Assembly: GCA_903927345.1 (NCBI GenBank)
Contig: CAIYMO010000055.1
Span: forward strand, 1-64,000
Direction: 5' to 3'
Source of the DNA: an uncultured Armatimonadota bacterium
GTDB taxonomy: Bacteria > Armatimonadota > Fimbriimonadia > Fimbriimonadales > Fimbriimonadaceae
DNA: 64,000 bases
Shown here: piece after piece, positions 1-64,000 of the stretch
How positions within the stretch are numbered: position 1 is the stretch's first letter
Layout of the letters: every line of letters starts with the position of its first letter
Made by a program: the position numbers and the translations under genes
Notes under the pieces: model-generated
The model's input: the letters and a program-made list of their open reading frames with translations, nothing else
What the model was told of the DNA's origin: nothing
Database searches by the model: none

Positions 1-241
1 CTGTTCGAGGTCCAAAGGAGGCACCCAGCCCCCACGATCTGCCACACGAGGTCACGCCTCAACTGACAAGCAGTGGTCTTAAAGACTGGGGTGCCAACAA
101 GAAGAGTTTAAGATACAACTGGTAAGCCCGGCGAGTAATCCTGTGGAAAATCTGAGAATCTGCTTACGAGCGGACCAACTTGGAATGGCGGGGCTTTGAA
201 GAGACTAAACGAACCAACAACTCCCCTGGCACAAGACGACG
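1..241. other. Non-coding, decayed Rhs-associated DNA
   Basis: I see no intact gene here. The stretch at about 150-240 partly resembles the stretch at about 4610-4690 (shared fragments such as ACAACTTGGAAT and AGACGACG), so it is probably the worn left flank of the first Rhs repeat unit. The full-length Rhs gene that these units came from is not in the window. Confidence 0.4.
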
Positions 242-538
242 ATGTCGTATGATAAGGAGAACCGGATGGCGACATTCGCTGAGGATGCGACGTTGAACAC
301 CTACACGTGCAACTCAGACGACTTCAAGAAAGGCGATAACGTAGATGGAAGTCTCTCCACCATCATCTGGGTTGGAACGGACTATCTGCAGGTTCGGGGT
401 CAGACGAGCGTCAAGACGTTCCACACCGTGGATTCTCTGATGCTCAGCTACATCGAAAGCACCTTGAGGTTCGATCTCCTGACCGACAACCTAGGCTCCC
501 TCATCGACCGACTAGTAATCATTCAGCGATGTGGATAA
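242..538 (+). pseudogene. Rhs YD-repeat remnant, copy A
   Basis: This open frame of 98 codons begins MSYDKENRMATFAEDATLNTY and carries the YD-repeat style words seen in Rhs/wall-associated proteins: SYDKENR, W.GTDYLQVRG, KTFHT and, at its end, LLTDNLGS. In a complete Rhs protein this lies just before the core cassette. Here the frame stops after LGSLIDRLVIIQRCG, and a separate core gene with its own start follows 67 bp later. Copies B (2911) and C (4816) are close relatives. I infer a decayed internal piece of an Rhs gene, displaced by cassette insertion; it could still be translated. Confidence 0.6.
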
Positions 539-577
539 ATCGACACATTATTCAGCTGAATTCTGGAATTACTGTCT

Positions 578-605
578 TACAATGATACTGAAGCGGTGAG
601 ATCTA
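578..605 (+). promoter_or_regulatory. Conserved leader of Rhs cassette 1
   Basis: A TACAAT hexamer (578-583) in the context CTTACAATGATAC is followed by GGTGAGATCTA directly before the ATG at 606; GGTGAG at 595-600 is a Shine-Dalgarno-like site with 5 bp spacing. The same two blocks stand before the second cassette at 3276, although the DNA between them differs. Their conservation says the core cassette is meant to be expressed as a separate gene. A good -35 box is not evident. Confidence 0.5.
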
Positions 606-1655
606 ATGGCAATGAAGAAGCGTTTCTATAGTGTGAATGGCCAGATGATGGGCTATGAGTCAGGAGGGGTCAAGAAAGACTTCCTGACAGACCACCTTGG
701 CTCCATCACTGCTGAGATCGACCAGAACCAGAACCGTACATTCGAGACCCGATATTCAGCTTATGGGCGTAACAACTGGTCTACAGGCACAGGCTGTGGC
801 TTTGGATGGGTAGGAAGCTACGGCTACCGAGAAACCGGTCTGTTCCACATGAGCCACTACGTCAGAGCGAGACACTACTCGTATGTGACGGGGAACTGGA
901 GCACGGTCGACGCATTCTGGAATTTGCAGAGCCCATACGGTTATGTGATGGGTCGAGCGGTCAAGCGAACTGATCGTACTGGCTGCGCCCCGGATGATCT
1001 TATTGAAAAGGCATGTGGATTCAAACTCTGTGACAAGTTAAACGAACTGCAACCAAAGGGAGATAAGTTCCAAGCTTTGCTAAACTGCATGGCGGGCCAA
1101 GGGTTTAATCAGCCTGGCGATGCTGAGCGAATTCGGAAGGGATTGGAATACATCAGATCTGCTTGCCCTGGCGGCTCTAGCAAGACTAAGCCTAGGTTCT
1201 GCCTCTATGGCGTTTCTGGAGGTAAATTGGTATCCCCAGGTGGAAGTCCCGTACCAGATAAGTGCAACATTGCAGCGGGTTGCGATCCTTCGATCGGCTT
1301 TGGAGGATTTGCGATTGGGCTAGTCTTGCCTGGGATCACGCCACCGAAGGGAGAGTCGTGTTTAGTTCCGAACGACTGTGTTAAGAAGAACTACGGTGGT
1401 CGCGGAGGTGCCCCATGCGATTGTGTGGTTGTGATCTGTGCTGACAACTTAGGAAGAGGCGCAGATCAGTTCTGCAAGAATGGGTTGATTCACGAGTTAA
1501 TGCACTGTGCCGGCTTTTTCGGAGCACCTGACCACAATGCCAATGGAAATGGTGGTAAACGCAACGACTTTGTTTACAACTTGGGATGCTGTGCCTGCAA
1601 AGTCCTATTCGGGGAGAATGATCCAGCATGTAGTGGGTGCGGAAAACGGAGATGA
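606..1655 (+). CDS. Orphan Rhs core with HELMH metallopeptidase-like tip (candidate toxin)
   Basis: The protein has 349 residues. Residues 1-126 are an Rhs core end: FLTDHLGS (26-33), RYSAYGR, then the H(Y)VRARHYSY.TGNWSTVD.....Y.Y..GRA...D.TG series that closes the Rhs shell. They match residues 1-126 of the product at 3276 almost exactly. Residues 127-349 are unrelated to that second tip: about 20 cysteines and HELMHCAGFFGAPDH at 296-310. HExxH is the zinc site of gluzincins and metzincins; the glycine seven residues after the first His fits metzincins, but the usual third ligand at +10 is Gly, with Asp-His following. No signal peptide is visible. By analogy with polymorphic toxins I infer a protease effector with a possible immunity gene downstream. 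Toxicity is not shown by sequence. Confidence 0.75.
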   Translation: MAMKKRFYSVNGQMMGYESGGVKKDFLTDHLGSITAEIDQNQNRTFETRYSAYGRNNWSTGTGCGFGWVGSYGYRETGLFHMSHYVRARHYSYVTGNWSTVDAFWNLQSPYGYVMGRAVKRTDRTGCAPDDLIEKACGFKLCDKLNELQPKGDKFQALLNCMAGQGFNQPGDAERIRKGLEYIRSACPGGSSKTKPRFCLYGVSGGKLVSPGGSPVPDKCNIAAGCDPSIGFGGFAIGLVLPGITPPKGESCLVPNDCVKKNYGGRGGAPCDCVVVICADNLGRGADQFCKNGLIHELMHCAGFFGAPDHNANGNGGKRNDFVYNLGCCACKVLFGENDPACSGCGKRR

Positions 1656-1662
1656 GAACCGG

Positions 1663-2508
1663 ATGATTGGTCTTTGCCAGGTGGCTAGCGGGCTCGAAGC
1701 GAGCTCAATACGTAGATTTGAGTTCAAAGGTAACGTTGTATTCCTAAACACAACTTGTACTTCAGGAGCATATTTACTCGAACAGAAATCAAGCAGCTCC
1801 GTGCTCGTTCGCATCGCCCCTGGTCTTGGGTTGTCCAAGATAGGAAGCTACGGGCGTGGCGCATTTTTTCAGGGAGTGATTGAGAACCACGAGCCTGTCA
1901 TTGGAAGTGTCGAGGCCAAGAATGGTTCAATTGACAAGTACCGGCAACTGCTCGCGAAAGAACCTCTATTCTTGGCTCCTCCATGGAAGTATGCCATCAC
2001 TCTCGAAAGCATCTGCGCTTCGATTGACACCTGGGCGAATTCAGACGATTTGTTCAGCTGGTCAGAGGTAAGCCGAGCAAGACTGGACGGATTTACGTTA
2101 GCGGCTGAATACGAGCCAACGAGAAACCGCGCGACATTCGTTGGTTACTATCCCAGCTCTAGTTCAATTCCCATACTCAGTAAGCTTCTTCTCTCTGATG
2201 GTAAGTTCCCCAAATTTGAGACCGTGCCGCTGCAAGGTTTGCCCATCGGCTTTGCGTGCAAGGGTATCGCCAGAATATCGCAAAGTTTCACTTTAATTGC
2301 AGGCACGATTGGCAGTGGACCGCAGTGGAGCGACCAAAAAGTTGTCGTTCTGGCTGTGAACGCGCAATCTGGCCATAGCAGAGTGATCTGGGAGAGCATG
2401 AGGTCGGACTTAACGGGAGGAGGCTTGATGAAGCTTTCCGATGAGATTTTCGTGGTTGCGACTAAGACGAACACAGTGGAGATAATTCGTGTTCGCTCCA
2501 GAAAATGA
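1663..2508 (+). CDS. Unknown protein after Rhs tip 1, candidate immunity protein
   Basis: The product has 281 residues from the ATG at 1663, which lies 7 bp after the toxin stop and behind GGAGATGAG. An in-frame ATG at 1618, overlapping the toxin gene, is an alternative. I do not recognise the family. The sequence is rich in beta-type segments (VVVLAVNAQSG, EIFVVATKTNTVEIIRV) and might be a beta-propeller or other all-beta fold. No clear signal peptide or membrane span. Its position directly behind a variable Rhs tip is where immunity genes normally lie; that is the only basis for the proposed role. Confidence 0.55.
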   Translation: MIGLCQVASGLEASSIRRFEFKGNVVFLNTTCTSGAYLLEQKSSSSVLVRIAPGLGLSKIGSYGRGAFFQGVIENHEPVIGSVEAKNGSIDKYRQLLAKEPLFLAPPWKYAITLESICASIDTWANSDDLFSWSEVSRARLDGFTLAAEYEPTRNRATFVGYYPSSSSIPILSKLLLSDGKFPKFETVPLQGLPIGFACKGIARISQSFTLIAGTIGSGPQWSDQKVVVLAVNAQSGHSRVIWESMRSDLTGGGLMKLSDEIFVVATKTNTVEIIRVRSRK

Positions 2509-2910
2509 AGCGATAGTGAAGCACAAGACTAACCCAATCCTCGAATCCAAACCCGGCTAGTCTTGTAGCCTTTACAATCCATGTTGGGGTTTCGTAGCCG
2601 TAATCTCAGCATCAGATTTTATGGTAATGACCACTTACCCTTAAACTCTCCAGGTTCGAGTTGCAAGAGACACTCTGGAAAGCGGTATTCCCAGGATCAG
2701 CGCTTGGGGCAATTGGATGGATACGGCGATGATGGTCTCACGAAGAACTACATCGACACCGCGGCGAGCCGCGAGCGTGGGCTGAGTAAGCAAAAGTGGA
2801 AGGGGTCGCACTGGTAACCGTGCTCAAAGCAAGTCATCACCTTCGACGGACCTGGTTACCAGTGAACGAGGTTGGCAGAGCATTATTAAAGCCCTCAAAC
2901 CCCAAATCTG
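2509..2910. other. Inter-cassette DNA, start of Rhs repeat unit B
   Basis: No convincing gene. A 78-codon open frame at 2581-2817 has no recognisable domain and I treat it as debris. From about 2760 the DNA matches the block starting at about 4690 and carries a perfect inverted repeat (2809-2819 and 2854-2864). Confidence 0.45.
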
Positions 2911-3110
2911 TCGTATGATAAAGAGAACCGGATGGCGACGTTCGCCGAGGATGCGACGTTGATCACGTACACCTACGATTCAGACGGCTTCAAGAAAGTC
3001 GAGAACGTAGGCGGAAGCCTCTCGACGATTATCTGGGATGAAACGTACTATCTGCTGGTTCGTGGAGAGAGCGCGATTAAGACGATCCACACCGAGAGTC
3101 TTAGGTGATG
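2761..3110 (+). repeat. Long direct repeat, unit B of Rhs array
   Basis: This block is repeated, with scattered substitutions and small indels, at about 4690-5060, and its second half also at about 240-450. Shared words include AAGTCATCACCTTCGAC, GGTTACCAGTGAAC, CTGTCGTATGATAA and GAGGATGCGACGTTGA. Tandem copies of this length offer homology for recombination that could gain, lose or swap the cassette lying between them. Confidence 0.65.
2809..2864. repeat. Perfect 11-bp inverted repeat (copy B)
   Basis: CACTGGTAACC at 2809-2819 is exactly complementary to GGTTACCAGTG at 2854-2864. The same arms with nearly the same 34-bp interior occur at 4734-4789. There is no T-run, so it is not an ordinary terminator. 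It might be a recombination site, a protein-binding site, or simply a relic of the ancestral coding sequence. Confidence 0.55.
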
Positions 3111-3190
3111 ATTTACATCGCACAAACCGTCTGGTTCGACCTGCTCCCCGATAACCTAGGCTCCATCATGGGCCGACCGGTAATCCTTTA
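2911..3190 (+). pseudogene. Rhs YD-repeat remnant, copy B (frameshifted)
   Basis: Reading from TCG at 2911 gives SYDKENRMATFAEDATLITY, then DSDGFKKVENVGGSLST, matching copies A and C, but the frame ends early at KTIHTESLR-stop near 3107. Beyond this the DNA still matches copy A in another frame up to the AACCTAGGCTCC block (NLGS). No start codon precedes it in a good context. It is therefore a broken piece of Rhs gene. Confidence 0.65.
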
Positions 3191-3242
3191 GAAGTGTGGA
3201 TAAATCATCACAAAATTCGACCGATTTCTGGGATTACTGGCT

Positions 3243-3275
3243 TACAATGATACGAACAAGCCTCGGTGAGATCTA
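3243..3275 (+). promoter_or_regulatory. Conserved leader of Rhs cassette 2
   Basis: TACAAT at 3243-3248 and GGTGAG at 3265-3270 repeat the arrangement found before the first cassette; the last 11 bp before the ATG (GGTGAGATCTA) are identical in both. The distance from the hexamer to ATG is 27 bp here and 22 bp in cassette 1. Confidence 0.5.
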
Positions 3276-4139
3276 ATGGCAATGAAGAAGCGTTTCTATA
3301 CTGTGAATGGTCAGATGATGGGCTATGAGGAAGGTGGTGTGAAGAAAGACTTCCTGACGGATCATCTGGGTTCCATCACCGCTGAGATTGACCAGACTCA
3401 GACGAGAACGTATGATACGCGCTACTCAGCCTATGGACGTAACAACTGGTCTACCGGCACAGGCTGTGGCTTTGGCTGGGTAGGAAGCTACGGCTACCGT
3501 GAAACCGGTCTGTTCCACATGAGCCACTACGTCAGAGCAAGGCACTATTCCTACATTACGGGCAACTGGAGTACGGTCGATCCGCTTTGGCCGGATGAAA
3601 ACGCGTACAGGTACGTGGGTGGACGAGCAACACGAGATCTAGATGCATCAGGAACATCATCTTGCAAAAGGAACTGGGACAGTTGTCCCAAGCCAGCTCT
3701 TGTTTCGAAGATTACGAATGATTGCATTCAAGAGGGTACACGTCCTTGCTACATCAGGGCGGTGCCAGGTTCAACCAAAGAAAACTGCGCGTGTTGTGGT
3801 GTCTGCTTTACTCGGTGTGATGCAATTGTTAAGTTAGGAGGTGTCCTTTGTGGTGGCTTCAATGCATCCGCGATGAAGGATTGCGCATCAAAGTCAATAA
3901 AGAAATTTCTGAACGGCCAAAACCAAATAAATCCGTCTGTGCCACCAAAAGTCGATCCCTCCAAGCATTGTCCGGCTTGCACACCCCCTGGTCGAGAGGG
4001 TAGCCATTACCAGTGGGACTGTAAGCCCAAATCCAAGGGAGTGATTACAGCCAATTGCTGCGCCTGTTACCGAAATGGAGAGGTCAGAATGGTCTGCTTT
4101 ACAGACGAAGGGTGTCATAACAATAAGGTAGCGAGATAG
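3276..4139 (+). CDS. Orphan Rhs core with cysteine-rich tip (candidate toxin)
   Basis: The product has 287 residues. Residues 1-126 are the same Rhs core module as at 606, ending STVDPLWPDENAYRYVGGRA and then DLDASG, the usual boundary before a variable tip. Residues 127-287 form a different tip with 19 cysteines in 161 residues, including ENCACCGVCFTRC and ANCCACYRNGE. I see no HExxH or other catalytic motif. A CCAC motif close to the C-terminus is shared with tip 1, so the two tips may be distant relatives or both rely on disulfides or metal binding outside the cytoplasm. The role as a toxin is inferred only from the Rhs architecture. Confidence 0.7.
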   Translation: MAMKKRFYTVNGQMMGYEEGGVKKDFLTDHLGSITAEIDQTQTRTYDTRYSAYGRNNWSTGTGCGFGWVGSYGYRETGLFHMSHYVRARHYSYITGNWSTVDPLWPDENAYRYVGGRATRDLDASGTSSCKRNWDSCPKPALVSKITNDCIQEGTRPCYIRAVPGSTKENCACCGVCFTRCDAIVKLGGVLCGGFNASAMKDCASKSIKKFLNGQNQINPSVPPKVDPSKHCPACTPPGREGSHYQWDCKPKSKGVITANCCACYRNGEVRMVCFTDEGCHNNKVAR

Positions 4140-4141
4140 CT

Positions 4142-4480
4142 TTGGATCCCTTATGCATAGGGATTATGGGTCATAGTGGAAGGGATGACTTGATTTCGGC
4201 ACTAAGTCAGTCTTTCGAATGCAAGTTAGTGCTCATCGAGTCTACAGACGATCTCGTATCTGAAGCGGAGAATCTGTCACTTATATTTTTATTAGATAAT
4301 GACAGACTCTTAAGTTTTCTGGATCTGGGTTTGACGATTCCGGTTGTCAGAATGGGTGATGAGTTGCAGGCCCTTCACCTTAGATGTTCGGTGAATGAGC
4401 ATCGGTTGTTGCAAGTACCTTTGAAATTAGAGCACTTCAAAACTTTTGTTAATCAGATACTCAAATCAAATTCTGCCTAG
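4142..4480 (+). CDS. Small unknown protein after Rhs tip 2, candidate immunity protein
   Basis: The 112-residue frame starts at TTG 2 bp after the toxin stop; an ATG at 4166, preceded by AGGGAT, gives 104 residues and may be the real start. The protein looks like a small soluble alpha/beta fold (LSLIFLLDNDRLLSFLDLG, IPVVRMGDEL). No family recognised. The DNA is visibly richer in A and T than the surrounding Rhs core, as is common for acquired tip/immunity DNA. The location is the main argument for an immunity role. Confidence 0.5.
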   Translation: MDPLCIGIMGHSGRDDLISALSQSFECKLVLIESTDDLVSEAENLSLIFLLDNDRLLSFLDLGLTIPVVRMGDELQALHLRCSVNEHRLLQVPLKLEHFKTFVNQILKSNSA

Positions 4481-4815
4481 ATCTCATATTTCAGACGCAT
4501 TAGATAGAACGAGTTGTAGTGGCGAGCCTCTTTCGTGACCAGGGTAAGCAGAAGAATTACGGGTGGCCGTGGACATTCCGTCAAGTGCTGCGACGAGAGT
4601 CTTGAAACCCGCCTACCAGCAGAACAACTTGGAATAGGGAGGACATTTTGAAAGCCAATTGAACCTCCAACTTACCAGAAGACGACGGCGAGCCACTTGC
4701 GTGGGGTGGGTAAGCAGAAGAAAGCTTGGGTGGCACTGGTAACCGTGCTCAACGCAAGTCATCACCTTCGACAGACCAGGTTACCAGTGAACAAACTTGA
4801 AGTTGGTAGAGCCTT
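4481..4815. other. Inter-cassette DNA, start of Rhs repeat unit C
   Basis: No gene seen. From about 4690 it repeats the block at about 2760; the stretch at 4610-4690 resembles the one at 150-240. Confidence 0.45.
4734..4789. repeat. Perfect 11-bp inverted repeat (copy C)
   Basis: CACTGGTAACC (4734-4744) pairs with GGTTACCAGTG (4779-4789). Both arms are unchanged relative to copy B, whereas the flanks and interior have several substitutions. Confidence 0.55.
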
Positions 4816-5142
4816 GTGACCAGCCCTCAAGTCGCAAATCTGTCGTATGATAAGGAGAACCGCATGGCGACATTCGCCGAGGATGCGACGTTGAACACCT
4901 ACACGTACGATTCAGACGGTTTCAAGAAGGTCGAGAACGTAGGCGGAAGTCTCTCTTCCATCATCTGGGATGGAACCGACTATCTGCAGGTTCGGGGCAC
5001 GAGCACAATCAAGACATTCCATACCGTGGAGTCTCAGGTGCTCAGCTACATCGAGAACACCTTCCGATTCGATCTAATTGAGGATAAGCTCTACTCCGTC
5101 CCATTTGTGCAAATGTTCAGCATCTCCAAAAGTAGTTTATGA
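4816..5142 (+). pseudogene. Rhs YD-repeat remnant, copy C (no core cassette)
   Basis: The frame of 108 codons (GTG start) contains LSYDKENRMATFAEDATLNT, DSDGFKKVENVGGSLSS, WDGTDYLQVRG and KTFHTVESQVLSY, and is the best preserved of the three copies. It departs from copies A and B at about 5070, exactly where they run on into LTDNLGS, and ends in an unrelated tail KLYSVPFVQMFSISKSSL. No core or tip follows. It marks either the end of the array or a site from which a cassette has been lost. Confidence 0.6.
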
Positions 5143-5255
5143 ATATCCCGATGGTGTGGCACGCTTCTGAGACTGCTTTTGAATGATTGGATTCAGCCCG
5201 ATGTGTGCTAAACTTCGTGATACAACTAAGGGCGTCATAGTGTCTGCCTGTACGA

Positions 5256-6095
5256 TTAGGTTTCCTCCTGACTTTCCGAGTCTTCTTCCTCATCCCAATC
5301 GATAGCGTATAAAGAGTCTCTTGATTCTAACTTTGCAAGAGCAACCCATCGACGAAGCATCGCTCGTAAAGTCGCTCCTGTAGTGCTGCGGTGCGCTCGG
5401 GTTTGCGCTTCAAGCTTTTCATGCAGGAATGCTGGGAGCCGTACATATAACTTCGAATTGAGTTTGTGGGTAGAGCGCCATTCGTGCATTTCGTTGAACA
5501 ACTCAAACCTCGGATCGTAGCCGAGTACCGCAAGGCGCACGATCTCACTGATCATACGGTTGGAGTGCTTGCAGAGTATTCGTAAGTCACGGTGCTCCTC
5601 GTGCGAAATCCGAAGTTGTACTCGGGTAGAGCGATTGTCTTCTGGAATTTGTTTGAGGCTTACGTTTTCAGATTCGCTTTCTACAAACTCGACTCTGGAG
5701 AGAACTTCATATCTCAAATTCATCGGTAGGTCAAGAAGCTGACGAGTTACGTATTCGACTCGCGCATCCCAATCTGCCAGGGCAAGGTGGGTCTCAATTG
5801 CCTTTATGCGTTCGATTTCGTGGTCAATATCATCTTGAGCCCAATTGTATTTGTAATAGTTCCCAGTCGCGTTTGCGAGAGGCACTTGAAGTGCTTCAAC
5901 CAAGCGCCACCGCTCGTTGATCAACTCCCTAACAGACTTCTGAAATTCAGCGAGTGCATCCATGTCTCCACAGGCCGAGAAATCAGTCAAATGAGAAATG
6001 CGCCTAAGCCAAGCATTGTCATCCATTTGTGCTACGCAGTTTATGTTGTTATTGAACCTAACTTTTGATACAATTAGGACAGTGTCGGGGCTCAT
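5256..6095 (-). CDS. Putative DNA-binding protein with two ribbon-helix-helix motifs
   Basis: The protein has up to 279 residues; an internal ATG at 6026 gives 256. No known family as a whole. Residues 157-192 (TRVQLRISHEEHRDL, then RMISEIVRLAVLGY) have the strand-helix-helix pattern of a CopG/Arc motif, and residues 214-252 (KLYVRLPAFLHEKLEAQ, then GATLRAMLRRWVAL) show the pattern again. The tail is acidic (DWDEEEDSESQEE). The N-terminal half is helical with no recognisable domain. Two such motifs in one chain could let a monomer do what usually needs a dimer. It lies alone between the Rhs array and the integrative element, reading leftwards. Function is inferred. Confidence 0.6.
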   Translation of the reverse strand: MSPDTVLIVSKVRFNNNINCVAQMDDNAWLRRISHLTDFSACGDMDALAEFQKSVRELINERWRLVEALQVPLANATGNYYKYNWAQDDIDHEIERIKAIETHLALADWDARVEYVTRQLLDLPMNLRYEVLSRVEFVESESENVSLKQIPEDNRSTRVQLRISHEEHRDLRILCKHSNRMISEIVRLAVLGYDPRFELFNEMHEWRSTHKLNSKLYVRLPAFLHEKLEAQTRAHRSTTGATLRAMLRRWVALAKLESRDSLYAIDWDEEEDSESQEET

Positions 6096-6439
6096 TCTGT
6101 CCCAAATTCTGCTGACGTTCTCAGCTTGAACCTAAATCCTCGCTTTTGAGGTCACACACTCACTCGCCCTGTAGCTGGGCGAATTTAATCCAAGACAACT
6201 CAGTGGAACTCATTAACCGTTAATGGTCGCACCTGCTCGACTTCCTCGGAAGTTGGTGCTCTTGCCCGACCAATCCGCCTTGCTGGCGCATGCCCGACCC
6301 CGGGGTCCTCCTTTGTCGCGCCTGCCTGAACTGAAAATTCAGGTTCAAATTCGGCAATCCCAACTCATCAAGCCATTTAGCGTTCGCTAAGTGGCTTTTT
6401 TTGTTGCCCGAGTTTTCCCGCGCTAGCCGCGACGCTGCA
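6096..6439. other. Intergenic region with terminator
   Basis: No gene seen. It contains a rightward terminator at 6371-6402 with no obvious gene feeding into it, a short hairpin GACTTCCTCGGAAGT near 6240, and AGGTTCAAATTCG at 6341-6353, which recurs inverted at 10426-10438 beside the integrase. Confidence 0.4.
6371..6402 (+). terminator. Rho-independent terminator
   Basis: GCCATTTAGC and GCTAAGTGGC form a hairpin around GTTC, followed by seven or more T residues. It resembles in layout the terminators that follow tRNA-Lys at 10534 and tRNA-Asn at 22774, which suggests that an RNA gene or remnant once lay just upstream; I could not fold one. Confidence 0.65.
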
Positions 6440-6652
6440 ATGCAGAAAGAGAGACAGATACTTTTAACCATCGAAGAGGCTGCGGCCTCCCTCGCCATTT
6501 GCCGTGCTCAGGTGTACCGCCTGTTGTACGCCGGTCAGATCCGAAGCATCAAGATCGGAAGATCAAACCGGATCCCACTCATCGAAGTCCAGAAGTTCGT
6601 GACCCGTGCCTCGCTAGATCAGCACGGTTACGACATCACGGAGGTGAAGTAG
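6440..6652 (+). CDS. Excisionase-family helix-turn-helix protein
   Basis: The 70-residue protein from the ATG at 6440 contains LTIEEAAASLAICRAQVYRL, then GQIRSIKIGRSNRIPLIEVQ, the standard helix-turn-helix-wing layout of the excisionase/MerR-like HTH_17 group (helix, recognition helix, then a short wing with an Arg). An upstream TTG at 6401 lies on the terminator and is unlikely to be the start. Its stop TAG overlaps the GTG start of the primase gene by one base, so the two are translationally coupled. It may act in excision or as a replication or transcription regulator of the element. Confidence 0.75.
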   Translation: MQKERQILLTIEEAAASLAICRAQVYRLLYAGQIRSIKIGRSNRIPLIEVQKFVTRASLDQHGYDITEVK

Positions 6653-8286
6653 TGAGCTTCACTCTCCAAGACGTATTGGCAAAGCTGCCAAGCGCCAAGA
6701 GGAATGGGACTGGCTACCAAGCCTGCTGCCCAGCCCACGACGACAAGAACCCATCTCTGTCTATAACTGAGACAAGTGGCAAAGTGCTCCTCAAATGCCA
6801 CGCTGGTTGCAAGTACGAAGCCATTGTGAAAGCCCTTGGGCTTTGGGAAACTTCTCCACCGAAGCCTTCGAAAATCGAGAAGAAGGAGGTGGCTTCGTAC
6901 GGCTACCACGATGCTTCAGGTCGGTTAGTGTACGAAGTGGTGCGCTACGAGCCAAAGGACTTCCGCCAGCGAAGAGTTGAAGCGGATGGTCGCCGGATCT
7001 GGGATATGAAAGACGTTCAACGAGTCCTGTACCGTCTTCCAGCGGTGCTTGAGGCTGTCAAGAAGGGAGAAATCATCTACATCACCGAAGGTGAAAAGGA
7101 TGCGGACAACTTGGGCAGATTAGGAGTAGTTGCCACAACTAATTCCGGTGGAGCCTCAAAATGGCAAGACTCGTACACCGCTGACCTTTCCGGGTCGCAT
7201 GTCGTGGTCATAGTAGATCGGGACGATGCTGGAACCAAACATGCCCTTAAGCTCAAAGTGGAGCTAGAGCCGGTTTGCAAGTCAATCCACTTCGTGCGAG
7301 CGAAAGAAGGCAAAGACGCCTCAGATCATATGACTGCTGGATTCGGACTGGACGAGTTCATCCCATTTGGATTCCCCAGAACCGGCAACGGGCTGTTGAC
7401 ACTTCAGCAACTGTACGAACTTCCCCCGGAGGAGGTGAGTTGGACTGTTGAGGGTCTGCTTCCCGCTGGGAGTCTTAGCATCCTCATCGCCAAGCCCAAG
7501 GTTGGTAAGAGCTCGCTCATTCGCGAACTTGTCAGGGATGTTGCACTCGGTCAGACATTCCTTGGAAGGCAAGTAGACCCTGGTCCTGTCATCTACCTAG
7601 CGTTTGAGGAACGGATTCACAGCGTTAGAGAAGCGTTTGAGGCAATGGCAGTGTCGCCAGATGCTCCCATTCTGCTCACAGTTAACAAGTCAGATTGTCC
7701 CGATGTTGAGACACTCGTCAAGCTCATTGAGAAGCACAAGCCCTCTCTAGTGATCATTGACACATTGATCCGCTTCTGCAAGGTCCAGGACCTCAATGAC
7801 TATGTCGGAGTCACAAGGGCGATGGAGCCACTTGCTGAACTAGCCAGATCTTCAGGCTGCTCAATCCTTGTAAGCCATCACGGGAAGAAGGGCGAAACGG
7901 AAAACAACGGTGATAGCGCATTAGGTTCTACCGCGTTGTTTGGCATGGTAGACACCCTGATCCGTATTAGGGTGGATGGTAGTAACCGGCGCATCATCTC
8001 AACTGAGCAGCGGTACGGCGACTCTTTAGAGTCGTCCATGCTGAGTATGGACCGTGCTACAAAGCGAATCCATATCGAAGGTTCGCTGCATCAGGATAGG
8101 ATGAAGTCAATAAGGGCAGACATCCTCGATCTGTTCAATGGGGCTCCAATCTCGCTGCCCGTGATCCGTGGTGTGATCAAGGACAATAAGGTCCCGCAAC
8201 TCCTCAATGAGATGGTTGCCGAGGGAATCCTTAAGCGAACTGGTAGTGGCAAGAAGAACAGTCCATTTGAGTTCGAGCTCATCTAA
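6652..8286 (+). CDS. Primase-helicase (CHC2-like zinc finger, TOPRIM, RepA-like ATPase)
   Basis: The 544-residue protein starts at GTG 6652, placed 7 bp after GGAGG. A zinc-finger region (C25, C26, H29, C49, H50, C53) is followed by a TOPRIM domain with EGEKDADN (147-154) and VDRDDAG (188-194), then a RecA-fold ATPase with Walker A KPKVGKSS (281-288) and Walker B LVIIDT (to D370). A short winged-helix-like end closes it. Proteins with this order prime and unwind DNA during replication of plasmids and integrative elements. It probably supports replication of the excised element. A longer reading frame back to 6499 overlaps the HTH gene and is rejected. Confidence 0.85.
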   Translation: MSFTLQDVLAKLPSAKRNGTGYQACCPAHDDKNPSLSITETSGKVLLKCHAGCKYEAIVKALGLWETSPPKPSKIEKKEVASYGYHDASGRLVYEVVRYEPKDFRQRRVEADGRRIWDMKDVQRVLYRLPAVLEAVKKGEIIYITEGEKDADNLGRLGVVATTNSGGASKWQDSYTADLSGSHVVVIVDRDDAGTKHALKLKVELEPVCKSIHFVRAKEGKDASDHMTAGFGLDEFIPFGFPRTGNGLLTLQQLYELPPEEVSWTVEGLLPAGSLSILIAKPKVGKSSLIRELVRDVALGQTFLGRQVDPGPVIYLAFEERIHSVREAFEAMAVSPDAPILLTVNKSDCPDVETLVKLIEKHKPSLVIIDTLIRFCKVQDLNDYVGVTRAMEPLAELARSSGCSILVSHHGKKGETENNGDSALGSTALFGMVDTLIRIRVDGSNRRIISTEQRYGDSLESSMLSMDRATKRIHIEGSLHQDRMKSIRADILDLFNGAPISLPVIRGVIKDNKVPQLLNEMVAEGILKRTGSGKKNSPFEFELI

Positions 8287-8342
8287 CAAAGATTCTGTTT
8301 CTGTTCATTCCTATATATAGGAAGAATGGAAAACGGAAACGA

Positions 8343-8378
8343 AGTGGCCACTCTTCGGTGTTGCAGAGTGGCTACTTT
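8343..8378 (+). terminator. Hairpin after primase gene
   Basis: AGTGGCCACTCT (8343-8354) pairs with AGAGTGGCTACT (8365-8376) with one G-T pair, followed by a weak T-run (TTTCC). It lies 57 bp after the primase stop and probably ends that transcript. Confidence 0.5.
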
Positions 8379-8445
8379 CCTAAGAACATTTTGAGCAGAC
8401 GTTCGTCTATATAATTGGGGAATCCCCATAGGCGTAGCACAACAG

Positions 8446-8727
8446 ATGGCATGGGAGACCCGGCGTAATGGTAACCGCTACTACTACACGAAGAAACGTG
8501 TTGGTAACCGTGTCATCAGTGAGTACCACGGCAAAGGCGAAGTTGCCGAGTTAGTCGAAGGGCTGATACTCGAGGACAAAACCGAAAGAAGTTTGCTACG
8601 CAAAGCTCGCACGGACCAACGAGAGATTGATTCGTCAATCACAGACTTTATAGCAACGTTGAAACAACTGATCGCTGAACAACTTGAAGCAGATGGATAC
8701 AAGTATCACAAAGGCCAGTGGCGATAA
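8446..8727 (+). CDS. Small conserved mobile-element protein
   Basis: The product has 93 residues and begins MAWETRRNGNRYYYTKKRVG, then NRVISEYHGKGEVAELV. Short proteins with this start (WE.R.NG..YY..KR.G.RV.SEY.G.G) are, from memory, common in mobile DNA of Planctomycetes and Armatimonadota, but their function is unknown. The N-terminal part is basic and rich in aromatic residues; the rest is helical. The next gene overlaps its end by 35 bp, suggesting the two work as a pair. Confidence 0.65.
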   Translation: MAWETRRNGNRYYYTKKRVGNRVISEYHGKGEVAELVEGLILEDKTERSLLRKARTDQREIDSSITDFIATLKQLIAEQLEADGYKYHKGQWR

Positions 8728-9187
8728 CAAAATCGAGCGAGACGAGGCGTATGACATCCTCTATGCAGCTCAAGGTCGCAAACTCGAAGGTGACGAACTC
8801 AAGCAATTGCAAAAGGTTTTGTCGGACGTTCCAGGGATCTGGAAAGCAGTTGGGAAGTTGGGTGATCAGCTGCGCTCAAATGCCCTTGGCGTCTTTGATG
8901 ACAACACGCTCGTGCAAGAGTCTGTGAAGATTGGAATGGAGCAGATGCGTAAAGATCTGCGCACTCAGTACAAGTCACCTGTCGAGCTTCTTGCCATTGA
9001 ACAGGTCATCACCTGCTGGCTCCAGTGTCAACTTACAGGTCTGCGCATGGAAAGCGCGACAAAGGGAAGCCACGGATTTCGTGAAGGGATGTATTGGGAG
9101 CAACGGTACACACAAAGCATGAACCGGCTTAATCGGTCGATGGAAGTGCTGGTTCGCCTAACATCGCTTGCTAAGCAGGTTCGATAA
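8693..9187 (+). CDS. Helical mobile-element protein, partner of the upstream gene
   Basis: The 164-residue protein (ATG 8693; TTG 8684 is an alternative) is strongly helical, without signal peptide or recognised domain. It ends MNRLNRSMEVLVRLTSLAKQ, a charged helix. It overlaps the preceding gene by 35 bp in another frame and runs 17 bp into the convergent integrase gene. I have no function to propose beyond membership of the element. Confidence 0.65.
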   Translation: MDTSITKASGDNKIERDEAYDILYAAQGRKLEGDELKQLQKVLSDVPGIWKAVGKLGDQLRSNALGVFDDNTLVQESVKIGMEQMRKDLRTQYKSPVELLAIEQVITCWLQCQLTGLRMESATKGSHGFREGMYWEQRYTQSMNRLNRSMEVLVRLTSLAKQVR

Positions 9188-10331
9188 AGATTGATTCAAG
9201 GTGCTCAGCGGCCTGTTTGAGAGCTGTCGGAACAGCATGACCGTAGATGTTGGCTGTTAGTGTGATTTGACTATGCCCAAGTTGATCTCTCACTACTGAG
9301 AGAGGCGAGCCACCTGCAAGAAGTAAGGAAGCCGCCGTATGGCGAAGCTTATGAAAGCTCATCGGTTTGAGTCCTGCTCGGATCATAAGCTCCTTAAGCC
9401 GGGAATCAACATACTTTGCATCAAGGGGATTCCCAACAGAGTTGAGGAAGACGAGTCGCATCGTATTTTGTCCTTGCTTGAGCTTGAGTGCCTGGTCCAG
9501 ACGGATACCTTCGAGAACCGTCTTTGCTGCTTCAGACATGTACAGCTTTCGCCTCGAGCGGCTTGTCTTGAGCGACTTGAGCTGGAGTTTGCCATCTATG
9601 CGCTGAAGCTGGCGGTCAACCCGAATCGTGCGCGTCTCGAAGTCAATATCATCCCATGTGAGTCCGGAGGCTTCTCCAAATCTAAGGCCAGTCAGCACCG
9701 TGAGCGATATGATTCCCGAGAGTGGGTGTTCCTTTGCTTCGTTCAGGAGCTTTGACACTTCTGCAGGTTGCAAGTACTGGGGATCCTTCCGCTCCATCTT
9801 TGGAAGTGTCACCCTCTTCACGACGTTCTCGGCCACTGCCCCATTCTTGAACGCCTGTGTGAGTGCGCTTCTGAGCGTCGCGATGATTCCTCGCACAGTT
9901 TCGGAACTTAGGACTGATCCGTCAGTCTGCGGCTTTGACTTGGTATTGATTAGGGTCTGAACCATCATGGGTGTCAACTTTCTCAACTTGACGTTTCCAA
10001 GAGTTGGAACGATGTGGATTCGGATCATCCGCTCATAGTAGGACGTTGTCATCGGCTGCTTGTGTGGACGAACGTATGTATCCAGCCACTCGGTAAGGAA
10101 GGCAGAGAGCGAAGTATCTCGGCCAGCGGGTTGAAGTTCTCCTTGTTTTGCCTTCACAGACGTAGCAACAGCCAGGTCAATAGCTTCCTTCTGGGTCTTA
10201 CAAGTTCCAGATTTACGCTGCGGATTTCCCGTAACCGGATGGTAGCCGATCGTGACCGCCCAGCCCCACCTCTTGTCCTTCCGCTGAAAGACAGAATAAC
10301 CCTGTGCGACCCTGCTCGACTTTCTTGCCAT
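9171..10331 (-). CDS. Tyrosine-type site-specific integrase
   Basis: The 386-residue protein has an N-terminal arm-binding-like segment (YSVFQRKDKRWGWAVTIGY), a core-binding SAM-like domain (about 75-175) and a catalytic domain with the full set: R217 in TGLRFGE, K255 in LKSLKTSRSRR, H327 and R330 in HKLRH, H353 in QLGHSQ and Y363 in NIYGH. It is complete and should be active. The gene points away from the truncated tRNA-Lys and its start lies 150 bp from it, the usual arrangement for integration into a tRNA 3' end. Confidence 0.93.
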   Translation of the reverse strand: MARKSSRVAQGYSVFQRKDKRWGWAVTIGYHPVTGNPQRKSGTCKTQKEAIDLAVATSVKAKQGELQPAGRDTSLSAFLTEWLDTYVRPHKQPMTTSYYERMIRIHIVPTLGNVKLRKLTPMMVQTLINTKSKPQTDGSVLSSETVRGIIATLRSALTQAFKNGAVAENVVKRVTLPKMERKDPQYLQPAEVSKLLNEAKEHPLSGIISLTVLTGLRFGEASGLTWDDIDFETRTIRVDRQLQRIDGKLQLKSLKTSRSRRKLYMSEAAKTVLEGIRLDQALKLKQGQNTMRLVFLNSVGNPLDAKYVDSRLKELMIRAGLKPMSFHKLRHTAASLLLAGGSPLSVVRDQLGHSQITLTANIYGHAVPTALKQAAEHLESIFIEPA

Positions 10332-10354
10332 CGTGGTCTTATTTTATCGCAATT

Positions 10355-10387
10355 TGACAGCAGAATGACAGCAGAGTTGACAGCAGA
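10355..10387 (+). repeat. Three direct repeats TGACAGCAGA near integrase
   Basis: TGACAGCAGA occurs at 10355-10364, 10366-10375 and 10378-10387, with spacing of 11 and 12 bp, about one helical turn. They lie between the integrase start and the tRNA attachment site, where arm-type binding sites of tyrosine integrases or excisionase sites are usually found. They also overlap the likely integrase promoter, so binding could autoregulate it. Confidence 0.7.
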
Positions 10388-10482
10388 TAAGAGATATTCG
10401 GAGATGTCAGTAGACTTTGGATGTTCGAATTTGAACCTAGATTTTGATTCAAAGAAGTCGAAATTTGATATTTACCATGTAA

Positions 10483-10527
10483 CTCTTAATCACTTGGTCC
10501 TGGGTTCGAGTCCCAGTCGGTCCACCA
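10483..10527 (+). tRNA. Truncated tRNA-Lys(CTT), 3' half (attachment site)
   Basis: From the anticodon loop CTCTTAA (10483-10489; anticodon CTT) onward the tRNA is perfect: stem TCACT, variable loop, T arm CTGGG-TTCGAGT-CCCAG, acceptor strand TCGGTCC, A73 and encoded CCA (10525-10527). The DNA before it does not supply the matching anticodon stem, D arm or 5' acceptor strand (expected GGACCGA). It is therefore the 3' remnant created by integration of the element; a functional copy should exist at the other end. Confidence 0.8.
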
Positions 10528-10533
10528 AGTTTT

Positions 10534-10559
10534 AAGCCACCTAACTAGGTGGCTTTTTT
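10534..10559 (+). terminator. Terminator after tRNA-Lys remnant
   Basis: GCCACCTA-AC-TAGGTGGC followed by six T residues. It is the original terminator of the host tRNA-Lys gene, now separated from the 5' half. Confidence 0.8.
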
Positions 10560-10961
10560 GTTTGGACCCGAGTTAGAGTTTGGTTTTTATGAAAACCAAA
10601 GAGTCGTGGGATGCGTTTGCAGTTTCAGCGTTTGCGTCAAGCCGGACTTTAGTAGAAATCGCATTCGTTCGGCAGCAGCGTGGATTACCGATCCGGGGGG
10701 AAAGGGGGACACGGTCGCTATTGATTCGAGATAACTGGTTGTTGCGAAGAGGGTTGAAATCCAGTTGGGTAACCAATGCAGCTCCACATTTCGAGATCGC
10801 TCTTCGTTTAGGTGCAACTCCTATCAATATTGCCAGTATTGCGCTTGTGCCGTTTAACCCGCTCTTACAACTGTCAGACTATTTGACGTTGAGTTGGTAT
10901 CTCGGGCAATCTGTGAGATTGCTCCAGAAGCCTGACGTAATAACTTTGTTTAGGTAAGCGA
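10560..10961. other. Intergenic region without a convincing gene
   Basis: An open frame of 125 codons at 10580-10957 exists, but it has no recognisable domain, no ribosome binding site and an odd composition. I see no RNA gene or repeat here. Confidence 0.4.
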
Positions 10962-11759
10962 ATGAGAGTGAGTTTTAAGTTTTTGAGTGTGGTCGGCTTT
11001 GCCGGATTATCCTTGGCGGGAAATGCGCAAGTATTGTTGGACAGCAGCTTTGAGATTCAAGCTGGAACTCAAAATACACCATTCTGGCAGCAACCATCCG
11101 GGGCGAAATGGGGATCATCTTGGACTTCTTGGGGATGGAGCTCATGGCAATCAATTCAGAGTGGAGGAGCGTGGACGGGTGGTGCTCTTGCTCGGACTGA
11201 GGAGTATGCAACGGGTTGGAAGTGGGCTCATTCGGGTGATGTTTTTGGAATCATCAAGGATCGTCAAACCATGTCCCAGACCTTTACTGCCACTCAAGAT
11301 GCAGTTGGGACACTTAACTGGTTCGATGCTAACCGAGCATCTTGGCGCGAACATACGTGGTACGGGAGACAAAACGATTACAGTGTTACGTTGACTGATT
11401 CGGTTGGAAATGTCCAGTTGATAGGCAATTTTACGAGCAAAGTCTTTCTCGGGAGCGATGCGAACAGTTGGACCAACACTGGAGACGATCGCTTTACGCT
11501 CGCAGGCAAACAAGGCTGGTTTGCACGCACCGGAAACAATGTGAATTTGGTCAGTGGAGTGAAATATACACTCAGCTTCAACAGCTTGAGCCCCTATCTA
11601 TATGACTCCGCAGGCAACGTCTCGGGTGTCGATGATCGTTCAACTTTGCTCGATGATATCCAGTTTTCGGTTACGCCTGTCCCAGAACCTGCGACGGCGA
11701 CAGTTCTCGGGCTCGGCTTGATCGGCACTTTGGGAAGAAGGCGCCAGCGGAAGAACTAA
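10962..11759 (+). CDS. Secreted PEP-CTERM sorting domain protein
   Basis: The 265-residue protein starts with a signal peptide (MRVSFKFLSVVGFAGLSLAG, cleavage probably after NAQ) and ends with a PEP-CTERM signal: VPEPATATVLGLGLIGTL, then RRRQRKN, i.e. the PEP motif, a hydrophobic span and a basic tail. The central part is rich in Trp and aromatic residues, with jelly-roll-like beta segments, and carries no catalytic motif I recognise. PEP-CTERM proteins are cut and anchored or released by an exosortase; that enzyme is not in the window. Likely a cell-surface or matrix protein. Confidence 0.8.
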   Translation: MRVSFKFLSVVGFAGLSLAGNAQVLLDSSFEIQAGTQNTPFWQQPSGAKWGSSWTSWGWSSWQSIQSGGAWTGGALARTEEYATGWKWAHSGDVFGIIKDRQTMSQTFTATQDAVGTLNWFDANRASWREHTWYGRQNDYSVTLTDSVGNVQLIGNFTSKVFLGSDANSWTNTGDDRFTLAGKQGWFARTGNNVNLVSGVKYTLSFNSLSPYLYDSAGNVSGVDDRSTLLDDIQFSVTPVPEPATATVLGLGLIGTLGRRRQRKN

Positions 11760-11795
11760 GGATCCACAGACCTCCGACTGAAGCAGATCACTTGG

Positions 11796-13187
11796 TCATT
11801 TTGGGAATGTGACGTCCACGATTTTGTCCATTTTTAGATTGCGCAAAGATTGCCTGCGTCCGCCTGGCCAGATGATCTCTAAGTTTACTTTTCCTCGATA
11901 GTTTCCAAGACCAAAGTGTAGTTTGAGGTCATTTTGATTGCCTTCCCCAGTGCCTGCTTCGACTTGCCTTGTCAGCGTCTTGTCTCTGAGGCGAATACGG
12001 ACTTGTGCTCCTATTGCGCTTCGGTTGACCGTCTTTCCGTCTCCATGGAGTCTTACTTCTAGCCAATGTCGGCTGCTTTGTGGAGCAACGAAGAGCCTTC
12101 CTCCTGAGACCAACGAAAGGTGTCCATTATTCTGGATGTCAGCAACCGCTGCTTGATAGGTTGGGGGAAGGTCGCTCAGACCGTTGGGCTTAGTTGTGTC
12201 CACAAATTTGAACAGTCCTTCGTTGTGGTACAAGACGGGAAAGTTTGGCTTTCCGAACGATGCCACCCCGTATACAGTCGTGAAGAAGAGATCCGTCAGA
12301 CCGTCGTTATCAAAGTCTCCTACGACCGGAGACGCATACGACTCCTGATAGAAGATTCCGCAAGTTCCTTTATCATCGAATTTGTAGCCCTGAGACTGAC
12401 CCATGTTACGTAGGAAGCGAGATTTGGGCTGGTCGCCTCGGCTATCTACATGGGCAAAGTTTCCTGCAAACAAGTCGAATTCCCCGTCGTTATCGAAGTC
12501 GGCCCAGGCAGCCCCTATCGAGTGCCCACCACCAAATCCGGCAGATGTCGCAACTGCGTTGAAGTCATTGGCGACGTCTTTGAATTCTCCTCGTTGGTTC
12601 AGCCAGAGTTGATTGGGTTGCAGTCGGTAGTTCGAGGCGTAGATATCAACCGCTCCATCTCGGTTGAAGTCACAGGCGGTCACACCGCGGGTGCGGTAGT
12701 TATTGCTGGACCAACGGGTTTCGAAACGCGATCCGCCCTTGTTAAAAAGGATGTAGCTTGGGAAGGTAATTTGGCGCTCCCAATCTTCAAATCCCCCAAT
12801 GTAAAGGTCCACAAAACCATCGTTGTCAAAATCGCCCCAGCAAGCCCCCCGGGAGGATGTTGGGGGGAGGGCAGGGAGTTCCTTGGGAACAAACTTCTTT
12901 CCCGCTTCACTGTGATATAGGCGCACTTGTGACCAAGAAAACAGATCAGGGAAGCCATCGTTATCATAGTCGGCGGCAATAACGTTTCCCAATCCTTCGG
13001 CGACCTTGGTGAATCCTTTTCCCTGATCGTTTCTCCATGCCACGCCACTTGACACAAGGTCAGTCCAACCATCTTGGTCGAGATCAATAAAGCAAGCCTG
13101 CTCGTTTCCGAGCGAGAGTTTCATCTCGGTTGCGACGTCACGAAAGGGACTTGACTGTATTCCAAGAGTGAGTAAAGCGAGGAACAT
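11796..13187 (-). CDS. Secreted FG-GAP/VCBS repeat protein with ASPIC/UnbV end
   Basis: The 463-residue protein (ATG 13187; a longer frame to 13229 adds an unlikely extension) has a short signal peptide (MFLALLTLGIQSS). It carries at least six calcium-binding style repeats: DLDQDGWTD, DYDNDGFPD, DFDNDGFVD, DFNRDGAVD, DFDNDGEFD, DFDNDGLTD, consistent with an integrin-like beta-propeller. The C-terminal part (AIGAQVRIRL, then IWPGGRRQSL) matches the ASPIC/UnbV domain of CRTAC1-type proteins. Such proteins are secreted and bind calcium; the ligand here is unknown. Confidence 0.88.
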   Translation of the reverse strand: MFLALLTLGIQSSPFRDVATEMKLSLGNEQACFIDLDQDGWTDLVSSGVAWRNDQGKGFTKVAEGLGNVIAADYDNDGFPDLFSWSQVRLYHSEAGKKFVPKELPALPPTSSRGACWGDFDNDGFVDLYIGGFEDWERQITFPSYILFNKGGSRFETRWSSNNYRTRGVTACDFNRDGAVDIYASNYRLQPNQLWLNQRGEFKDVANDFNAVATSAGFGGGHSIGAAWADFDNDGEFDLFAGNFAHVDSRGDQPKSRFLRNMGQSQGYKFDDKGTCGIFYQESYASPVVGDFDNDGLTDLFFTTVYGVASFGKPNFPVLYHNEGLFKFVDTTKPNGLSDLPPTYQAAVADIQNNGHLSLVSGGRLFVAPQSSRHWLEVRLHGDGKTVNRSAIGAQVRIRLRDKTLTRQVEAGTGEGNQNDLKLHFGLGNYRGKVNLEIIWPGGRRQSLRNLKMDKIVDVTFPK

Positions 13188-13252
13188 GGGGTGTTGTGAC
13201 TCTACCCCCTCGCCGAGACAGGGGAGCAAGACGATTACTGTAAAATCCTGAT

Positions 13253-13513
13253 GTGCGATTTCGGCGTGGCTTCAAAGTGTTCAGGACACCTTCATTGCGT
13301 GGACGAATCTCTGCACGTCTTTCTCCCAAAAGGTTTCTTCGCCACAACTTGGGATTCAAGGCGCCTCGTGGCTGGGGATGGCTAACGAACCCGAAACGGG
13401 CCGCCTACAACCGAGTCTATAACCGAAGTAGCATCGGATGCGTCTGCTTGCCAGCGATGATCTTTGCTCTACTCGGTTGGCTCGTTCTTTACGTCGCTCA
13501 AAGTTCGGCGTAG
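13253..13513 (+). CDS. Small basic protein with C-terminal membrane span
   Basis: The 86-residue product has a basic N-terminus starting MRFRRGFKVFRTPSLRGRIS, vaguely like DUF4236 proteins, then NPKRAAYNRVYNRSSIGC and a membrane span (AMIFALLGWLVLYVA). A GTG start is proposed because TAAAAT stands 6 bp before it, matching the leaderless pattern seen elsewhere in the window. It overlaps the end of the convergent gene at 13498 by 16 bp. Family assignment is tentative and the gene could be spurious. Confidence 0.45.
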   Translation: MRFRRGFKVFRTPSLRGRISARLSPKRFLRHNLGFKAPRGWGWLTNPKRAAYNRVYNRSSIGCVCLPAMIFALLGWLVLYVAQSSA

Positions 13514-14151
13514 ACATCTCTGGCTTTTGCGAGCAACTGACCTTCCGAAGTGTGGCTAACATCAACCTTCTGAGTTTTGACCACTCGAGAGAAAAGCAAC
13601 TCGTTGTGCTGCTTCAGCCAACTCATGAACCGCGCCATTGCGTTGCTTGATCCATCTCCTGAGCCAAAGATGACAACTCGGTCAGCGCTGGCAAGATTTA
13701 CCGCAACTGCGCGGTAGAACTCGTCTTGGTTCGTGTGTTCGGAGTTCTTGAAATAGTCGTGAGCCGAGTGGACATGGTGGCGCAACCCTGTGGGATCGTA
13801 CGGTTCAACTTTCACGGGAATAGCGTCAACTACCTCAGTGCGGTAAATCCGTGCTCCAGCATGGTTCATCACGACAAGTGCGTGGAAATCCTCTGGTTCT
13901 GGAGGACCCTGCTCAACGCTTTCCAAAAGATGCCTGATCTGCATGACTTGCTCAACTGACATGAGGTCGGAATCCGCCGGGGAGTGGAAAACTAGGATTT
14001 TTCCATCAACGGTCACCTTCGCATTCCCGTTGTGTTCTGACTCAACCGTGCCGAGAGAGGACATGAGCGATTTCACATCGCGCCAACCAAGGTTATGAGT
14101 AAGTGGGCGTTGGAACACCGTGGTGTAGATGCGTCGTTCGTGCGTGTTCAT
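13498..14151 (-). CDS. BaeRF-like (bacterial eRF1-related) protein
   Basis: The 217-residue protein (ATG 14151) has HALVVMNHAGARIYR, DRVVIFGSGDGSSNAMARF and a C-terminal VDVSHTSEGQLLAKARDVY. These match the style of bacterial eRF1-like (BaeRF) proteins, which share the eRF1/Pelota L7Ae-like C-terminal domain and have been linked by others to ribosome rescue or stress; the function is not settled. The start codon overlaps the stop of the upstream Cys-rich gene by ATGA, making it the last gene of a three-gene coupled operon. The family call is from motif memory. Confidence 0.6.
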   Translation of the reverse strand: MNTHERRIYTTVFQRPLTHNLGWRDVKSLMSSLGTVESEHNGNAKVTVDGKILVFHSPADSDLMSVEQVMQIRHLLESVEQGPPEPEDFHALVVMNHAGARIYRTEVVDAIPVKVEPYDPTGLRHHVHSAHDYFKNSEHTNQDEFYRAVAVNLASADRVVIFGSGDGSSNAMARFMSWLKQHNELLFSRVVKTQKVDVSHTSEGQLLAKARDVYAEL

Positions 14152-14540
14152 GCTGTTTGGTTCCAGTTTTGGACGGGGCTTTTGCGGCAAGTTTCAAGAT
14201 GTCGACAAAGGTCGAGGCAGAGTTTGGACAATTGGATGATTGCGAACCAAGTTTCTGTCTGCTTGACTACTCTGCTAGACTCAAGCGCACACAACTCGCT
14301 CATCGCAATGGCTTCCTTTGTAGCGGTGTGGTTCCCTGATGCCAAAAGCTCTGCATGAAGCTCATAAGTCTTTGCGCACATGTTCAGGATGCGAACGCTT
14401 CGTGCTAACCCACCAAACTGCTGGCATTCTCGAGCGCAGAATCGACACTCTTTTGCCGCTTCAAGACATGCCTTTCGCACATCCTGAATGAGAGACTCGT
14501 AAGCTTTGCGAGAGTCGCATCGGTAGTGGGAAACAATCAC
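14148..14540 (-). CDS. Cys-rich four-helix protein, copper-storage (Csp/DUF326)-like, second member
   Basis: The 130-residue all-helical protein contains ACLEAAKECRFCARECQQF, a lone Cys in helix two (LNMCAKTY), SELCALE, and LCLDLCRHLETC in the last helix. Cysteines spaced on helix faces in CxxxC/CxxC patterns, with His (HAELL), resemble the four-helix-bundle copper-binding proteins that line a tube with Cys. The cysteine count is lower than in classical Csp proteins. No signal peptide, so it would be cytoplasmic. It overlaps both neighbours by 4 bp. Confidence 0.6.
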   Translation of the reverse strand: MIVSHYRCDSRKAYESLIQDVRKACLEAAKECRFCARECQQFGGLARSVRILNMCAKTYELHAELLASGNHTATKEAIAMSELCALESSRVVKQTETWFAIIQLSKLCLDLCRHLETCRKSPVQNWNQTA

Positions 14541-14878
14541 TTGGTCACCAGTTCTTCCCGAGACATCTCACCGATCAGAGTGATTACGTTGCGGGCAGCG
14601 ACGGCTGATTCCTGAAAGGAGGCAAGATGGCGGAAGGCGGCCTCCGCCTCGGGAATAAACTTCATGCAAGCGACGAGACAGGCATCGGATTCAGAACTGT
14701 CGTTGCGCTTTAAGCGACTCGCATGGCTCGAACAAGCATCGGAGCAGACGCGACCGAGTCTTGCTGCGACCTCCATTCCGCCCATCATTTCTCCCTGGAA
14801 GGCACTCCCGTTACACTCCATTGCACAGGTGTCACAGGCATCGATGCACTTTTCGGATAGGGTTTGGGGGTTTGCCAT
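14537..14878 (-). CDS. Four-helix-bundle copper-binding (Csp/DUF326-like) protein
   Basis: The 113-residue protein shows CIDACDTCAMEC, VCSDACSSHASR and DACLVACMKF, i.e. CxxxCxxCxxxC, CxxxC and CxxxC on successive helices, the pattern of DUF326/Csp-type copper-storage proteins. A Met-rich turn (GEMMGGME) could add ligands. The start at 14878 has a good GGGAGG site 8 bp upstream. No signal peptide. As first gene of the operon with 14148 and 13498, it ties copper (or another thiophilic metal) handling to the BaeRF-like protein. Confidence 0.7.
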   Translation of the reverse strand: MANPQTLSEKCIDACDTCAMECNGSAFQGEMMGGMEVAARLGRVCSDACSSHASRLKRNDSSESDACLVACMKFIPEAEAAFRHLASFQESAVAARNVITLIGEMSREELVTK

Positions 14879-14985
14879 CTCTTGTACCTCCCATGAGCAC
14901 TCGCTCGAGGATTAACACTAGAGTGACAGGCCGAAGGAAGCCTAGCAAGTCAGCAAAAGCTCTGTCGCAGATTCAGTGACAGCGT

Positions 14986-16650
14986 CTAGCGGACGTTGAA
15001 ATACTTTGCTTCGGGATGGTGAACCACGATAGCGCTTGTTGACTGTTCAGGAGTGAGCATAAACTCTTCTGTGAGTCCAATTCCAATGTCCTCTGGTGAG
15101 AGGAGTTCAAATAGCTTCGCCTGATCGTCGAGGTTCGGACAGGCTGGATATCCAAACGAATAGCGAGCGCCGTGGTACTTGGCGCTGAAAAGCAATCGCA
15201 TTTCGTCCGGTTCTTGGTCAGCAATTCTCATTTCAGTGCGAACTTGTCGGTGCCAGTATTCAGCGAGTGCCTCTGCCGTTTCTACACCCATTCCGTGTGT
15301 GAAAAGATAGTCTTGATACTCGCCTTTAGCAAAGAGTTCTCGTTCAAGCTCTGAGATGGCTGCGCCTGCGGTCACGATTTGGAAGCCGACCGTATCAGGC
15401 TGGCTTCCGACGGGCCGGAAGAAGTCTGAGAGGCATAGGCGTCGGCCATCTCGCTGACGCGGGAAGGTGAACCTCAACCGTTCGGTCTTGGCATCATCTT
15501 GGTAGATGATGAGGTCGTTCCCTTCACTGTGGCAAGGGAAGTAACCCCACTTGACCTTGGGCTGCATGACGTTGCCGAGTTCACGGCAGAGACGGTCAAA
15601 TGTTGGGCGAACGTTCGCCTCAAGCCACTCGTTGAACTCAATATTGCCCATCCCATCCTGACGTTTGAACTGCCACTGACCACGGAAGAGAGCGATGGGG
15701 TTGATGTACTTGTAAAGCTCAAAGATATCGAATTTTGTCGCAGCTTTGGCACCGTAGAAAGGAAGTTCGGGGCTCTCGTTAAGAGGCTGAATTTCGGACT
15801 TCGTCCCGTCGAAGGTGTACAGCACGGGATCAAGAGCATCAACCCGGTGAGAGCGAACTCGCTCGGGATAGGACTCGTCTTCGGAAACTTCAACCGGAAC
15901 GCTGGGTCCAATTTCCTCCATCAGTCGCAGACCTTCAAATGCGTCTTGGGCGTAGAACACATTTCCTTGGTAGATCGCCCGAAGGTCCTCTTCGACGTAG
16001 GAACGAGTTAGAGCTGCTCCACCGAGGATCACGGGATACGACGATAGACCCCGATCGTTGAGCTCAATGAGGTTCTCCTTCATGATCAACGTGCTCTTGA
16101 CAAGAAGGCCGCTGAGACCGATTGCTTGACACTTGTGCTGCTGCGCACCTTCAATGATTGCCGAGATAGGTTGCTTAATCCCGATGTTGACGACTCGGTA
16201 ACCGTTGTTCGTCAGAATAATGTCGACCAAGTTCTTGCCAATGTCGTGAACGTCACCAGCAACTGTCGCCAGAAGAATGGAGCCCTTTTCGGACCCCTCT
16301 TCCTTCTCCATGAACTGTTCTAAGTGGCGAACTGCCGCCTTCATCACTTCGGCGCTTTGGAGCACGAATGGGAGCTGCATTTTGCCCGCCCCGAAGAGTT
16401 CGCCTACGGTCTTCATTCCGGCCAGCAGAAGATCGTTGATGATTTGAAGGGGGGTGTAAGTTTCCCTAGCGAGGTCCAACCGGGACTCTAGTCCCTTTTT
16501 AACCCCATCAACGATATGTTTCTGAAGTTGGTCCTCAATCGACAGCCCGTCGAATGAGTTAACCGAAGAATCGGCTAGTTTAACATTCTCGAACCGTTGC
16601 ATGAGCTCGATAAGCGGGTCGTATGTACACGTTCGCTCTGACTCATTCAC
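14986..16650 (-). CDS. metH: Cobalamin-binding and AdoMet-activation part of methionine synthase (truncated MetH)
   Basis: The 554-residue protein matches only the C-terminal half of MetH. Residues about 40-120 form the helical cap of the B12 module (LLLAGMKTVGELFGAGKMQL). Then comes GDVHDIGKNLVDIIL with the cobalt-ligating His, and GLSGLLVKST and ILGGAAL of the cobalamin fold. The C-terminal 300 residues are the AdoMet-dependent reactivation domain (ARYSFGYPACP). The homocysteine-binding and folate-binding modules (some 650 residues in the full enzyme) are absent, and the upstream DNA is too short and divergent to hold them. It must work with partner subunits encoded elsewhere, or have another methyl-transfer role. 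Confidence 0.85.
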   Translation of the reverse strand: MNESERTCTYDPLIELMQRFENVKLADSSVNSFDGLSIEDQLQKHIVDGVKKGLESRLDLARETYTPLQIINDLLLAGMKTVGELFGAGKMQLPFVLQSAEVMKAAVRHLEQFMEKEEGSEKGSILLATVAGDVHDIGKNLVDIILTNNGYRVVNIGIKQPISAIIEGAQQHKCQAIGLSGLLVKSTLIMKENLIELNDRGLSSYPVILGGAALTRSYVEEDLRAIYQGNVFYAQDAFEGLRLMEEIGPSVPVEVSEDESYPERVRSHRVDALDPVLYTFDGTKSEIQPLNESPELPFYGAKAATKFDIFELYKYINPIALFRGQWQFKRQDGMGNIEFNEWLEANVRPTFDRLCRELGNVMQPKVKWGYFPCHSEGNDLIIYQDDAKTERLRFTFPRQRDGRRLCLSDFFRPVGSQPDTVGFQIVTAGAAISELERELFAKGEYQDYLFTHGMGVETAEALAEYWHRQVRTEMRIADQEPDEMRLLFSAKYHGARYSFGYPACPNLDDQAKLFELLSPEDIGIGLTEEFMLTPEQSTSAIVVHHPEAKYFNVR

Positions 16651-16746
16651 AGGTTCAAGGATACCTCTTGCACGTTCCCAGCAAAATTGCGTACACTGCG
16701 CTCATCTGACGGAACGGTTAGACCGGCTCCTTAGGATGAGGGGACT

Positions 16747-17340
16747 ATGAAAAACCTTAACAAAGTGATGATTCTGGGAGTAGCCATGATGGCTGTGTCC
16801 GCTAACGCACAGTTTGGTGCGGGGTCGAAGAAGGACTTCACCATGGAAAATGGTAAGTCGGGTGGGTATTTCACCTACAACCCATTCACCCGAGCTTCGG
16901 GTGGCGGGTCCGATGCCAATGGCTATAGCTTCGCTGTCGAAAAGCTGATTGGAACTAAGGAAAATGCAGAGGCAATTCTTGGTTTCGCATCGGCACGAAT
17001 CGACGGTTCGGCATGGTGGCAGCTCTCCTACCGAATGTACAACAGCGAAGATACGAGCCTTCAGTTCGGACTCTACGGTGGCGACGGCTTCGGTGGAAAG
17101 AACGACTTCAGCCTTACTTACTGGAAGGACCTTCCTTCGCAGGGTGAGGGTGCAATCAGCCTGTCTGCATTCGCAGGACTCTACCGATCTGGATCGGACA
17201 GCAAGACCGACCTCAGTTTCGGTGTAAAGGCTTCCTACCCACTTCAGAATGCGGTCAGCATTGACGCAACGTTCTGGCAACTTCGACGAGCTGGCGATAG
17301 CGGAAACTTCCTCACCGTCGGTGTGGGCTACCGCTTCTAG
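16747..17340 (+). CDS. Secreted beta-barrel-like outer-membrane protein
   Basis: The 197-residue protein has a signal peptide (MKNLNKVMILGVAMMAVSAN, cleavage after AQ) and a body of alternating hydrophobic/aromatic strands with glycine- and aspartate-rich turns, ending in FLTVGVGYRF; a C-terminal Phe is typical of outer-membrane barrels. Eight or so strands can be imagined. No known family recognised. A strong ribosome binding site (GAGGGG) precedes the start and a strong terminator follows, so it is a single, probably highly expressed gene. Confidence 0.65.
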   Translation: MKNLNKVMILGVAMMAVSANAQFGAGSKKDFTMENGKSGGYFTYNPFTRASGGGSDANGYSFAVEKLIGTKENAEAILGFASARIDGSAWWQLSYRMYNSEDTSLQFGLYGGDGFGGKNDFSLTYWKDLPSQGEGAISLSAFAGLYRSGSDSKTDLSFGVKASYPLQNAVSIDATFWQLRRAGDSGNFLTVGVGYRF

Positions 17341-17362
17341 TTTTTAGAAGTGAATTGACTGA

Positions 17363-17400
17363 GACGGGGACCGCAGATGCGGTCCCCGTCTTTTCGTTTT
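17363..17400 (+). terminator. Strong rho-independent terminator
   Basis: GACGGGGACCGC-AGAT-GCGGTCCCCGTC followed by TTTTCGTTTT, directly after the barrel-protein gene; it can also limit readthrough from the left-reading sigma-factor gene only weakly since its tail is on the right. Confidence 0.9.
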
Positions 17401-17408
17401 CTCCTCGA

Positions 17409-17963
17409 TTAGGCGAAAGAGGGTTCGAGATCCTTCTGGAGCATTGCACGAGCTCTGAAGAGCCAACTCTTGATTGTGCCTTCTGGCTTGTGGAGCTGGT
17501 CTGCGATCTCGTTTACATCCATGTGCTCAAAGTGTCGCATCATGATGATCTGTCGGTACCGCCATGGTAGTCGCTTGATCGCCTCCATGATTTGACCGCG
17601 CTGCAAGACACCCTCGGCTCGGTCAGTTGTCTCGCCATTGTCGCTCAGCGAGTACTCGTGGTTTTCGATTGACTCAGTTGCATTTCGTCGCTGCCGAGCA
17701 AGGTCCACGATGCAGTTCATGCAGATTCGTGTGAGCCAAGGTCGTAGCGGCCGACTTGTATCGAAATCTTTCAGGCTGCGGAAGGCCTTTACAAAGGTTT
17801 CTTGAACGACGTCCGCGGCGTCATCCGTGTTGTGCAGCTTCCGAAGGGCTAGTCCGATCAGCATCGGTCGGTAGGTGTCCATCAGCGATTGGAAAGCATC
17901 CGCATTTCCGTTGCGGATTTCCATCACAAGATTCGACTCCCAGGACTGCACGTAGGTGTTCAT
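17409..17963 (-). CDS. ECF-type RNA polymerase sigma factor
   Basis: The 184-residue protein has sigma region 2 (YRPMLIGLALRKLHNTDDAADVV, with QETFVKAFRSL and PWLTRICMNC) and region 4 (LPWRYRQIIMMRHFEHMDVNEIA, then GTIKSWLFRARAML). Length and layout are standard for ECF factors. The ATG at 17963 follows GGGAGAA at good spacing; the TTG at 17978 only contains that site. No anti-sigma gene is next to it, unlike the second ECF factor at 57702, so the control signal is not visible. Confidence 0.9.
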   Translation of the reverse strand: MNTYVQSWESNLVMEIRNGNADAFQSLMDTYRPMLIGLALRKLHNTDDAADVVQETFVKAFRSLKDFDTSRPLRPWLTRICMNCIVDLARQRRNATESIENHEYSLSDNGETTDRAEGVLQRGQIMEAIKRLPWRYRQIIMMRHFEHMDVNEIADQLHKPEGTIKSWLFRARAMLQKDLEPSFA

Positions 17964-18123
17964 TTCTATTTCTCCCAATTCTTGTTGAGCTTTTCTGATT
18001 GCTCGACACTAGATATTATAGAATATTTAAAGTCAACTTTAATAAAATTCAACTTTGCTAGGTCTTTTTCTTCATTAAACATTAACCTAAGGAACAAACC
18101 CAGGTTCAACCGATGATCTCAAC

Positions 18124-18921
18124 ATGGGAGAAATACGGGGGCTCCTCATTAGAGTTTTTACGGGGGTGGCACTTTGTGCGGCAACAGCTACGGCTGTTGA
18201 CCAGACTCTTTTACGAGAGTCGTTCGCACCATTGCCATTGGATTTGGCGATTGACAAGCGCATTGACGCTTATGTCCCGTTCTATCGGCGCATGATGCCA
18301 TTGCTGAAGACCGATGCATCTATTAGTTCAATTGACTTGCGGACACTTGCCGATGATTGGATTCGGGCTACTCAGGACGGAAAGCTGCAGCCCATGCAGG
18401 CAAGTTTCTATGGAGAGAATTTTGGCGACACCCCGAAGGGCCAATTACTGGATGCGACCCTGCGCACCAGCTGGCAGCTCAGTCGGATTGCACAAGTTGA
18501 ACTTGAGAACGGTCTCGTTGACGATGCCGTTGCAGATTCGATACGAGCAACGTCTCTGATCGACTCAGTTCGATTTGCGTCGCCAACTTCTATGACAATG
18601 GCTGCCTCAGTTGTGAGGCTTCCACTAAAAATCGCCTCAGCAAATGTATCGAGGGTCAAGAACCTCCCGCCCCTCTTAGTGAAACAGCTGGAGCTTAGGG
18701 TAGGTGCAAGCGCGCGGTTCAGAGAGATGATGCGGCGCTCCGACCAACTCAAGCTGGTCTACTCGGTGCGGTACGGCGATGAAGATGCGCCCGAAGCTGA
18801 AATTCCAGACTTCAACCACTCAAACACCGATGCGCAACACTTTTACAGCATTGATCGTGAGCAGGCCCTGGAGCAGAACGCAAAGGCCTGTCGGTTTGTG
18901 AATACATCACAAACTCAGTAA
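18124..18921 (+). CDS. Unknown protein with N-terminal membrane anchor or signal
   Basis: The 265-residue protein has a hydrophobic start (IRGLLIRVFTGVALCAATATA) that may be a signal peptide or anchor. The rest is mostly helical, without cysteine clusters or a catalytic motif I recognise (e.g. VELENGLVDDAVADSIRATS). It ends within the convergent McsB-like gene (15-bp overlap). I can propose no function. Confidence 0.6.
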   Translation: MGEIRGLLIRVFTGVALCAATATAVDQTLLRESFAPLPLDLAIDKRIDAYVPFYRRMMPLLKTDASISSIDLRTLADDWIRATQDGKLQPMQASFYGENFGDTPKGQLLDATLRTSWQLSRIAQVELENGLVDDAVADSIRATSLIDSVRFASPTSMTMAASVVRLPLKIASANVSRVKNLPPLLVKQLELRVGASARFREMMRRSDQLKLVYSVRYGDEDAPEAEIPDFNHSNTDAQHFYSIDREQALEQNAKACRFVNTSQTQ

Positions 18922-19842
18922 ATCCCTTAGTGTGTCCGCACGCTTCCCGTCAGCGTACTCTTCGTTTTCATGCATGAGAAGATCCAGGCTGTTCAATGCG
19001 GTGTCAATCCGGGTGAGATCAGAGGGAAAACCTTCAAGCCGAGCGGCCGCCGCCCACCTGAGCCAGCCTAGTATTCGAAACGCATTTGGGAGAGATATTC
19101 TCGGACTTGCTCGAACATATTCGAGTGCTTCCTTAGCCTTCCGTCGTAGCTTAGGCACTTCAAGGCTAGCCCGAGTCTCTCGTTCGCGATCCGTGAGGTA
19201 ATCGATCGCCCCCATGAACTCTCCGAGCGACGCGAGCGTCGTGGAGACCTGGGCAAACGCTCCGATGGGCCTTGATCCTTCGCCGAACAGCCCTCGGACC
19301 GTAATCTTCTTCTCAAGCAACGCATCAAACACTTGCCCCCGTGATTCATCGTGCCCAAGGCCTACGAGATGCATCATGGTCGAATACCTGCGCCCTTCGC
19401 CACAGTTGTAAACCGAACTCGCGAGATAACCCTGCTGAGTTGACTTTGCGAATGTCAGATGCTCTTCCAAGCGCTCAAGGAAGCCTTTGGCAGTTGACTC
19501 AGCACGTTGGATCGAATCGGCTGCATTGACGGCCTGAACGCGGATATGGTCTTCCTCGTTTACCAAAATGCTCACCGTGCGATCCTTTGTATAAAGCACA
19601 GCGCGTCCAGGTAGCGACCATTGAAAGTTTGGCGAGATGAGCCGTTGTGCGAGCAACTTCTCCCGTTCCCGAGCGGTGACCGAGCGGTTGATCACAATGT
19701 TTGGTTCAACCAGCTTGACCGCATTGATAACGCGGTTCATGACCTCGATTGACTCCGTAGAGTCGGCGACAGTGGGGAATCGTTGTCCGGCTAGATTTCG
19801 CATGTAGCGAACCCGGGAAGATAGGGCGACATCGGAGCTCAT
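18907..19842 (-). CDS. McsB-like guanido-kinase homologue lacking the catalytic Cys
   Basis: The 311-residue protein is clearly of the ATP:guanido phosphotransferase family: SSRVRYMRNLAGQRFP at 8-23 (kinases: SSRIRLARNL), SILVNEEDHIRVQ at 91-103, and VRGLFGEGSRPIGAF at 182-196, the McsB-type motif. The catalytic loop, normally GYLTSCPTN.GTG.RAS, reads GYLASSVYNCGEGRRYS (138-154), so the catalytic Cys is Ser143; a Cys sits four residues later. McsB phosphorylates protein arginines to mark them for ClpCP. No mcsA, ctsR or clpC is nearby. It may be a pseudokinase, an altered kinase, or a phospho-arginine binder. Confidence 0.8.
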   Translation of the reverse strand: MSSDVALSSRVRYMRNLAGQRFPTVADSTESIEVMNRVINAVKLVEPNIVINRSVTAREREKLLAQRLISPNFQWSLPGRAVLYTKDRTVSILVNEEDHIRVQAVNAADSIQRAESTAKGFLERLEEHLTFAKSTQQGYLASSVYNCGEGRRYSTMMHLVGLGHDESRGQVFDALLEKKITVRGLFGEGSRPIGAFAQVSTTLASLGEFMGAIDYLTDRERETRASLEVPKLRRKAKEALEYVRASPRISLPNAFRILGWLRWAAAARLEGFPSDLTRIDTALNSLDLLMHENEEYADGKRADTLRDLLSL

Positions 19843-19910
19843 TGTGCGTTTGCCGATTCCATTTGCTGACTCTGGAAGATAGATGTTAGCACCTAGAGTA
19901 AAGTCGAAGG

Positions 19911-21221
19911 GTGTCTGAGCAAGTTGTAAATCCGGGATCCTTCCGAGATCCGTCAGGATTCGTCTACGAAAGTGGGGGCAGGCTCTTCCGCTCTCTAGAC
20001 GAACATAGTTGGGACATGGTCAGATCAGAAGCATGGCAGTCATTTACGGGCAAGCTGGTTGCTTCTCAGAAGCTTGTGCAGTTCACGATTACAGAAGGTG
20101 ACTTCGAACTACACCGCTTACCTTGGATCACTTACCCGTACGAGTGGTCCCCGAGGCAGCTCCGGGCCGCCGCCCTGCTGACTCTCGAGATTCAGATCGC
20201 CGCAATTGATCAGGGATTGAGTCTAAAGGACGCATCTGCGTTTAACGTTCAGTTCGATGCTGCTCGGCCAGTTTTTATTGACCATCTCTCAATCGAACCT
20301 GATCCTGGGACGCCTTGGGTCGCGTATCGTCAGTTCCTTGAACACTTTTTTGCACCGCTTGTGCTTGCCGAATATGTCTCGCCATGCATTCCTTGGGACG
20401 GAGTCACCGGAGTATCAATTCCCACCGCCAGCGCCATCCTGGGAAATCGCGGTCGTTGGAACCTGGCAGTTCAGATTCATATTCACCAACTCGCAAAGCA
20501 CCTAAGACCGGGCGAACCAGGAGCCGCGAAAGCGACCGCTCTACAACCGCTCAGCCAGCGTAAGGCAATTTTGTTACAGCTGCAGGATGCAATCTCCAAA
20601 ATGAACCTTAGCGTTCCTGCGACCAACTGGGAGGACTACTATGCAACGACCAATTATTCCTCCGAGCAAGCTGGCGCGAAAGATCAACTCGTTCGCCAGT
20701 GGCTACAAACGGCCCACCCGAAAAAACTAGTGGACTTGGGGGCGAACACTGGAAAGTTCTCCACCATGGCGAGCGAAGAAGGCATCTCTGTCCTCGCGAT
20801 TGAGTCCGATCTCTCGGTAGTCAACCGGGTCGCTGGAGACCTTAATTGCAACATGATCTGCTCCGACTTGGTTGATCCCGACGGAGGTCGAGGTTGGATG
20901 TCGGAGGAGCGCCTTCCGCTACTAGATCGAGCTAAAGCGGACGGAGTCCTAGCGCTGGCTATTGTTCATCATCTAGTCCTGACCGGGCAGGTTCCATTGC
21001 CGCGGGTAGTCGCCATGATCGCCTCCCTGGCTCCAAAAGCACTCATTGAGTGGATTGAACCCGATGATAGTTACGTGCGACGGCTCATTGGCGGAAGGGA
21101 AGTCGGGCTGCACGCATATGATCGGCCCCTGTTCGAGTCATGCCTGAGTGCGCACTACTCGGAGTTTCGTCCCTTGCCCATTCCAGGGACAAAGCGCGTT
21201 CTGTACGAATGTTCCTGCTAG
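19911..21221 (+). CDS. SAM-dependent methyltransferase with long N-terminal domain
   Basis: The 436-residue protein has a class I methyltransferase fold in the C-terminal half: LVDLGANTGKFSTMA (motif I, about 270-285) and AIESD (acidic end of strand 2), then LALAIVHHLV. The N-terminal 230 residues (DEHSWDMVRSEAW, SAFNVQFDAARPVFIDHLS) resemble the leading region of a group of nodulation/SAM methyltransferase proteins; target unknown. GTG start with TAAAGT 6 bp before it. It is convergent with, and overlaps by 4 bp, the sulfatase-fold gene, and I recall these two types paired in other genomes, perhaps for modification of a surface glycan or lipid. Confidence 0.8.
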   Translation: MSEQVVNPGSFRDPSGFVYESGGRLFRSLDEHSWDMVRSEAWQSFTGKLVASQKLVQFTITEGDFELHRLPWITYPYEWSPRQLRAAALLTLEIQIAAIDQGLSLKDASAFNVQFDAARPVFIDHLSIEPDPGTPWVAYRQFLEHFFAPLVLAEYVSPCIPWDGVTGVSIPTASAILGNRGRWNLAVQIHIHQLAKHLRPGEPGAAKATALQPLSQRKAILLQLQDAISKMNLSVPATNWEDYYATTNYSSEQAGAKDQLVRQWLQTAHPKKLVDLGANTGKFSTMASEEGISVLAIESDLSVVNRVAGDLNCNMICSDLVDPDGGRGWMSEERLPLLDRAKADGVLALAIVHHLVLTGQVPLPRVVAMIASLAPKALIEWIEPDDSYVRRLIGGREVGLHAYDRPLFESCLSAHYSEFRPLPIPGTKRVLYECSC

Positions 21222-22606
21222 GGGTTAGTGCCAACATTGATGATCGCCTTTTCTGTTTGGTTGCTCTGGATCAGAACCTTCATAATTTGGTAGATGTTCT
21301 TAGCGGCTGACTTTTGCGATACCCAAGTCGGCTTTACTCCCGGCCAGAAGACCATGAGCGGAACGCGTTGACTCGGCTCGACACCCCCGGGCGGATTTCT
21401 CCAGCAGTGGTCGGATGTCACTAAGAGTGAGTACGGCTTTTTAGATCGCTCAAGCTTGAGCCGAATCTGTTCAAGCACTTCTCCTGCCCAGTCAACGCTG
21501 TCGTAATAGTTATTGTTTCGGAACGGCTCATGGGGAACCGGGATATGTAGGAATGTAAATCCATCCGGGCTTTGTCCCCACCGGTCGATTTCACTCCGAA
21601 AGTCGTTGACGTTTTCGCGGTGGAACTGTTCGAGACCCGACCTGACAGGAGGGAAATCTGCCTTGATCCCAACAACGCTCAGAGGGTGCTCAACGAGAAG
21701 ATTGGCCATGTGCCAAATCGTCCAACCAAAATCTTGCGGCTCCACAGGATAGGTTTTGACGTGTTCCACTCCGGAGAAGAGACGCTCGTAAGGGTGGTAC
21801 CAACCCAACACTGTGCGCCTCATGCCAGAGGTCTCGGAGAGGAGATCCTTTCGCTGTTGAAAGGGCATTCCTTGTATTCGAATTGCACTGGCCCCGACGG
21901 GCGTCGCTTGATCAACGTCAAGTCCACTGAGGATTCCTGGGATTGCAAAGATCGTGTCCCGCCCTGCCTGACGTGTGTTCGCAAACGTGATTGATTCCTT
22001 TGAAAGGCGTTGGAACGAGTTTGGTCGACGTCCAGTCGGCCATCTCTCCAAGGCGTAGAAAGGATCAAGTTCGTCGAAGACCGCGAGTACCACGTTTCGT
22101 CCCAAAGAATGCTTTACCGTCCGCTTGGAAGTAGCCGAGACGCCGGTTAGTTCTGGAATGTTGTAACGGTGGAGCATTCCACTCACGATGGTTACTCCTC
22201 CAAAGAGAGCCAAGGCTAGGATGCCAAACTCTTCGACTTTGGGCCTCAGCTTGGGGCGGCGGACGAGCAAGAGAGTTGCGGCGAGAACGCCGATCAGTAC
22301 GAGTATGCCAACTGGGGATTTGAAGCTAGTGGTAGTCAGTCCAAAGGCGATGCGAGTTCCATCAAGCGCAATCAAAATGAGAACAGTTGTGATCACGCGC
22401 CGCGGAACTCGTGGCAAGAAGGAACCAGCCACGATGAGTGCGAACAGGATGATTTCAAGCGTTAGTGCCGCAAAGCGCTGTGCATCCGGAGGGGTTTTGA
22501 AGAAGTACGCGTAACCATGATCAATGATTCGGGCCCAGTTTTGAGCCATGAGTAGATGAGCAAGAGCGAAGCTCAACAAGACCCGCTTTTTGTTCCCATT
22601 CCCCAT
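21218..22606 (-). CDS. Membrane-anchored sulfatase/alkaline-phosphatase-fold protein
   Basis: The 462-residue protein begins with four to five membrane spans (residues about 5-155: ALTLEIILFALIVAGSFL, VLILIALDGTRIAFGL, GILVLIGVLAATLLLV, ILALALFGGVTIVSG), followed by an extracytoplasmic domain. NVVLAVFDELDP, ITFANTRQ..RDTIFAIPGIL, FTFLHIPVPHEPF and LLVTSDHCWR are in the order seen in sulfatase/phosphoethanolamine-transferase enzymes (first metal Asp, nucleophile region, HxPH, SDH). The usual Cys or Ser/Thr nucleophile would fall near RDTIF. Substrate unknown, possibly a cell-envelope phosphoester. Confidence 0.75.
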   Translation of the reverse strand: MGNGNKKRVLLSFALAHLLMAQNWARIIDHGYAYFFKTPPDAQRFAALTLEIILFALIVAGSFLPRVPRRVITTVLILIALDGTRIAFGLTTTSFKSPVGILVLIGVLAATLLLVRRPKLRPKVEEFGILALALFGGVTIVSGMLHRYNIPELTGVSATSKRTVKHSLGRNVVLAVFDELDPFYALERWPTGRRPNSFQRLSKESITFANTRQAGRDTIFAIPGILSGLDVDQATPVGASAIRIQGMPFQQRKDLLSETSGMRRTVLGWYHPYERLFSGVEHVKTYPVEPQDFGWTIWHMANLLVEHPLSVVGIKADFPPVRSGLEQFHRENVNDFRSEIDRWGQSPDGFTFLHIPVPHEPFRNNNYYDSVDWAGEVLEQIRLKLERSKKPYSLLVTSDHCWRNPPGGVEPSQRVPLMVFWPGVKPTWVSQKSAAKNIYQIMKVLIQSNQTEKAIINVGTNP

Positions 22607-22612
22607 GTTTTG

Positions 22613-22618
22613 AGTCTA
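22613..22618 (-). promoter_or_regulatory. Leaderless-type -10 box TAGACT
   Basis: On the minus strand TAGACT lies 6 nt before the ATG of the sulfatase-fold gene (22606), with no ribosome binding site between. The same word precedes mfd and the TlpA gene at the same distance. Confidence 0.5.
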
Positions 22619-22684
22619 CTCCCCCCTATTTCCCCCCACCCCTTGACCCGATAAATAGCAGGCGGGTAAATTAAACGCTCCAAT

Positions 22685-22760
<76 letters not shown>

Positions 22761-22773
22761 CAGTTTTAGGTTC

Positions 22774-22800
22774 AAAAAGCTCCTTTAGAGGGGCTTTTTT
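22774..22800 (+). terminator. Terminator after tRNA-Asn
   Basis: AAAAAGCTCC and GGGGCTTTTTT pair around TTTAGA (one G-T pair), ending in a T-run. Confidence 0.8.
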
Positions 22801-23046
22801 GTTGTATGTGGCGGTAGATATGATCGGTTAGGCGCACTTGTTATCGGGGGTTAGGTCTTCGAAGCTGAACTCTATGCTAGAAATGGAGAAGTGAAAGCGC
22901 CGGCTTGCCGGGAGCTAGCTGCCGTGCGTTGGATCCCTGTTCGGAGTCGGTAGAGATCGGCCGACATAAGAAACATTTTCAGCATTCCTCTTTTCGGACT
23001 GCCTTTCTGTCTTTGTCAAGGCGTAAAGTACATGGGGATTATCGCT

Positions 23047-25371
23047 ATGACGAGCCTTCTTTGTTGCATTCTCATGAGCACTGCTTCCTCCTTCGTCGGG
23101 CCAATTCCTGCACCGAAAGCTGAGGCTAAGGTCGGACTCGGAAGGGTTGAAGGTATTGCCGTAAATCCAGTTAAAAGCGATGTCTCAGGAGAAGGAAAGT
23201 GGATATGGGATGATGGAGAAGTAACCTCGCTCCGCTTTGTCAAGAACGTGGTTCTGAACTCGGTTCCAAAGCGTTCAATTATTCGTATCACGGCGGAATG
23301 CAGTTACAGACTCTACATCAATGACCAGATTGTGGCTAGGGGACCGGCTGATGTTGGACGCGACTACGACATCGGACCAACAGGCCCTTGGCTTTACGAT
23401 GTGGTCGACGTATCAAAGTGGGTTCGGAAAGGTCAGAACTTAGTCGCAGTAGAAGTTGTTTCTCGCCCAATGGTTCAGAGCGAAGGCAAGCTCGGAAAGC
23501 CTGGGCTTTGGCTCGAAGCAGACTTTGGGAGACAAAAGATTGGTTCCGACGAATCGTGGTTGGTGGCACCAAACAAGTCTCTGTATTTTGGACCGGCGGA
23601 GAATGGTGAGCCACTGTCTGGCAGAGGTGAGTTCTTGACCTTGAAATCCCAGTCGCCACCCTCCATATGGAGCGAAGATACTCCCGAATGGAGGAGCGCG
23701 AAACGAGTAACGACTTCGGAGCGACCAATTCTACAAAGCGAAATTCCTGCCCCTTTGGAAGCGATCTACCCCGCTGTTGGAGTCAGTCGTGTCACAGGCG
23801 GTGCAAAAGTGGAACCCAAACTTCGGTTCGACGCCAACGGCGGCTTTGCGGTGAAGTTCGATCGAGTCCTCAGTGCCAACATAGTCTTAACTGTCAACGG
23901 AGGCGAAGGGGCAATTCTTACACTGATGCCAAACGAACGAGACGCTCCTGGATTCCACCGGGCCGTTCGGCTTAAACTCGGTAAAGGGCAGCAAACATTT
24001 GAAGTCCCATTTTTCGATAGTTTCTCTACGATCAATATTGAGGCAAGCGGTGTTTCTTCGCCCATAGAAGTTAACGAGGTTCGAGCCGTATTCCGGTCGT
24101 ATCCGGTTCGATATCGCGGTGAATTCGAGTGTAGCGATCCCGTGCTAAACCAGACCTGGAGCGTCGGGCGATGGTCCACGCAGATCTGTATGCAAACGCA
24201 CCATTTGGACTCGCCGCATCACCAAGAGCCAATCAGCGATCCGGGGGATTACTTGATCCAATCGTTGATCAGTTACAATGCCTTCGGAGAGGGTGGTCTG
24301 GCCAGACAAGATTTGCGTAAATATGCTCAGATCATTCGCGATCGGAAAGGTAGGGTCTTCCACACAAGTTATGCCCTCCTGTGGTTGCAGATGCTCGTTG
24401 AGTACTGGCAGCACACCGGCGACGAAAGCCTGCTCCGAGAGCTCGCCCCAACCGCGATTCAACTCGTCGATACTTGGGAAACTTGGCGCGGCTCAAATGG
24501 ATTGGTCTCCAATCCGCCCAATTTTATGTTCATCGACTGGGTTGAGCTTGAGGGATTCAATTTGCATCATCCTCCAGCTGTCATCGGCCAAGGTGTTTTG
24601 ACTGCCTTTTACTATCGTGCTCTGCAGGATATTGCGAAGATCGCGATGATGACTGGAGATGACTCCCGCGTTAGACGGTGTGAAGATCTAAGATCTCAGG
24701 TCAAGAGTGCCTTCAACCGAGAGCTTTGGTCAGCTGACAGAGAGCTCTTCCGCGATGGTAAGCCGGGTGCATCAAAATCTCAAGTTGGAACTTGGCTTCC
24801 CGCCGACAAGCCTATCGAAACGTTTTCAAGTCAGGTGAACATTCTTGCTTGTGCGTACGGGCTTGCTCCGGAGGCAAAGGCTAAACCAGTTCTTGACCGG
24901 GTCATGGAAAGTGGTCCGGCTAGCTGCCAACCTTACTTTATGCACTTTGCGTTTGATGCGCTAAGGGAGACAGGGCTCTATAACAAATGGGCGACTCAGC
25001 AAATGCGTCGTTGGAAGATCGTTCCGGAGACGCAGACGTTCCCCGAGATGTGGGACCGAGGTGATCTGAGCCATTCTTGGCAATGCACCCCGACTTACCA
25101 GCTGAGCTCTCGAGTGCTGGGGATTTCACCGCTTGCGCCCGGATTCAAGCAGGTTCGTATTGAGCCTGCTGTTTGCGATTTGCGTTGGGCTAAAGGTTCG
25201 GTTCCGACTCCGATTGGCGATGTGAAGGTGGAGTGGAAGCTTGTTAACGATCAGTTCGTTATTGAGGCAACCGTGCCGAAAGGAGCCACTGCGAAGGTGA
25301 ATTTGCCTGACGGTTCCCGGAAGGAAGTCAAGTCAGGGAAGCATCAATTGACTTGTGCTTGGCCTGATTGA
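23047..25371 (+). CDS. Secreted alpha-L-rhamnosidase-like glycoside hydrolase (GH78 type)
   Basis: The protein has 774 residues from the ATG at 23047 (GGGGA 9 bp upstream); an ATG at 23032 is almost next to a TAAAGT box and less likely. A signal peptide is present (MTSLLCCILMSTASSF). The N-terminal beta-domain has the YRLYINDQIVARGPADVG and YDVVDVSKW words of GH78 enzymes. The (alpha/alpha)6 part includes HHLDSPHHQEPISDPGDY, in the place of the catalytic-acid D.P.RE motif, then SYALLWLQMLVEYWQHTGD and the C-terminal beta-domain. It probably releases rhamnose or a related sugar from polysaccharide; the substrate cannot be read from sequence, and the altered DSPHHQE motif makes activity uncertain. 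Confidence 0.8.
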   Translation: MTSLLCCILMSTASSFVGPIPAPKAEAKVGLGRVEGIAVNPVKSDVSGEGKWIWDDGEVTSLRFVKNVVLNSVPKRSIIRITAECSYRLYINDQIVARGPADVGRDYDIGPTGPWLYDVVDVSKWVRKGQNLVAVEVVSRPMVQSEGKLGKPGLWLEADFGRQKIGSDESWLVAPNKSLYFGPAENGEPLSGRGEFLTLKSQSPPSIWSEDTPEWRSAKRVTTSERPILQSEIPAPLEAIYPAVGVSRVTGGAKVEPKLRFDANGGFAVKFDRVLSANIVLTVNGGEGAILTLMPNERDAPGFHRAVRLKLGKGQQTFEVPFFDSFSTINIEASGVSSPIEVNEVRAVFRSYPVRYRGEFECSDPVLNQTWSVGRWSTQICMQTHHLDSPHHQEPISDPGDYLIQSLISYNAFGEGGLARQDLRKYAQIIRDRKGRVFHTSYALLWLQMLVEYWQHTGDESLLRELAPTAIQLVDTWETWRGSNGLVSNPPNFMFIDWVELEGFNLHHPPAVIGQGVLTAFYYRALQDIAKIAMMTGDDSRVRRCEDLRSQVKSAFNRELWSADRELFRDGKPGASKSQVGTWLPADKPIETFSSQVNILACAYGLAPEAKAKPVLDRVMESGPASCQPYFMHFAFDALRETGLYNKWATQQMRRWKIVPETQTFPEMWDRGDLSHSWQCTPTYQLSSRVLGISPLAPGFKQVRIEPAVCDLRWAKGSVPTPIGDVKVEWKLVNDQFVIEATVPKGATAKVNLPDGSRKEVKSGKHQLTCAWPD

Positions 25372-25391
25372 CGAACACGAAAAGCAGTGGG

Positions 25392-25781
25392 CTAAGCTTT
25401 GCTTTGAATTCGGCGGAGCATGCCTTCTAGGCCCTGCATTCGCTGCATCGAGAGGCTGATTTGGTTGTCATTGAGCCACTTGATGAAGTCGAAGGCGCGG
25501 GCGTCGGAAGTGGTGGAGCCGTTGTAGATTTCGAGGAGCAGCGAGACGATGCCCTTCACAAGGAGCGCGTCGGAAGTTCCGGAGAGTCGAAGCATGTCGG
25601 CCTCTTGCCAGACTTTGAGCCAGACTTTGCTTTGACAACCTTTCACCAGGTCTTCGTCGGTGAAGGAGTCTTCGACAGCGAGGGCTTTTCCGGTGTCGAT
25701 GATCCATTCAAATCGCTCGTCTCGGTCGAGAAAACTGAGTTCCTCGGCGATTGAATTGGCTCGTTCGTGGATCGTGCTCAT
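25392..25781 (-). CDS. sufE: Cysteine desulfuration protein SufE
   Basis: The 129-residue protein matches SufE: FLDRDERFEWIIDTGKAL, VKGCQSKVWL with the sulfur-accepting Cys49, and a C-terminal helix-rich fold. SufE takes persulfide sulfur from SufS and stimulates it for iron-sulfur cluster assembly in the cytoplasm. The start ATG overlaps the sufS stop by ATGA. A longer frame to 25910 lies inside sufS and is rejected. Confidence 0.93.
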   Translation of the reverse strand: MSTIHERANSIAEELSFLDRDERFEWIIDTGKALAVEDSFTDEDLVKGCQSKVWLKVWQEADMLRLSGTSDALLVKGIVSLLLEIYNGSTTSDARAFDFIKWLNDNQISLSMQRMQGLEGMLRRIQSKA

Positions 25782-26965
25782 CGTAGCCGCTGCACCGCCT
25801 TGGTGATTGCAGTCGCTAATTGATCGATGTCGGACTGGTCGGTGCATAGGCCGATGGAGGCGCGAACTGCGGAGTCGACGCCGCATCGCTCGAGAAGCGG
25901 GTGGGCACACATTTTTCCGACTCGGACGGCGACGTTCTTTTCATTCAGATAGGCGCCCAGGTCGGCGGAGTGAACGCCTTCGATGACGAAGGAGGCGAGT
26001 CGCGCGTCTCGGTCAGGGTCGCCGAGGAAGTGGATTCCTTCGATGCTGTTGAGTGCGTCGAGAACTCCTTGCATCATTGTTGATTCTAGTTCGTGCTGTT
26101 CCGGTGTTAGGTGTTGCTCTAGGTAGTCGATTGCTGCGCCTAGGCCGATGACGCTGGCGATCGGAGGGGTGCCGGCTTCGAAGCGGAGGGGTGGTTCCTG
26201 GAATGTTGATCCGGAGAGGTGAACGGTGTCGATCATGTCGCCGCCGCCGATCCAAGGCGTCATTTGATCGAGCAATTCGTAGCGACCGATTAAGACACCA
26301 ATCCCGGTTGGACCGTAGATTTTGTGTCCAGAAAAGACTAAGAAATCGGCTCCTAACTTGTCAAAATCAACTCGCTCGTGCGGAGTGAGTTGCGCTCCGT
26401 CGATGAGGGTTGGAACGCCGAGTCCTCTGGCGGCGGCGAGCATTTGCTCGATTGGGAAGCGTTCGCCGGTGACGTTTGAAACGGCGGTGAAGGCGGCGAA
26501 CCGAACCCCGGAGATCAGAAGTTTCAGCCAGTGCTGCTCGTCGAAACAGCCGTCTTCGTCGACTTGAGAGAAGACGAGTTCGGCGCCGGTTCGGGCAGCG
26601 AGGAGTTGCCACGAGACGAGATTGGCGTGGTGTTCGAGTCCGGTGAGAAGGATCTTATCGCCGGGTTCGATGAGTTTGCCGACGAATGATTGCGCGACGA
26701 GGTTGAGTGCTTCCGTCGTGTTCTTTTGAAACACGACTTCGTTTTGCTGAACGCCGAAGTAGGTGGCGATACGGTGTCTAGCAGTCTCGTAGGCGTGATC
26801 GGCGCGGCTGCCGATGTCATGGTTTGCGCGGTGGACGTTTCCGGAGTAATGGGTGTAGTAATCGCAAACCGCCTGAATCACGGTTTGTGGCTTCGGGGCA
26901 GTGTTTGCGTAGTCCAGATAAACGAGATCTGGGTTGTGGGTGAACAGCGGAAAGTCTTGCTTCAT
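25778..26965 (-). CDS. sufS: Cysteine desulfurase SufS
   Basis: The 395-residue PLP enzyme has the family landmarks: YLDYANTAPKP, KNTTEALNLVA, EHHANLVSW, LIDGAQLTPH, K215 in FSGHKIYGPTG forming the Schiff base, and the active Cys353 in VGKMCAHPLL. It removes sulfur from cysteine and hands it to SufE, encoded directly downstream. The rest of a suf operon (sufBCD) is not in this window. Confidence 0.95.
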   Translation of the reverse strand: MKQDFPLFTHNPDLVYLDYANTAPKPQTVIQAVCDYYTHYSGNVHRANHDIGSRADHAYETARHRIATYFGVQQNEVVFQKNTTEALNLVAQSFVGKLIEPGDKILLTGLEHHANLVSWQLLAARTGAELVFSQVDEDGCFDEQHWLKLLISGVRFAAFTAVSNVTGERFPIEQMLAAARGLGVPTLIDGAQLTPHERVDFDKLGADFLVFSGHKIYGPTGIGVLIGRYELLDQMTPWIGGGDMIDTVHLSGSTFQEPPLRFEAGTPPIASVIGLGAAIDYLEQHLTPEQHELESTMMQGVLDALNSIEGIHFLGDPDRDARLASFVIEGVHSADLGAYLNEKNVAVRVGKMCAHPLLERCGVDSAVRASIGLCTDQSDIDQLATAITKAVQRLR

Positions 26966-27354
26966 GAAGGGCGCAATACTTCTAAGTTACCTGGCGGGGA
27001 AATGTTGCGGGTTTTTCAGAGTTGGAGAACTTGGGTGCATTTTGTTTTGAGATCGGGTGCAAGCGGCTCAGATTCTTTCGGAGTAACCGCATGCGTGTGA
27101 TGGGCGTGTTGGGCGTATTAGGTTCAACGCCTTCTGTTTTTCGGTGAAAAGTGGGCGCGATGGGGCGTCAATTCTCCCGGTCGCCTCGTGCGGGGGATGG
27201 GCTGCGCGTGGAACTGCGACTGTCGAACTCGTAAGTGCTGAAGTAATGTGCATACATCCTTAAGCAACGTAGCCACGGATTTATCAACCATTCCACCAAA
27301 GATTCTGCTCTTCGAGGTTGAGCTAGAGGGAGGTAGACCTACAGGGAGGTTGAC
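26966..27354. other. Intergenic region without gene
   Basis: Between the divergent-side start of sufS and the 3' end of the next left-reading gene I see no gene or RNA. It contains short tandem repeats at 27311-27358. Confidence 0.45.
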
Positions 27355-27358
27355 CTAG
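27311..27358. repeat. Three 16-bp tandem repeats
   Basis: Units start at 27311 (CGAGGTTGAGCT part), 27327 (AGGGAGGTAGACCT) and 27343 (AGGGAGGTTGACCT), period 16 bp, overlapping the stop codon of the gene at 27355. Probably a minor slippage repeat. Confidence 0.5.
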
Positions 27359-28758
27359 AGAGTTAATGAGCCAAGGGTGAGCCATCCAGATTGGTCCTTC
27401 CCGTACGACTCGTTGGCGAAGCCAACGGGGTGACCGTTGGTCAGAGGGTTTGGGCAACTGAGAAGGAGCGTGTACTTTCCTCGTTCGAGTCCGGAGAGGG
27501 TGGCGGAGAAGTAGCGATCGACACTGTTTCCGGGGAGGATGTTCTCGAGGCCAAGCTCGCCTTTGGATGTTCGGACAATTGTTTTGCGTGCGTCCATCAG
27601 ACCAATGCGGAGCGGCCATTTGGGATAGAAGGGAGCGACACCCTGGTTCTTTACGGTCACGTTGACCACTAGGAACCCGGCTCCGGCTTGAATTCGCGCT
27701 TTGGGCACAGTGAAGTCGTAACCCATCAGCCGAACCATTTCTTCGGCTCGCTTGACCCGTTGTTGAGTTCGGTCAAACTCTTCGGAGAACATTCCGCTGT
27801 CCATGAGCCAGGTTGCATGAGTGGTTCGGACGCACTTTTCAAAATCTTGAATCGGAGTGGTTTGGAGTTCAGGACGGTCCGGTTTAGGGTCGAAGCATTT
27901 GCCCCAGGCTTCGGGGCGGATTTCGCCGCCGATGGGTTGCCATTTCCATTTATCCAGGGTTCCGGCTGCCTTCATGGCGGGCATGAAATACCAGTTGTCT
28001 TCGGACTTCCCGGTGTCAAGAGTCGCCCAGGCGAAGGAGTCATCGTGGAAGCCGAATGGACGCGTCGCGTTTTCTGCATTGCGTGGGTCGCCCTTGCCCC
28101 GGGGGTAGCGCATGAGGATGGGGGTCCGGCTGAACGAACGCTGGAACGCATTCATCACTTCGTTTTGAACTTCGATTGGGGCAAAGAGCTCCTCTCGGGG
28201 CCAGGTGTGCCACTCGCCCCAAGCTCCAAGGATTCCCATGGTTAGGTAGCCGAGGCGAGGGTCGCCGTCGTACTTCTTACCGAGAGCAGAGATGAATGAA
28301 TTGAGGCATTGACGTAGATTAACGTCGGTGTAGTCGGGTGTGGTGTTGTCACCGAGGCCCTGAGCGGGGTCGGAGCCAGCTGATTCGGAGTTCCACTTTG
28401 TGACTTTGAGACCGCCGTTGAGGAGGTACTGAGGGATCCCAGTGGGTTCCTTTGGGTATTCCAGAAAGAAGCGGATGATGGCTTGATGTCCTCGACCCGA
28501 GATGTCGTTGAGGAGGTCGTCGAGTGCTTTCCAGTTATGCTGATTTTTGCCTTTGACGATTGCGTTGATCGGGAGGTAGCTGAACTCCATCGAGTGAGGG
28601 AACTCGTCGTGGTTGCCGGCATAGGGGACTAACCCTTTCATTGGGTTATCCACGGGAGAGGGAGCGGGCTTGAGTGTCAACTCCAGCCCGGGCTCTTTCA
28701 CAAGCTGTTGAACGAGCTCTTGCTTGAGCACGAGAGTTGCGAGGAGAGTCGTCAGCAC
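27355..28758 (-). CDS. DUF4832-type secreted glycosidase-like protein
   Basis: The 467-residue protein has a short hydrophobic start (MLTTLLATLVLKQEL) and then NPMKGLVPYAG, FSYLPINAIV, RGHQAIIRFFLEYP, ILGAWGEWHTWP and a C-terminal beta-domain with FLVVNVTVKNQGVAPFY and LPGNSVDRYFSATL. The N-terminal TIM-barrel-like part followed by DUF4832 is known from uncharacterised proteins in Bacteroidetes and Armatimonadota that resemble glycoside hydrolases (the WGEWHTW segment could hold the acid). GTG start with TAACTT 7 nt upstream. Substrate unknown. Confidence 0.75.
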   Translation of the reverse strand: MLTTLLATLVLKQELVQQLVKEPGLELTLKPAPSPVDNPMKGLVPYAGNHDEFPHSMEFSYLPINAIVKGKNQHNWKALDDLLNDISGRGHQAIIRFFLEYPKEPTGIPQYLLNGGLKVTKWNSESAGSDPAQGLGDNTTPDYTDVNLRQCLNSFISALGKKYDGDPRLGYLTMGILGAWGEWHTWPREELFAPIEVQNEVMNAFQRSFSRTPILMRYPRGKGDPRNAENATRPFGFHDDSFAWATLDTGKSEDNWYFMPAMKAAGTLDKWKWQPIGGEIRPEAWGKCFDPKPDRPELQTTPIQDFEKCVRTTHATWLMDSGMFSEEFDRTQQRVKRAEEMVRLMGYDFTVPKARIQAGAGFLVVNVTVKNQGVAPFYPKWPLRIGLMDARKTIVRTSKGELGLENILPGNSVDRYFSATLSGLERGKYTLLLSCPNPLTNGHPVGFANESYGKDQSGWLTLGSLTL

Positions 28759-28792
28759 TGGCTCTAAGTTACGCGAATTTTGGGCAAAAAGT

Positions 28793-28822
28793 AGCCCGAC
28801 TTGTTCAAGGTCGGGCTTTTCG
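28793..28822. terminator. Strong hairpin in divergent intergenic region
   Basis: AGCCCGACTTG and CAAGGTCGGGCT form a hairpin with T-runs on both sides (TTTT on the right; ACTTTTT on the minus strand). It lies 35 bp before the start of the left-reading DUF4832 gene, where a terminator is unexpected unless it blocks transcription from outside or acts as an attenuator. Confidence 0.6.
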
Positions 28823-28927
28823 ATTGTGGGAGAACGAATCCAAGAAAGTTACGTCCACTAGTCAGATGCATGAATCGTAAAAGAGTTTCATTTGTTTTGA
28901 ACTTTTGGCGGGCATGGTCCCGTCTGG

Positions 28928-29926
28928 GTGTGCGTGAAGCTTTGGCATCTTGTCGCTTTTTGCTCCCTAACTGCCGTTGGGCTTGGCCAAGATCCGATTG
29001 AAGCGCGAAGAAAAGTGCTCGAGACCTACCCGGGGTTTCAGATGGAGGCCATTGAGAGTGTGGTGGCACCGGGCGCGGCGGCGAGCACCGCCACTACTCC
29101 TTACGGTGATCCGGTCACCCAAAAGCATGGAACGACGTTAGCGGGAGTGGGAACGACAACGATCAGCTGGCCCGAACTTGGTGTGTACCAAAAGTTTACG
29201 GGCAAGTTGTTGGGAGTGATGTACGACATCGACAGGCCGATGATGGCGGGCAGTGTTGAGTCGGAGCACTTGATGTTTGATGGCAGGGTCGGCTACTCAC
29301 ATCTGTTCGACAAGAGTGGGAAGGGACGTGACCAGGTGCACGTGGATGAGCCTGGACACAGGATGAGTCATGGGATGTTCACGGATGTTTGGGACCCCAT
29401 GGCAAAAGGGCTTACATTGAAGGGGTCTCGGATTGACCCGACTTACGGCAACGTCCTGATTTACGAGGGGCCAAGCGGCGAGTATGAGTTCGCTAAAGAT
29501 CGGGACTGGAATTGCGTAAAGAAGAATCACAGCATCCTGACGGTCGAGATTGTGAAGATGATCAAGGTTGGGGCGCATTGGCTTCCGGCGGAGATTAAGG
29601 AAACGCGTCAGGGAATGGACATCCTTTGCTCGGTTAGCTACAAAAAGGTCGACGGCTTAACCCAACATGACTTCAGCCCAAAGAAGAGAGCGGGGATGCT
29701 TTGGATCGACAACAACGTGTATTACGACGTCGTTGGCGGCAAGTTGGTGAAGAGCAAAATGCAGCCCGATCGGACCAGTGAGTACCTGTCTTGGGCGGGG
29801 ATGGGGACGGTTGCCTTGATCGTCCTTGGTGGATTGGGATTTCAGGCTCACAAACTGTTTGGGAAGTCTAACGGTTCACTTTTTGAATCAGCCAAGGGAA
29901 CTGAGAAGAGTGAAAAGGTTGTATAA
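28928..29926 (+). CDS. Unknown exported protein with C-terminal membrane span
   Basis: The 332-residue protein (GTG start) has a signal peptide ([16 protein letters not shown]) and a C-terminal membrane span ([20 protein letters not shown]) with a short cytoplasmic tail. The middle is a beta-rich extracytoplasmic domain without recognised motif. It lies 7 bp before the thioredoxin-like gene and likely shares its transcript. Confidence 0.65.
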
Positions 29927-29933
29927 CTTGGGC

Positions 29934-31013
29934 ATGAAACCGTTGCGGTTCCTGCCAATTCTTGCTGTTCTCTCCGTTGCCGTGTCTGCCAATGCAGCCT
30001 TGACTGTCGGAGATACTGCTCCTGCCCTGAAGGTCACCGATTGGGTGAAGGGTTCGCCGGTCGAGCTTGGCAAAGGTAAGCCCGTTGTTGTTGAGTTCTG
30101 GGCAACTTGGTGCGGACCATGTCGCCAGACCATTCCTCACCTTACGGAGCTTGCTAAGAAGTACAGCGGCAAGGTGGATTTTGTTGGAGTTTCGATTTGG
30201 GAAAGCCAGCCGGGCGACTACAAGACCAAGGTTCCTGCCTTCGTGAAGGAGTTTGGCGACAAGATGAACTACAACGTTGCTACGGAGGGTCCTGATACCT
30301 TCATGGCAAAGAACTGGATGTCGGCGGCGGGTGAGAACGGAATTCCGACGGCCTTCCTTATTGACGGCGCTGGAAAAGTCGCTTGGATCGGTCACCCGAT
30401 GGTAGGTCTTGAAGAAGCCGTTGATGGAGTTTTGAGCGGCAAGATCGACCTTGCGAAGGCGAAGAAGGAGCGAGACGCGGCTAAGAAGGCTGAGATGGAG
30501 CAGGCAGCGATTCAGGAGCAGATGCAAAAGAAACTCGCACCAATCCAGTCGATGTTCCAGAAGAAGAATTACTCGGGAGTTGTTACCGAGGTCAACAAGC
30601 TCTGGGCGAAGGAGCCTAAAATGCGACTCATCCTTGGAAGCATGGAAATGTCGGCTCGACGGATGGGCAAACTGGGCGGAATTGATAAGGTTCTGAACAA
30701 GCTTGCTCCGCTTCCTGAGATGAACGATCCGATGATGATTAACCAAGTTATCTGGGACGTCGTTGAGAATCCTGGTCAGACCGATGCGGCTGGCTACAAG
30801 GCTGCTGTGAAGTTGGGCGAGAAGATGATGAAGCTCGACCCAACCAACGCGATGAATATGGATACCTACGCTCTCGCGCTTTGGCGATCTGGCGATAAGG
30901 TGAAAGCCATCTCGACCCAGAAGAAGGCTTTGGAACTGGCTAAGACCGACAAGCGAGTCGACGACCAGACTCGAGGCGAGATGGAAGGTCGACTCCGAGA
31001 GTTCGGCGGTTAA
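29934..31013 (+). CDS. Exported TlpA-like thioredoxin with long helical C-terminal extension
   Basis: The 359-residue protein (ATG 29934; a longer frame runs into the previous gene) has a signal peptide ([16 protein letters not shown]), a TlpA/AhpC-type redoxin domain with [11 protein letters not shown] (active Cys60 and Cys63), and the cis-Pro region GIPTAFLID. After about residue 165 follows a Lys/Glu/Met-rich helix ([20 protein letters not shown]) and a TPR-like helical repeat region ending [20 protein letters not shown]. It is probably a periplasmic disulfide reductase whose helical part binds partner proteins. Confidence 0.88.
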
Positions 31014-31444
31014 TTCGACCGTTCGACCGGAACATCAGTTTGAGGCTGTGCGGAGTTGCTCCCACAGCCTCGAAACATTCCGAAGATCATGCTGGCACTG
31101 ATCACGAGGATGTAGATTCCCCAAGGTCCCATTTTGGTGACGCCTTTGACTCCGCTTTTGGCTCGGTGGAGGACTGCGCCGGGACGGAATTCAACGTGGT
31201 GTTTGGCGCATTCTGCGCAACGCGGGCCGGCGGGGCCGATGATCACGCATTTGGTGCAGAGAGGTTTGTCGCATCGTCCGCAGCTGAGGTTGGTCGCCTC
31301 CTTGGGATGCTTGTAGCAGAACTTGGTGTCGGATGAGGCGGGACGCTCTTGGTGCTTGGCGTATTCGGCGAAATCGAGTCCACATCGGCCACAGAACCGA
31401 ACCTCATCTTCGTTTTGTCGAGCGCATCGTGGACAGACTTGCAT
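31010..31444 (-). CDS. Membrane protein with zinc ribbon and B-box-like zinc finger
   Basis: The 144-residue protein (ATG 31444) begins with a zinc ribbon, CPRCARQN.....FCGRCG, then a B-box-like finger [40 protein letters not shown], and a single membrane span near the end ([20 protein letters not shown]). Similar short proteins are common in bacteria and often precede rhomboid domains; here there is only one span. It could be a membrane-tethered adaptor. Its frame continues upstream over nuoE, which is a shadow. Confidence 0.75.
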
Positions 31445-31498
31445 GGTGTTTTGACCGTGATTATGCCCTAGCGTCCCGCCAAAAGGTACGCTTTTAGC

Positions 31499-32128
31499 AT
31501 GAGTGAATTGATCCAGCTTGGAAGCCATAACGAGCGCCCGATGCCCCCTAAAGCAGACGAGCTTAATTTGCGCTTCTCGGAACAGGCGATCAAGGAACTC
31601 GAAGGGCTGAAGACGCACTATCCGAATCTGAAGGCGTGCATTCTTCCTGGGCTTTGGATCGCACAGCGTGAGTACGGCGGATTCCTGGATGGCGACGCGA
31701 TTGCTGAAGTGGCTCACCGGCTCAGTCGGAGCTATGCGGAAGTTCAGGGCGTTGCGACGTTCTATTCGATGTACAACACCGTGCATAACCCGGGCAAACA
31801 CAAGATTGAAGTCTGCACCTGCCTTTCGTGCCACTTCAACTCGGCGTACCGAATTCGCGATTATGTCTCGAAGAAGTTGGGCATCAAGAATGGCGAGACG
31901 ACGGCTGACGGCATGTTTATGCTTGAGGAAGTCGAGTGCTTGAACGCGTGTGACCGAGCTCCGGTGGTTCAGGTGGGCGATAGGTATTTTGGCCCAGTGG
32001 ACGAGAAGTCGATTGACGCTCTGCTCGAGGAGCTTCGGGCTAGCGAAGAGAGTACTGTTGTTAAGATGGCCGACCAGATCGTTCAGGTTCAATTGAAGGC
32101 TGAAGAACGCGTTGGTACGATCCGTTAA
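31499..32128 (+). CDS. nuoE: NADH-quinone oxidoreductase subunit E (NuoE, 2Fe-2S)
   Basis: The 209-residue protein carries the thioredoxin-like 2Fe-2S fold of the 24-kDa subunit of complex I: EVAHRLSRSYAEVQGVATFY, CTCLSCHFN (first cysteines) and VECLNACDRAPVVQVGDRYF (second pair). It passes electrons alongside NuoF at the NADH-input module. Residues beyond 180 are an extension. TACGCT lies 6 nt upstream of ATG, plus an AAAAGG that may serve as ribosome site. nuoF is not next to it but 1.4 kb downstream, with two unrelated genes between. Confidence 0.93.
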   Translation: MSELIQLGSHNERPMPPKADELNLRFSEQAIKELEGLKTHYPNLKACILPGLWIAQREYGGFLDGDAIAEVAHRLSRSYAEVQGVATFYSMYNTVHNPGKHKIEVCTCLSCHFNSAYRIRDYVSKKLGIKNGETTADGMFMLEEVECLNACDRAPVVQVGDRYFGPVDEKSIDALLEELRASEESTVVKMADQIVQVQLKAEERVGTIR

Positions 32129-32269
32129 ACCCTGCATAAACATTGGTGAATTGCAGAAAGTTCCCAATGCTGTTAGGTTTTTAGATTTAACGCTTCCATT
32201 TTAATATTAAGAAGTTTATGATTAGTCTGTCAGGGTGCTCCTCTGAGATTGCTCTGGCGAGGCATTCAT

Positions 32270-33166
32270 ATGAAACGTGCATTTACGCTTATCGAGCTGC
32301 TCGTGGTCATTGCGATTATTGCAATCCTCGCAGCAATCCTCTTCCCGGTCTTTGCGCAGGCAAAGGTTGCGGCCAAGAAGGCTTCGTCGATCTCCAACGT
32401 CAAGCAAGTTGGAACCTGTACGGCAATCTATCTCGCGGATAGCGACGATATGATGCCCTTGGCTACTGGTTACCACCCAACCATTGGTTGGCTATGGGAC
32501 TACTGGATTGACGTTCCTTCCGATTGGCGAACGACTTCCGCGACTTACCAGGCTTACATGGAGCCGTCGGTCAGCAATGCGACTCGCCCATACCGAAAGA
32601 ATGAGGACTTGTTGACCCTTGCTGGCGTCAGTTCTCAGTTCCTTCCGTTTGGAACTGCAACGGGCCTCAAGGCACCGACCAAGGTTGGATTGGCTTACAA
32701 CGGTTTGCTTCACTCGTACAGCCACACGGCTGTCAATGCGCCGTCGTCCTTGCCGATGTTTACTCAGATCGGAGGAATTCTCAACGCGGTTGGCGCTGAG
32801 ACGGGTCCTCTGCCTTACCCAGACTGCTACACCACGAGTGATGCTTGCCGCTACGTTCCGGCTAACGGAAATACCTGTGGAACCGGACCTGGACACTGGA
32901 GCTACTTCTACTATCCGAATGCGTCGCAGTGGATTTACGGACGGGCTCAGACTTGGGTGATGGCGGATACTTCGGCTAAGGCTCGAAACGTGGGCATGAA
33001 TGTTGGCGGTCGAACTGACTTCCGAACGGATGCTTACACGAACTACCGCGCCAACGGAGTTGATAACAACACCGCTTGGTACGACGGTGGCTATTGCCAT
33101 GCAGTCTTGTTCCGACCAGACTTCGACTTCCAGACCTGGCCGACAAATCCGGTGGCTGGATACTAA
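32270..33166 (+). CDS. Prepilin-like protein with type IV pilin N-terminus
   Basis: The 298-residue protein (ATG 32270) begins [20 protein letters not shown], a class III prepilin signal with cleavage expected before Phe5 and Glu at mature position 5, followed by [24 protein letters not shown]. The C-terminal domain is beta-rich with several Cys ([11 protein letters not shown]). This type (prepilin-like, DUF1559 relatives) exists in many copies in Fimbriimonadales and Planctomycetes. Its role could be pseudopilus, pilus or a membrane-anchored surface protein. It sits between nuoE and nuoF. Confidence 0.9.
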
Positions 33167-33167
33167 G

Positions 33168-33410
33168 ATGCGGTTCTTGACTTCACTTGGTTTCGTTTCG
33201 GTGCTTGCGCTTGGCCTTTTGGGTTGTGGCAGCGAGCCTCCGGTCGTTGAAGGTGATAATCCTGCTGCGAAGGATGCTGTTACGGCAGATCCAGTGGCTG
33301 CAGGGCGTGGTGATCACGTTCGCGAAAATAACAATGCCGTTGGTGCAGGTCGGGGTGCTTCGGCGCCGGTTCCACCTCCAACTGATGATTCGCTTACTCA
33401 AGCGAAGTAA
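33168..33410 (+). CDS. Small lipoprotein
   Basis: The 80-residue protein has a lipobox signal: FVSVLALGLLGCGSEPP, lipidated Cys about residue 20. The mature part is low-complexity (Gly, Ala, Pro, Asn). It starts 1 bp after the prepilin stop codon, so the two are cotranslated; it may be an accessory of that prepilin. Confidence 0.75.
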   Translation: MRFLTSLGFVSVLALGLLGCGSEPPVVEGDNPAAKDAVTADPVAAGRGDHVRENNNAVGAGRGASAPVPPPTDDSLTQAK

Positions 33411-33419
33411 CTGCAATCT

Positions 33420-33460
33420 GCCCCAATCCGCTCTTCGAGCTTCAGGATTGGGGCATTTTT
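33420..33460 (+). terminator. Terminator after lipoprotein gene
   Basis: GCCCCAATCC (33420-33429) pairs with GGATTGGGGC (33445-33454), followed by ATTTTTG. Confidence 0.85.
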
Positions 33461-33502
33461 GTTTGTCCTTCTCCGTCGCTGAGGGGTAAATTGTAAGTTC
33501 AA

Positions 33503-34807
33503 ATGGCCGAGTATAAGCTCCTCCTTAAGCACAGCGACGACCCTGCAACCCAAACCTTGGCAGGGTACAAGAAAGCTGGCGGTTACTCAGGCCTTGCCAA
33601 GGCACTCAAAATGGAGCGCCAGGCGGTCATCGACGAAGTGAAGACTTCCGGTCTTCGTGGTCGAGGTGGTGCTGGATTCCCAAGTTGGATCAAATGGAAC
33701 GGTCTTCCAAAAGAGAAGGTCAAGCCGCACTACGTTCTTTGTAACGCGGACGAGGGAGAGCCAGGAACCTTTAAGGACAAGATGCTGATGGAGACGGCTC
33801 CGTTCCAGCTCATCGAAGGGATGACGATTGCTGGGTTTGCAGTCCAGGGCGATGTCGGATACATCTATATCCGAGGCGAATTCATCGACGCAGCCAAGGC
33901 ACTTCGCAAGGCAATTGATGAGGCTTACGCGAATAACCTGCTCGGCAAGAACATTCTTGGAACAGATTTTAGTTACGACCTGCACATCCACTTGGGTGCC
34001 GGATCGTACGAGTGTGGCGAAGAGTCGGCTCTTATGTCGTCGCTTATGGGCGAGCGGGGAATGCCTCGACTCAAATTCCCACACGCACCACTTCCTACGG
34101 TCAGCGGCGTTTGGGAGCGACCGACGCTGATCAACAACGTTGAGAGCTACTCGTGCGTCCCGCACATTATCGATAAAGGTGGCGAGTGGTACGCGACTCT
34201 CGGAGCTTCGACCAAGAACTCACGCGGAACCAAGATTTTCTCGGTTAGCGGGCACGTTAACAAGCCAGGTAACTACGAGATTGAGTTCGGCACTCCGCTG
34301 AAAGAGTTGTTGGAGATGGCAGGCGGCGTTAAGGGTGGCAAGCTCAAGGCTTGCATCCCAGGCGGATCGTCGATGCCGGTCATCAAGCCGGATGCGGTTG
34401 ATGTCGCGATCATCGGCTATGAGGAAATGGGCGAAGTTAAATCGATGGTTGGCTCTGGTGGATGTATGTTCTTCAATGAGCACACTGACATCGTGATGCT
34501 CGCTTGGCGTACTGCTCACTTCTATGCAAATGAGTCGTGCGGAAAGTGCACCCCTTGCCGAGAAGGGACCCGATGGATGGTTCAGATCATGGACCGAATC
34601 GTTGCCGGAAACGGACAGAAGGGCGATATGGAGCTCCTTACCGAAGTTGCGAATAACGTTGAAGGCCGTTCGTTCTGCGCTTTGGGAGACGCCGCCGCTT
34701 GGCCGATTAAGGCGTTCATTCGGCAGTTCCCAGAAGAATTTGAATATTGGATCGAGCACGGAAAGAGCCCGGTGACTTCGAAAGAAGCGCTGGCGCTTGT
34801 CCCCTGA
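33503..34807 (+). CDS. nuoF: NADH-quinone oxidoreductase subunit F (NuoF)
   Basis: The 434-residue protein is the 51-kDa subunit: GLRGRGGAGFPSWIKW (NADH-binding), NADEGEPGTFKDK (FMN), GAGSYECGEESAL, and the 4Fe-4S site ESCGKCTPCREG with a further Cys in SFCALGDAAAWP. It oxidises NADH and passes electrons to FMN and the Fe-S chain of complex I. A TAAATT box lies 10 nt upstream. A terminator separates it from the nuoE-prepilin-lipoprotein group. Confidence 0.96.
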   Translation: MAEYKLLLKHSDDPATQTLAGYKKAGGYSGLAKALKMERQAVIDEVKTSGLRGRGGAGFPSWIKWNGLPKEKVKPHYVLCNADEGEPGTFKDKMLMETAPFQLIEGMTIAGFAVQGDVGYIYIRGEFIDAAKALRKAIDEAYANNLLGKNILGTDFSYDLHIHLGAGSYECGEESALMSSLMGERGMPRLKFPHAPLPTVSGVWERPTLINNVESYSCVPHIIDKGGEWYATLGASTKNSRGTKIFSVSGHVNKPGNYEIEFGTPLKELLEMAGGVKGGKLKACIPGGSSMPVIKPDAVDVAIIGYEEMGEVKSMVGSGGCMFFNEHTDIVMLAWRTAHFYANESCGKCTPCREGTRWMVQIMDRIVAGNGQKGDMELLTEVANNVEGRSFCALGDAAAWPIKAFIRQFPEEFEYWIEHGKSPVTSKEALALVP

Positions 34808-34850
34808 AGTGACTACGGGTTTCAGAGCATAAATCCTGTATCATAGATTC

Positions 34851-35816
34851 ATGCTCCGCGGTCTCTTTGTACTTGCTTGCGCTTCCGTCGGAATCGCAGG
34901 GATTACGGTTGATCCGTACGCGCTCGGAACTCCGGGTCCAGTCCCTTATCCGAAGTCGAACCCTTACACGGTTGCGAAAGCCGAACTTGGGCGACGGCTC
35001 TTCGAAGAGCGCGCGTTGAGCAAGACACGCCAGACTCCGTGTACCTGGTGCCACAACGAGCCAGCTGGGTTTAGCGATGGTCGAACCGTCAACATTGGCG
35101 ATACGAAAGAGGCGCTGAATCGGCACAGTCCGACCCTTATCGGAGCGGGCTACCAGCCACAGCTGTTTTGGGATGGCCGGGTCAAGACGCTTGAAGAGCA
35201 GGTGCTGATGCCCATTGAGCATCCTAAGGAGATGAACCTTGGTCTTGCGGATCTTCCTGATCGACTTCGCAAGGCGAAGTACGAGGGTCTCTTTGAGCAG
35301 GCCTTTGGCTCGAAAGAGATCACGAAGGAGCGTGTCGCAATGGCCCTTGCCACCTATGTCCGAACGATCACAGAGAATGAAACGCCCTTCGACAAATACG
35401 TGAAAGGTGACAAAGCCGCCTTATCTCCGTTGGCGATTCAGGGCTTAGCTATATTCAAAGGCAAGGGGCAGTGCATCACCTGTCACTCTGGTCCGCACTT
35501 CACACGGGCGACCATTCCTGGCGCTGACCCGTTTGCGAAGACTGGGCTTGCGCCTTCTTACGTCATCGGGGAAGATCACGGACGTGGGGACGTTACCAAG
35601 AACCCGAAGGACAACGACTTTTGGCGGATTCCATCTTTGCGGGGAATCGGTCGAACTGCTCCTTATATGCACAACGGAACGCTAGAGTCGCTCGCTGACG
35701 TGGTTGAGTTCTATGACCGAGGCGGGGATGAGGGCGCTTTGCCAAAGTTGAAGTTGACGAAGCAAGAAAAAGCCGCTCTTGTGGAGTTTTTGGAGAGCGG
35801 AATTACCGGGCAGTGA
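34851..35816 (+). CDS. Dihaem cytochrome c peroxidase/MauG-family protein
   Basis: The 321-residue exported protein (short signal LFVLACASVGIAG) has two haem c sites, CTWCH (64-68) and CITCH (208-212), and family words ELGRRLFEERALSKTRQTPC, PTLIGAGYQPQLFWDGR, ATYVRTI and YMHNGTLESLADVVEFY. It reduces hydrogen peroxide or oxidises a protein partner in the periplasm. Haem attachment would rely on the CcmE/CcmF system encoded at 51135-53902. TATCAT lies 6 nt before the ATG. Confidence 0.92.
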   Translation: MLRGLFVLACASVGIAGITVDPYALGTPGPVPYPKSNPYTVAKAELGRRLFEERALSKTRQTPCTWCHNEPAGFSDGRTVNIGDTKEALNRHSPTLIGAGYQPQLFWDGRVKTLEEQVLMPIEHPKEMNLGLADLPDRLRKAKYEGLFEQAFGSKEITKERVAMALATYVRTITENETPFDKYVKGDKAALSPLAIQGLAIFKGKGQCITCHSGPHFTRATIPGADPFAKTGLAPSYVIGEDHGRGDVTKNPKDNDFWRIPSLRGIGRTAPYMHNGTLESLADVVEFYDRGGDEGALPKLKLTKQEKAALVEFLESGITGQ

Positions 35817-35858
35817 ACAATTGCGGGGGGAGGGTCGTCTACCTATCCTTGTGCCCCC

Positions 35859-37016
35859 ATGCAATATCTGGAAAACATCCCGTGCTGGGGAAATCCTGTC
35901 TTCCCTGAAGCATTAACACAGCTCGACAACGCCCGCGAGACAGGCGCGGAAAGACTTGCTTTGATGGCCGACCACCACGTCGGTTACGGCGTACCTATTG
36001 GCGGCGTCGTTGCCTATCGTCACCGGATTTCTCCGAGTGGTGTTGGTTACGACATTGCCTGCGGAAACAAGGCGGTACGCCTAGACTGCGATGAGCGGAA
36101 AGTCAAAGCCAAAATCAATCCTTTGATGGACGAGATCTTTAAGAAGCTCTCGTTCGGAATGGGGTTGAACAACAACGAAGTCGTGGAGCATGAGCTCTTC
36201 GATGACGACGCTTGGCGTCTTCCGGCCCTGAAAAGCCGAAGACAGAAGGCGCAAAATCAGCTTGGAACCATTGGTGGTGGAAACCATTATGTTGATGTTT
36301 TTGGTGATGAACTTGACCGTATCTGGGTTGGAGTCCACTTTGGATCTCGCGGCCTAGGTCATGGAATTGCTCAGCATTACATGGACATAGCCGCTGCTGA
36401 GGGACAAGTGAGCAACGGCATCAGCTGGCTCTCGACCGAGAAAGACTCGGGAAGGGAGTACATCGAGGCCATGGAGCTTGCCGGTCGATATGCTTATGCG
36501 GGTCGAGATTGGGTCTGCGCTCGGGTCGCCAAGATTCTTGGCGGAACGATTGTTGAGGAGGTGCATAACCACCACAACTTCGCTTGGCGTGAAACCCATG
36601 GTGGGGAAGAGTTCTGGGTCGTCCGAAAGGGCGCGACCCCGGCGTTCCCTGGCCAACTCGGATTCGTCGGAGGCTCGATGGGTGATGATTCTGTGATTCT
36701 GGAAGGAGTTGATTCTCCGGAGTCGCGTGAGGCTCTCTACTCAACGGTTCATGGTGCGGGGCGAGTGATGTCTCGAACTGCTGCCAAGGGCAAGCGAGGC
36801 GAGGCTGGACGCGTCACCAAAGAGATGATGTCGAAGTGGGTCAAAGATCGCGGAGTTGTGGTTCGCGGAGGCGATGTGGACGAAGCTCCACACGTCTACA
36901 AACGACTGCACCGCGTGCTTGAGCACCACTCCGAAACCATTCGAATCCGCCATACGTTGCGACCCCTCGGCGTAGCAATGGCAGGAGCCGATGTAAAAGA
37001 CCCATTTAAGGACTGA
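35859..37016 (+). CDS. rtcB: RNA-splicing ligase RtcB
   Basis: The 385-residue protein has the RtcB landmarks: SGVGYDIACGN with metal ligands Asp65 and Cys68, GGGNHY (139-144), HFGSRGLGH, HNHHN (236-240) and VHGAGRVMSR (297-306). RtcB joins 2',3'-cyclic phosphate or 3'-phosphate RNA ends to 5'-OH ends with GTP, acting in RNA repair. No RtcA or archease is next to it, but a 2',3'-cyclic phosphodiesterase homologue (thpR) is encoded at 45941. Confidence 0.93.
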   Translation: MQYLENIPCWGNPVFPEALTQLDNARETGAERLALMADHHVGYGVPIGGVVAYRHRISPSGVGYDIACGNKAVRLDCDERKVKAKINPLMDEIFKKLSFGMGLNNNEVVEHELFDDDAWRLPALKSRRQKAQNQLGTIGGGNHYVDVFGDELDRIWVGVHFGSRGLGHGIAQHYMDIAAAEGQVSNGISWLSTEKDSGREYIEAMELAGRYAYAGRDWVCARVAKILGGTIVEEVHNHHNFAWRETHGGEEFWVVRKGATPAFPGQLGFVGGSMGDDSVILEGVDSPESREALYSTVHGAGRVMSRTAAKGKRGEAGRVTKEMMSKWVKDRGVVVRGGDVDEAPHVYKRLHRVLEHHSETIRIRHTLRPLGVAMAGADVKDPFKD

Positions 37017-37035
37017 AAAAGAGACTAGCTTGCGA

Positions 37036-37041
37036 TATAAT
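37036..37041 (+). promoter_or_regulatory. -10 box TATAAT of the subtilase gene
   Basis: A perfect TATAAT. Transcription would start at about 37048. The upstream ATG at 37040 lies inside the box, so it cannot be the start; this supports the ATG at 37076, preceded by GGGAGGGG. Confidence 0.6.
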
Positions 37042-37075
37042 GCGAGTTAGTCTCCTTCGGGAGGGGTCGTTGTTG

Positions 37076-38776
37076 ATGTACAAGAGGTCTTTATTAGTTT
37101 CCCTTGCCGTGCTCGGGCTGGCGTCAGTCAGCTTTGGTCAGTTCACTCAAGTTAAGGGTGTGCGCGAATTCACCGGTCAGTTGATCGTGCGGCCAAAACA
37201 GGTCAGCAACCTGATGGATTCAGGCGTTAGCTTCGACCAGATCCGACTCCGACGAACGCGTGCTCGCAGCCGCGTTGCTCCAATGATTTTCCGCTACATT
37301 CCTCAGACTGATGAGTATGTGGTCCGCGTCCCAATCGGAGCCAACGAGAACATGTACGCTTCGTCGTTGCTTGCAACAGGCGACTACGAGTATGCCCATC
37401 CAAACTGGCGACTCTTCCCAACTGCTACTCCCGACGACCCACGTTATGCTCAACAGTGGCACCACCCGGTCATCGGCTCGCCTTTGGCTTGGAACCTCTG
37501 GACTGGTAGCTCGACGCGCACAATTGCTTTCTGCGACACTGGGATTAAGACCTCCCACGAGGACCTGAAGAACCTCCGTGTTCCTGGCTACAACTCGGAA
37601 GACAAGCTTGCTGAGTCGGCTGGCGGTCTGGTTGAGGACATCAACGGTCACGGAACCCACGTTTCGGGTTGCGGAGCCGCCCAGGGGAACAACGGCATCG
37701 GAGTCTCTGGTGTGGGTTGGAACTTCAAGGTGATGCACTGCCGAGTTACGAACTCAACCGGTGGTGGCGCCTCTCTCGACAACCTCATGGACGCTGCACG
37801 ATGGGCGATCGAGCATGGTGCGAAGACCGCAAGTGTCTCCTACTCTGGAGTTGACGCCGATATGATCGGAACCACTGGTACTTACATCAAGTCGATTGGT
37901 GGTTTGATGCTTTACGCCGCTGGTAACGACAACCGAGACCTGAGCGGTTTCCGACACGCAGATACGATCGTAGTTGGTGCTTCGACCGAAACCGATGGTA
38001 AAGCAGGATTCTCCGCATACGGACGAGGGTGCACCTTGTTCGCTCCTGGTCAGAACATCCTGAGCACGACGATGGACGGTGGTTACGGTTTTGCAAGTGG
38101 AACCTCGATGGCAACGCCCGTTGCAAACGGTGCGTTGGCGACCATTTGGTCGGTCAACCCTGACCTGACTCCTAACGAAGTCAGTGACATCTTCTACTCG
38201 ACCTGCGACAACATTGGGCCGTCTTCGATCTTTGGATACGGACGAATCAACGTTTACAAGGGTGTGAACCTTGCCTTGGCAACCTTGGCGAAGGATGCCA
38301 CCGTTACAGCGGTTGCGCCGGTCTACGGAACCCACTCTGGTGGTGGTTTGAGCGACGTTAAGGACTCGAGCCTTGTCAGCTCCTATAACGTTCGTGGTCG
38401 AATCCAGGCCGGTGTTGGTCCGGTTGCTTCGGCTTCGGTCACCGGTACGATTCCTGCGGTCGCTTCTGAGCTTCGAACGGTTTCGTTCACCGCTGCGTTC
38501 AACTCTGACTCGCTGGCTGCGACGACCGTATTCGTATATGTATGGAACAATGCTACTTCGGCTTGGGAGCTTCAAGGCTCGCGAGGAACCTACGGCGGAG
38601 TGAACAACACGATCGCCTTCTCTGTTCGGTCGAACATCAGTAGCTACGTCAACGCTGGTGGCAACATCAATGTGATGTTCCGAGCGGTTACCCCGGCTCG
38701 CTTGTCACAGAACCTCTCCAACCTCCGGGTTAGCCAGGTCAAGGTTCGATACACCAAGAACCCATCCACTCCCTAG
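37076..38776 (+). CDS. Secreted subtilisin-like serine protease (S8)
   Basis: The 566-residue protein has a signal peptide (SLLVSLAVLGLASVSFG), a propeptide-like segment (TGQLIVRPKQ.., YEYAHPNW) and an S8 catalytic domain with Asp154 (FCDTGIK), His192 (NGHGTHVSG), oxyanion Asn284 (AAGNDN) and Ser344 (SGTSMATPVA). After about residue 400 comes a beta-sandwich domain of some 150 residues (FNSDSLAATTVFVYVWNN). It is a complete exported protease, probably for extracellular protein breakdown. A bidirectional terminator follows. Confidence 0.95.
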   Translation: MYKRSLLVSLAVLGLASVSFGQFTQVKGVREFTGQLIVRPKQVSNLMDSGVSFDQIRLRRTRARSRVAPMIFRYIPQTDEYVVRVPIGANENMYASSLLATGDYEYAHPNWRLFPTATPDDPRYAQQWHHPVIGSPLAWNLWTGSSTRTIAFCDTGIKTSHEDLKNLRVPGYNSEDKLAESAGGLVEDINGHGTHVSGCGAAQGNNGIGVSGVGWNFKVMHCRVTNSTGGGASLDNLMDAARWAIEHGAKTASVSYSGVDADMIGTTGTYIKSIGGLMLYAAGNDNRDLSGFRHADTIVVGASTETDGKAGFSAYGRGCTLFAPGQNILSTTMDGGYGFASGTSMATPVANGALATIWSVNPDLTPNEVSDIFYSTCDNIGPSSIFGYGRINVYKGVNLALATLAKDATVTAVAPVYGTHSGGGLSDVKDSSLVSSYNVRGRIQAGVGPVASASVTGTIPAVASELRTVSFTAAFNSDSLAATTVFVYVWNNATSAWELQGSRGTYGGVNNTIAFSVRSNISSYVNAGGNINVMFRAVTPARLSQNLSNLRVSQVKVRYTKNPSTP

Positions 38777-38794
38777 TTCGGGAGCGTGACTTAC

Positions 38795-38830
38795 AAAAAT
38801 GCCCCATGCTTTGAAGCATGGGGCATTTTT
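38795..38830. terminator. Bidirectional terminator
   Basis: AAAAATGCCCCATGCTT and AAGCATGGGGCATTTTT are exact complements around TG, giving U-tails for both convergent genes. Confidence 0.92.
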
Positions 38831-38833
38831 GTT

Positions 38834-40147
38834 TTACTTGGCGAGGGAGCGGATGATCGATTCCGCTTCTGGGCCGAATTCTGCGAGTCGTCGGTAGAGG
38901 GTTAGCTGGACCATTGCGCGCACCTTGTTGAGGTCCTCGGCATCACCATGTCCGAGTTGGAAGTAGGTGTCTCCCTTGAGGTAGTCGGTGAGGAATCTCA
39001 GGCCGAGCTCAAGCGCGATGACTTGCACTGCGGAGACCATCATTGAGATTTCTTGGCCCGTAACTTCGGTTGCGGTTGAGAGGAAGCCTTCTGCGACGGC
39101 GCGGTACACATCGGTGTCCACGGTGACTTTGTGGAGGTCCGTTTCTTTCTCGCCGGCGACGTTGACGAGCGAGCGGAGCATGTCGCCCCAATCGGCTAGC
39201 CATGTGAACGACATTATTGTGTCGAGGTCGACCAGGGCTTTGACATTACCGGTTGTGGTGTCGAAGAGGAAGTTTTCGATCTTGGTGTCGCCGTGGATCA
39301 GGGTTTGGCGAATTCGACCTTGTGCGATTGCTGTCCACAGGCCCATAGCGAACGGCTCTTGCTCTTGGACGAGAGCGATGTAGGGCGCGAGTTCGGGATC
39401 GTTCTTACGGCGCTCGGCTTCTTCGGCTGAACAGCCGACCAAGAAGTGGGGACCGGTTGACGTTCGGAGGATTGGATCGTCGGGGAGAAGCGCGGCGGCA
39501 TCACCCATCGTTCGATTGCCATTCATCACCGAGTGGAACTGACGGTAGTAGAGTCCGGTGTCTCGGTAGCCAGGGAGAGAGCCTTCTACGCCGGCGGGGT
39601 TGATGGATGATGTTAGATCGGAGTAGATCGCGAGTCCGCGACCCATTTCGCGAGCGAGTCTGAGCTGACCGGCTCGGGCGGAGATTTCTGAGAGGCTCTT
39701 GTAGGATTTCGAATCTGGGATCCGAACCATGAGGCGCCAGACGGACCAGCCGTGTTCGTCTGTGAGATCGAGGAATGACTTTCCTTGGCGGGTTGGGACT
39801 AGCTCGATTGCTTCCCAGCCTTCGATTGGATTGGTCTTCAGGCTTTCTCGTTGAGCGGTGATGGAGCTGACCATGCCGTTCATGACACGGTAGGGCATCG
39901 CGAATACGTCGGAGTTCACCTTTTGGAGAAGATATTCTCGCTCGCCAGCGATGACTTCGTAGGTGTGGAGGTTAATGTTGCCGCGACCGGGGAATGGGGC
40001 GATCTGGAGGTCACCTTCGACAGCGAATTGATGAACAACCCAATTGATGTCAGCTGGTGTGTAGTCTTGGTACGCACCTGTGAGGTGCGACGGTCGATCT
40101 TGGATGACCGCACGGTCACTTGTCAACGTAATTGCCTGATTGTTCAT
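38834..40147 (-). CDS. Aminoglycoside-phosphotransferase-fold kinase (N-acetylhexosamine kinase-like)
   Basis: The 437-residue protein has the APH/choline-kinase core: TLIHGDTKIENFLFD (catalytic Asp and Asn) and ALVDLDTIM (metal Asp), with an N-terminal lobe YEVIAGEREYLLQKVN. Overall layout (LQKVNSDVFAMPYRVM, LYYRQFHSVM) resembles NahK-type N-acetylhexosamine 1-kinases, which phosphorylate GlcNAc/GalNAc at C1. The exact sugar is not certain. It is a single gene, convergent with the subtilase gene. Confidence 0.8.
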   Translation of the reverse strand: MNNQAITLTSDRAVIQDRPSHLTGAYQDYTPADINWVVHQFAVEGDLQIAPFPGRGNINLHTYEVIAGEREYLLQKVNSDVFAMPYRVMNGMVSSITAQRESLKTNPIEGWEAIELVPTRQGKSFLDLTDEHGWSVWRLMVRIPDSKSYKSLSEISARAGQLRLAREMGRGLAIYSDLTSSINPAGVEGSLPGYRDTGLYYRQFHSVMNGNRTMGDAAALLPDDPILRTSTGPHFLVGCSAEEAERRKNDPELAPYIALVQEQEPFAMGLWTAIAQGRIRQTLIHGDTKIENFLFDTTTGNVKALVDLDTIMSFTWLADWGDMLRSLVNVAGEKETDLHKVTVDTDVYRAVAEGFLSTATEVTGQEISMMVSAVQVIALELGLRFLTDYLKGDTYFQLGHGDAEDLNKVRAMVQLTLYRRLAEFGPEAESIIRSLAK

Positions 40148-40227
40148 CCCTAAACCTGAAGGTTAACAAGAATGTTACCACTCGGCGGGTTTTTGTGCGA
40201 ATTTTGACTTTGTGAGTTGATTCCGAT

Positions 40228-41361
40228 TTACGATCCGTTCAGTAGTTGTCGGATGACTGCTTTATACACCTGCTCGGATTGGGTGATTTGGATGGTTTCG
40301 ACGCACTCGTTCGCTGCGTGAATCGTTTTGTTGATGGGGCCGAACTCGCAGACGGGGATGCCGGCGGCGGCGATGAAGCGGGCGTCGGAGGTGCCTCCAC
40401 CCGCGCTGAGCTTGGGTGAACTCCCGGTCGTACTTTGGACGGCGGCGGCTAAGGCTTGGACGAGCTTGGGGTCGTGGGTGATGAACGGTCTTGCACCGTC
40501 GGTCCAGACGACTTCAAGGTTGAGACCGTGCTGGGCGGCAAGGGCGTTGAAGACGGCTTGAATCGAGTCTGGGGTTTGGGTTGGCTGGTATCGGATGTTA
40601 AAGTCGAAATCGAGCAATCCTGGGATTACGTTGTTGGCTCCGGTCCCAGCGTTGATGTTGGCGACTTGGAGGCTGGAGGGATCGAACTCCGGGGTTGCTT
40701 CGTCCCAGTGGTGGTTGGTCAGGGCTTGGAGGAAGGGAAGGACGGTGTGAATCGGATTTTCGGCAAGGTGGGGATAGGCGACATGGCCTTGCTTGCCGAA
40801 CACTTTGACGCGTCCGCTGAGGGATCCGCGTCGACCTACTTTGATCGTGTCGCCGAAGACGTTCTCGCTTGTCGGTTCGCCGACGATGGCGTAGTCGAAA
40901 ATCTCGCCTCGGGCGAGGAGGTGTTGCAGGGCATACCCGGTTCCGTAGGTTCCGACCCCTTCTTCATCGGAGGTGACAAGTAAACAGATTCGTCCAGAGA
41001 AGGATTGATGTTCTTGTACAAAAGCGATCGCGGCAGCGGTCATTGCGGCGAGCGAGCCCTTCATATCGGCCGCGCCTCGGCCGAAGAGGGTGCCGTCGAC
41101 GACGGTTGGTTCGAAGGGGGAAGTGTTCCAAGCGTCAAGCGGTCCGGGTGGGACGACGTCGCAGTGTCCGTTGAACAGAATTGACGGACCTGGGGAACTA
41201 GTGTAAGCGGCGAACAGATTCTCGGTGTCATGCGAGTTGATGAACTCACACTGGAAACCGGCGGCGCCGAGGAGGGACGAAAGTAGGTCCAAACAGCCCG
41301 CTTGATTCGGCGTTACCGAGGCACGCCGAATCAGGTTGATTGCGAGCTGGAGGGCATCCAT
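40228..41361 (-). CDS. dapE: Succinyl-diaminopimelate desuccinylase or related M20 deacylase (DapE/ArgE)
   Basis: The 377-residue M20 metallopeptidase-fold enzyme has FNGHCDVVPPG (first metal His/Asp), GRGAADMKGSLAAM, TSDEEGVGTYGT (catalytic Glu), VGEPTS and C-terminal GGTSDARFIAAAGIPVCEFGP. Residues fit DapE better than ArgE, and the neighbour dapD (TAATG overlap of one base) supports the lysine/diaminopimelate pathway via succinylated intermediates. Confidence 0.88.
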   Translation of the reverse strand: MDALQLAINLIRRASVTPNQAGCLDLLSSLLGAAGFQCEFINSHDTENLFAAYTSSPGPSILFNGHCDVVPPGPLDAWNTSPFEPTVVDGTLFGRGAADMKGSLAAMTAAAIAFVQEHQSFSGRICLLVTSDEEGVGTYGTGYALQHLLARGEIFDYAIVGEPTSENVFGDTIKVGRRGSLSGRVKVFGKQGHVAYPHLAENPIHTVLPFLQALTNHHWDEATPEFDPSSLQVANINAGTGANNVIPGLLDFDFNIRYQPTQTPDSIQAVFNALAAQHGLNLEVVWTDGARPFITHDPKLVQALAAAVQSTTGSSPKLSAGGGTSDARFIAAAGIPVCEFGPINKTIHAANECVETIQITQSEQVYKAVIRQLLNGS

Positions 41362-42188
41362 TAGTCGCGGAGGAGGTCGTTGAGGGCGGTCTTTGCTCGG
41401 GTTTGGGCGTCGACGGTTTTCACGATGACGGCGCAGTAGAGCGAGTGGCTGCCATCTTTGGAGGGCAGCGAGCCAGGAACAACGACCGAGCCGGCAGGGA
41501 TGCGACCGTAGGTGATTTCTCCGGTGGCCCGGTTGAGGATCTTGGTGCTTTGTCCCAGGAAGACGCCCATGGAGAGGACTGAGTTTTCTTCGACGATTAC
41601 GCCTTCGACAACCTCGGACCTTGCCCCAATGAAGCAGTTATCCTCGATGATGACGGGGTTGGCTTGGATTGGCTCCAAAACGCCGCCGATGCCGACGCCG
41701 CCGGAAAGGTGGACGCCTTTGCCGATTTGTGCACACGAGCCAACGGTTGCCCAGGTGTCAATCATCGAGCCATCGTCTACGTATGCGCCAACGTTGACGT
41801 AAGAGGGCATGAGGATGACGTTTCGTCCGATGTAAGCGCCTTTGCGGACGGTTGCGGGAGGGACGACTCGGAAGCCACTGTTTGCAAATTCAGCAGAAGT
41901 GTAGTTCTCGAACTTCAAAGGCACCTTGTCGTAGAAGTGCATCGGTCCGGCTTCGGATACGTGGTTGTTGGAAAGCTTGAATGAGAGCAAAACTGCTTTC
42001 TTGATCCATTGGTGGGTCGTCCACTCTCCGTCGATCTTTTCGCAGACGCGGAGTCGGCCGGAGTCGAGAAGGTGCAAGACGCTTCCGATTGCGTCTTTGA
42101 GTCCGTCGGGATAACTGGACGCGGAGATTGTGTCGCGTTCTTCCCACGCCGCATCAATTTCAGCTTGATAGTTTTGCATTCGGTTCAT
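41361..42188 (-). CDS. dapD: Tetrahydrodipicolinate N-succinyltransferase DapD
   Basis: The 275-residue protein has an N-terminal helical domain and a left-handed beta-helix of hexapeptide repeats ([54 protein letters not shown]). VRKGAYIG and [13 protein letters not shown] are typical DapD. It adds succinate from succinyl-CoA to tetrahydrodipicolinate for DAP and lysine synthesis. A TAAACT box directly abuts the first ATG, so the second ATG at 42179 (MQNYQ) may be the real start. Confidence 0.93.
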
Positions 42189-42310
42189 AGTTTAGCCCCT
42201 TGGGCAGAAAATCTCAGGTCGCAGTGGGCAGATATGTCAATCCTGTGGCGTGGTTGCATTCTAATGCTGAAGAAGGAACTTTATCGAACTATCAAGCCTC
42301 TTCTCATCGT

Positions 42311-42982
42311 ATGAACATAATCATGGGTTCAAGATTTTTGAAGGTAGCTGGTTTGGCAATGGCGCTTGCTGTTGCCGGAGCAAGCTTTGGACAGAGTGGA
42401 GCGAAAAAACGAATGGATTTGAAAGAGCTAGTGATTGGCGGCGGATGCTTCTGGTGCGTTGAGGCGGTTCTCGAGGACCTGAAGGGAGTTGAGAAGGTTG
42501 AGAGCGGATACGCCGGTGGACATGTTTTTCCGGTCACTTATGACGAAGTTTGCACAGGGCGGACGGGGGCGGCGGAAGTTGTGAAGGTCTTCTATCATGC
42601 CGATCAAATCTCTTCGGCAGACATTCTCAAGATGTTCTTCGTCTCGCACGACCCAACGACTCTCAATCGGCAGGGACCTGACTCAGGAACGCAGTATCGT
42701 TCGGTCATCTTCTACTCGACGCCAGAAGAGAAGGCTTTGGCTCAGAATGTCATCAAGGACATCACCGACGAGAAACTGTACTCGGGCAAGATTGTCACGA
42801 CTCTGGAGCCGTTGGAGAACTATCAACGGGCTGAGGAGTATCACCAGAACTACTATGCGAAGTACGAGAAGGCAAGCGAGGCTGAGCGATCGCGAATGAA
42901 CGCCGGATACTGCGCGTATGTTGTTTCGCCTAAGGTGACCAAGTTCCGACAGAAGTACGCCTCGAAGCTGAAAAAGGGCTGA
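42311..42982 (+). CDS. msrA: Exported peptide methionine sulfoxide reductase MsrA
   Basis: The 223-residue protein (ATG 42311) has a signal peptide (RFLKVAGLAMALAVAGASFG) and the MsrA domain: GGGCFWCVEAVLEDLKGV with catalytic Cys46, YAGG, YDEVCTGRTGAAEVV, SHDPTTLNRQGPDSGTQYRS and AEEYHQNYYAKY. A Cys near the C-terminus (AGYCAYVV) may be the resolving Cys. It repairs S-methionine sulfoxide in exported proteins, fitting the other envelope redox genes here. Confidence 0.94.
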   Translation: MNIIMGSRFLKVAGLAMALAVAGASFGQSGAKKRMDLKELVIGGGCFWCVEAVLEDLKGVEKVESGYAGGHVFPVTYDEVCTGRTGAAEVVKVFYHADQISSADILKMFFVSHDPTTLNRQGPDSGTQYRSVIFYSTPEEKALAQNVIKDITDEKLYSGKIVTTLEPLENYQRAEEYHQNYYAKYEKASEAERSRMNAGYCAYVVSPKVTKFRQKYASKLKKG

Positions 42983-42989
42983 GTTGTTG

Positions 42990-43019
42990 CTCCTTGCCCT
43001 CCTTGGGGAGGGCAAGGAG
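42990..43019 (+). terminator. Hairpin after msrA
   Basis: CTCCTTGCCCTCC-TTGG-GGAGGGCAAGGAG is a 13-bp perfect hairpin immediately after msrA. The following T-run is weak (TCTCTT). Confidence 0.7.
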
Positions 43020-43048
43020 TCTCTTGGGGGCGGCGGTAAACTCTGCTC

Positions 43049-43669
43049 GTGCTCCCTTCCATCCGTGTCTATCTCATTCGCCACGGACAGACCTCTTGGA
43101 ACGTTGAAAAGCGGGCACAGGGGCATACAGACATCCCCCTCGACGACGTTGGCTTGATCCAGGCGCAGTGCGTTGGACAGGCATTCAGGAATGCCTCGGT
43201 CGGATTGATTCTCGCGTCGGATCTTCAGCGGGCACATCAAACTGCGTCGGCCATTTCACCCGAGGTTATTTCCGAGCCAAGCTTGCGTGAGCAGGGATTT
43301 GGGGAGTGGGAAGGGGAGAATTATTTGGAGGTGCGCCGACGCTTCATGGCGGCGGGTGATCATCCTTTGGTGACGCCGCCCGGTGGGGAGTCGAAGCAGA
43401 ACGTTTGGGATCGACTGGCAACGGTGCATTCTCGGCTGAGGGAGACGATGTTTGATACTGCTGTCGTGTCGCACGGAGGCACTTCTTCGATGCTTTGCGC
43501 GCGCCTTTTAGGGGGAACCGTTGAGATGGCTGCCTCATTCAAATTTTCGAATGGTGGGGTTACTGAGTTTGAGCGACTTGCGGATGGCCGGTTCCGGCTG
43601 ATCTGTTATGATGACGTTTCCCATCTTGGTGAGGTGTTGAAAAAGTCGGCTCACGGTGTACTTGGCTGA
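43049..43669 (+). CDS. Histidine phosphatase family protein (phosphoglycerate-mutase-like)
   Basis: The 206-residue protein has VYLIRHGQTSWN with the phosphorylated His12, LILASDLQRAHQTA, a central EQGFGEWEG and SHGGTSSML with the second His. The layout is that of small broad-specificity phosphatases (CobC/PhoE-like). Substrate cannot be read. GTG start with TAAACT 6 nt upstream and no ribosome binding site. Confidence 0.9.
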   Translation: MLPSIRVYLIRHGQTSWNVEKRAQGHTDIPLDDVGLIQAQCVGQAFRNASVGLILASDLQRAHQTASAISPEVISEPSLREQGFGEWEGENYLEVRRRFMAAGDHPLVTPPGGESKQNVWDRLATVHSRLRETMFDTAVVSHGGTSSMLCARLLGGTVEMAASFKFSNGGVTEFERLADGRFRLICYDDVSHLGEVLKKSAHGVLG

Positions 43670-43688
43670 AACCTGCCAAAATGAATCA

Positions 43689-45077
43689 ATGGTTACCGTA
43701 GTTGGCGCTGGGTTCGCCGGTGTCGAAACGGCTTGGGCACTCGCTTCTCGAGGGATTTCGGTTCGTTTGTACGAAATGCGGCCAGTTAAGCGCACTCCTG
43801 CCCACACTACAGATTTCTTTGCCGAGTTGGTCTGCTCGAACTCACTTAAGTCGAAATCGCCGACTTCGCCGGCGGGTCAGCTGAAGGCGGAGATGAACGC
43901 GCTCGGGTCGCTTGTGCTCCGGCTTGCTGAGGAACACTCGGTTCCCGGTGGTGAGGCGCTCTGCGTGGACCGGGACGCCTTTGGAGCGGCGGTGACGCGC
44001 GCCATGGAAGATCATCCGCTGATCGAGGTCGTGCGGGACGAATTCACGCCAGCTATGGCGGAGTCTTGCGATGGTCCGTTGGTGCTTGCGACAGGTCCGT
44101 TGACTTCCCCCGAACTCTCGGAGTGGCTCGCGGCAAAGACCGGGCGAAAGCATCTCTACTTCTATGATGCGGTTTCTCCTACGGTTGAGGCTTCTTCCCT
44201 CGATATGTCGGTTGTTTTTGCGCAATCACGCTACGACAAAGGCGAAGGGAACGACTATCTCAACTGTCCCTTCGAAAAGGACGAGTACTATGCGTTCGTC
44301 CAGGCATTGGTCGCTGCAGAGAGGGCTCCGTTCCATGCCTTCGAAGCGGGTGGAGTGAGGGGCGAGACCGAACTCGGTGACTACGCGTTGCCTGAGCAAG
44401 CTCTGCTTGAAAAGATCAAGTACTTCGCGGGATGCACTCCTATTGAGGCGATTGCGGAGAAGGGTGAGCGGTCGTTGGCTTTTGGAAACTTCAAGCCGAT
44501 TGGTTTGACTGACCCGAGAACTGGACGGCGTCCGTACGCAGCGCTACAGTTACGCCCCGAGAACCGGGAGAAGACGCTCTACTCATTGGTTGCATGCCAG
44601 AACCGCTTGCGGTTTGGAGAGCAAAAGCGGGTCTTCCAGATGGTTCCTGGTCTCCAAAACGCCGAGTTCATCCGTTACGGCGTCATCCACCGCAACACCT
44701 ACTTAGAAGCTCCCACTGCTCTGGATGAGCAATTGCAACTTCGTTCGGTACCCGATGTATATGTTGCGGGTCAGTTGACAGGGGTTGAGGGGTATGTCGA
44801 GTCTGCGGCAATGGGAGTTTTGGTCGGGATGAACCTTGCTCGAAAGCTTACGGGCCAGAACTATGTTGCTCCGCCTCGGACAACGGCGTACGGTGCGCTG
44901 CTCGCCCACCTTCAGGATCAAACGGAGCGTGAGTTCGCTCCGATGAACATCAACTGGGGCATCTTGCCTGATCCTGAGGAGCCGACGCGTGACAAGGGTA
45001 TCAAACGTGCCAAAAAAATTGAGGCCGCACAGGGCGGCCTCAATCAGTGGTTGGAAGAACTTAGTTCGGTGAACTAA
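43689..45077 (+). CDS. trmFO: Folate- and FAD-dependent tRNA (uracil-54) C5-methyltransferase TrmFO
   Basis: The 462-residue protein starts MVTVVGAGFAGVETAWALA (FAD-binding GxGxxG); the frame extends to 43656 but the family begins here. FFAELVCSNSLKSKS, GGEALCVDRDAF, LNCPFEKDEYYAF, KYFAGCTPIEAIAEKG, FKPIGLTDPRTGRRPYAALQ and GQLTGVEGYVESAAMG are all TrmFO signatures. It uses methylene-tetrahydrofolate to make ribothymidine at position 54 of the T loop. Confidence 0.97.
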   Translation: MVTVVGAGFAGVETAWALASRGISVRLYEMRPVKRTPAHTTDFFAELVCSNSLKSKSPTSPAGQLKAEMNALGSLVLRLAEEHSVPGGEALCVDRDAFGAAVTRAMEDHPLIEVVRDEFTPAMAESCDGPLVLATGPLTSPELSEWLAAKTGRKHLYFYDAVSPTVEASSLDMSVVFAQSRYDKGEGNDYLNCPFEKDEYYAFVQALVAAERAPFHAFEAGGVRGETELGDYALPEQALLEKIKYFAGCTPIEAIAEKGERSLAFGNFKPIGLTDPRTGRRPYAALQLRPENREKTLYSLVACQNRLRFGEQKRVFQMVPGLQNAEFIRYGVIHRNTYLEAPTALDEQLQLRSVPDVYVAGQLTGVEGYVESAAMGVLVGMNLARKLTGQNYVAPPRTTAYGALLAHLQDQTEREFAPMNINWGILPDPEEPTRDKGIKRAKKIEAAQGGLNQWLEELSSVN

Positions 45078-45904
45078 CCAATCTCCCAGGTTTTGCGGTG
45101 TCGGAGTTCGCTGTGAGGTCCGACTTCTCTGATCCAGATGTTGCGGTAACGAACGGGGTCTCCGTGATCCTGGAGGGTGATTGGTCCCTTCGGCCCGTGT
45201 GGAGTGTAGAAGCCTACTTGTCGGTGCAAGGTTTCGCCGATGAGCGGCGTTGCATGCTGGACCAAGATTCCGTTCAGGAAGACGGTCACGAATGCAGGGG
45301 TTTCCAACTTGCCATCCTTGAATCGAGGTGCGACGAAGATAATGTCGTAGGTCTGCCACTCGCCTGGCTTACGGCAAGCGTTGACCAGCGGAGCGGTTTG
45401 GCCGTAGACACAACCCGTGGTTCCATCGGCGTAGGTTGGGTTGTTGTACGCGTCTAGGACTTGAATCTCGTACTGTCCCATGAGGAAGATTCCTGAGTTA
45501 CCACGGCCTTGACCGTCGCCTTTTGGCTCAGCAGGTGCGCAGAACTCAACATGGAGCTGGCAGTCGCCGAACTCACCGATGGTTTGGACTGATCCGGTGC
45601 CGCGCTTGACTTCAAAGTAGTCCTGGGTTACCGTCCAAGGGCCGCCCTTCCACTCCTTCATGTCTCCACCGCTAAAGAGAACCTTAGCGTCGGAAGGAGC
45701 TTGGCCGTATGCCGCACCTGGAGTCACAACTTTGGGCTGAGGTCGCTTGCTGTCGTGGACTCGCCAGTGTCCGCCTGGGAGCATTGGCGTGTCGTTGTAA
45801 CCCACGTTCTGTGCAGTAGATTTGGTTGCAAATAGCCCGCCAAGCAGGGTTCCTGCCCCTGCGGCGGAAAGTTTGGCGAGGAGGTCTCGACGAGAGAATG
45901 GCAT
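45074..45904 (-). CDS. Tat-exported DUF1080 (3-keto-disaccharide hydrolase-type) protein
   Basis: The 276-residue protein begins with a twin-arginine signal (FSRRDLLAKLSAAGAGTLLG). The mature part is a concanavalin-like jelly roll: VLFSGGDMKEWKGGPWTV, DCQLHVEFCAP, GNSGIFLMGQYEIQVLDAY and the C-terminal PITLQDHGDPVRYRNIWIRE, typical of DUF1080. Some DUF1080 members hydrolyse 3-ketoglycosides. TAACAT lies 7 nt upstream of the ATG. Its end overlaps that of trmFO by 4 bp, tail to tail. Confidence 0.9.
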   Translation of the reverse strand: MPFSRRDLLAKLSAAGAGTLLGGLFATKSTAQNVGYNDTPMLPGGHWRVHDSKRPQPKVVTPGAAYGQAPSDAKVLFSGGDMKEWKGGPWTVTQDYFEVKRGTGSVQTIGEFGDCQLHVEFCAPAEPKGDGQGRGNSGIFLMGQYEIQVLDAYNNPTYADGTTGCVYGQTAPLVNACRKPGEWQTYDIIFVAPRFKDGKLETPAFVTVFLNGILVQHATPLIGETLHRQVGFYTPHGPKGPITLQDHGDPVRYRNIWIREVGPHSELRHRKTWEIG

Positions 45905-45940
45905 TGATGCAATGTTACTCCCAAGGTTGACCGCTAGGGC

Positions 45941-46483
45941 CTACTTTTTGAATTCAAATCGTCGGACAAGTTCATAACCGCCATCAGGGAGTGAGTTGTA
46001 TAGCGCAACTCCCTCGGCAGTCCATGAGAGTTCCTCAGGGTGCTCACCACTGTGGATGTAGTCGCGTAGCTTGTGCCCCAACTTGGTACTTGCTGGCTTC
46101 ATTCGGGAAAGGGATAAGTGCGGCACGTATTCGTTGTCTCCGCCGACCAAAGCGGTGTGCAATGCTGCTTGAAGCGGATTGAGACGTCCCGTTGAATCGG
46201 AGATCTGGAGGGCGAGCACACCCGGGCGCTTGTTGTCGGGGAAGCCGGTGATCTTCTCGACCGTTAGGTAGGGTGCTGCGTGTTGTTGGACGATTTCCTC
46301 GGTCGATTCAATTACCGACTCTGTGGGAAGATCGCCGAGGAAGAGAAGGGTGACGTGGTACTTCTCTGGACGGACCCAGCGCATCCCTTGTCGATCCAGC
46401 CTTTCGTGGGGCTTAGGTTGCCAATCTGCGATTGCCCTTCGGACAAGGGAGGAAGGTTCGAGAGCAAGGAAGAGTCTATTCAT
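45941..46483 (-). CDS. thpR: RNA 2',3'-cyclic phosphodiesterase (ThpR/LigT)
   Basis: The 180-residue protein (ATG 46483) shows the two catalytic HxT/S motifs of the 2H phosphoesterases: H43 in KYHVTLLFLG and H122 in VPHLSLSRMK, plus an N-terminal RLFLALEPSS typical of ThpR. It opens 2',3'-cyclic phosphates on RNA to 2'-phosphates. The start overlaps the stop of the prepilin gene by ATGA, placing it last in the ccmE-to-thpR gene run. Confidence 0.9.
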   Translation of the reverse strand: MNRLFLALEPSSLVRRAIADWQPKPHERLDRQGMRWVRPEKYHVTLLFLGDLPTESVIESTEEIVQQHAAPYLTVEKITGFPDNKRPGVLALQISDSTGRLNPLQAALHTALVGGDNEYVPHLSLSRMKPASTKLGHKLRDYIHSGEHPEELSWTAEGVALYNSLPDGGYELVRRFEFKK

Positions 46484-47133
46484 GGGTTTGTTCGTATGTC
46501 GCGGATCCACTTTGCATGGAGGTCGAGGAAGAGGCGGTTTCGCCCACCCGCGTGTGGGGTTTTGCCTTTCAAGTTTGCTTGGACAGAGGGAATCGTTTTG
46601 GGGAAGTATGGGTCGACGAGCAGTTCGACTTCACTTACTCCGTCGGGAGTTCCGATGGTGGGGTTGTTTGCGTTTCGGGCGTCTTCGGCCGCTTGTTCTT
46701 GGGTTTTGCCCCAAAAGTTATCGAGGTCGACTGGATCGGTGGTTCGATCGAAGCGCCACATCCAGTAAGTTGACTCCTGTTGTCGAATTTGGATTGTTTG
46801 ATCCTGGACGAGCATTGGACAAGACCATATTTCCTTGTTCTTGAGATAGGGATCCACCAAATTGATCGCCCAGCCTGCGCGAGGATCGCTAGGGGGCCAA
46901 CTTGTCCAGGGGCGGTAGTTGATGGACTTGATATCGCGGCGATCTGGGAATCGATCATCGGCATCGTTGAGATAGAGATTGAGTCCGATGCCGATTTGGC
47001 GCATGTTGCTGAGACAGGCCGCCTTCTTTGCCGCCGCTTTCGCTTGGGTAAAAACCGGGAAAAGGATTGCCGCAAGGATCGCAATAATAGCAATGACTAC
47101 TAACAGCTCAATGAGGGTGAATGCTCGTCTCAT
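46480..47133 (-). CDS. Prepilin-like protein with type IV pilin N-terminus
   Basis: The 217-residue protein begins [20 protein letters not shown] and continues FPVFTQAKAAAKKAACLSNM, then a globular C-terminal domain (RAGWAINLVDPYLKNKEIWS, CP, HAGGRNRLFLDLHAKWI). It shows 4-bp overlaps with both mfd and thpR, so it is translated with them. The H..GGRN...DLHAKW motif is typical of such prepilins. Why it lies in a DNA-repair/RNA-processing operon is not clear; a link to DNA uptake is a guess. Confidence 0.9.
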   Translation of the reverse strand: MRRAFTLIELLVVIAIIAILAAILFPVFTQAKAAAKKAACLSNMRQIGIGLNLYLNDADDRFPDRRDIKSINYRPWTSWPPSDPRAGWAINLVDPYLKNKEIWSCPMLVQDQTIQIRQQESTYWMWRFDRTTDPVDLDNFWGKTQEQAAEDARNANNPTIGTPDGVSEVELLVDPYFPKTIPSVQANLKGKTPHAGGRNRLFLDLHAKWIRDIRTNP

Positions 47134-50100
47134 AGGTTCAGCGCTGCCCTCGAATCTTCGATCTGTTTGAGGCAGGTCTCAACTGCGTTTAGAAGAGCTT
47201 CGACGGCCATGATTGGATTCCCGGTGAACGGGAACATGAAGGCGTCTCTTGTGTTGTAAGAACCTTGGAGTGTCTTTGGCAGCAGTACAAACAGGCGAGG
47301 TGGAATGTCCTCGAGGTTCCTGAAGATGAGAGCGACTTTACCTTGGCGAGCGTCGACTTTCTCAATGCCGAGCTGCTTGCCTCGGATGCGGAGCGACATG
47401 ACCGCGAAGGCATTGGATACTGACTGTGGCGGTTTGCCGTAGCGATCTTCGATCTCGCTCTGAACCTCGCCCAGACGGGTTTGGTCGCGCGAGGACATCA
47501 TCTGCTGGTAGTAGAAGAGTCGCTGCGCTTGTTCGCCGATGTAGCTTTCGGGGAGCATCGCCATGACGGGGATCTCGAACGTTGGCAGTGGAGTGAGGGA
47601 TTCGAGCGGGTCTCGGGCGGTATCGGCGGTGATCGGTTGTCCGTCGACACCGGTCTTCAAGGATGCAACTGCCTCATTTATGAGTTGTGTATACAACTCA
47701 TAACCAATTTGGAGCATCGTTCCACTCTGCTTTGCGCCGATGAGTTCGCCTGCGCCGCGAATCTGGAGATCGCGAAACGCCAGCGAGTAGCCGGAACCGA
47801 GAGAAGAGAACTCTTGGAGTGCCTGGAGTCGCGCCAAGGCACCTTCGGACATGGTTTTCTTCTTCTTGTTGGTTTCACCTGAGGCTTCTTCTTGTCGTTG
47901 CTTGGCGGCGATAAAGCTGGCGTCCAAGTTGCGGTTGTAGAGGAAGAGCGCGTACGCTTGGCGATCGGAGCGACCGACGCGGCCGCGGAGTTGGTAAAGC
48001 TGGGCGAGACCGAGGCGGTCTGCGTTTTCGATGATCAGCGTGTTGGCGTTGGCGATATCGATTCCACTTTCGACGATCGTTGTGGAGAGGAGGATGTCAA
48101 TCTCGCCCTTGATGAAGCCCACCATGATTGGTTCGAGCTCCTTTTCGTTCATTTGGCCGTGGCCAACACCGATGCGAGCGGTGGGGACCAGTTTGCGTAG
48201 CTTTTCGGCGACGTGTTCGATCGAGTCGACACGATTGTAAACATAGAACACCTGCCCGCCTCGTGCGAGTTCACGAAGGATCGCTTCCCGAACGACTTCG
48301 GAGGAGTATTGACGGACGAATGTGCGAACGGGAAGTCGCCCTGGCGGTGGGTCGTTGATGGTGGACATTTGGCGAATGTCCATCAGGGCCATGCTGAGGG
48401 TTCGGGGGATCGGGGTTGCAGACAGGGTTAGGACGTCCACTTCCGTCCGGAGTTCCTTGAGCATCTCCTTCTGTTTGACGCCGAATTTTTGCTCTTCGTC
48501 GATGATGACCATTCCGAGATTCTTGAACTGAATCTCTTTGCCAAGCAGAGCGTGGGTTCCAATGACCATCTCTGTGGAGCCGTCTTTGAGGGCGTCGATG
48601 ATTTCGCGCCGCTCGCTGGCGTGGGTGTATCGGTTGATCAAACCGATTCGGGTTCCGAATGAACCAAGTCGATCAACGAAGTTGCGGTGATGTTGTTCGG
48701 ACAGGATTGTCGTCGGGCAGAGGATTGCTACTTGACGTCCTGATTGGATGGCTTTGAATGCGATTCGGATTGCGACTTCAGTTTTGCCAAAGCCGACATC
48801 TCCGCAGACCAGCCGATCCATGGGATACGGCTGGAGCATGTCATTCTTCGCTTCCCGGATCGCTCTCAGCTGACTCGGTGTCTCCACCCATGGGAACGTC
48901 TGTTCCATTTCCGTCTGGAATGGAGTGTCCGCCCCGTAAGGTGTACGTTGGACGTTTTTCCGCACTGCGTACAACTTCACGAGGTCCCGGGCGAACGCCC
49001 GGGCCTCCTCCTTCGCTTTTCCCAGGGTCCGCTGCCATTCACCTCCTGTTAGCCGGTTTAGTTTGGGATTATCGTCCCCCGGGTTGAGATATTTCTGGAT
49101 TCGGTCGAGCTGGTCGGCGGGGACAAACAGTTTGTCCGGCGCCGCATATTCGATGAAGAGGAATTCCTTTTCAACCCCCTCGACTTCTCGGCGCGTGAGG
49201 CCTCGGAAGACTCCGATGCCGAAGTTGATGTGAACGATGTAATCGCCAGGTTTGAGGTCGAGAACAGTCGCGACGGGTGCGCCCTCTTGGAACCTGCGTT
49301 GCGGCAGCTTGAGGCGGGCGACGCCGAAGAGTTCGGCGTCTGAGATAAAGGCGATGGCGTGGTTTGGGAGGACGAATCCGCCGCCGAGGTTTCCGCTGAC
49401 GAGATAGCCGTTGGGTTCGCCCCATGGCTTGCCTTCGGAGGCTTCAGGAACCACTTCCTGGGGATAGATATCGATTTGGCTGAGGACCGACTTCGCTCTG
49501 TTGGGTTGATCCGTAGTGAAGACTACCGAGAGGTTTTGCTCTCGCCAGGTTTTCATGGTTTGGGCGAGGGCATCGGCTCGTCCCCGGTAGGGTTCTAGCG
49601 AGGCACCGCCGAGGTCATACTCAACGCGCGCTTCAAGCCAGTTTGGCTTGTCGTTCATGGCGGTGAGAATCCACTTTCGGGAGGCTGAGTCGAGGTGCTC
49701 GACGGGGAGGAAGAAGTCGTTTGCGGTGGCGTGGAGGATTTCACCGCGGGCAGCGCGAGCGGCGAGGGCTTGCCCGAGCTCTTCTTCGGCGCGGTTGCCG
49801 ATTGCCTCTAACTCGAGTGGCTCGTCCAGAATCAGTGTGTCGGTCTCATCGACGAGGAGGTCGATGGCGCATCCGGAGTCGGGGAAGAGGAGGGGGCGGT
49901 AAAGCTCCATTCGGTCGAAGAACTGACGTGCGGCAAAGTGCTCTGCGTCGGCGGAGACTAATTCTTCGAGCCGGGTGGCGGCTTCTTCGTCTTCAACGCC
50001 ACCAACTTCACGCTCGAGTTGGTAGAGGATGGAGTCTCGAATCTCGTTTTCGTCGCCGCAGAAGAGGACTTCGCGGGAAGGGGCGAGTTGGAGTGCGGGA

Positions 50101-50753
50101 ACGGTTCCGGTGGATCGCTGAGAGCCGGCGTCGAAAGTTCGGACGGATTCGACTTCGGTATCAAACCATTCGATGCGAATGGGCTGTTCGTAGCCGCTTG
50201 GCCATACGTCGACGATGCCTCCGCGCTTGCTGTAGCCACCGGGGAGGCGCACAGGCTCTTGGAGTTCGTAGCCCAGCTTTTTGAGCGTGTCTACGACGGT
50301 ATCTGGATCGATTGTCTCGCCGGATCGGATGGTGATGAACGACTCGAGGAGCAGATCGGAGGGGATGGTGCGCTCCAGAGCTGCTTGAGGGGAAGCGATG
50401 ACGATCTTAGGCCCTGCTTCTGCGAGGCTACGCAACGCTCCAAGTCGGTCGCTGAGGGCGATCTGCTCGGGGGTGGCGTCCTCGAAGAGGGCGGAGTTAC
50501 CGCTGGGTAGCTGGTGGACGTCCGAATGGGGAACGCCGCTGAGTTCGAGCTTGGCTTGCCACGCCAGTGCACGGTCGTAGCTTGCGGTGACAATGAGAAT
50601 CTTTCGCGGATTTCGGAGGTAGGATGCGCCAACGAACACCGCTCGAGCTTCTGAGGGGACGCTGTTCCAAAGCGCAGAATCAGAAAGTTGGTCGAACGGC
50701 TCCGAGAAGGATTCCGAGGAAGCGATGAGGCGAGCCCAATCGGCAACGCGCAT
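47130..50753 (-). CDS. mfd: Transcription-repair coupling factor Mfd
   Basis: The 1207-residue protein has all Mfd parts in order: UvrB-like N-terminal region (LPSGNSALFEDATPEQIALS), RNA-polymerase interaction domain (LKPGDYIVHINFGIGVFRGL), SF2 helicase with LVCGDVGFGKTEVAIR (Walker A) and VIIDEEQKFGVKQKE (DEEQ box), TTIVESGIDIANANTLIIE and QLRGRVGRSDRQAYA, and the C-terminal TRCF domain. It removes stalled RNA polymerase and recruits UvrA. TAGACT lies 7 nt before the ATG. Confidence 0.98.
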   Translation of the reverse strand: MRVADWARLIASSESFSEPFDQLSDSALWNSVPSEARAVFVGASYLRNPRKILIVTASYDRALAWQAKLELSGVPHSDVHQLPSGNSALFEDATPEQIALSDRLGALRSLAEAGPKIVIASPQAALERTIPSDLLLESFITIRSGETIDPDTVVDTLKKLGYELQEPVRLPGGYSKRGGIVDVWPSGYEQPIRIEWFDTEVESVRTFDAGSQRSTGTVPALQLAPSREVLFCGDENEIRDSILYQLEREVGGVEDEEAATRLEELVSADAEHFAARQFFDRMELYRPLLFPDSGCAIDLLVDETDTLILDEPLELEAIGNRAEEELGQALAARAARGEILHATANDFFLPVEHLDSASRKWILTAMNDKPNWLEARVEYDLGGASLEPYRGRADALAQTMKTWREQNLSVVFTTDQPNRAKSVLSQIDIYPQEVVPEASEGKPWGEPNGYLVSGNLGGGFVLPNHAIAFISDAELFGVARLKLPQRRFQEGAPVATVLDLKPGDYIVHINFGIGVFRGLTRREVEGVEKEFLFIEYAAPDKLFVPADQLDRIQKYLNPGDDNPKLNRLTGGEWQRTLGKAKEEARAFARDLVKLYAVRKNVQRTPYGADTPFQTEMEQTFPWVETPSQLRAIREAKNDMLQPYPMDRLVCGDVGFGKTEVAIRIAFKAIQSGRQVAILCPTTILSEQHHRNFVDRLGSFGTRIGLINRYTHASERREIIDALKDGSTEMVIGTHALLGKEIQFKNLGMVIIDEEQKFGVKQKEMLKELRTEVDVLTLSATPIPRTLSMALMDIRQMSTINDPPPGRLPVRTFVRQYSSEVVREAILRELARGGQVFYVYNRVDSIEHVAEKLRKLVPTARIGVGHGQMNEKELEPIMVGFIKGEIDILLSTTIVESGIDIANANTLIIENADRLGLAQLYQLRGRVGRSDRQAYALFLYNRNLDASFIAAKQRQEEASGETNKKKKTMSEGALARLQALQEFSSLGSGYSLAFRDLQIRGAGELIGAKQSGTMLQIGYELYTQLINEAVASLKTGVDGQPITADTARDPLESLTPLPTFEIPVMAMLPESYIGEQAQRLFYYQQMMSSRDQTRLGEVQSEIEDRYGKPPQSVSNAFAVMSLRIRGKQLGIEKVDARQGKVALIFRNLEDIPPRLFVLLPKTLQGSYNTRDAFMFPFTGNPIMAVEALLNAVETCLKQIEDSRAALNL

Positions 50754-50760
50754 TGTTGGG

Positions 50761-50766
50761 AGTCTA
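50761..50766 (-). promoter_or_regulatory. Leaderless-type -10 box TAGACT before mfd
   Basis: Minus-strand TAGACT, 7 nt before the mfd ATG (50753), without a ribosome binding site between. Confidence 0.5.
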
Positions 50767-50800
50767 CCGCTTGAGGGGGCGGGCTGGGTGCATCAGCACC

Positions 50801-51163
50801 TTAACCGATGACCGAAAATGGCGTCATGTCACGCTCGATGGCGTTATTCTTGTCGAGCAACAGGACTCGCGGGACGATCGGCTCGTCGGAAAGGTCGAAG
50901 GCCGCGATGATGACCTTCTCGCCTGACTTGAAGAAGTGAGCAGCGCCACCGTTGATTCCGATGGTGCCTTTGGGGCCGGCAAAGGCGTAGGTGGTGATTC
51001 GTGACGTCCCGGTGACGCTCCAGATGTGGACGAGTTCGCCATCCTGGATGCCAACGGCCTCCATCAGCTCAGCGCCGATTTCGATTGACCCGATGTAATC
51101 CGGGTTGCAGTATGTAATTCTGGCGTGGTGGAGCTTAGCCTTCAGTAGCTGGGACAGGCGCAT
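50801..51163 (-). CDS. panD: Aspartate 1-decarboxylase PanD
   Basis: The 120-residue pyruvoyl enzyme has the self-cleavage site at Gly25-Ser26 (DYIGSIEIG), Lys9 in LKAKLHHARIT, YCNPDY, and GTIGINGGAAHF (Thr/Asn of the active site). It makes beta-alanine for pantothenate and coenzyme A; the pantothenate kinase gene coaX is at 60230. It overlaps ccmF by 29 bp in a different frame, so it is part of that operon. Confidence 0.95.
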   Translation of the reverse strand: MRLSQLLKAKLHHARITYCNPDYIGSIEIGAELMEAVGIQDGELVHIWSVTGTSRITTYAFAGPKGTIGINGGAAHFFKSGEKVIIAAFDLSDEPIVPRVLLLDKNNAIERDMTPFSVIG

Positions 51164-53528
51164 TCGAATCCTCGGGTTCTATTATGGCAGGGGTTTTGCG
51201 GAGGCGACGATTCGCCGCGCTCATCAGACCGCCGATTAGGAAGATGCCCGTGCCGATCCAAACGAGAGATGTCAGCGGCTTGTAGAACAACTTGATTGGG
51301 AAGAAGGGTGGGTTGACGTAAAGCTGGACATTGACCGACTTGTCCTTCGGGCTCATTGATTCGAGAGCAACTTGGAAATCTCCGGCAGGGTGAAGACTTG
51401 GTTGGAGACCACCGTCGACCAGTTTTAAAGTGGGGTTTACGTTGAACTTTTTGAGCTCGCCTCGATCCTCGTATGAGATTTCCAGAAGTGCGCCAAACTC
51501 GGCTCCGGCTTGACCGAACTTGCCGTTGTTGGTGGACTTGATGTTCTTGATCGTGACACTGGATTGAGTCTTTGTCTCGCCCTCTTTGAGGTTCATGGCT
51601 GGCTTGAAGAATTCGACGACGGGCTCACCCATTGCGAAGTTGAGGTCGTGGCTAAAGCTCTGAACGATATACGGCCAGACTTGCGCTTGCTCGGGGGACT
51701 CTGGGCCGCCCATTTGGTAGTAAAACAGGGTCGGTGCGATCTCAAACTCGTTTCCTTCTGGAGAGGTTACGGTGAACTTGACTCGGTTCTCCCGATCTGT
51801 TCGCTTATCCCAATCGTATTCTTTGAAAGCGATCTTGTAGCCAATTCCTTCGCCGGGAGTTTGGGTGGTGACACTAATATCTGCCTCTCGTTCGAAGCCA
51901 CGCGAGATCAGAAGCCCACCGAGCAGGACGCAGATTCCGAAGTGGGAGATGAAGGGGCCGGTTCCGAGCTTGGAGCGCTTCGATAGCTCGATGGCTCGCC
52001 AAAGGTTGGTGATCGCGGGGAAGATGGCAAGGAACATGATTCCGGCCATTCCGAAGACCAGAGGAACATTAAGGCCTATGATTGGAGTGTGCAAGGTCGC
52101 ATCGGGGCTGATCCGCACTCCGAATTTTTCGTTCTTGAAGATGATTAACAAAGCTCCGACGAGGCCGAGGCTGACGCTGAGGAGGACAACCAAGCGGCTG
52201 GTCAGAGACTTGATCTGCTCGCGCTTCCAACTGGCGATAGGGCCGACGGCAATCGCGATCATAATCGGCACGAAGAACCAGATCAGGGCACGGTGGTAGA
52301 CAGCTTCCTCGACTCGAGCACCTTCTCCTCCCCGGAGGGCAGTGATGACTGGCCAGCTCATGCCAAGCGCGATGACGCTGGCAAGAAGGCAGAGGCTCAG
52401 CATTCCCATTTGGTAGAAGGTCTCGCGGTTGACGCCTCGCTCTGGTTCAGCGTTGTCCGCTTTTGGCTGGCGACGGAGCGTGATGATATACGCGACTACA
52501 AACGCGATGAATAGGCCGATCATGCCTCCCCGAAGGATCTGGAGGGCACCTCGCTCCATTTGGGCGAAGCTGTGATTGCTGACCTTGTCCAGGAGTCCGC
52601 TACGGGTTAGGAATGTGCCGTAGACGAACGCGATGAAGGGTAAGCCACCCAGGAAGACGTTGGTGCTGATCCACTTCTTGCGGGTGGTCTGCATGATGAT
52701 TCCGTGGCTGAGAGCCACGAGGAAAATCCAAGGAACCAGAGAAACATTTTCGACAGGGTCCCAGCCCCAGAAGCCGCCCCAGTTGAGGGTTTCGTATGCC
52801 CAAAGGCCTCCGAGCGAAATGCCGACGCCAAGAACGGTCATGCCGAAGATGACGGGACCGCGGGTGATCTTGACCCATTCGGTTGTGTCTCGGTGGAGGA
52901 CTCCGGCGAGGCTGTGGCAGAACGGAATTGCCAGCGAAGCGAAGCCGAGGAAGACTACGGGGGGGTGGATGTTATTCCAGTAGTTTTGGAGCGACGGCAC
53001 CATGCCGTTGCCATCGAACGGCATCTTGATGACGCCTTTCGTGGTGATCGCTTCTTTGATGACTTCAAACGGAGTTTCGCGGGTGAGAATCGCGGTGAGG
53101 ATTCCAAGGATGATCGCCCAAACGGCGGTGTATCCGCGCTCGATGCTTTGGGCTCGGCGGAATGTGAGACCCGCGCAGATTGCACTCCAGAATGCCCAGA
53201 GAAGGAAGCTGCCTTGTTGACCGGTCCAGAGAGCCGAAATCTTGTAGATCAGTGGATTGATGCTTTCGCTGTGCTCGGCAACATATTTGAACTGATACTG
53301 CTTTGTAATGAACAGGGTGAGCAAGGTTGCGAACGCAACGACGACCGAGACGCATGCGGTTCCGAAGCTTAGGCGTCGGAGCTTGTCTTGGCCTTCTTTA
53401 ACGCTGAAAAGAATCGCGAGAATAAAGCCGACGAGAGCAAGGATGATGCTGTATTTTCCAACTGCCCCGATCAGGTTTCCCCACATGGGGGCGTCGGCGA
53501 GTTGGGCTAACTGTGCATCGTTGTCCAT
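51135..53528 (-). CDS. ccmF: Cytochrome c haem lyase subunit CcmF
   Basis: The 797-residue membrane protein has about 14-15 spans and the tryptophan-rich WWD motif WGGFWGWDPVENVSLVPW, with QQGSFLLWAFWSA and HPPVVFLGFASLAIPF providing conserved His. CcmF, with CcmH, attaches haem from CcmE to CxxCH motifs of c-type cytochromes on the outer face of the membrane. The ccmE stop is 2 bp before its start. A ccmH is not in the window. Confidence 0.96.
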   Translation of the reverse strand: MDNDAQLAQLADAPMWGNLIGAVGKYSIILALVGFILAILFSVKEGQDKLRRLSFGTACVSVVVAFATLLTLFITKQYQFKYVAEHSESINPLIYKISALWTGQQGSFLLWAFWSAICAGLTFRRAQSIERGYTAVWAIILGILTAILTRETPFEVIKEAITTKGVIKMPFDGNGMVPSLQNYWNNIHPPVVFLGFASLAIPFCHSLAGVLHRDTTEWVKITRGPVIFGMTVLGVGISLGGLWAYETLNWGGFWGWDPVENVSLVPWIFLVALSHGIIMQTTRKKWISTNVFLGGLPFIAFVYGTFLTRSGLLDKVSNHSFAQMERGALQILRGGMIGLFIAFVVAYIITLRRQPKADNAEPERGVNRETFYQMGMLSLCLLASVIALGMSWPVITALRGGEGARVEEAVYHRALIWFFVPIMIAIAVGPIASWKREQIKSLTSRLVVLLSVSLGLVGALLIIFKNEKFGVRISPDATLHTPIIGLNVPLVFGMAGIMFLAIFPAITNLWRAIELSKRSKLGTGPFISHFGICVLLGGLLISRGFEREADISVTTQTPGEGIGYKIAFKEYDWDKRTDRENRVKFTVTSPEGNEFEIAPTLFYYQMGGPESPEQAQVWPYIVQSFSHDLNFAMGEPVVEFFKPAMNLKEGETKTQSSVTIKNIKSTNNGKFGQAGAEFGALLEISYEDRGELKKFNVNPTLKLVDGGLQPSLHPAGDFQVALESMSPKDKSVNVQLYVNPPFFPIKLFYKPLTSLVWIGTGIFLIGGLMSAANRRLRKTPAIIEPEDSNAPVPATEG

Positions 53529-53530
53529 GT

Positions 53531-53902
53531 TTACTTCTTTTCTGCTTCGTACTTACTGGGACACTTAGTGAGAAGCTGTTCGGCGACAAACTTGTCTCCG
53601 TCCAGTCGACCAACCGCAGTGACTCGTTCGGCTTGTTCTAAATTGTTGACAGGATCGCCGTTGTAGACGACGTGGATTCGTTCTCCGTTTTTGTCGGTGC
53701 CATCGAACTCAATCGCGCCGGACTTGATGCTCTTTGAGATCGATTTTTTGTCGAGGTTAAGGCCGAGGTTAAGGTGGTCTGAGGAGAGCTTTCGGGCTTC
53801 CGCCAAGGTGATGTATGGGGAAGCACCTTGTTGGAACACGGCGATCACTACTCCGATCGCAACGACCGAAATGAGGACGGGAATGATCGTAGATCCGCGC
53901 AT
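53531..53902 (-). CDS. ccmE: Cytochrome c maturation haem chaperone CcmE, cysteine type
   Basis: The 123-residue protein has an N-terminal anchor (IIPVLISVVAIGVVIAVF) and the OB-fold of CcmE (VRVTAVGRL-like: AERVTAVGRLDGDKFVAEQL). In place of the usual haem-binding His (HxxxY) it has Cys114 in LLTKCPSKYEAEKK, i.e. CxxxY. A CxxxY form is known from Desulfovibrio and archaea, where the Cys binds haem covalently. It is directly followed by ccmF. TACCAT lies 10 nt upstream. Confidence 0.9.
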   Translation of the reverse strand: MRGSTIIPVLISVVAIGVVIAVFQQGASPYITLAEARKLSSDHLNLGLNLDKKSISKSIKSGAIEFDGTDKNGERIHVVYNGDPVNNLEQAERVTAVGRLDGDKFVAEQLLTKCPSKYEAEKK

Positions 53903-54013
53903 GGTTGGAACTAATGGTACCGGAGAGTTGTCGGTCTTGATGGTTCTACGTTTTGCAATGAGGAGGAATCTCCCTACGCTGGCACCAAATTTGCCATACT
54001 AACGGATATCACT

Positions 54014-54550
54014 ATGAATTTTCGAGTTTCTAGTCTCGCGCTTCTGCTTCTTCCAGTCTTGGCTATGCCCCAGACACCTCCTGCGGCCAAGCCAGCCGGA
54101 GATTCCGGGGAGATGGTTTTTAATGCTGCGATTGGTAGTTTTAAGCTTGTTAGCCCCGGCGACCGAAACGCCTACGGCAAGCTTGAGTTGACCTTTAAGG
54201 GAACGTTGCTTCTCGTTGGATTGAAGCCGAATACTCCAGTCCAAGTTACTGGAAATCTTCGCAAAGAGTACGACAACGGTAGCCGTGAGCGCGTGATCTA
54301 TCATGGTCAGGGCAAGATTGTTGTTGATGGCACGATGAAGTCGGCACAGTGGTTTGGCCGAGATCTTTCGGCACGATTTAATGGAATGGGAATTTTCCGA
54401 TTGTACGGAGAGTTCGACAAGAAGGGAATGACGGGAACCTACCAGTTGACTGGCGATAAGCTTCGCTACTGGGGATCAGGAGGAATGACGGTAGTTGTTC
54501 CAAACCCGGCAATCACTCCATCGGTCAAGCCTAAGGTCAAAATCGACTAA
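54014..54550 (+). CDS. Unknown secreted protein
   Basis: The 178-residue protein has a signal peptide (SSLALLLLPVLAMPQ) and a beta-rich body (AYGKLELTFKGTLLLVGL, IVVDGTMKSAQWFGRDLSAR, MTGTYQLTGDKLRYWGSG). No recognised family; a lipocalin- or OB-like barrel is possible. The next gene starts 2 bp after its stop. Confidence 0.7.
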   Translation: MNFRVSSLALLLLPVLAMPQTPPAAKPAGDSGEMVFNAAIGSFKLVSPGDRNAYGKLELTFKGTLLLVGLKPNTPVQVTGNLRKEYDNGSRERVIYHGQGKIVVDGTMKSAQWFGRDLSARFNGMGIFRLYGEFDKKGMTGTYQLTGDKLRYWGSGGMTVVVPNPAITPSVKPKVKID

Positions 54551-54552
54551 CG

Positions 54553-55326
54553 TTGCTTGAGAACACGTTTATCCATATTCCCGGAGTCGGCTCTCAAATG
54601 GAGCAGGCTCTGTGGAAACGTGGATGCCTTACATGGCAAGATGCGCTCGATAATCTGAGCGATCTCTCGTTTGGAGCGGCTGACCTGGAAAAGGTTGAGC
54701 GGGTTCTGAACCGATCCGTTGAAGCGCTTGCAAACGGAGAACACCAGTTCTTCACACCTCTCCTTGGACTCAAGGAGGCCTGGAGAGCGTTCCCTGCGTT
54801 CCGAGACTCGTGTGCTTACGTCGACATCGAAACCGATGGAGGCAAGGGTGGCCAGTCGATCACGATGATTGGCCTTTACGACGGACAGGAATTTGACTGC
54901 TTTATCAAGAAACAGTCGCTTGCAGCCTTTCGCGACCGGATCAGCCACTTCTCGATGATCGTAACGTTTTTTGGGGCAAGTTTTGATTTGCCGATCATCC
55001 TCAAAGGCTTCCCAGGACTTACTCTGGATCAGATTCATATCGACTTGTGCCCAACTCTAAAGTCTGTCGGAGTCGGTGGCGGACTGAAGAAGATCGAGAA
55101 ATTCTTTGGGATTGATCGAGGTGAAGACACCGACGGCCTTACCGGATACGACGCGGTGCTGCTCTGGCGTCGTTGGGAAATGACTCGAAACCAGGGTGCG
55201 CTGGATAAGCTTGTTGCTTACAACCGGGAAGATGTTGTGAACATGGAACGGTTGGCGGAAATCGCATACGAGATGAAGAAATCCGCCACGTTCGACTCGG
55301 TCTTTGCGACCGATCAGTGTGAGTAG
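54553..55326 (+). CDS. YprB-like RNase H-fold exonuclease
   Basis: The 257-residue protein (TTG start, coupled to the preceding gene) has an RNase H/DnaQ-type nuclease domain: CAYVDIETDGG (metal Asp/Glu), IVTFFGASFDLPIILKGFP (motif II) and DLCPTLKSVGVGGGLKKIEK, then LVAYNREDVVNMERLAEIA (motif III with Asp). The N-terminal 80 residues contain a helix-hairpin-helix-like FIHIPGVGSQMEQALWKRG. The pair resembles YprB/predicted RecB-type proteins; DNA or RNA substrate unknown. Confidence 0.88.
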   Translation: MLENTFIHIPGVGSQMEQALWKRGCLTWQDALDNLSDLSFGAADLEKVERVLNRSVEALANGEHQFFTPLLGLKEAWRAFPAFRDSCAYVDIETDGGKGGQSITMIGLYDGQEFDCFIKKQSLAAFRDRISHFSMIVTFFGASFDLPIILKGFPGLTLDQIHIDLCPTLKSVGVGGGLKKIEKFFGIDRGEDTDGLTGYDAVLLWRRWEMTRNQGALDKLVAYNREDVVNMERLAEIAYEMKKSATFDSVFATDQCE

Positions 55327-56120
55327 TGACCGCGTACGAAGCCGAGGCACTGAGCGACTTCGGGAACGTTGGTCTGCCAGTTGTATTCGTACTCAACGCT
55401 GACTGAGCCGGTCATGTTGATCTTGTTGTAGATACCCAGGATTCCGACGATGTCCGAGACTCCTTGGCCGTAGGGCATGTCGTGACCGCCTGGAGTGAAT
55501 TCGTGGAGGTCCTTGAGGTGGCTGCTGACAACTCGACCCTTCAAGATGTTGAGGGCGTCGGTGGGCTTAATTCCTGATCGAACCCAGTGACCGGTGTCGG
55601 CACAAGCGCCGATGCGCTTATCTCGATTCTTGACGAGGTTGTAGACGTAGTTTGGATCCCAGATCACATACTTCGGATTGTTTGGCTGCTTGGGGTGGTT
55701 GTGGAAGCCAACTTTGATGTTGTACTCCTTGACCATCGCCTCGATGGTGTCGATCGATTCGGTGCTTTCCGTGTTGAGGATTTCGATCCCCATCGATTTT
55801 GCCCACTCGAAAAGCGGTTTTGCCTTTGCCGCATCTTTCTCAATTCCGGTTACGCCAAATGCGATTGCCTTCACTTTGAATTTGTTGAGTTGCTGGGTCA
55901 AAGCGGCTTGGTCGCTTGCTGACATCCAAGGGCCGACGCTAGCGTCTCCACCGTCTTTCAGCTTTTGACCGGGGAAGAGCTCGATGTGGTCTGAGCCTGC
56001 GGCGGCTGCCTTTTCGATAGCCTGGAATGCAGAAAATTCGTGGAACGTCCATGCTTGGACGCACAACTTGAAGGGCATCGGTTTGGCAAAAACTGCGGCG
56101 AGGATTAGGCTAGAAACCAT
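55314..56120 (-). CDS. Exported sugar phosphate isomerase/epimerase-like TIM barrel
   Basis: The 268-residue protein has a short signal-like start (SSLILAAVFAKP) and a xylose-isomerase-like TIM barrel: AWTFHEFSAFQAIEKAAAAG, HIELFPG, IKVGFHNHPKQ, CADTGHWVRSG and SSHLKDL with metal-type Glu/His/Asp. Such exported forms are common in Planctomycetes and Armatimonadota beside DUF1080 proteins and may act on keto-sugars. TAAGAT lies 6 nt before the ATG. Confidence 0.88.
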   Translation of the reverse strand: MVSSLILAAVFAKPMPFKLCVQAWTFHEFSAFQAIEKAAAAGSDHIELFPGQKLKDGGDASVGPWMSASDQAALTQQLNKFKVKAIAFGVTGIEKDAAKAKPLFEWAKSMGIEILNTESTESIDTIEAMVKEYNIKVGFHNHPKQPNNPKYVIWDPNYVYNLVKNRDKRIGACADTGHWVRSGIKPTDALNILKGRVVSSHLKDLHEFTPGGHDMPYGQGVSDIVGILGIYNKINMTGSVSVEYEYNWQTNVPEVAQCLGFVRGHYSH

Positions 56121-56126
56121 GAAGGA

Positions 56127-56132
56127 ATCTTA
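56127..56132 (-). promoter_or_regulatory. Leaderless-type -10 box TAAGAT
   Basis: Minus-strand TAAGAT, 6 nt before the ATG at 56120, with no ribosome binding site. Confidence 0.45.
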
Positions 56133-56151
56133 GCACGATTAACGGGCTTGA

Positions 56152-56631
56152 TTACAGGCTGGCAGCGCGACGCATGATGTCGAGCGCGTGTTGGAACACC
56201 ATTTCGGTTTGTGGGTCCCATTGGTAGTAGACCGAGGGAAGGGTCTCCATAGTGACGTACTGCCTTCCGAGCGACTCTTCGGTTGCGGAGATGGGCTGAA
56301 GTCCGGTCACTTTCGCGGTGTAGACGTCGGCCCAGCGCACTTCGGTTTTTTCTCGGATGTGATAGCAGCCAATGTATTGGATTGAGTCGAGTTGCGCACC
56401 AGCTTCTTCGAGCGCTTCGCGTTTAACTGCGTCTAGCGAGGTTTCGTAGGCTTCGACTCTGCCCGATGGGATGCACCATCCACGGTCTTCGATGTTGCAA
56501 AGTAGGACTTCCTCGTTGCTCCAGGGGAAGACAAGCGCGGCGAAAGCACGGATCGGCGCCTTATACGGAGCCGGATAGAATTGCAGAGTTTGGCGTCCGT
56601 AGGTTCCAGATGGAAACTTCTTTACCGCCAT
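56152..56631 (-). CDS. NUDIX hydrolase
   Basis: The 159-residue protein has a good Nudix box, GRVEAYETSLDAVKREALEE followed by AGAQL, and the usual flanking strands (AFAALVFPWSNEEVLLCNIE). It cleaves a nucleoside diphosphate linked to another group; substrate unknown. It overlaps the lepB gene by 10 bp and is co-expressed with it. Confidence 0.9.
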   Translation of the reverse strand: MAVKKFPSGTYGRQTLQFYPAPYKAPIRAFAALVFPWSNEEVLLCNIEDRGWCIPSGRVEAYETSLDAVKREALEEAGAQLDSIQYIGCYHIREKTEVRWADVYTAKVTGLQPISATEESLGRQYVTMETLPSVYYQWDPQTEMVFQHALDIMRRAASL

Positions 56632-57098
56632 GTAACAACCTTTCCGAGCACGTTCTCAAGTTTGAACGCGCCGAATTTCCTGCTGTCGTCGCTGTGCAGG
56701 ATGTTGTCGCCGATCACGTAGATTCGGCCGTCTGGGACGGTGTATGGTCCCTTTTCAAGTGGCCAATCTTGGGGCGCGAGTGCCCACGGGATTTGATCAC
56801 CTGGGAGCCCATAGACGCGCTTGATGAAATACTTGGTCTTGGACTGTTCTTCTCGAAGGACGATGATGTCGTTCTTCTTGATTGTGCCAACGAGGAAGTA
56901 AGCCTTGGTGGTGAGCACCTTTTGGCCGTTGTTCAGAGTTGGGAACATGGATTGGCCGTCAACCACTGCCGTTTTGAAGTTCGTTGCGAAGACGGCAGAG
57001 AGAACGAGCACCACGAAAAGGAACACGGTGAAGAACCTAATTCTTCTCCGGCCCGTAGGTTTCGTGCTTGATTCGTTTACGATAGGGTCTCCATCCAT
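56622..57098 (-). CDS. lepB: Signal peptidase I
   Basis: The 158-residue protein has one membrane span (FFTVFLFVVLVLSAVFATNF), the nucleophile Ser50 in VDGQSMFPTL, general base Lys93 in YFIKRVYGLPGDQI, and GDNILHSDDSRKFGA (box E). It removes signal peptides of exported proteins at the membrane, of which this window encodes many. It is a small, complete form. Confidence 0.93.
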   Translation of the reverse strand: MDGDPIVNESSTKPTGRRRIRFFTVFLFVVLVLSAVFATNFKTAVVDGQSMFPTLNNGQKVLTTKAYFLVGTIKKNDIIVLREEQSKTKYFIKRVYGLPGDQIPWALAPQDWPLEKGPYTVPDGRIYVIGDNILHSDDSRKFGAFKLENVLGKVVTWR

Positions 57099-57148
57099 GT
57101 CCGCTATACTAATGTTCTAGCATACTGCTCTGGTAGTTCTAAGGGGTT

Positions 57149-57661
57149 ATGGCAACAATCTTCGATACTCTGCGCGACAATTCAGGCTCGGTCCTTTCTC
57201 TTCTGATTGGTCTCAACCTAATTCTCGGTGGATTTCTGGTTCGCCTCACCCTGAGTGTTGGGAAGTCTCAGGCGAGGATGCGAAAGCTGCTGAGCGGCGC
57301 GCAGGGGGCGGATTTGGAGTCGGTTCTGGTGGAGCACGGACAGAAGCGCGAGGAACTCCAATTGCAGGTCAAGAGTCTTGGGACTCGTATGGAGACTCTG
57401 GAGCGGAAGTTGCAACGTTCAAAGCGACATGTCGGATTGGTTCGATACGATGCCTTTGAGGATATCGGCGGACTGCAGTCGTTTGCGATGGCGGTTTACG
57501 ACGATAATGGCGATGGTGCGGTTTTGAGCAGCATCATTGGACGCGCAGAGGGACGCGTTTACGGCAAGCCTCTGATGGCAGGAAAGTCGGATCGGAACCT
57601 CACTAACGAGGAACAGCAGGCAATCGAGTTGGCTGTGAACGCGCAGTCGAAGACGAAGTGA
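57149..57661 (+). CDS. DUF4446 membrane protein
   Basis: The 170-residue protein has one N-terminal span (SVLSLLIGLNLILGGFLV), a coiled coil (about 65-92, REELQLQVKSLGTRMETLER) and the conserved DUF4446 part: VGLVRYDAFEDIGGLQSFAM and SSIIGRAEGRVYGKPLMAG. DUF4446 proteins are widespread in Firmicutes and others with unknown function. It starts just upstream of the sigma/anti-sigma pair and lies 40 bp from it. Confidence 0.88.
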   Translation: MATIFDTLRDNSGSVLSLLIGLNLILGGFLVRLTLSVGKSQARMRKLLSGAQGADLESVLVEHGQKREELQLQVKSLGTRMETLERKLQRSKRHVGLVRYDAFEDIGGLQSFAMAVYDDNGDGAVLSSIIGRAEGRVYGKPLMAGKSDRNLTNEEQQAIELAVNAQSKTK

Positions 57662-57701
57662 TACCGGGTAACTTCCTAGGGCGAGATTTGTAGGAGATCG
57701 A

Positions 57702-58295
57702 TTGAGCGAGTATTTTCAGGCGGACAATATTCTGATTGAAAAGGCGCAACGCGGGGATCGCGGGGCGCTGAATGAGCTCATTCGTAAGCACCAGGAGCGA
57801 GCGTACCAATACGCGTTCCGGCTGACTCGTAACCCTGACGTCGCTGCTGACGTGGTTGCAGATGCGTTTGTGCGCATCAACAATGCGCTGAAGAATTTTA
57901 AGGGGAATGCGGCGTTCACCACGTGGCTCTACCGAATTATTACGAACTGCTACCTGGACCAGCGGAAGCGAGAGAAAGGGAAGAGCAACGTTAGCCTTGA
58001 TTCGAGCTATCAGCAGGACGATGAAGATGTGACTCGAGAAATCGAGGACACTGGGCGGACGCCGGACGAGCTGGTTGAGCGAAACCAGCGTGAAGAGCTT
58101 CTACATAAGGCGCTTGCTCTGCTTCCTGAGTTTCAAAAGTCGATGATCGTGATGTATCACGCTGAGCAACTGTCGTATGAGGAAATTGCTGAGGCACTGG
58201 ATTTGCCGATCGGAACGGTGAAGAGTCGGTTGAACCGAGCCCGAATCAGTTTGCGAGAAATTCTTGCTCAGGACGAGGAACTATTCAAGGTCTAG
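57702..58295 (+). CDS. ECF-type RNA polymerase sigma factor
   Basis: The 197-residue protein (TTG start, AGGAG 5 bp upstream) has region 2 (ELIRKHQERAYQYAFRLTRN, DVVADAFVRINNAL, TWLYRIITNCYLDQ) and region 4 (LPEFQKSMIVMYHAEQLSYE, then GTVKSRLNRARISLREIL). It is followed 43 bp later by its probable anti-sigma factor. The signal is unknown. Confidence 0.93.
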   Translation: MSEYFQADNILIEKAQRGDRGALNELIRKHQERAYQYAFRLTRNPDVAADVVADAFVRINNALKNFKGNAAFTTWLYRIITNCYLDQRKREKGKSNVSLDSSYQQDDEDVTREIEDTGRTPDELVERNQREELLHKALALLPEFQKSMIVMYHAEQLSYEEIAEALDLPIGTVKSRLNRARISLREILAQDEELFKV

Positions 58296-58338
58296 TCGAG
58301 TCAGAAGAATCATAACCACCTGAGGAGATGGATTTCCC

Positions 58339-59205
58339 ATGAGCCGAGAACGATTACAAGAACATTTTTCCGCCCTTTATGAGGGGACACTTGATGCAGG
58401 ATTGACGCAACAGATTCAGCGGCGGTTTGATTCTGATCCCCAGCTTAAGGAAGATTACGAGTCATTTTCATTGATGATGGAAACCCTCGGGTCCATCGGC
58501 GAAGAAGAGATTGAAGTTCCGTCGTTCCTTTCGAGTCGAATTGCTGATCGAATGGAAGCTGCGGGGAACACCAAGCCTGCGTTCTCGTTGTTCAATTGGT
58601 CCAAGACTCTCGGGTTTGGAGCGATCGCCACCGTCGCGATCGTAGGTTCGGTGCTGGCCATTAAGAATCAGAATTCTGGTCCGGTGACGGCGGGAGTTGT
58701 ATCGAGCTCTGCCCCTGCCCAGGCTCTTAAGGTTCTCGACACTATCGAGATCAAGATGGTTGGCTCGGATGCGGTGCTCAATTACAATTCGAGCGGGCCG
58801 AAGACGCTGACGGCAACATTTTACGGAACCGGGCAAGTGTTGCGAAAGGCTGATCTCGACGGCAACACCGCGACTTACGCTCTGAGGAACACTGAGTCAC
58901 TTGCTGCGATTTTCGAGGTCGATGTCACCGGCGAAAAGTCTGACCACTTTGTCGTTGTTCCAGGTTCGTCCAGTGCTTTCGAATTGCAAGGTGAAGGCAA
59001 AGTCTCTGATTTCCTGAAGGGCGTATCGGCTAAGTTCCACAAGGTGATTTCGATTCAAATGGCAGCTGCTAAGCTGGAATCAACCACCAAATGGGACCTG
59101 AAGAGCGACGAAGCCGGAGCTGCACTTTCGTCAGTGCTCACTGCGAAGGATTATTCGATTTCTACCGCGCCGGACGGAATCATCACGGTCGAAGCCCACA
59201 ACTAA
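58339..59205 (+). CDS. Membrane anti-sigma factor-like protein
   Basis: The 288-residue protein starts with a short acidic/helical cytoplasmic domain (SRERLQEHFSALYEGTLDAG), like anti-sigma domains without the zinc HCC motif, then one membrane span (LGFGAIATVAIVGSVLAI, about 91-108) and an extracytoplasmic beta-rich domain (about 130-288). The order and placement behind the sigma gene are the basis for the call. Convergent with the metalloprotease gene (4-bp overlap). Confidence 0.75.
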   Translation: MSRERLQEHFSALYEGTLDAGLTQQIQRRFDSDPQLKEDYESFSLMMETLGSIGEEEIEVPSFLSSRIADRMEAAGNTKPAFSLFNWSKTLGFGAIATVAIVGSVLAIKNQNSGPVTAGVVSSSAPAQALKVLDTIEIKMVGSDAVLNYNSSGPKTLTATFYGTGQVLRKADLDGNTATYALRNTESLAAIFEVDVTGEKSDHFVVVPGSSSAFELQGEGKVSDFLKGVSAKFHKVISIQMAAAKLESTTKWDLKSDEAGAALSSVLTAKDYSISTAPDGIITVEAHN

Positions 59206-60233
59206 GGCCTGAGTCGAACGATATCGGCCGAGGGAACTAGGCCGACGAAGCCCTTCTTGCGCAGGCGGACTTTTGCTCCGCTCCACGTTCCCGGAATGTC
59301 GGGAAGCCAGATGAGCTTGCCTTTTAGGTCGGTGTGGATCGGAATGTCCATGCTTGAAACATCCGACACGCAATCTCTAAGAGACTCGGGCAGAGTTGCG
59401 GCTTGCGGACCGTTAATCTTCATAACTCGGCTAACAATCTTTGGTGAAAAGGCGAACTGGACCCACAGCAGATAGCCGATGTACTGGTTCATCGCGCTTT
59501 CACCCTTGCCTTTAAACATCTCTGCGTTCGGGAAGGTTTGGGCGGCTTTGAACATCAAAGGACGAGCTTTGTCCCGCACCCACGCTTGGCATTCTGCTTG
59601 GGAAACGCCCATCATCTGTTCGGGATCGTAGTCCTTTCGGTTGCATAGTTCGGACAGGAAGAGCTTTTCACCGAGAAATCCGTTTGCCCAATATTCGGGG
59701 TAGTCGTAACCTCCGACCGCAGGGAGGGTGGCGTGTCCATACTCATGCGCTACTTCACGAAGCTGCTCAATGCGCTCTTTGAACGTAGGCAGGTCGTAGA
59801 TGTAGATTGTGTTGACCTTGCTGGAGCCGCCCCTTGGTGCCTGGGGGTCCTCGTCGAATAGGTGCTCCCCGCCGGGCTGGCCTGACCAGCATAGATACAC
59901 ATCGATACAACTTCGCGAGTAATCCGGCTTATGGTCAATTTTTAGCTCGTCGTAGTTGAACTTCCATAAGTGGAGGAGAGTCTTTGCGACACTCGGAGAA
60001 AGCTCGGAGTGAACTTTGCGGTCTTGAGCGAAGATACGGAACCTAAGCTGGAGCTCGTTCGTGCTGGACCGCGCCTGGGCGTATCCTTCGGACATCCACT
60101 CAAACTCAAACGGGATGTTTTTGTCCGTAAACTTGAGCGGAGACTTTTTGACTGGCTTGAGAGGCGAATCGAGCTGGCGCACCTCTGTTTTGGTTGTGTC
60201 GAGAAGGAGCCAGGCGAGGGTGGATGCGATCAT
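59202..60233 (-). CDS. HEYGH-motif putative secreted metalloprotease
   Basis: The 343-residue protein has a short signal-like start (MIASTLAWLLL) and EVAHEYGHATLP with the zinc site H163, E164, H167. Downstream, WANGFLGEKLFLSEL could supply the third (Glu) ligand as in gluzincins. A C-terminal SH3-like segment (GKLIWLPDIPGTWSGAKVRL, KKGFVGLVPSADIVRL) may bind ligands. No named family recognised. Its ATG overlaps the coaX stop by ATGA, so it is the last gene of the grpE-glmM-coaX operon. Confidence 0.72.
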   Translation of the reverse strand: MIASTLAWLLLDTTKTEVRQLDSPLKPVKKSPLKFTDKNIPFEFEWMSEGYAQARSSTNELQLRFRIFAQDRKVHSELSPSVAKTLLHLWKFNYDELKIDHKPDYSRSCIDVYLCWSGQPGGEHLFDEDPQAPRGGSSKVNTIYIYDLPTFKERIEQLREVAHEYGHATLPAVGGYDYPEYWANGFLGEKLFLSELCNRKDYDPEQMMGVSQAECQAWVRDKARPLMFKAAQTFPNAEMFKGKGESAMNQYIGYLLWVQFAFSPKIVSRVMKINGPQAATLPESLRDCVSDVSSMDIPIHTDLKGKLIWLPDIPGTWSGAKVRLRKKGFVGLVPSADIVRLRP

Positions 60234-60988
60234 CTTTCTGTGGCGAAGATTCTAAGACCTTCGAGGGTTAACATTGGGTTATACGCGTCAATGCCGTCAC
60301 ATAGCTCCGTGAATATTTCTCCTAACCCCCCAGTTGCGATTACCTTGGGTTTGCTTCCGAGTTCGTCGGTGATCCGTCGGATCAGTTCGTTAATCGCGCC
60401 GGCGTAGCCGAACATGACTCCGCTCGCAATGCTGTGGCTGGTGTTCTTTCCGATTGCACTTGCTGGGGCTTTCAGATCGATGGCTGGGAGCTTGGCGGTG
60501 TTTTTCACAAGAGCGCTCAAACTGGTGAGAGGGCCGGCAAGGATTGCTCCACCGGTGTACACGTTGTTTGCGTCGATGACGTCAAACGTTGTCGCGGTGC
60601 CGAAGTCCACGACGATGATCGGGCCGTTTTGAATTGCGAGGGCCCCGAGGGCATTTGCGATACGGTCGGCTCCGACGCTCGACTTTGGCTCGTAGTCAAC
60701 TTGGACACCGTGATCGGATCCTCCCGTTAAGAACTTCAGCTCGGTATGGAAGTAGTTTTTGGTCAGGAGCTTTAGGGTCCGGTCGATCCCAGGGACAACG
60801 CTGGCGCAGACGACTGAGTCCACGGAGAACGGATGTCCGGCGATTTCGAACATGGACTTGAGCCAAGCCGCGAGTTCATCTTCCGTCGATTCGATGTTAG
60901 TTCGGTGTCGCCAAGTATCTACCCAGCGACTGCCGTCGTGGAGTCCGAAGACGGTGTGGCTATTTCCAACATCAATCGCCAAGAGCAT
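60230..60988 (-). CDS. coaX: Type III pantothenate kinase CoaX
   Basis: The 252-residue protein has the ASKHA-fold phosphate loop MLLAIDVGNSHTVFGLHDG, GADRIANALGAL, IVVDFGTATTFDVID and GGAILAGPLTSLSAL. These are the CoaX marks: it phosphorylates pantothenate without feedback by CoA and needs a monovalent cation. It overlaps glmM by 17 bp. Confidence 0.95.
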   Translation of the reverse strand: MLLAIDVGNSHTVFGLHDGSRWVDTWRHRTNIESTEDELAAWLKSMFEIAGHPFSVDSVVCASVVPGIDRTLKLLTKNYFHTELKFLTGGSDHGVQVDYEPKSSVGADRIANALGALAIQNGPIIVVDFGTATTFDVIDANNVYTGGAILAGPLTSLSALVKNTAKLPAIDLKAPASAIGKNTSHSIASGVMFGYAGAINELIRRITDELGSKPKVIATGGLGEIFTELCDGIDAYNPMLTLEGLRIFATER

Positions 60989-62351
60989 GAGTCAAATCTA
61001 CCCGGCTGTAAATCGTGCCGCCTGCTTCTTTTGTGATTGCACCGACGACGCTTGCAGCGACGAGATCGCGCAGGTCGTAAGAGTCGGCTTCCACCATGAT
61101 TCGAACGATTGCCTGAGTTCCGCTTGCACGAACGTTGATGCGACCGTGTCCAGCGAGGTCTCGGCTTGCTGTTTCGAGAGCGCTCTGAACGAGCTCTCCA
61201 TCGTTCCACGTGCTTCGATCCGCGACTTCCATGTTGACCAGTAGCTGAGGCCACGGCTCGTAGGCATCGTAGTAACTCACGGCATCCCGTCCAGACTCTT
61301 TGAAGACTCGAAGGAGCTCAAGGCAGGTGATGAGTCCATCTCCGGTCGGCCCGTGGTGGGGGAAGATGATGTGACCGCTCTGCTCGCCGCCGATGAGGGC
61401 TCCGGTTTCTGAGATCTTTTGTGAGACGTACTTGTCTCCGACCGGGGTTCGCTCGAGATGAATACCCTTGAGCGCCATATAGTGCTCGAAGCCGCCGTTT
61501 GACATAACGGTGCCGACTACGGTGGCTGGAGTGAGCTTGCCTTGCGCCTGAGCGTGTTCTGCCCAGATGCCGATGGTTCGGTCGCCATTGATTAAGCGGC
61601 CTTGACCGTCGGAGAAGACGGCTCGGTCTGCATCGCCATCGAATGCGACGCCAACCATCGACCCGCTCGACTGTGTAAGTTCTTGGACGACCTCTGGTTT
61701 GGTGGCACCACCGAACTCGTTGATGTTCACGCCGTCTGGGACATCGCCGCAGACAACGATCTCGGCACCGAGACGACGAAGGACTTCGGGGCCGAGCGCG
61801 TAGGCGGCACCGTGCGAGCCATCAACCGCGACTTTCATACCATCGAGTCCGCCGGGAATCAATCCGACGAGCATGTCTGCGTAGGATGCCAGTAGCTCGG
61901 GAGCCTGGGAAAACGCGCCAACGCCTCCGGCTACAGGTCGCTCGAAGGTCTCTTCCATGAGTTGCTCGATGCGAAGTTCGACTTCGTCACGGAGCTTGCA
62001 ACCATCGTGTCCGACGAGCTTGATTCCGTTATCGGGGAATGGGTTGTGGCTGGCGGAGATGATCACTCCGAGTCCAAAATCACCGGTTCTTGCGATGAAG
62101 CTGACAGCTGGGGTTGGGGCGACTCCGACAGCAACAACGTCCACTCCTGCAGCATTGAATCCTGCAGCGAGAGCCATTCCGAGCATCGGTCCAGACTTGC
62201 GGGTGTCGCGACCAATGACGACTCGACGCGTGCCTCCGGTCTCGACGAGGTAGCGGCCAGCCGCCATCCCGAGATTCAGCGCCATTTCGGCGGTGAGCTT
62301 CTGGTTTGCAACTCCGCGGATGCCGTCGGTGCCGAAGAATTTGCGGCTCAT
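60972..62351 (-). CDS. glmM: Phosphoglucosamine mutase GlmM
   Basis: The 459-residue protein has FGTDGIRGVAN at the start, the phosphoserine loop ISASHNPFPDNGIK (Ser101), metal loop AFDGDADRAVF, sugar-specificity loop GGEQSGHIIF and the phosphate-binding RASGTQAIVRIMVE. It converts glucosamine-6-P to glucosamine-1-P for peptidoglycan. The start overlaps the grpE stop by ATGA. Confidence 0.97.
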   Translation of the reverse strand: MSRKFFGTDGIRGVANQKLTAEMALNLGMAAGRYLVETGGTRRVVIGRDTRKSGPMLGMALAAGFNAAGVDVVAVGVAPTPAVSFIARTGDFGLGVIISASHNPFPDNGIKLVGHDGCKLRDEVELRIEQLMEETFERPVAGGVGAFSQAPELLASYADMLVGLIPGGLDGMKVAVDGSHGAAYALGPEVLRRLGAEIVVCGDVPDGVNINEFGGATKPEVVQELTQSSGSMVGVAFDGDADRAVFSDGQGRLINGDRTIGIWAEHAQAQGKLTPATVVGTVMSNGGFEHYMALKGIHLERTPVGDKYVSQKISETGALIGGEQSGHIIFPHHGPTGDGLITCLELLRVFKESGRDAVSYYDAYEPWPQLLVNMEVADRSTWNDGELVQSALETASRDLAGHGRINVRASGTQAIVRIMVEADSYDLRDLVAASVVGAITKEAGGTIYSRVDLTHALGD

Positions 62352-62881
62352 GGCTTCACCGAGACGCGAACGGTGGCGGGGCGAACCACCTTTTCCCCCA
62401 TTCGATAGCCGGCGGCAACTTCTTCGACCACAGTATCGGCTTCGTACTCGTCCGTTGCAATAGTGCCGATGGCTTCATGAATGTTTGCATCGAACGGTTG
62501 ACCAACCGAGACGATTGGCTGGACGCCTTGCTGCTCAAGGATGAATCGCAACTGCTTGTCGATTGCCTTGACTCCGGTGAGGAGCGACTCCATCGACCCG
62601 CCGTTCTCGGCGGCGCCCACGGCGCGAGAGAAGTTGTCGAGGGCAGGAAGCAAGGTCATCACCAGCGACTCGGTGGCGTATTGGCGCACCATGGCTTGCT
62701 CGGCTTGTTGCCGCTTCTTGTAGTTTTGGAAGTCAGCCATCGTGCGAACCAGCTGATCTTGGATCTGGTCGCGCTCTTCGGTCAATTTGGCGATTGCTTC
62801 AGAAATCGCATTAAGATCGCCTTCGACTTGCTGTGCTGACTGTTCTTCGGAAAGGGTCTCTTGAACCTGTGGCTCGTCCAT
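62348..62881 (-). CDS. grpE: Nucleotide exchange factor GrpE
   Basis: The 177-residue protein (ATG 62881; a longer frame to 62920 is less likely as TAAACT lies 10 nt before this ATG) has a long coiled coil (EAIAKLTEERDQIQDQLVRT), DFQNYKKRQQAE, LLPALDNFSRAV and the C-terminal wing HEAIGTI, VVEEVAAGYRMGEKVVRPA. It releases ADP from DnaK. dnaK and dnaJ are not beside it. Confidence 0.95.
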   Translation of the reverse strand: MDEPQVQETLSEEQSAQQVEGDLNAISEAIAKLTEERDQIQDQLVRTMADFQNYKKRQQAEQAMVRQYATESLVMTLLPALDNFSRAVGAAENGGSMESLLTGVKAIDKQLRFILEQQGVQPIVSVGQPFDANIHEAIGTIATDEYEADTVVEEVAAGYRMGEKVVRPATVRVSVKP

Positions 62882-62933
62882 TTTGGGTTCAAGTTTACCT
62901 TGCCCTCGTTGACTTTCCAAAGGCGGATAAGAG

Positions 62934-62974
62934 AACCTTGTTCACCCCATATCAACTATGGGGTGAACAAGGTT
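62934..62974. repeat. Perfect 18-bp inverted repeat between TlpA gene and grpE
   Basis: The left arm 62934-62951 (AACCTTGTTCACCCCATA) and right arm 62957-62974 are exact complements around TCAAC. There is no T-run on either side, so it is not a standard intrinsic terminator, but it may still end the TlpA transcript or be an RNA-stability element. It lies 53 bp upstream of grpE. Confidence 0.7.
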
Positions 62975-62990
62975 GGGAGCGTTGGGTTGG

Positions 62991-63494
62991 TTAGAGCAGC
63001 TTCTTGACGGTTGCTTCGAAGTCGGCATCGGCGCCTGGGCCGTATCCGGTCTTTACTGCCGCAACCTTTCCGGTTTTGTCCACGAAGATGAACAGAGGAA
63101 TACCAGAGACTCCGATCTTGCCGGCGAGGCCATCGTTATCCTTGGTGAAGGTGTAGGTGTACTTGTGCTCCTTAGGGTAGCCAAGTGCTTGCTTTGCGGA
63201 AGCTGGGCTTTCTCCCATGTTGGCACCGATGACCTTAAGACCCTTCGGTCCGTAGGTCGTGTGGAGCTTTTGCATGAGTGGCGATGCGGCCTTGCATGGT
63301 CCGCACCAAGTTGCCCAGAAATCGAGAATGTAGGGTTTGCCTTTCAGCGATGCGTTGGTGATCTTTTGGCCACCGAAGGTGGTCATGGTAAACGCTGGCA
63401 TTGCTTTACCTTGAAGCGACTCTGGTCCGCCTTTAGCGAAAACCAGGGATGTGGCGACCAGCCCAGCGAGAACGAACCATCGAGAACTTTTCAT
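62991..63494 (-). CDS. Exported TlpA-like thioredoxin
   Basis: The 167-residue protein has a signal peptide (SSRWFVLAGLVATSLVFA) and a TlpA redoxin domain with [17 protein letters not shown] and the cis-Pro loop GVSGIPLFIFVDKTGKV. The start chosen is the second ATG (63494): TAGACT lies 7 nt before it, while the first ATG (63500) would lie upstream of the expected transcript start. It is a single-domain version of the protein at 29934 and could keep cytochrome CxxCH cysteines reduced for the Ccm system. Confidence 0.9.
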   Translation of the reverse strand: MKSSRWFVLAGLVATSLVFAKGGPESLQGKAMPAFTMTTFGGQKITNASLKGKPYILDFWATWCGPCKAASPLMQKLHTTYGPKGLKVIGANMGESPASAKQALGYPKEHKYTYTFTKDNDGLAGKIGVSGIPLFIFVDKTGKVAAVKTGYGPGADADFEATVKKLL

Positions 63495-63501
63495 CTTCAT
63501 A

Positions 63502-63507
63502 AGTCTA
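63502..63507 (-). promoter_or_regulatory. Leaderless-type -10 box TAGACT before the TlpA gene
   Basis: Minus-strand TAGACT. It is 1 nt from the first ATG and 7 nt from the second, which decides the start at 63494. Confidence 0.5.
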
Positions 63508-63553
63508 TTCTTTAACGACGTCCAGAGTTCCCGATTGCTTCATAATCGGTGAG

Positions 63554-64000
63554 ATGAAAGGCACTCGGGTAGGCATTTTGGTAGCGCTGCTCCTCTGCGT
63601 GCCCATTTTGCTCCTCCGAGCGACATCGCCCGGTTTGTTGGAGGACTCCGATACAAGGTTCCTCTTGATGAGGCTCGGCGAGTACAACAATCCGTGGCGA
63701 TGGTTCACACACGATTGGCCGCTAGAGAACCACTTTTACCGTCCCATTTCGACCTTAATCTTCGAGTTGGATTGGCGCCTGCATCCGGGCGACGGTCGTG
63801 GCTTTGGGATGACCAATGCCATTCTCTGTTGTCTTAGTGCGCTCGGCGTCTTCTGGCTGGCGGCAGAGCTTACGCAATCACTATGGAAATCGCTTGTTGC
63901 CCAGGCGCTTTTCGTCAGCTGGACCCTAGGCGTTACATTGCCGTTTGTGGACTACGTCCCCTATGCCGTAGTCGCCCTCGTTGTCGTTCGGATCCTGATG
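63554..64000 (+). CDS. Integral membrane protein, 5' part (GT-C glycosyltransferase-like)
   Basis: The gene is open from the ATG at 63554 to the window edge: 149 codons without a stop. The visible protein starts MKGTRVGILVALLLCVPILL, has a first extracytoplasmic loop with LEDSDTRFLLMRLGEYNNPW and WPLENHFYRPISTLIFELDW, and then further membrane spans (MTNAILCCLSALGVFWLAAE). An acidic pair in the first loop followed by YRP is typical of polytopic GT-C enzymes that use lipid-linked sugars, but only the N-terminus is available. Confidence 0.65.
   Translation, partial: MKGTRVGILVALLLCVPILLLRATSPGLLEDSDTRFLLMRLGEYNNPWRWFTHDWPLENHFYRPISTLIFELDWRLHPGDGRGFGMTNAILCCLSALGVFWLAAELTQSLWKSLVAQALFVSWTLGVTLPFVDYVPYAVVALVVVRILM

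What the first reader, a model, noticed from the sequence alone, without database searches (positions are those of the whole stretch)
242..5142. Array of orphan Rhs core cassettes with swapped tips, separated by decayed YD-repeat copies
Two genes (606, 3276) share an almost identical 126-residue Rhs core but carry unrelated Cys-rich tips, each followed by a unique small gene. Each unit is preceded by a decayed copy of the same YD-repeat segment, and a third copy (4816) stands without a cassette. Unusually, the core modules start with their own ATG and a conserved leader (TACAAT, GGTGAGATCTA), so they look like stand-alone genes rather than silent 3' fragments. This may be a modular toxin reservoir in Armatimonadota, either expressed as free tips or recombined onto a full Rhs gene outside the window. 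Seen: repeats, core identity, leaders. Known: Rhs orphan tips with immunity genes in Enterobacteria. Inference: function.
Basis: partly seen in the sequence, partly recalled or inferred. Interest (0 to 1): 0.75.

Follow-up and report, generated by a model that had tools for sequence, protein, structure and literature searches.

The report
Split Rhs toxin with swappable caps
In a group of little-studied bacteria, a large shell-shaped toxin that is usually one protein is encoded as two genes, a shell and a separate cap that carries the toxic tip, with spare cap-and-tip genes kept nearby; if the reading holds, one shell could be loaded with different tips by swapping a subunit.

Summary
The window's two core+tip genes are real, and they are not ordinary orphan Rhs fragments. 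The same genome holds a shell gene on another contig: a 1,239-aa YD-repeat ORF ending GGTGAGATCTAATG, its stop overlapping the ATG of a core gene. In relatives, 60 shell-tail/core junctions in 23 genomes are split into two ORFs. The stop lies 17-24 nt before the core in 54 of 60, ATG starts 57 of 60, and all three frame offsets occur, so this is a conserved gene split rather than a frameshift. Further stretches gave 21 of 24. Seventeen junctions in the first set are fused; on the core tree they need four changes and mostly nest in split clades. Stand-alone copies usually keep the start codon. Core dN/dS between the two window copies is 0.12. Tips are diverse and Cys-rich, often with HExxH. Best reading: a two-gene Rhs, with the shell as one subunit and the autoprotease-like cap plus tip as a separate, exchangeable one. 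Assembly in trans, toxicity, immunity and export are not shown. A new variant of Rhs polymorphic toxins.

The parts
1..199 (.). Repeat shared with the end of contig C48 (97.5% over 199 nt); the array probably continues beyond the window
205..502 (+). Relic 1 of a fused-type Rhs (YD tail and first part of its core); open ORF 242-538
   Evidence: 78 of 98 residues identical to a G018 fused fragment
578..583 (+). TACAAT, possible -10 element of cassette 1; no clear -35 seen
   Evidence: TACAAT upstream of 8 of 51 uncoupled copies, 0.70 expected
595..606 (+). GGTGAGATCTAA: SD-like sequence and stop codon left from a split-type shell gene
   Evidence: same bases at the C35 shell/core junction
606..983 (+). 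Core (cap) 1, split type, start ATG 606
984..1655 (+). Tip 1, Cys-rich, HELMHCAGFFGAPDH motif (metallopeptidase-like, motif recalled)
   Evidence: no Pfam or NCBIfam match
1618..2508 (+). Gene after tip 1 (296 aa from ATG 1618), candidate immunity gene; no homologue in 85 genomes of the family except itself
2811..2862 (.). Inverted repeat CTGGTAACC...GGTTACCAG between cassettes
2909..3168 (+). Relic 2 of the fused-type Rhs, interrupted by a stop
3243..3248 (+). TACAAT, possible -10 element of cassette 2
3265..3276 (+). GGTGAGATCTAA: SD-like sequence and stop codon left from a split-type shell gene
3276..3653 (+). Core (cap) 2, split type
3654..4139 (+). Tip 2, Cys-rich, no known family
4142..4480 (+). 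Gene after tip 2 (112 aa from TTG), candidate immunity gene
   Evidence: no family match
4736..4787 (.). Second copy of the inverted repeat
4841..5100 (+). Relic 3 of the fused-type Rhs, without a cassette

Best explanation
The genes at 606 and 3276 are stored copies of the second gene of a two-gene Rhs. In this lineage the Rhs coding sequence is cut at a fixed point just before the core. Gene 1 encodes the YD-repeat shell. Gene 2 encodes the cap, with the conserved acidic residues of the Rhs autoprotease region, plus the tip. In coupled loci gene 2 starts at or a few nucleotides after the shell's stop codon, with an SD-like sequence inside the last shell codons (shown as sequence), so its translation is probably coupled to the shell (inferred). 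The cap+tip protein would close the shell without a covalent link and free the tip by cleavage (inferred from solved Rhs and Tc cocoons). Further cap+tip genes lie in arrays and share their core with other copies of the same genome. They could be swapped by recombination in the core or, being complete genes, be made from their own start and loaded in trans (inferred). The window is one such array, laid among truncated relics of a different, fused-type Rhs.
For: Own genome: 1,239-aa shell ORF on C35 ending in TAATG with the core start; same junction at the C28 end, TAAGATG on C48. Relatives: 60 split junctions in 23 genomes, stop at -17 to -24 in 54, ATG in 57, start 2 nt after the first stop base in 21 and 3-8 nt after it in 33, SD-like motif in 54 of 60 against 33% of shuffled windows, frame offsets 35/20/5; 21 shells of at least 850 aa in 14 genomes with offsets 10/8/3, 19 of them in range. 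Further stretches: 21 of 24 in range. Uncoupled copies: ATG 49, GTG 2, none 14 of 65; SD-like in 35 of 51 against 21%. dN/dS 0.10-0.14 for the window cores against each other and G018. Both acidic positions D102 and D123 invariant in the 38 aligned cores. Fused rows need 4 changes on the tree, shuffled mean 10.7, 0 of 500 as low; uncoupled cores mostly sit beside cores of their own genome. The core profile matches the C-terminal region of teneurin-like proteins, TcdB2-TccC3 and Rhs 8qja. Short stop/start overlaps couple translation and often join subunits of one complex (PMC10666635, title and start of abstract in the listing).
Against: No expression, binding or toxicity data. Fused forms exist in G002, G013, G014, G016, G018 and G024 and G129, so the split is not universal. 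39 of 60 first-set split junctions have a truncated shell tail (under 850 aa). In families f13 and f26 the cores stand alone but no shell tail was found beside them. The coupled tip of this genome is not assembled. TACAAT copies come from four genomes and lie 11-72 nt from the start. dN/dS may reflect time spent in coupled genes; one pair (G018a/b) gives 0.34. The export route is unknown.
Confidence: 0.72

Rival explanations
1. Ordinary orphan rhs-CT reservoir: the uncoupled copies are silent displaced cassettes that matter only after recombination onto the shell gene; only coupled copies are made.
For: Uncoupled cores cluster with cores of the same genome, as core-mediated exchange predicts; window cassettes lie among truncated relics; the 76-nt core start on C35 looks by eye like a mosaic of the two window copies. 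Enterobacterial precedent (PMC3967940, passages).
Against: Enterobacterial orphans usually lack translation initiation signals (PMC3967940), whereas 51 of 65 uncoupled copies here have a start codon in place and 35 of 51 an SD-like motif; TACAAT is enriched upstream.
Confidence: 0.3
2. Shell and core are joined by programmed frameshifting or stop readthrough into one normal Rhs chain.
For: Most junctions have the two frames overlapping or abutting, and fused relatives exist.
Against: Offsets 35/20/5 and 12/11/1, all three stop codons (28/18/14), a double stop in L061, and ATG plus SD-like motif kept in place.
Confidence: 0.05
3. Pseudogenes: old frameshifts or stops in decaying Rhs genes, or assembly error.
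For: Truncated and interrupted copies are common in these loci; many genomes are draft assemblies.
Against: 21 long shells are open up to the junction in 14 genomes, with stop, SD-like motif and ATG in place despite different frames; dN/dS of the compared window cores is 0.10-0.14; the split recurs on three contigs of this genome.
Confidence: 0.03
4. The cap+tip genes now act alone, for example as secreted Cys-rich enzymes, and no longer work with a shell.
For: Tips are Cys-rich (median 7.9%) and 21 of 107 carry HExxH; several arrays have no shell on the fetched stretch.
Against: The core keeps both acidic positions and its Rhs sequence in 38 of 38 aligned rows; window proteins start MAMKKRFY, with no signal peptide visible by eye; coupled loci persist.
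Confidence: 0.08

Closest known systems
Rhs/YD-repeat polymorphic toxins (single-chain cocoon with autoprotease cap and variable tip, e.g. RhsA, PMC8765631)
   Same: YD-repeat shell (PF05593), Rhs_assc_core (TIGR03696), conserved acidic residues, variable C-terminal tip
   Different: Shell and core+tip are separate ORFs with a stop/start junction at a fixed place
Orphan rhs-CT/rhsI pairs of Enterobacteriaceae (PMC3967940, passages)
   Same: Extra core+tip units with a following gene, sharing the core with other copies
   Different: Enterobacterial orphans usually lack translation initiation signals; here 51 of 65 have a start codon in place, 35 of 51 with an SD-like motif
TcB/TcC cocoon of Tc toxins (PMC8765631 and PMC7861908, passages)
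   Same: Cocoon made of two chains, the second with autoprotease region and variable toxic region; several TcC genes can occur in one locus
   Different: TcC proteins are 851-1,050 aa in 97.2% of cases (PMC7861908) and carry much of the shell (553 residues precede the matched stretch in TccC2 6l7i_G); here most cap+tip frames are about 200-450 aa. The C35 shell matched only RHS_repeat in Pfam
Translationally coupled gene pairs (PMC10666635, PMC6728339, listing)
   Same: Very short overlaps such as TAATG or TGATG, often between subunits of one complex
   Different: Here the pair divides a protein that is continuous in fused relatives

Membership tests
Rhs/YD-repeat polymorphic toxins | YD/RHS-repeat shell | tested here: met
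   C35 shell: PF05593, E 4.8e-119, 22 stretches
Rhs/YD-repeat polymorphic toxins | Rhs-associated core with conserved acidic residues | tested here: met
   TIGR03696 on both window genes, near or over cut-off; D102 and D123 invariant in 38 of 38; that they are the catalytic pair is inferred
Rhs/YD-repeat polymorphic toxins | Variable C-terminal tip | tested here: met
   39 of 5,356 tip pairs similar at E 1e-4; mean column identity 5%
Rhs/YD-repeat polymorphic toxins | Shell, core and tip in one polypeptide | tested here: not met
   60 split against 17 fused in the first set
Rhs/YD-repeat polymorphic toxins | Immunity gene after the tip | tested here: inconclusive
   ORF of 60 aa or more after 104 of 107 tips, but also at 82% of random same-strand places; start within -20 to +40 nt in 66% against 28%; 5 of 6 similar downstream pairs follow similar tips, all five within one genome
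Rhs/YD-repeat polymorphic toxins | Toxic activity of tips | not testable with these tools
   Needs expression
Enterobacterial orphan rhs-CT | Fragment without translation start | tested here: not met
   51 of 65 uncoupled copies have ATG or GTG in place
TcB/TcC | TcB-type domains in the shell subunit | tested here: not met
   Only RHS_repeat in the C35 shell at E 0.01; that TcB carries SpvB/TcdB_mid domains is from PMC7861908 passages
TcB/TcC | TcA partner | tested here: inconclusive
   No PF18276 in the own genome, but the search rang in none of 14 controls
T6SS Rhs effectors | VgrG-type spike in the genome | tested here: not met
   No PF04717 match in the own genome; controls rang in 2 of 14
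Programmed frameshift gene | One fixed frame offset | tested here: not met
   Offsets 35/20/5 and 12/11/1

The most novel reading that the evidence does not exclude
A two-subunit Rhs weapon in which one shell protein is loaded, in trans and without recombination, with any of several cap-toxin subunits made from stand-alone genes, so that the arsenal changes by expression rather than by rearrangement; the degenerate NifU-like protein encoded just upstream of most shells is its assembly or loading partner.
Probability: 0.4. Interest if true: 0.87.

Novelty: new variant of a known kind. Interest (0 to 1): 0.72.

Why it matters
Rhs proteins are described as single chains that seal their own toxin in a cocoon, and enterobacterial orphan tips as fragments that usually lack a translation start. 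A lineage-wide gene split between cocoon and cap would mean that the cap can be a separate subunit. It would explain why stored tips are complete genes here, and give a natural system to test cocoon loading, cap exchange and toxin release. It also exposes a store of Cys-rich tips mostly without known families: at least 97 of 105 scanned tips have no Pfam match at E 0.01.

Tried and rejected
NCBIfam on 105 tips gave two weak, implausible hits. The TcA search is uninformative because its controls were silent. The genome-contig scan found one locus. The gene after tip 1 found only itself in 85 genomes, so immunity pairing could not be tested that way; tip 1 has weak matches in 3 other genomes of 85. 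My count of ORFs after tips (104 of 107) proved weak once a control was run: 82% of random same-strand places also have one. Rejected: frameshifting, decay, assembly error (see rivals).

Literature: the listings (open-licence PMC, 78 and 79 listings capped at 10-20 of 56-109 papers) showed no paper on a split Rhs of this kind or on Rhs in Armatimonadota as a subject. Passages only were read of PMC3482391, PMC8765631, PMC13018210, PMC7861908 and PMC3967940. Print elsewhere is not excluded.

Rows dropped or doubled: of 142 core hits, one place in G005 is counted twice (overlapping stretches L057 and L127, without a tail) and four frames in L120 belong to interrupted copies; 107 hits were complete enough for the tip analysis, 105 tips of at least 60 aa went into alignment A2, and 105 cores into the tree. 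The second set of stretches was picked by me from the listed matches, mostly places with stand-alone frames, so its split-to-fused ratio is biased; the stop position is not chosen.
Full report
OBSERVATION. The window is the start of contig C55 of a 3.1 Mb genome in 57 contigs. Two ORFs (606-1655, 3276-4139) share a 126-residue core at 83% identity and differ after it. The core is the Rhs-associated core. Three YD segments lie around them. The description is sound, with two corrections: the cores are similar rather than almost identical, and the YD segments come from another Rhs type. Segment 1 is 78 of 98 residues identical to a fused-type fragment of relative G018, and all three segments stop aligning at the same residue.

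THE MISSING HALF. Searches of the same genome found cores on C48 and at the very end of C35, and YD tails on C35, C48 and C28. C35 carries a 1,239-aa YD ORF (L010 76-3795, minus strand; PF05593) ending IWDGTDYLGEI-stop. The DNA there reads GGTGAGATCTAATGGCAATGAAGAAG: the stop TAA overlaps the ATG of a core ORF. The C28 end has the same junction, C48 has TAAGATG. C35 and C28 break off inside the core, so the tip that follows the shell is not assembled.

CONSERVATION. The core was found in 30 of 61 genomes, own included. I fetched 80 stretches around those matches and, with three own-genome stretches and the first 8 kb of the window, scored 142 core hits with models built from them: 60 split, 17 fused, 65 without a recognised shell tail (uncoupled copies, contig edges, partial copies; one place counted twice). 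In the split set, from 23 genomes, the shell stop lies 17-24 nt before the core in 54 of 60; ATG starts 57 of 60; the start is 2 nt after the first stop base in 21 (TAATG or TGATG) and 3-8 nt after it in 33; an SD-like motif precedes it in 54 of 60 against 33% of shuffled windows; stops are 28 TAA, 18 TGA, 14 TAG; frame offsets are 35, 20 and 5. Twenty-one shells of 850 aa or more, in 14 genomes, have offsets 10/8/3 and a stop in range in 19; two of them run off a contig edge. The other 39 split junctions have a shorter tail ORF. On 20 further stretches, mostly places with stand-alone frames picked from the phylum survey, models from the first set gave 24 split, 3 fused, 34 without tail; the stop was in range in 21 of 24, starts were 19 ATG and 5 GTG. 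For the f13 and f26 stretches no shell tail was found beside the cores.

WHAT THIS EXCLUDES. Mixed offsets, three stop codons and a double stop (L061) argue against frameshifting or readthrough. Long open shells argue against decay. On a 105-row core tree (52 split, 42 uncoupled, 11 fused) fused rows need four changes, shuffled mean 10.7, 0 of 500 as low, and mostly nest in split clades, so fusion looks derived here; the tree has only 126 columns and 24 open forks.

STAND-ALONE CASSETTES. Of 65 copies without a tail, 49 start with ATG and 2 with GTG at the expected place and 14 have no start in range; an SD-like motif precedes 35 of 51 against 21% shuffled. TACAAT lies within 75 nt upstream in 8 of 51, from four genomes and including both window copies, against 0.70 expected (0 of 2,000 simulations reach 8), and in 0 of 60 coupled copies. 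Its distance to the start varies (11-72 nt) and no clear -35 box was seen, so own promoters are suggested only. Core dN/dS is 0.12 between the window copies and 0.10-0.14 against two G018 copies; those two give 0.34 between themselves. Part of that selection may date from time in coupled genes.

TIPS AND NEIGHBOURS. All 107 tips contain Cys (median 7.9%; shells 0.37%) and 21 of 107 have HExxH (0.37 in shuffles), tip 1 included; a C-x2-HD motif like that of phospholipase A2 (recalled) occurs in 6 of 107, 0.39 in shuffles. At most 8 of 105 tips match Pfam at E 0.01. An ORF of 60 aa or more follows 104 of 107 tips, but 82% of random same-strand places have one too; its start lies within -20 to +40 nt in 66% against 28%. 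Of 6 similar downstream pairs 5 follow similar tips, all five within one genome, and 34 of 39 similar tip pairs have no detectably similar downstream gene. Immunity is plausible, not shown.

THE COUPLED LOCUS. A small NifU-like gene lies just upstream of 16 of 19 split shells with upstream sequence, of 5 of 6 fused ones, and of the C35 shell (Pfam PF01592 tested on the C35 protein only). A glycosyltransferase-2/TPR gene lies further upstream of 12 of those 19, of none of the 6 fused (some with little upstream sequence), and of the C35 shell (Pfam tested on six relatives). C35 and G018 also have a weakly PT-HINT-like protein next to the shell (E 1.5e-4, under Pfam's cut-off). No PF04717 match is in the genome.

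MECHANISM. Shown: the split at a fixed place, start signals, a constant cap with two invariant acidic positions, variable tips. From papers: in Rhs and Tc cocoons the conserved C-terminal region seals one end and cleaves off the toxin (PMC8765631, passages); stop/start overlaps couple translation and often join subunits of one complex (PMC10666635, listing). Inferred: shell and cap+tip assemble without a covalent bond, and stored cap+tip genes replace the coupled one by recombination or by expression in trans. I file it as a variant of Rhs polymorphic toxins that does not meet the one-polypeptide feature.

Noticed in passing
Upstream of the shell in L010, L051, L059, L061, L062, L065, L066, L068, L072, L080, L097, L113, L116 and others: A conserved small NifU-like gene (16 of 19 split shells, 5 of 6 fused) and often a glycosyltransferase-2/TPR gene precede the shell. 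Aligned rows keep one Cys (GCPS/GCPA) and lack the usual first Cys of the scaffold family (recalled).
   Followed up: partly
window 2811-2862 and 4736-4787; L053 4971-5022: An inverted repeat CTGGTAACC-N34-GGTTACCAG lies between cassettes in this genome and in relative G018; none expected by chance in the window. As DNA it folds with z -2.0; 8 of 200 shuffles fold as well.
   Followed up: partly
L009 9442-9735 (C48) and L053 (G018 C2): Cores truncated at the same place (YRETG then EPL) in two species, next to sequence similar to the window spacers.
   Followed up: no
window 1-199 and the end of C48: The contig starts with a repeat 97.5% identical to the C48 end; C28 and C35 also end in the core, so the assembly breaks in this repeat family.
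   Followed up: partly
L009 9896-10774 (C48): A 292-aa gene without Pfam match sits just before a YD relic, as if left from a lost cassette.
   Followed up: no
L010 3792-4361 (C35): A weakly PT-HINT-like protein overlaps the start of the shell gene; a similar one precedes the G018 shell.
   Followed up: partly
tips in L054, L065, L085, L119 and others: Six of 107 tips have a C-x2-HD motif like that of phospholipase A2 (motif recalled); one of 105 matches Phospholip_A2_4 weakly.
   Followed up: no
window 6499-8286: Right of the array lies an ORF whose translation looks, by eye only, like a plasmid- or phage-type primase/ATPase; a mobile element may adjoin the array.
   Followed up: no

Follow-up and report, generated by a model that had tools for sequence, protein, structure and literature searches.

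A fusion of HicA-like and eRF1-like domains encoded beside two reduced copper-storage-like proteins in an Armatimonadota genome

We found that the last gene of a translationally coupled trio in an uncultured bacterium of the family Fimbriimonadaceae (Armatimonadota) encodes a protein in which a HicA-like domain is fused to an eRF1-like domain (P3), and that the two genes preceding it encode reduced members of the copper-storage-protein (Csp) superfamily (P1 and P2). The window analysed is a stretch of 64,000 nt of contig CAIYMO010000055.1; the coordinates of all features are collected in Table 1. With moderate confidence we read the locus as a lineage-specific set of coupled genes, in which reduced Csps stand next to a HicA-eRF1 fusion that would silence ribosomes non-catalytically, and not as a conserved system connecting copper with translation. 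P3 is a more interesting object than the trio to which it belongs; its architecture is a widespread design that has apparently gone undescribed.

Table 1. Positions of the genes, protein domains and sequence signals in the window.
Feature	Coordinates	Strand	Description
P1	14537..14878	minus	reduced Csp-like protein, predicted four-helix, 113 aa, 8 Cys
P2	14148..14540	minus	second reduced Csp-like protein, 130 aa, 10 Cys, GTG start
P3	13498..14151	minus	fusion of HicA-like and eRF1-middle-like domains, 217 aa, no Cys
P3 residues 1-82	13906..14151	minus	HicA-like (dsRBD-type) domain
P3 residues 86-217	13501..13896	minus	predicted eRF1/Pelota/Balon middle-domain fold, without GGQ motif
Ribosome-binding site of P1, GGGAGG	14887..14892	minus	good; from sequence
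P1-P2 stop/start overlap, 4 bp, GTGA	14537..14540	minus	
P2-P3 start/stop overlap, 4 bp, ATGA	14148..14151	minus	

The earlier note on this DNA had described three genes joined by two ATGA overlaps. All three ORFs are present where it placed them, on the minus strand, and both 4-bp overlaps exist, although only the second one reads ATGA. The trio sits downstream of metH, and P3 has the Csp-like genes and a gene for an FG-GAP/ASPIC protein as its neighbors. Comparison with the congeneric genome G018 yielded nucleotide differences of 28/18/66 by codon position for P1 and 40/16/128 for P3, in both cases mostly at the third position, which shows that these two genes are under coding constraint. 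For P2 no ortholog was identified among the 291 genomes of the phylum, so that its coding status rests on the open frame and on its similarity to Csp proteins. A scan for promoters and terminators at the locus was uninformative.

Residues 1-82 of P3 match phrog_8887, which is annotated 'toxin' (1.7e-7), and also plasmid proteins annotated as HicA toxins, of which two overlap a HicB gene and three exceed the PF07927 cut-off. Alignment of the N-terminal domain of the P3 family with three PF07927-positive HicA proteins by hhalign gave a probability of 98.9 and an E-value of 2e-17, with a score of 90 as compared to ≤17 for column shuffles. PF07927 itself had no match at E≤1, neither for P3 nor for 12 members of the P3 family (set A1), and a connection via ordinary HicA proteins of the phylum, which are short, was not significant; only the long HicA type from plasmids made the link clear. 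The secondary structure elements in the P3 model follow the order H23-33, E35-38, E44-48, E51-55 and H66-80, and helix-strand-strand-strand-helix is the HicA/dsRBD topology (PMC10865869). HicA toxins (PF07927) of the long plasmid type encoded beside HicB, such as those of Deinococcus sp. NW-56 and Legionella antarctica, can be aligned end to end with residues 1-82 of P3. In contrast to them P3 is fused to an eRF1-like domain, has no adjoining HicB at the locus and shows NG in place of their GSR. Classic HicA proteins carry the catalytic His within a GSH motif; at the site aligned to it the P3 family has NGN or NGK, and it is here that the long plasmid HicA proteins have GSR. Regarding novelty, a HicA-eRF1 fusion is missing from the 14 HicA contexts that have been catalogued (PMC10865869), and HicA is unmentioned in a survey of release factors (PMC6514570); as this covers open-access literature only, the absence is weak evidence.

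Homology this clear, to relatives that are HicA toxins accompanied by HicB, raises the question of whether P3 is itself a toxin-type effector, with a HicA-like domain that cleaves or blocks RNA, an eRF1-like domain that delivers it to ribosomes in growth arrest or anti-phage defence, and the Csp-like genes as mere passengers. An anti-phage role has indeed been proposed for HicA domains (PMC10865869). We regard this as unlikely, because HicB is absent beside P3, NG replaces GSH, PADLOC gave no match and P3 homologs have housekeeping stress genes in their vicinity. On a Polymorphobacter plasmid (L115:3908-4270) we noticed an ORF with a P3-type N-terminal domain that is overlapped by 4 bp by the next ORF, possibly a HicA-like pair that goes undetected by PF07927.

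No Pfam model is matched by P3 (E≤1), and when the Pfam baeRF models were compared with the P3 family the best of them was baeRF_family12 with an E-value of 0.15 (Host_attach 0.13). The structural model of the whole protein is of medium confidence (pLDDT 78, pTM 0.52), so that each of its two domains deserves more trust by itself than their arrangement does. Residues ~86-217 of the model resemble Pelota, aRF1 and Balon with Z-scores of 9.6-10.7 and an rmsd of 2.2-4.4 over 95-122 residues; uS11-type and kinase/ATPase chains also match, with Z 7-8. The description of P3 as BaeRF-like, as put forward in the earlier note, thus holds, as far as the predicted fold is concerned, for the last 130 residues, but the HicA-like domain in front of them had been overlooked. 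The loop at the site of the eRF1 GGQ motif reads YDPTGLRHHVHSAHDYFKNSEHT. The glutamine is absent in the window protein and in G018, and many other P3 homologs carry RGQ, NGQ or GGQ in the equivalent loop. Most of the described baeRF families also lack the loop glutamine; Burroughs and Aravind read such families as catalytically inactive and proposed them to be non-catalytic silencers of translation, linked to HPF and hibernation (PMC6514570). Balon, which has no GGQ, is an occupant of the A site, and its genes are found in stress operons (PMC10901736). The C-terminal domain of P3 shares the predicted eRF1/Pelota/Balon middle-domain fold with baeRF proteins and Balon and likewise has no GGQ, whereas the decoding domain and the Pelota-like C-terminal domain are missing from P3, which has the HicA-like domain instead. 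Balon consists of three aeRF1-type domains, including the one that contacts EF-Tu, while P3 has the middle type only; without the decoding and EF-Tu-contact domains, binding of P3 to the A site is not assured.

The cysteines of P1 are located at positions 11, 15, 18, 22, 45, 49, 67 and 71 and those of P2 at positions 8, 25, 32, 35, 39, 55, 84, 108, 112 and 118. All eight of P1 are kept in its G018 ortholog, though the two proteins are just 67-68% identical. Both P1 and P2 stay below every Pfam and NCBIfam cut-off. For DUF326 (PF03860) P1 reaches 12.9 bits against a cut-off of 20.4 (best E 0.11) and P2 has no match; nothing in the window's genome exceeds this cut-off, and DUF326 proteins are present in 11 of the 291 genomes of the phylum. 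A profile built on Csp-type proteins of the phylum, eight in all (L057, which was found with P2, and seven DUF326 loci), retrieves solved Csp structures with E-values down to 5e-21. In comparison with this profile P1 and P2 both score ~60, and their Cys-preserving shuffles remain at ≤28.6 and ≤23.3, respectively. The AF2 model of P1 (pLDDT 92) has Csp and Csp-like structures as its top structural matches (Z 14.4-17.3, next unrelated bundle 12.7), with the reservation that the input alignment included two Csp proteins and may favour the Csp fold. P1 is predicted from this model to be a four-helix bundle of the Csp type, and P2 is placed in the superfamily by its sequence profile alone. In a sequence search of the PDB, P1 and P3 were without matches, and those of P2 were designed helical repeats, which we took to be compositional. 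The HMM search that the earlier note had suggested for the Csp/DUF326 and BaeRF assignments reached no Pfam cut-off, but both survive at the level of distant homology or fold, for the Csp-like proteins that of the superfamily.

P1 and P2 each keep 8 of the 20 core Cys columns of Csp proteins and have lost 12, for which reason we call them reduced; not a single Cys is located on helix 4 of P1. Characterised Csp3s contain 16-19 Cys, and copper enters them at the end of the bundle formed by the α1-α2 and α3-α4 loops (PMC10155185). P1 shares with Csp3 (BsCsp3, MtCsp3, SlCsp3, RkCsp3; DUF326, PF03860) the predicted four-helix bundle (Z ~15-17), homologous Cys positions on helices 1-3 and Met residues at the copper-uptake end, where Met31, Met32 and Met35 are located in the model. 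The cysteines of P1 lie ~14-32 Å from this end (model helix limits). Unlike the core of Csp3, which is filled with ~16-19 Cys on all four helices, P1 and P2 have 8-10 Cys, and P1 also differs in falling under the DUF326 cut-off. With eight core Cys per protein, P1 and P2 may have a metal other than copper as their ligand or bind no metal at all, and the pair offers a natural test of the minimum number of Cys required for Cu(I) binding by a Csp bundle. A complementary loss of Cys between the two is not claimed, as the three shared columns are close to the chance value of 8x8/20 = 3.2.

A plainer account of the locus would make P3 a general RNA-binding or housekeeping protein with an RNase H-like fold and no action on ribosomes, and P1 and P2 decaying Csp copies devoid of metal function. 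The uS11-type and kinase/ATPase chains sharing the fold are in line with it, as are the missing ortholog of P2 and the 12 core columns lost from each of the two proteins. We nevertheless hold it to be improbable, since the eRF1/Pelota/Balon chains lead with Z ~10 over ~120 residues, and P1 has retained its full set of Cys in G018 at such low protein identity.

P3 is encoded in 14 of the 85 genomes of the family. A pattern search with P3 alone yielded no match, and the search with the P3 alignment yielded 20 loci. Outside the family we identified 17 loci (one of them partial), mostly in Opitutae and other Verrucomicrobiota; P3 was also found in a MAG labelled as a cyanobacterium and in a Phycisphaerales MAG, on a Nostoc plasmid and, split over two ORFs, on a Granulicella plasmid. 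No match to P1 or P2 was found on plasmids. One Opitutaceae MAG carries tandem P3-like genes (L055:2429-2818 and 2971-3642), the first ORF being short.

The picture for the trio is a different one. The other matches of P2 in the phylum, in G002 and G067, are ordinary Csp-type proteins, and P1 was found next to P3 only in the window genome and in G018, which represent two congeneric species. In G018 metH is followed by P1 and, after ~125 bp, by P3, with P2 absent; for a candidate P2 remnant in this gap the best alignment was within the range of shuffles. The genes downstream of metH differ among the other congeners, which makes the trio a recent local arrangement. At ~30 other P3 loci from several phyla no Csp gene was detected beside P3 (Csp model; flanks of 1.5-3 kb), P3 is in turn absent from the Csp loci of the phylum, and searches with the proteins of the trio gave no match in phages or PADLOC. 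After searching P1, P2 and P3 in the relatives, the family and the phylum we rejected the trio as a conserved system; its gene order was not found beyond the window genome, and an order unique to this genome is what the earlier note itself had named as grounds for giving up the idea. Its suggestion of a link between thiophilic metal stress and translation found no support. An Opitutae MAG encodes a heavy-metal/copper-type P-type ATPase (L038:455-2881) that is followed after ~80 bp, on the same strand, by a P3 homolog. When P3 loci elsewhere were checked for a connection with copper this case stood alone, the Granulicella ATPase being closest to proton pumps, and no pattern emerged. That the trio is a true metal-stress and translation module, with Csp-like proteins that sense or buffer a thiophilic metal while P3 protects or silences ribosomes, is very unlikely: the two overlaps, the constrained neighbors P1 and P3 in G018 and the ATPase upstream of the L038 homolog speak for it, but G018 lacks P2 and has P1 and P3 125 bp apart, and elsewhere P3 and Csp genes occur separately.

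In the surroundings of P3 homologs we noted genes for BON, Dps/ferritin, Usp, Hsp70 and DnaJ proteins, in a chosen sample and not as a count against background; the stress-gene surroundings of Balon genes are much like those of the sampled P3 loci. HPF/RaiA (PF02482) is found in 219 of the 291 genomes of the phylum and in 0 of the 20 genomes of the genus, including the window genome (G000). Among the 85 genomes of the family all 14 with P3 are without HPF and all 51 with HPF are without P3 (Fisher p 4e-7, relatedness not corrected for). Outside the genus HPF is present in 0 of 3 P3 carriers versus 51 of 62 other genomes (p 0.008), with two of the three carriers being incomplete genomes. The absence of HPF was scored in related genomes with one profile (E≤1e-4); we treat the mutual exclusion of P3 and HPF as a lead, not as proof.

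In the explanation that we prefer, the trio would be a lineage-specific, translationally coupled set of genes 3' of metH. P1 and P2, as putative four-helix bundles, would probably bind Cu(I) or other thiophilic ions in small number via their clustered Cys. The HicA-like domain of P3, with its dsRBD-type topology and without GSH, probably serves in RNA binding, and P3 is most likely a non-catalytic stress factor that would bind and silence the ribosome, by analogy to the glutamine-less baeRFs, for which such a role has been proposed, and to Balon, for which it has been demonstrated. The P3 gene would have been joined to the Csp-like genes in the window's lineage, which makes expression under the same stress plausible. 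A bolder version, to which we give little credence, is that P3 founds a widespread ribosome-silencing class, composed of a HicA-derived RNA-binding domain and a glutamine-less eRF1-like domain, that replaces HPF/RaiA where HPF is undetectable and has been wired to a thiophilic-metal buffer in one lineage. Should P3 bind ribosomes, it would represent a new domain architecture among the eRF1-like hibernation and rescue factors, with a toxin fold recruited next to a release-factor fold, and ribosome silencing in bacteria without HPF would become testable.

The metH gene next to the trio (14986-16650) codes for a MetH-like protein with the B12-binding and activation domains only. This short form is conserved genus-wide, and the homocysteine and folate domains of MetH are presumably located elsewhere.
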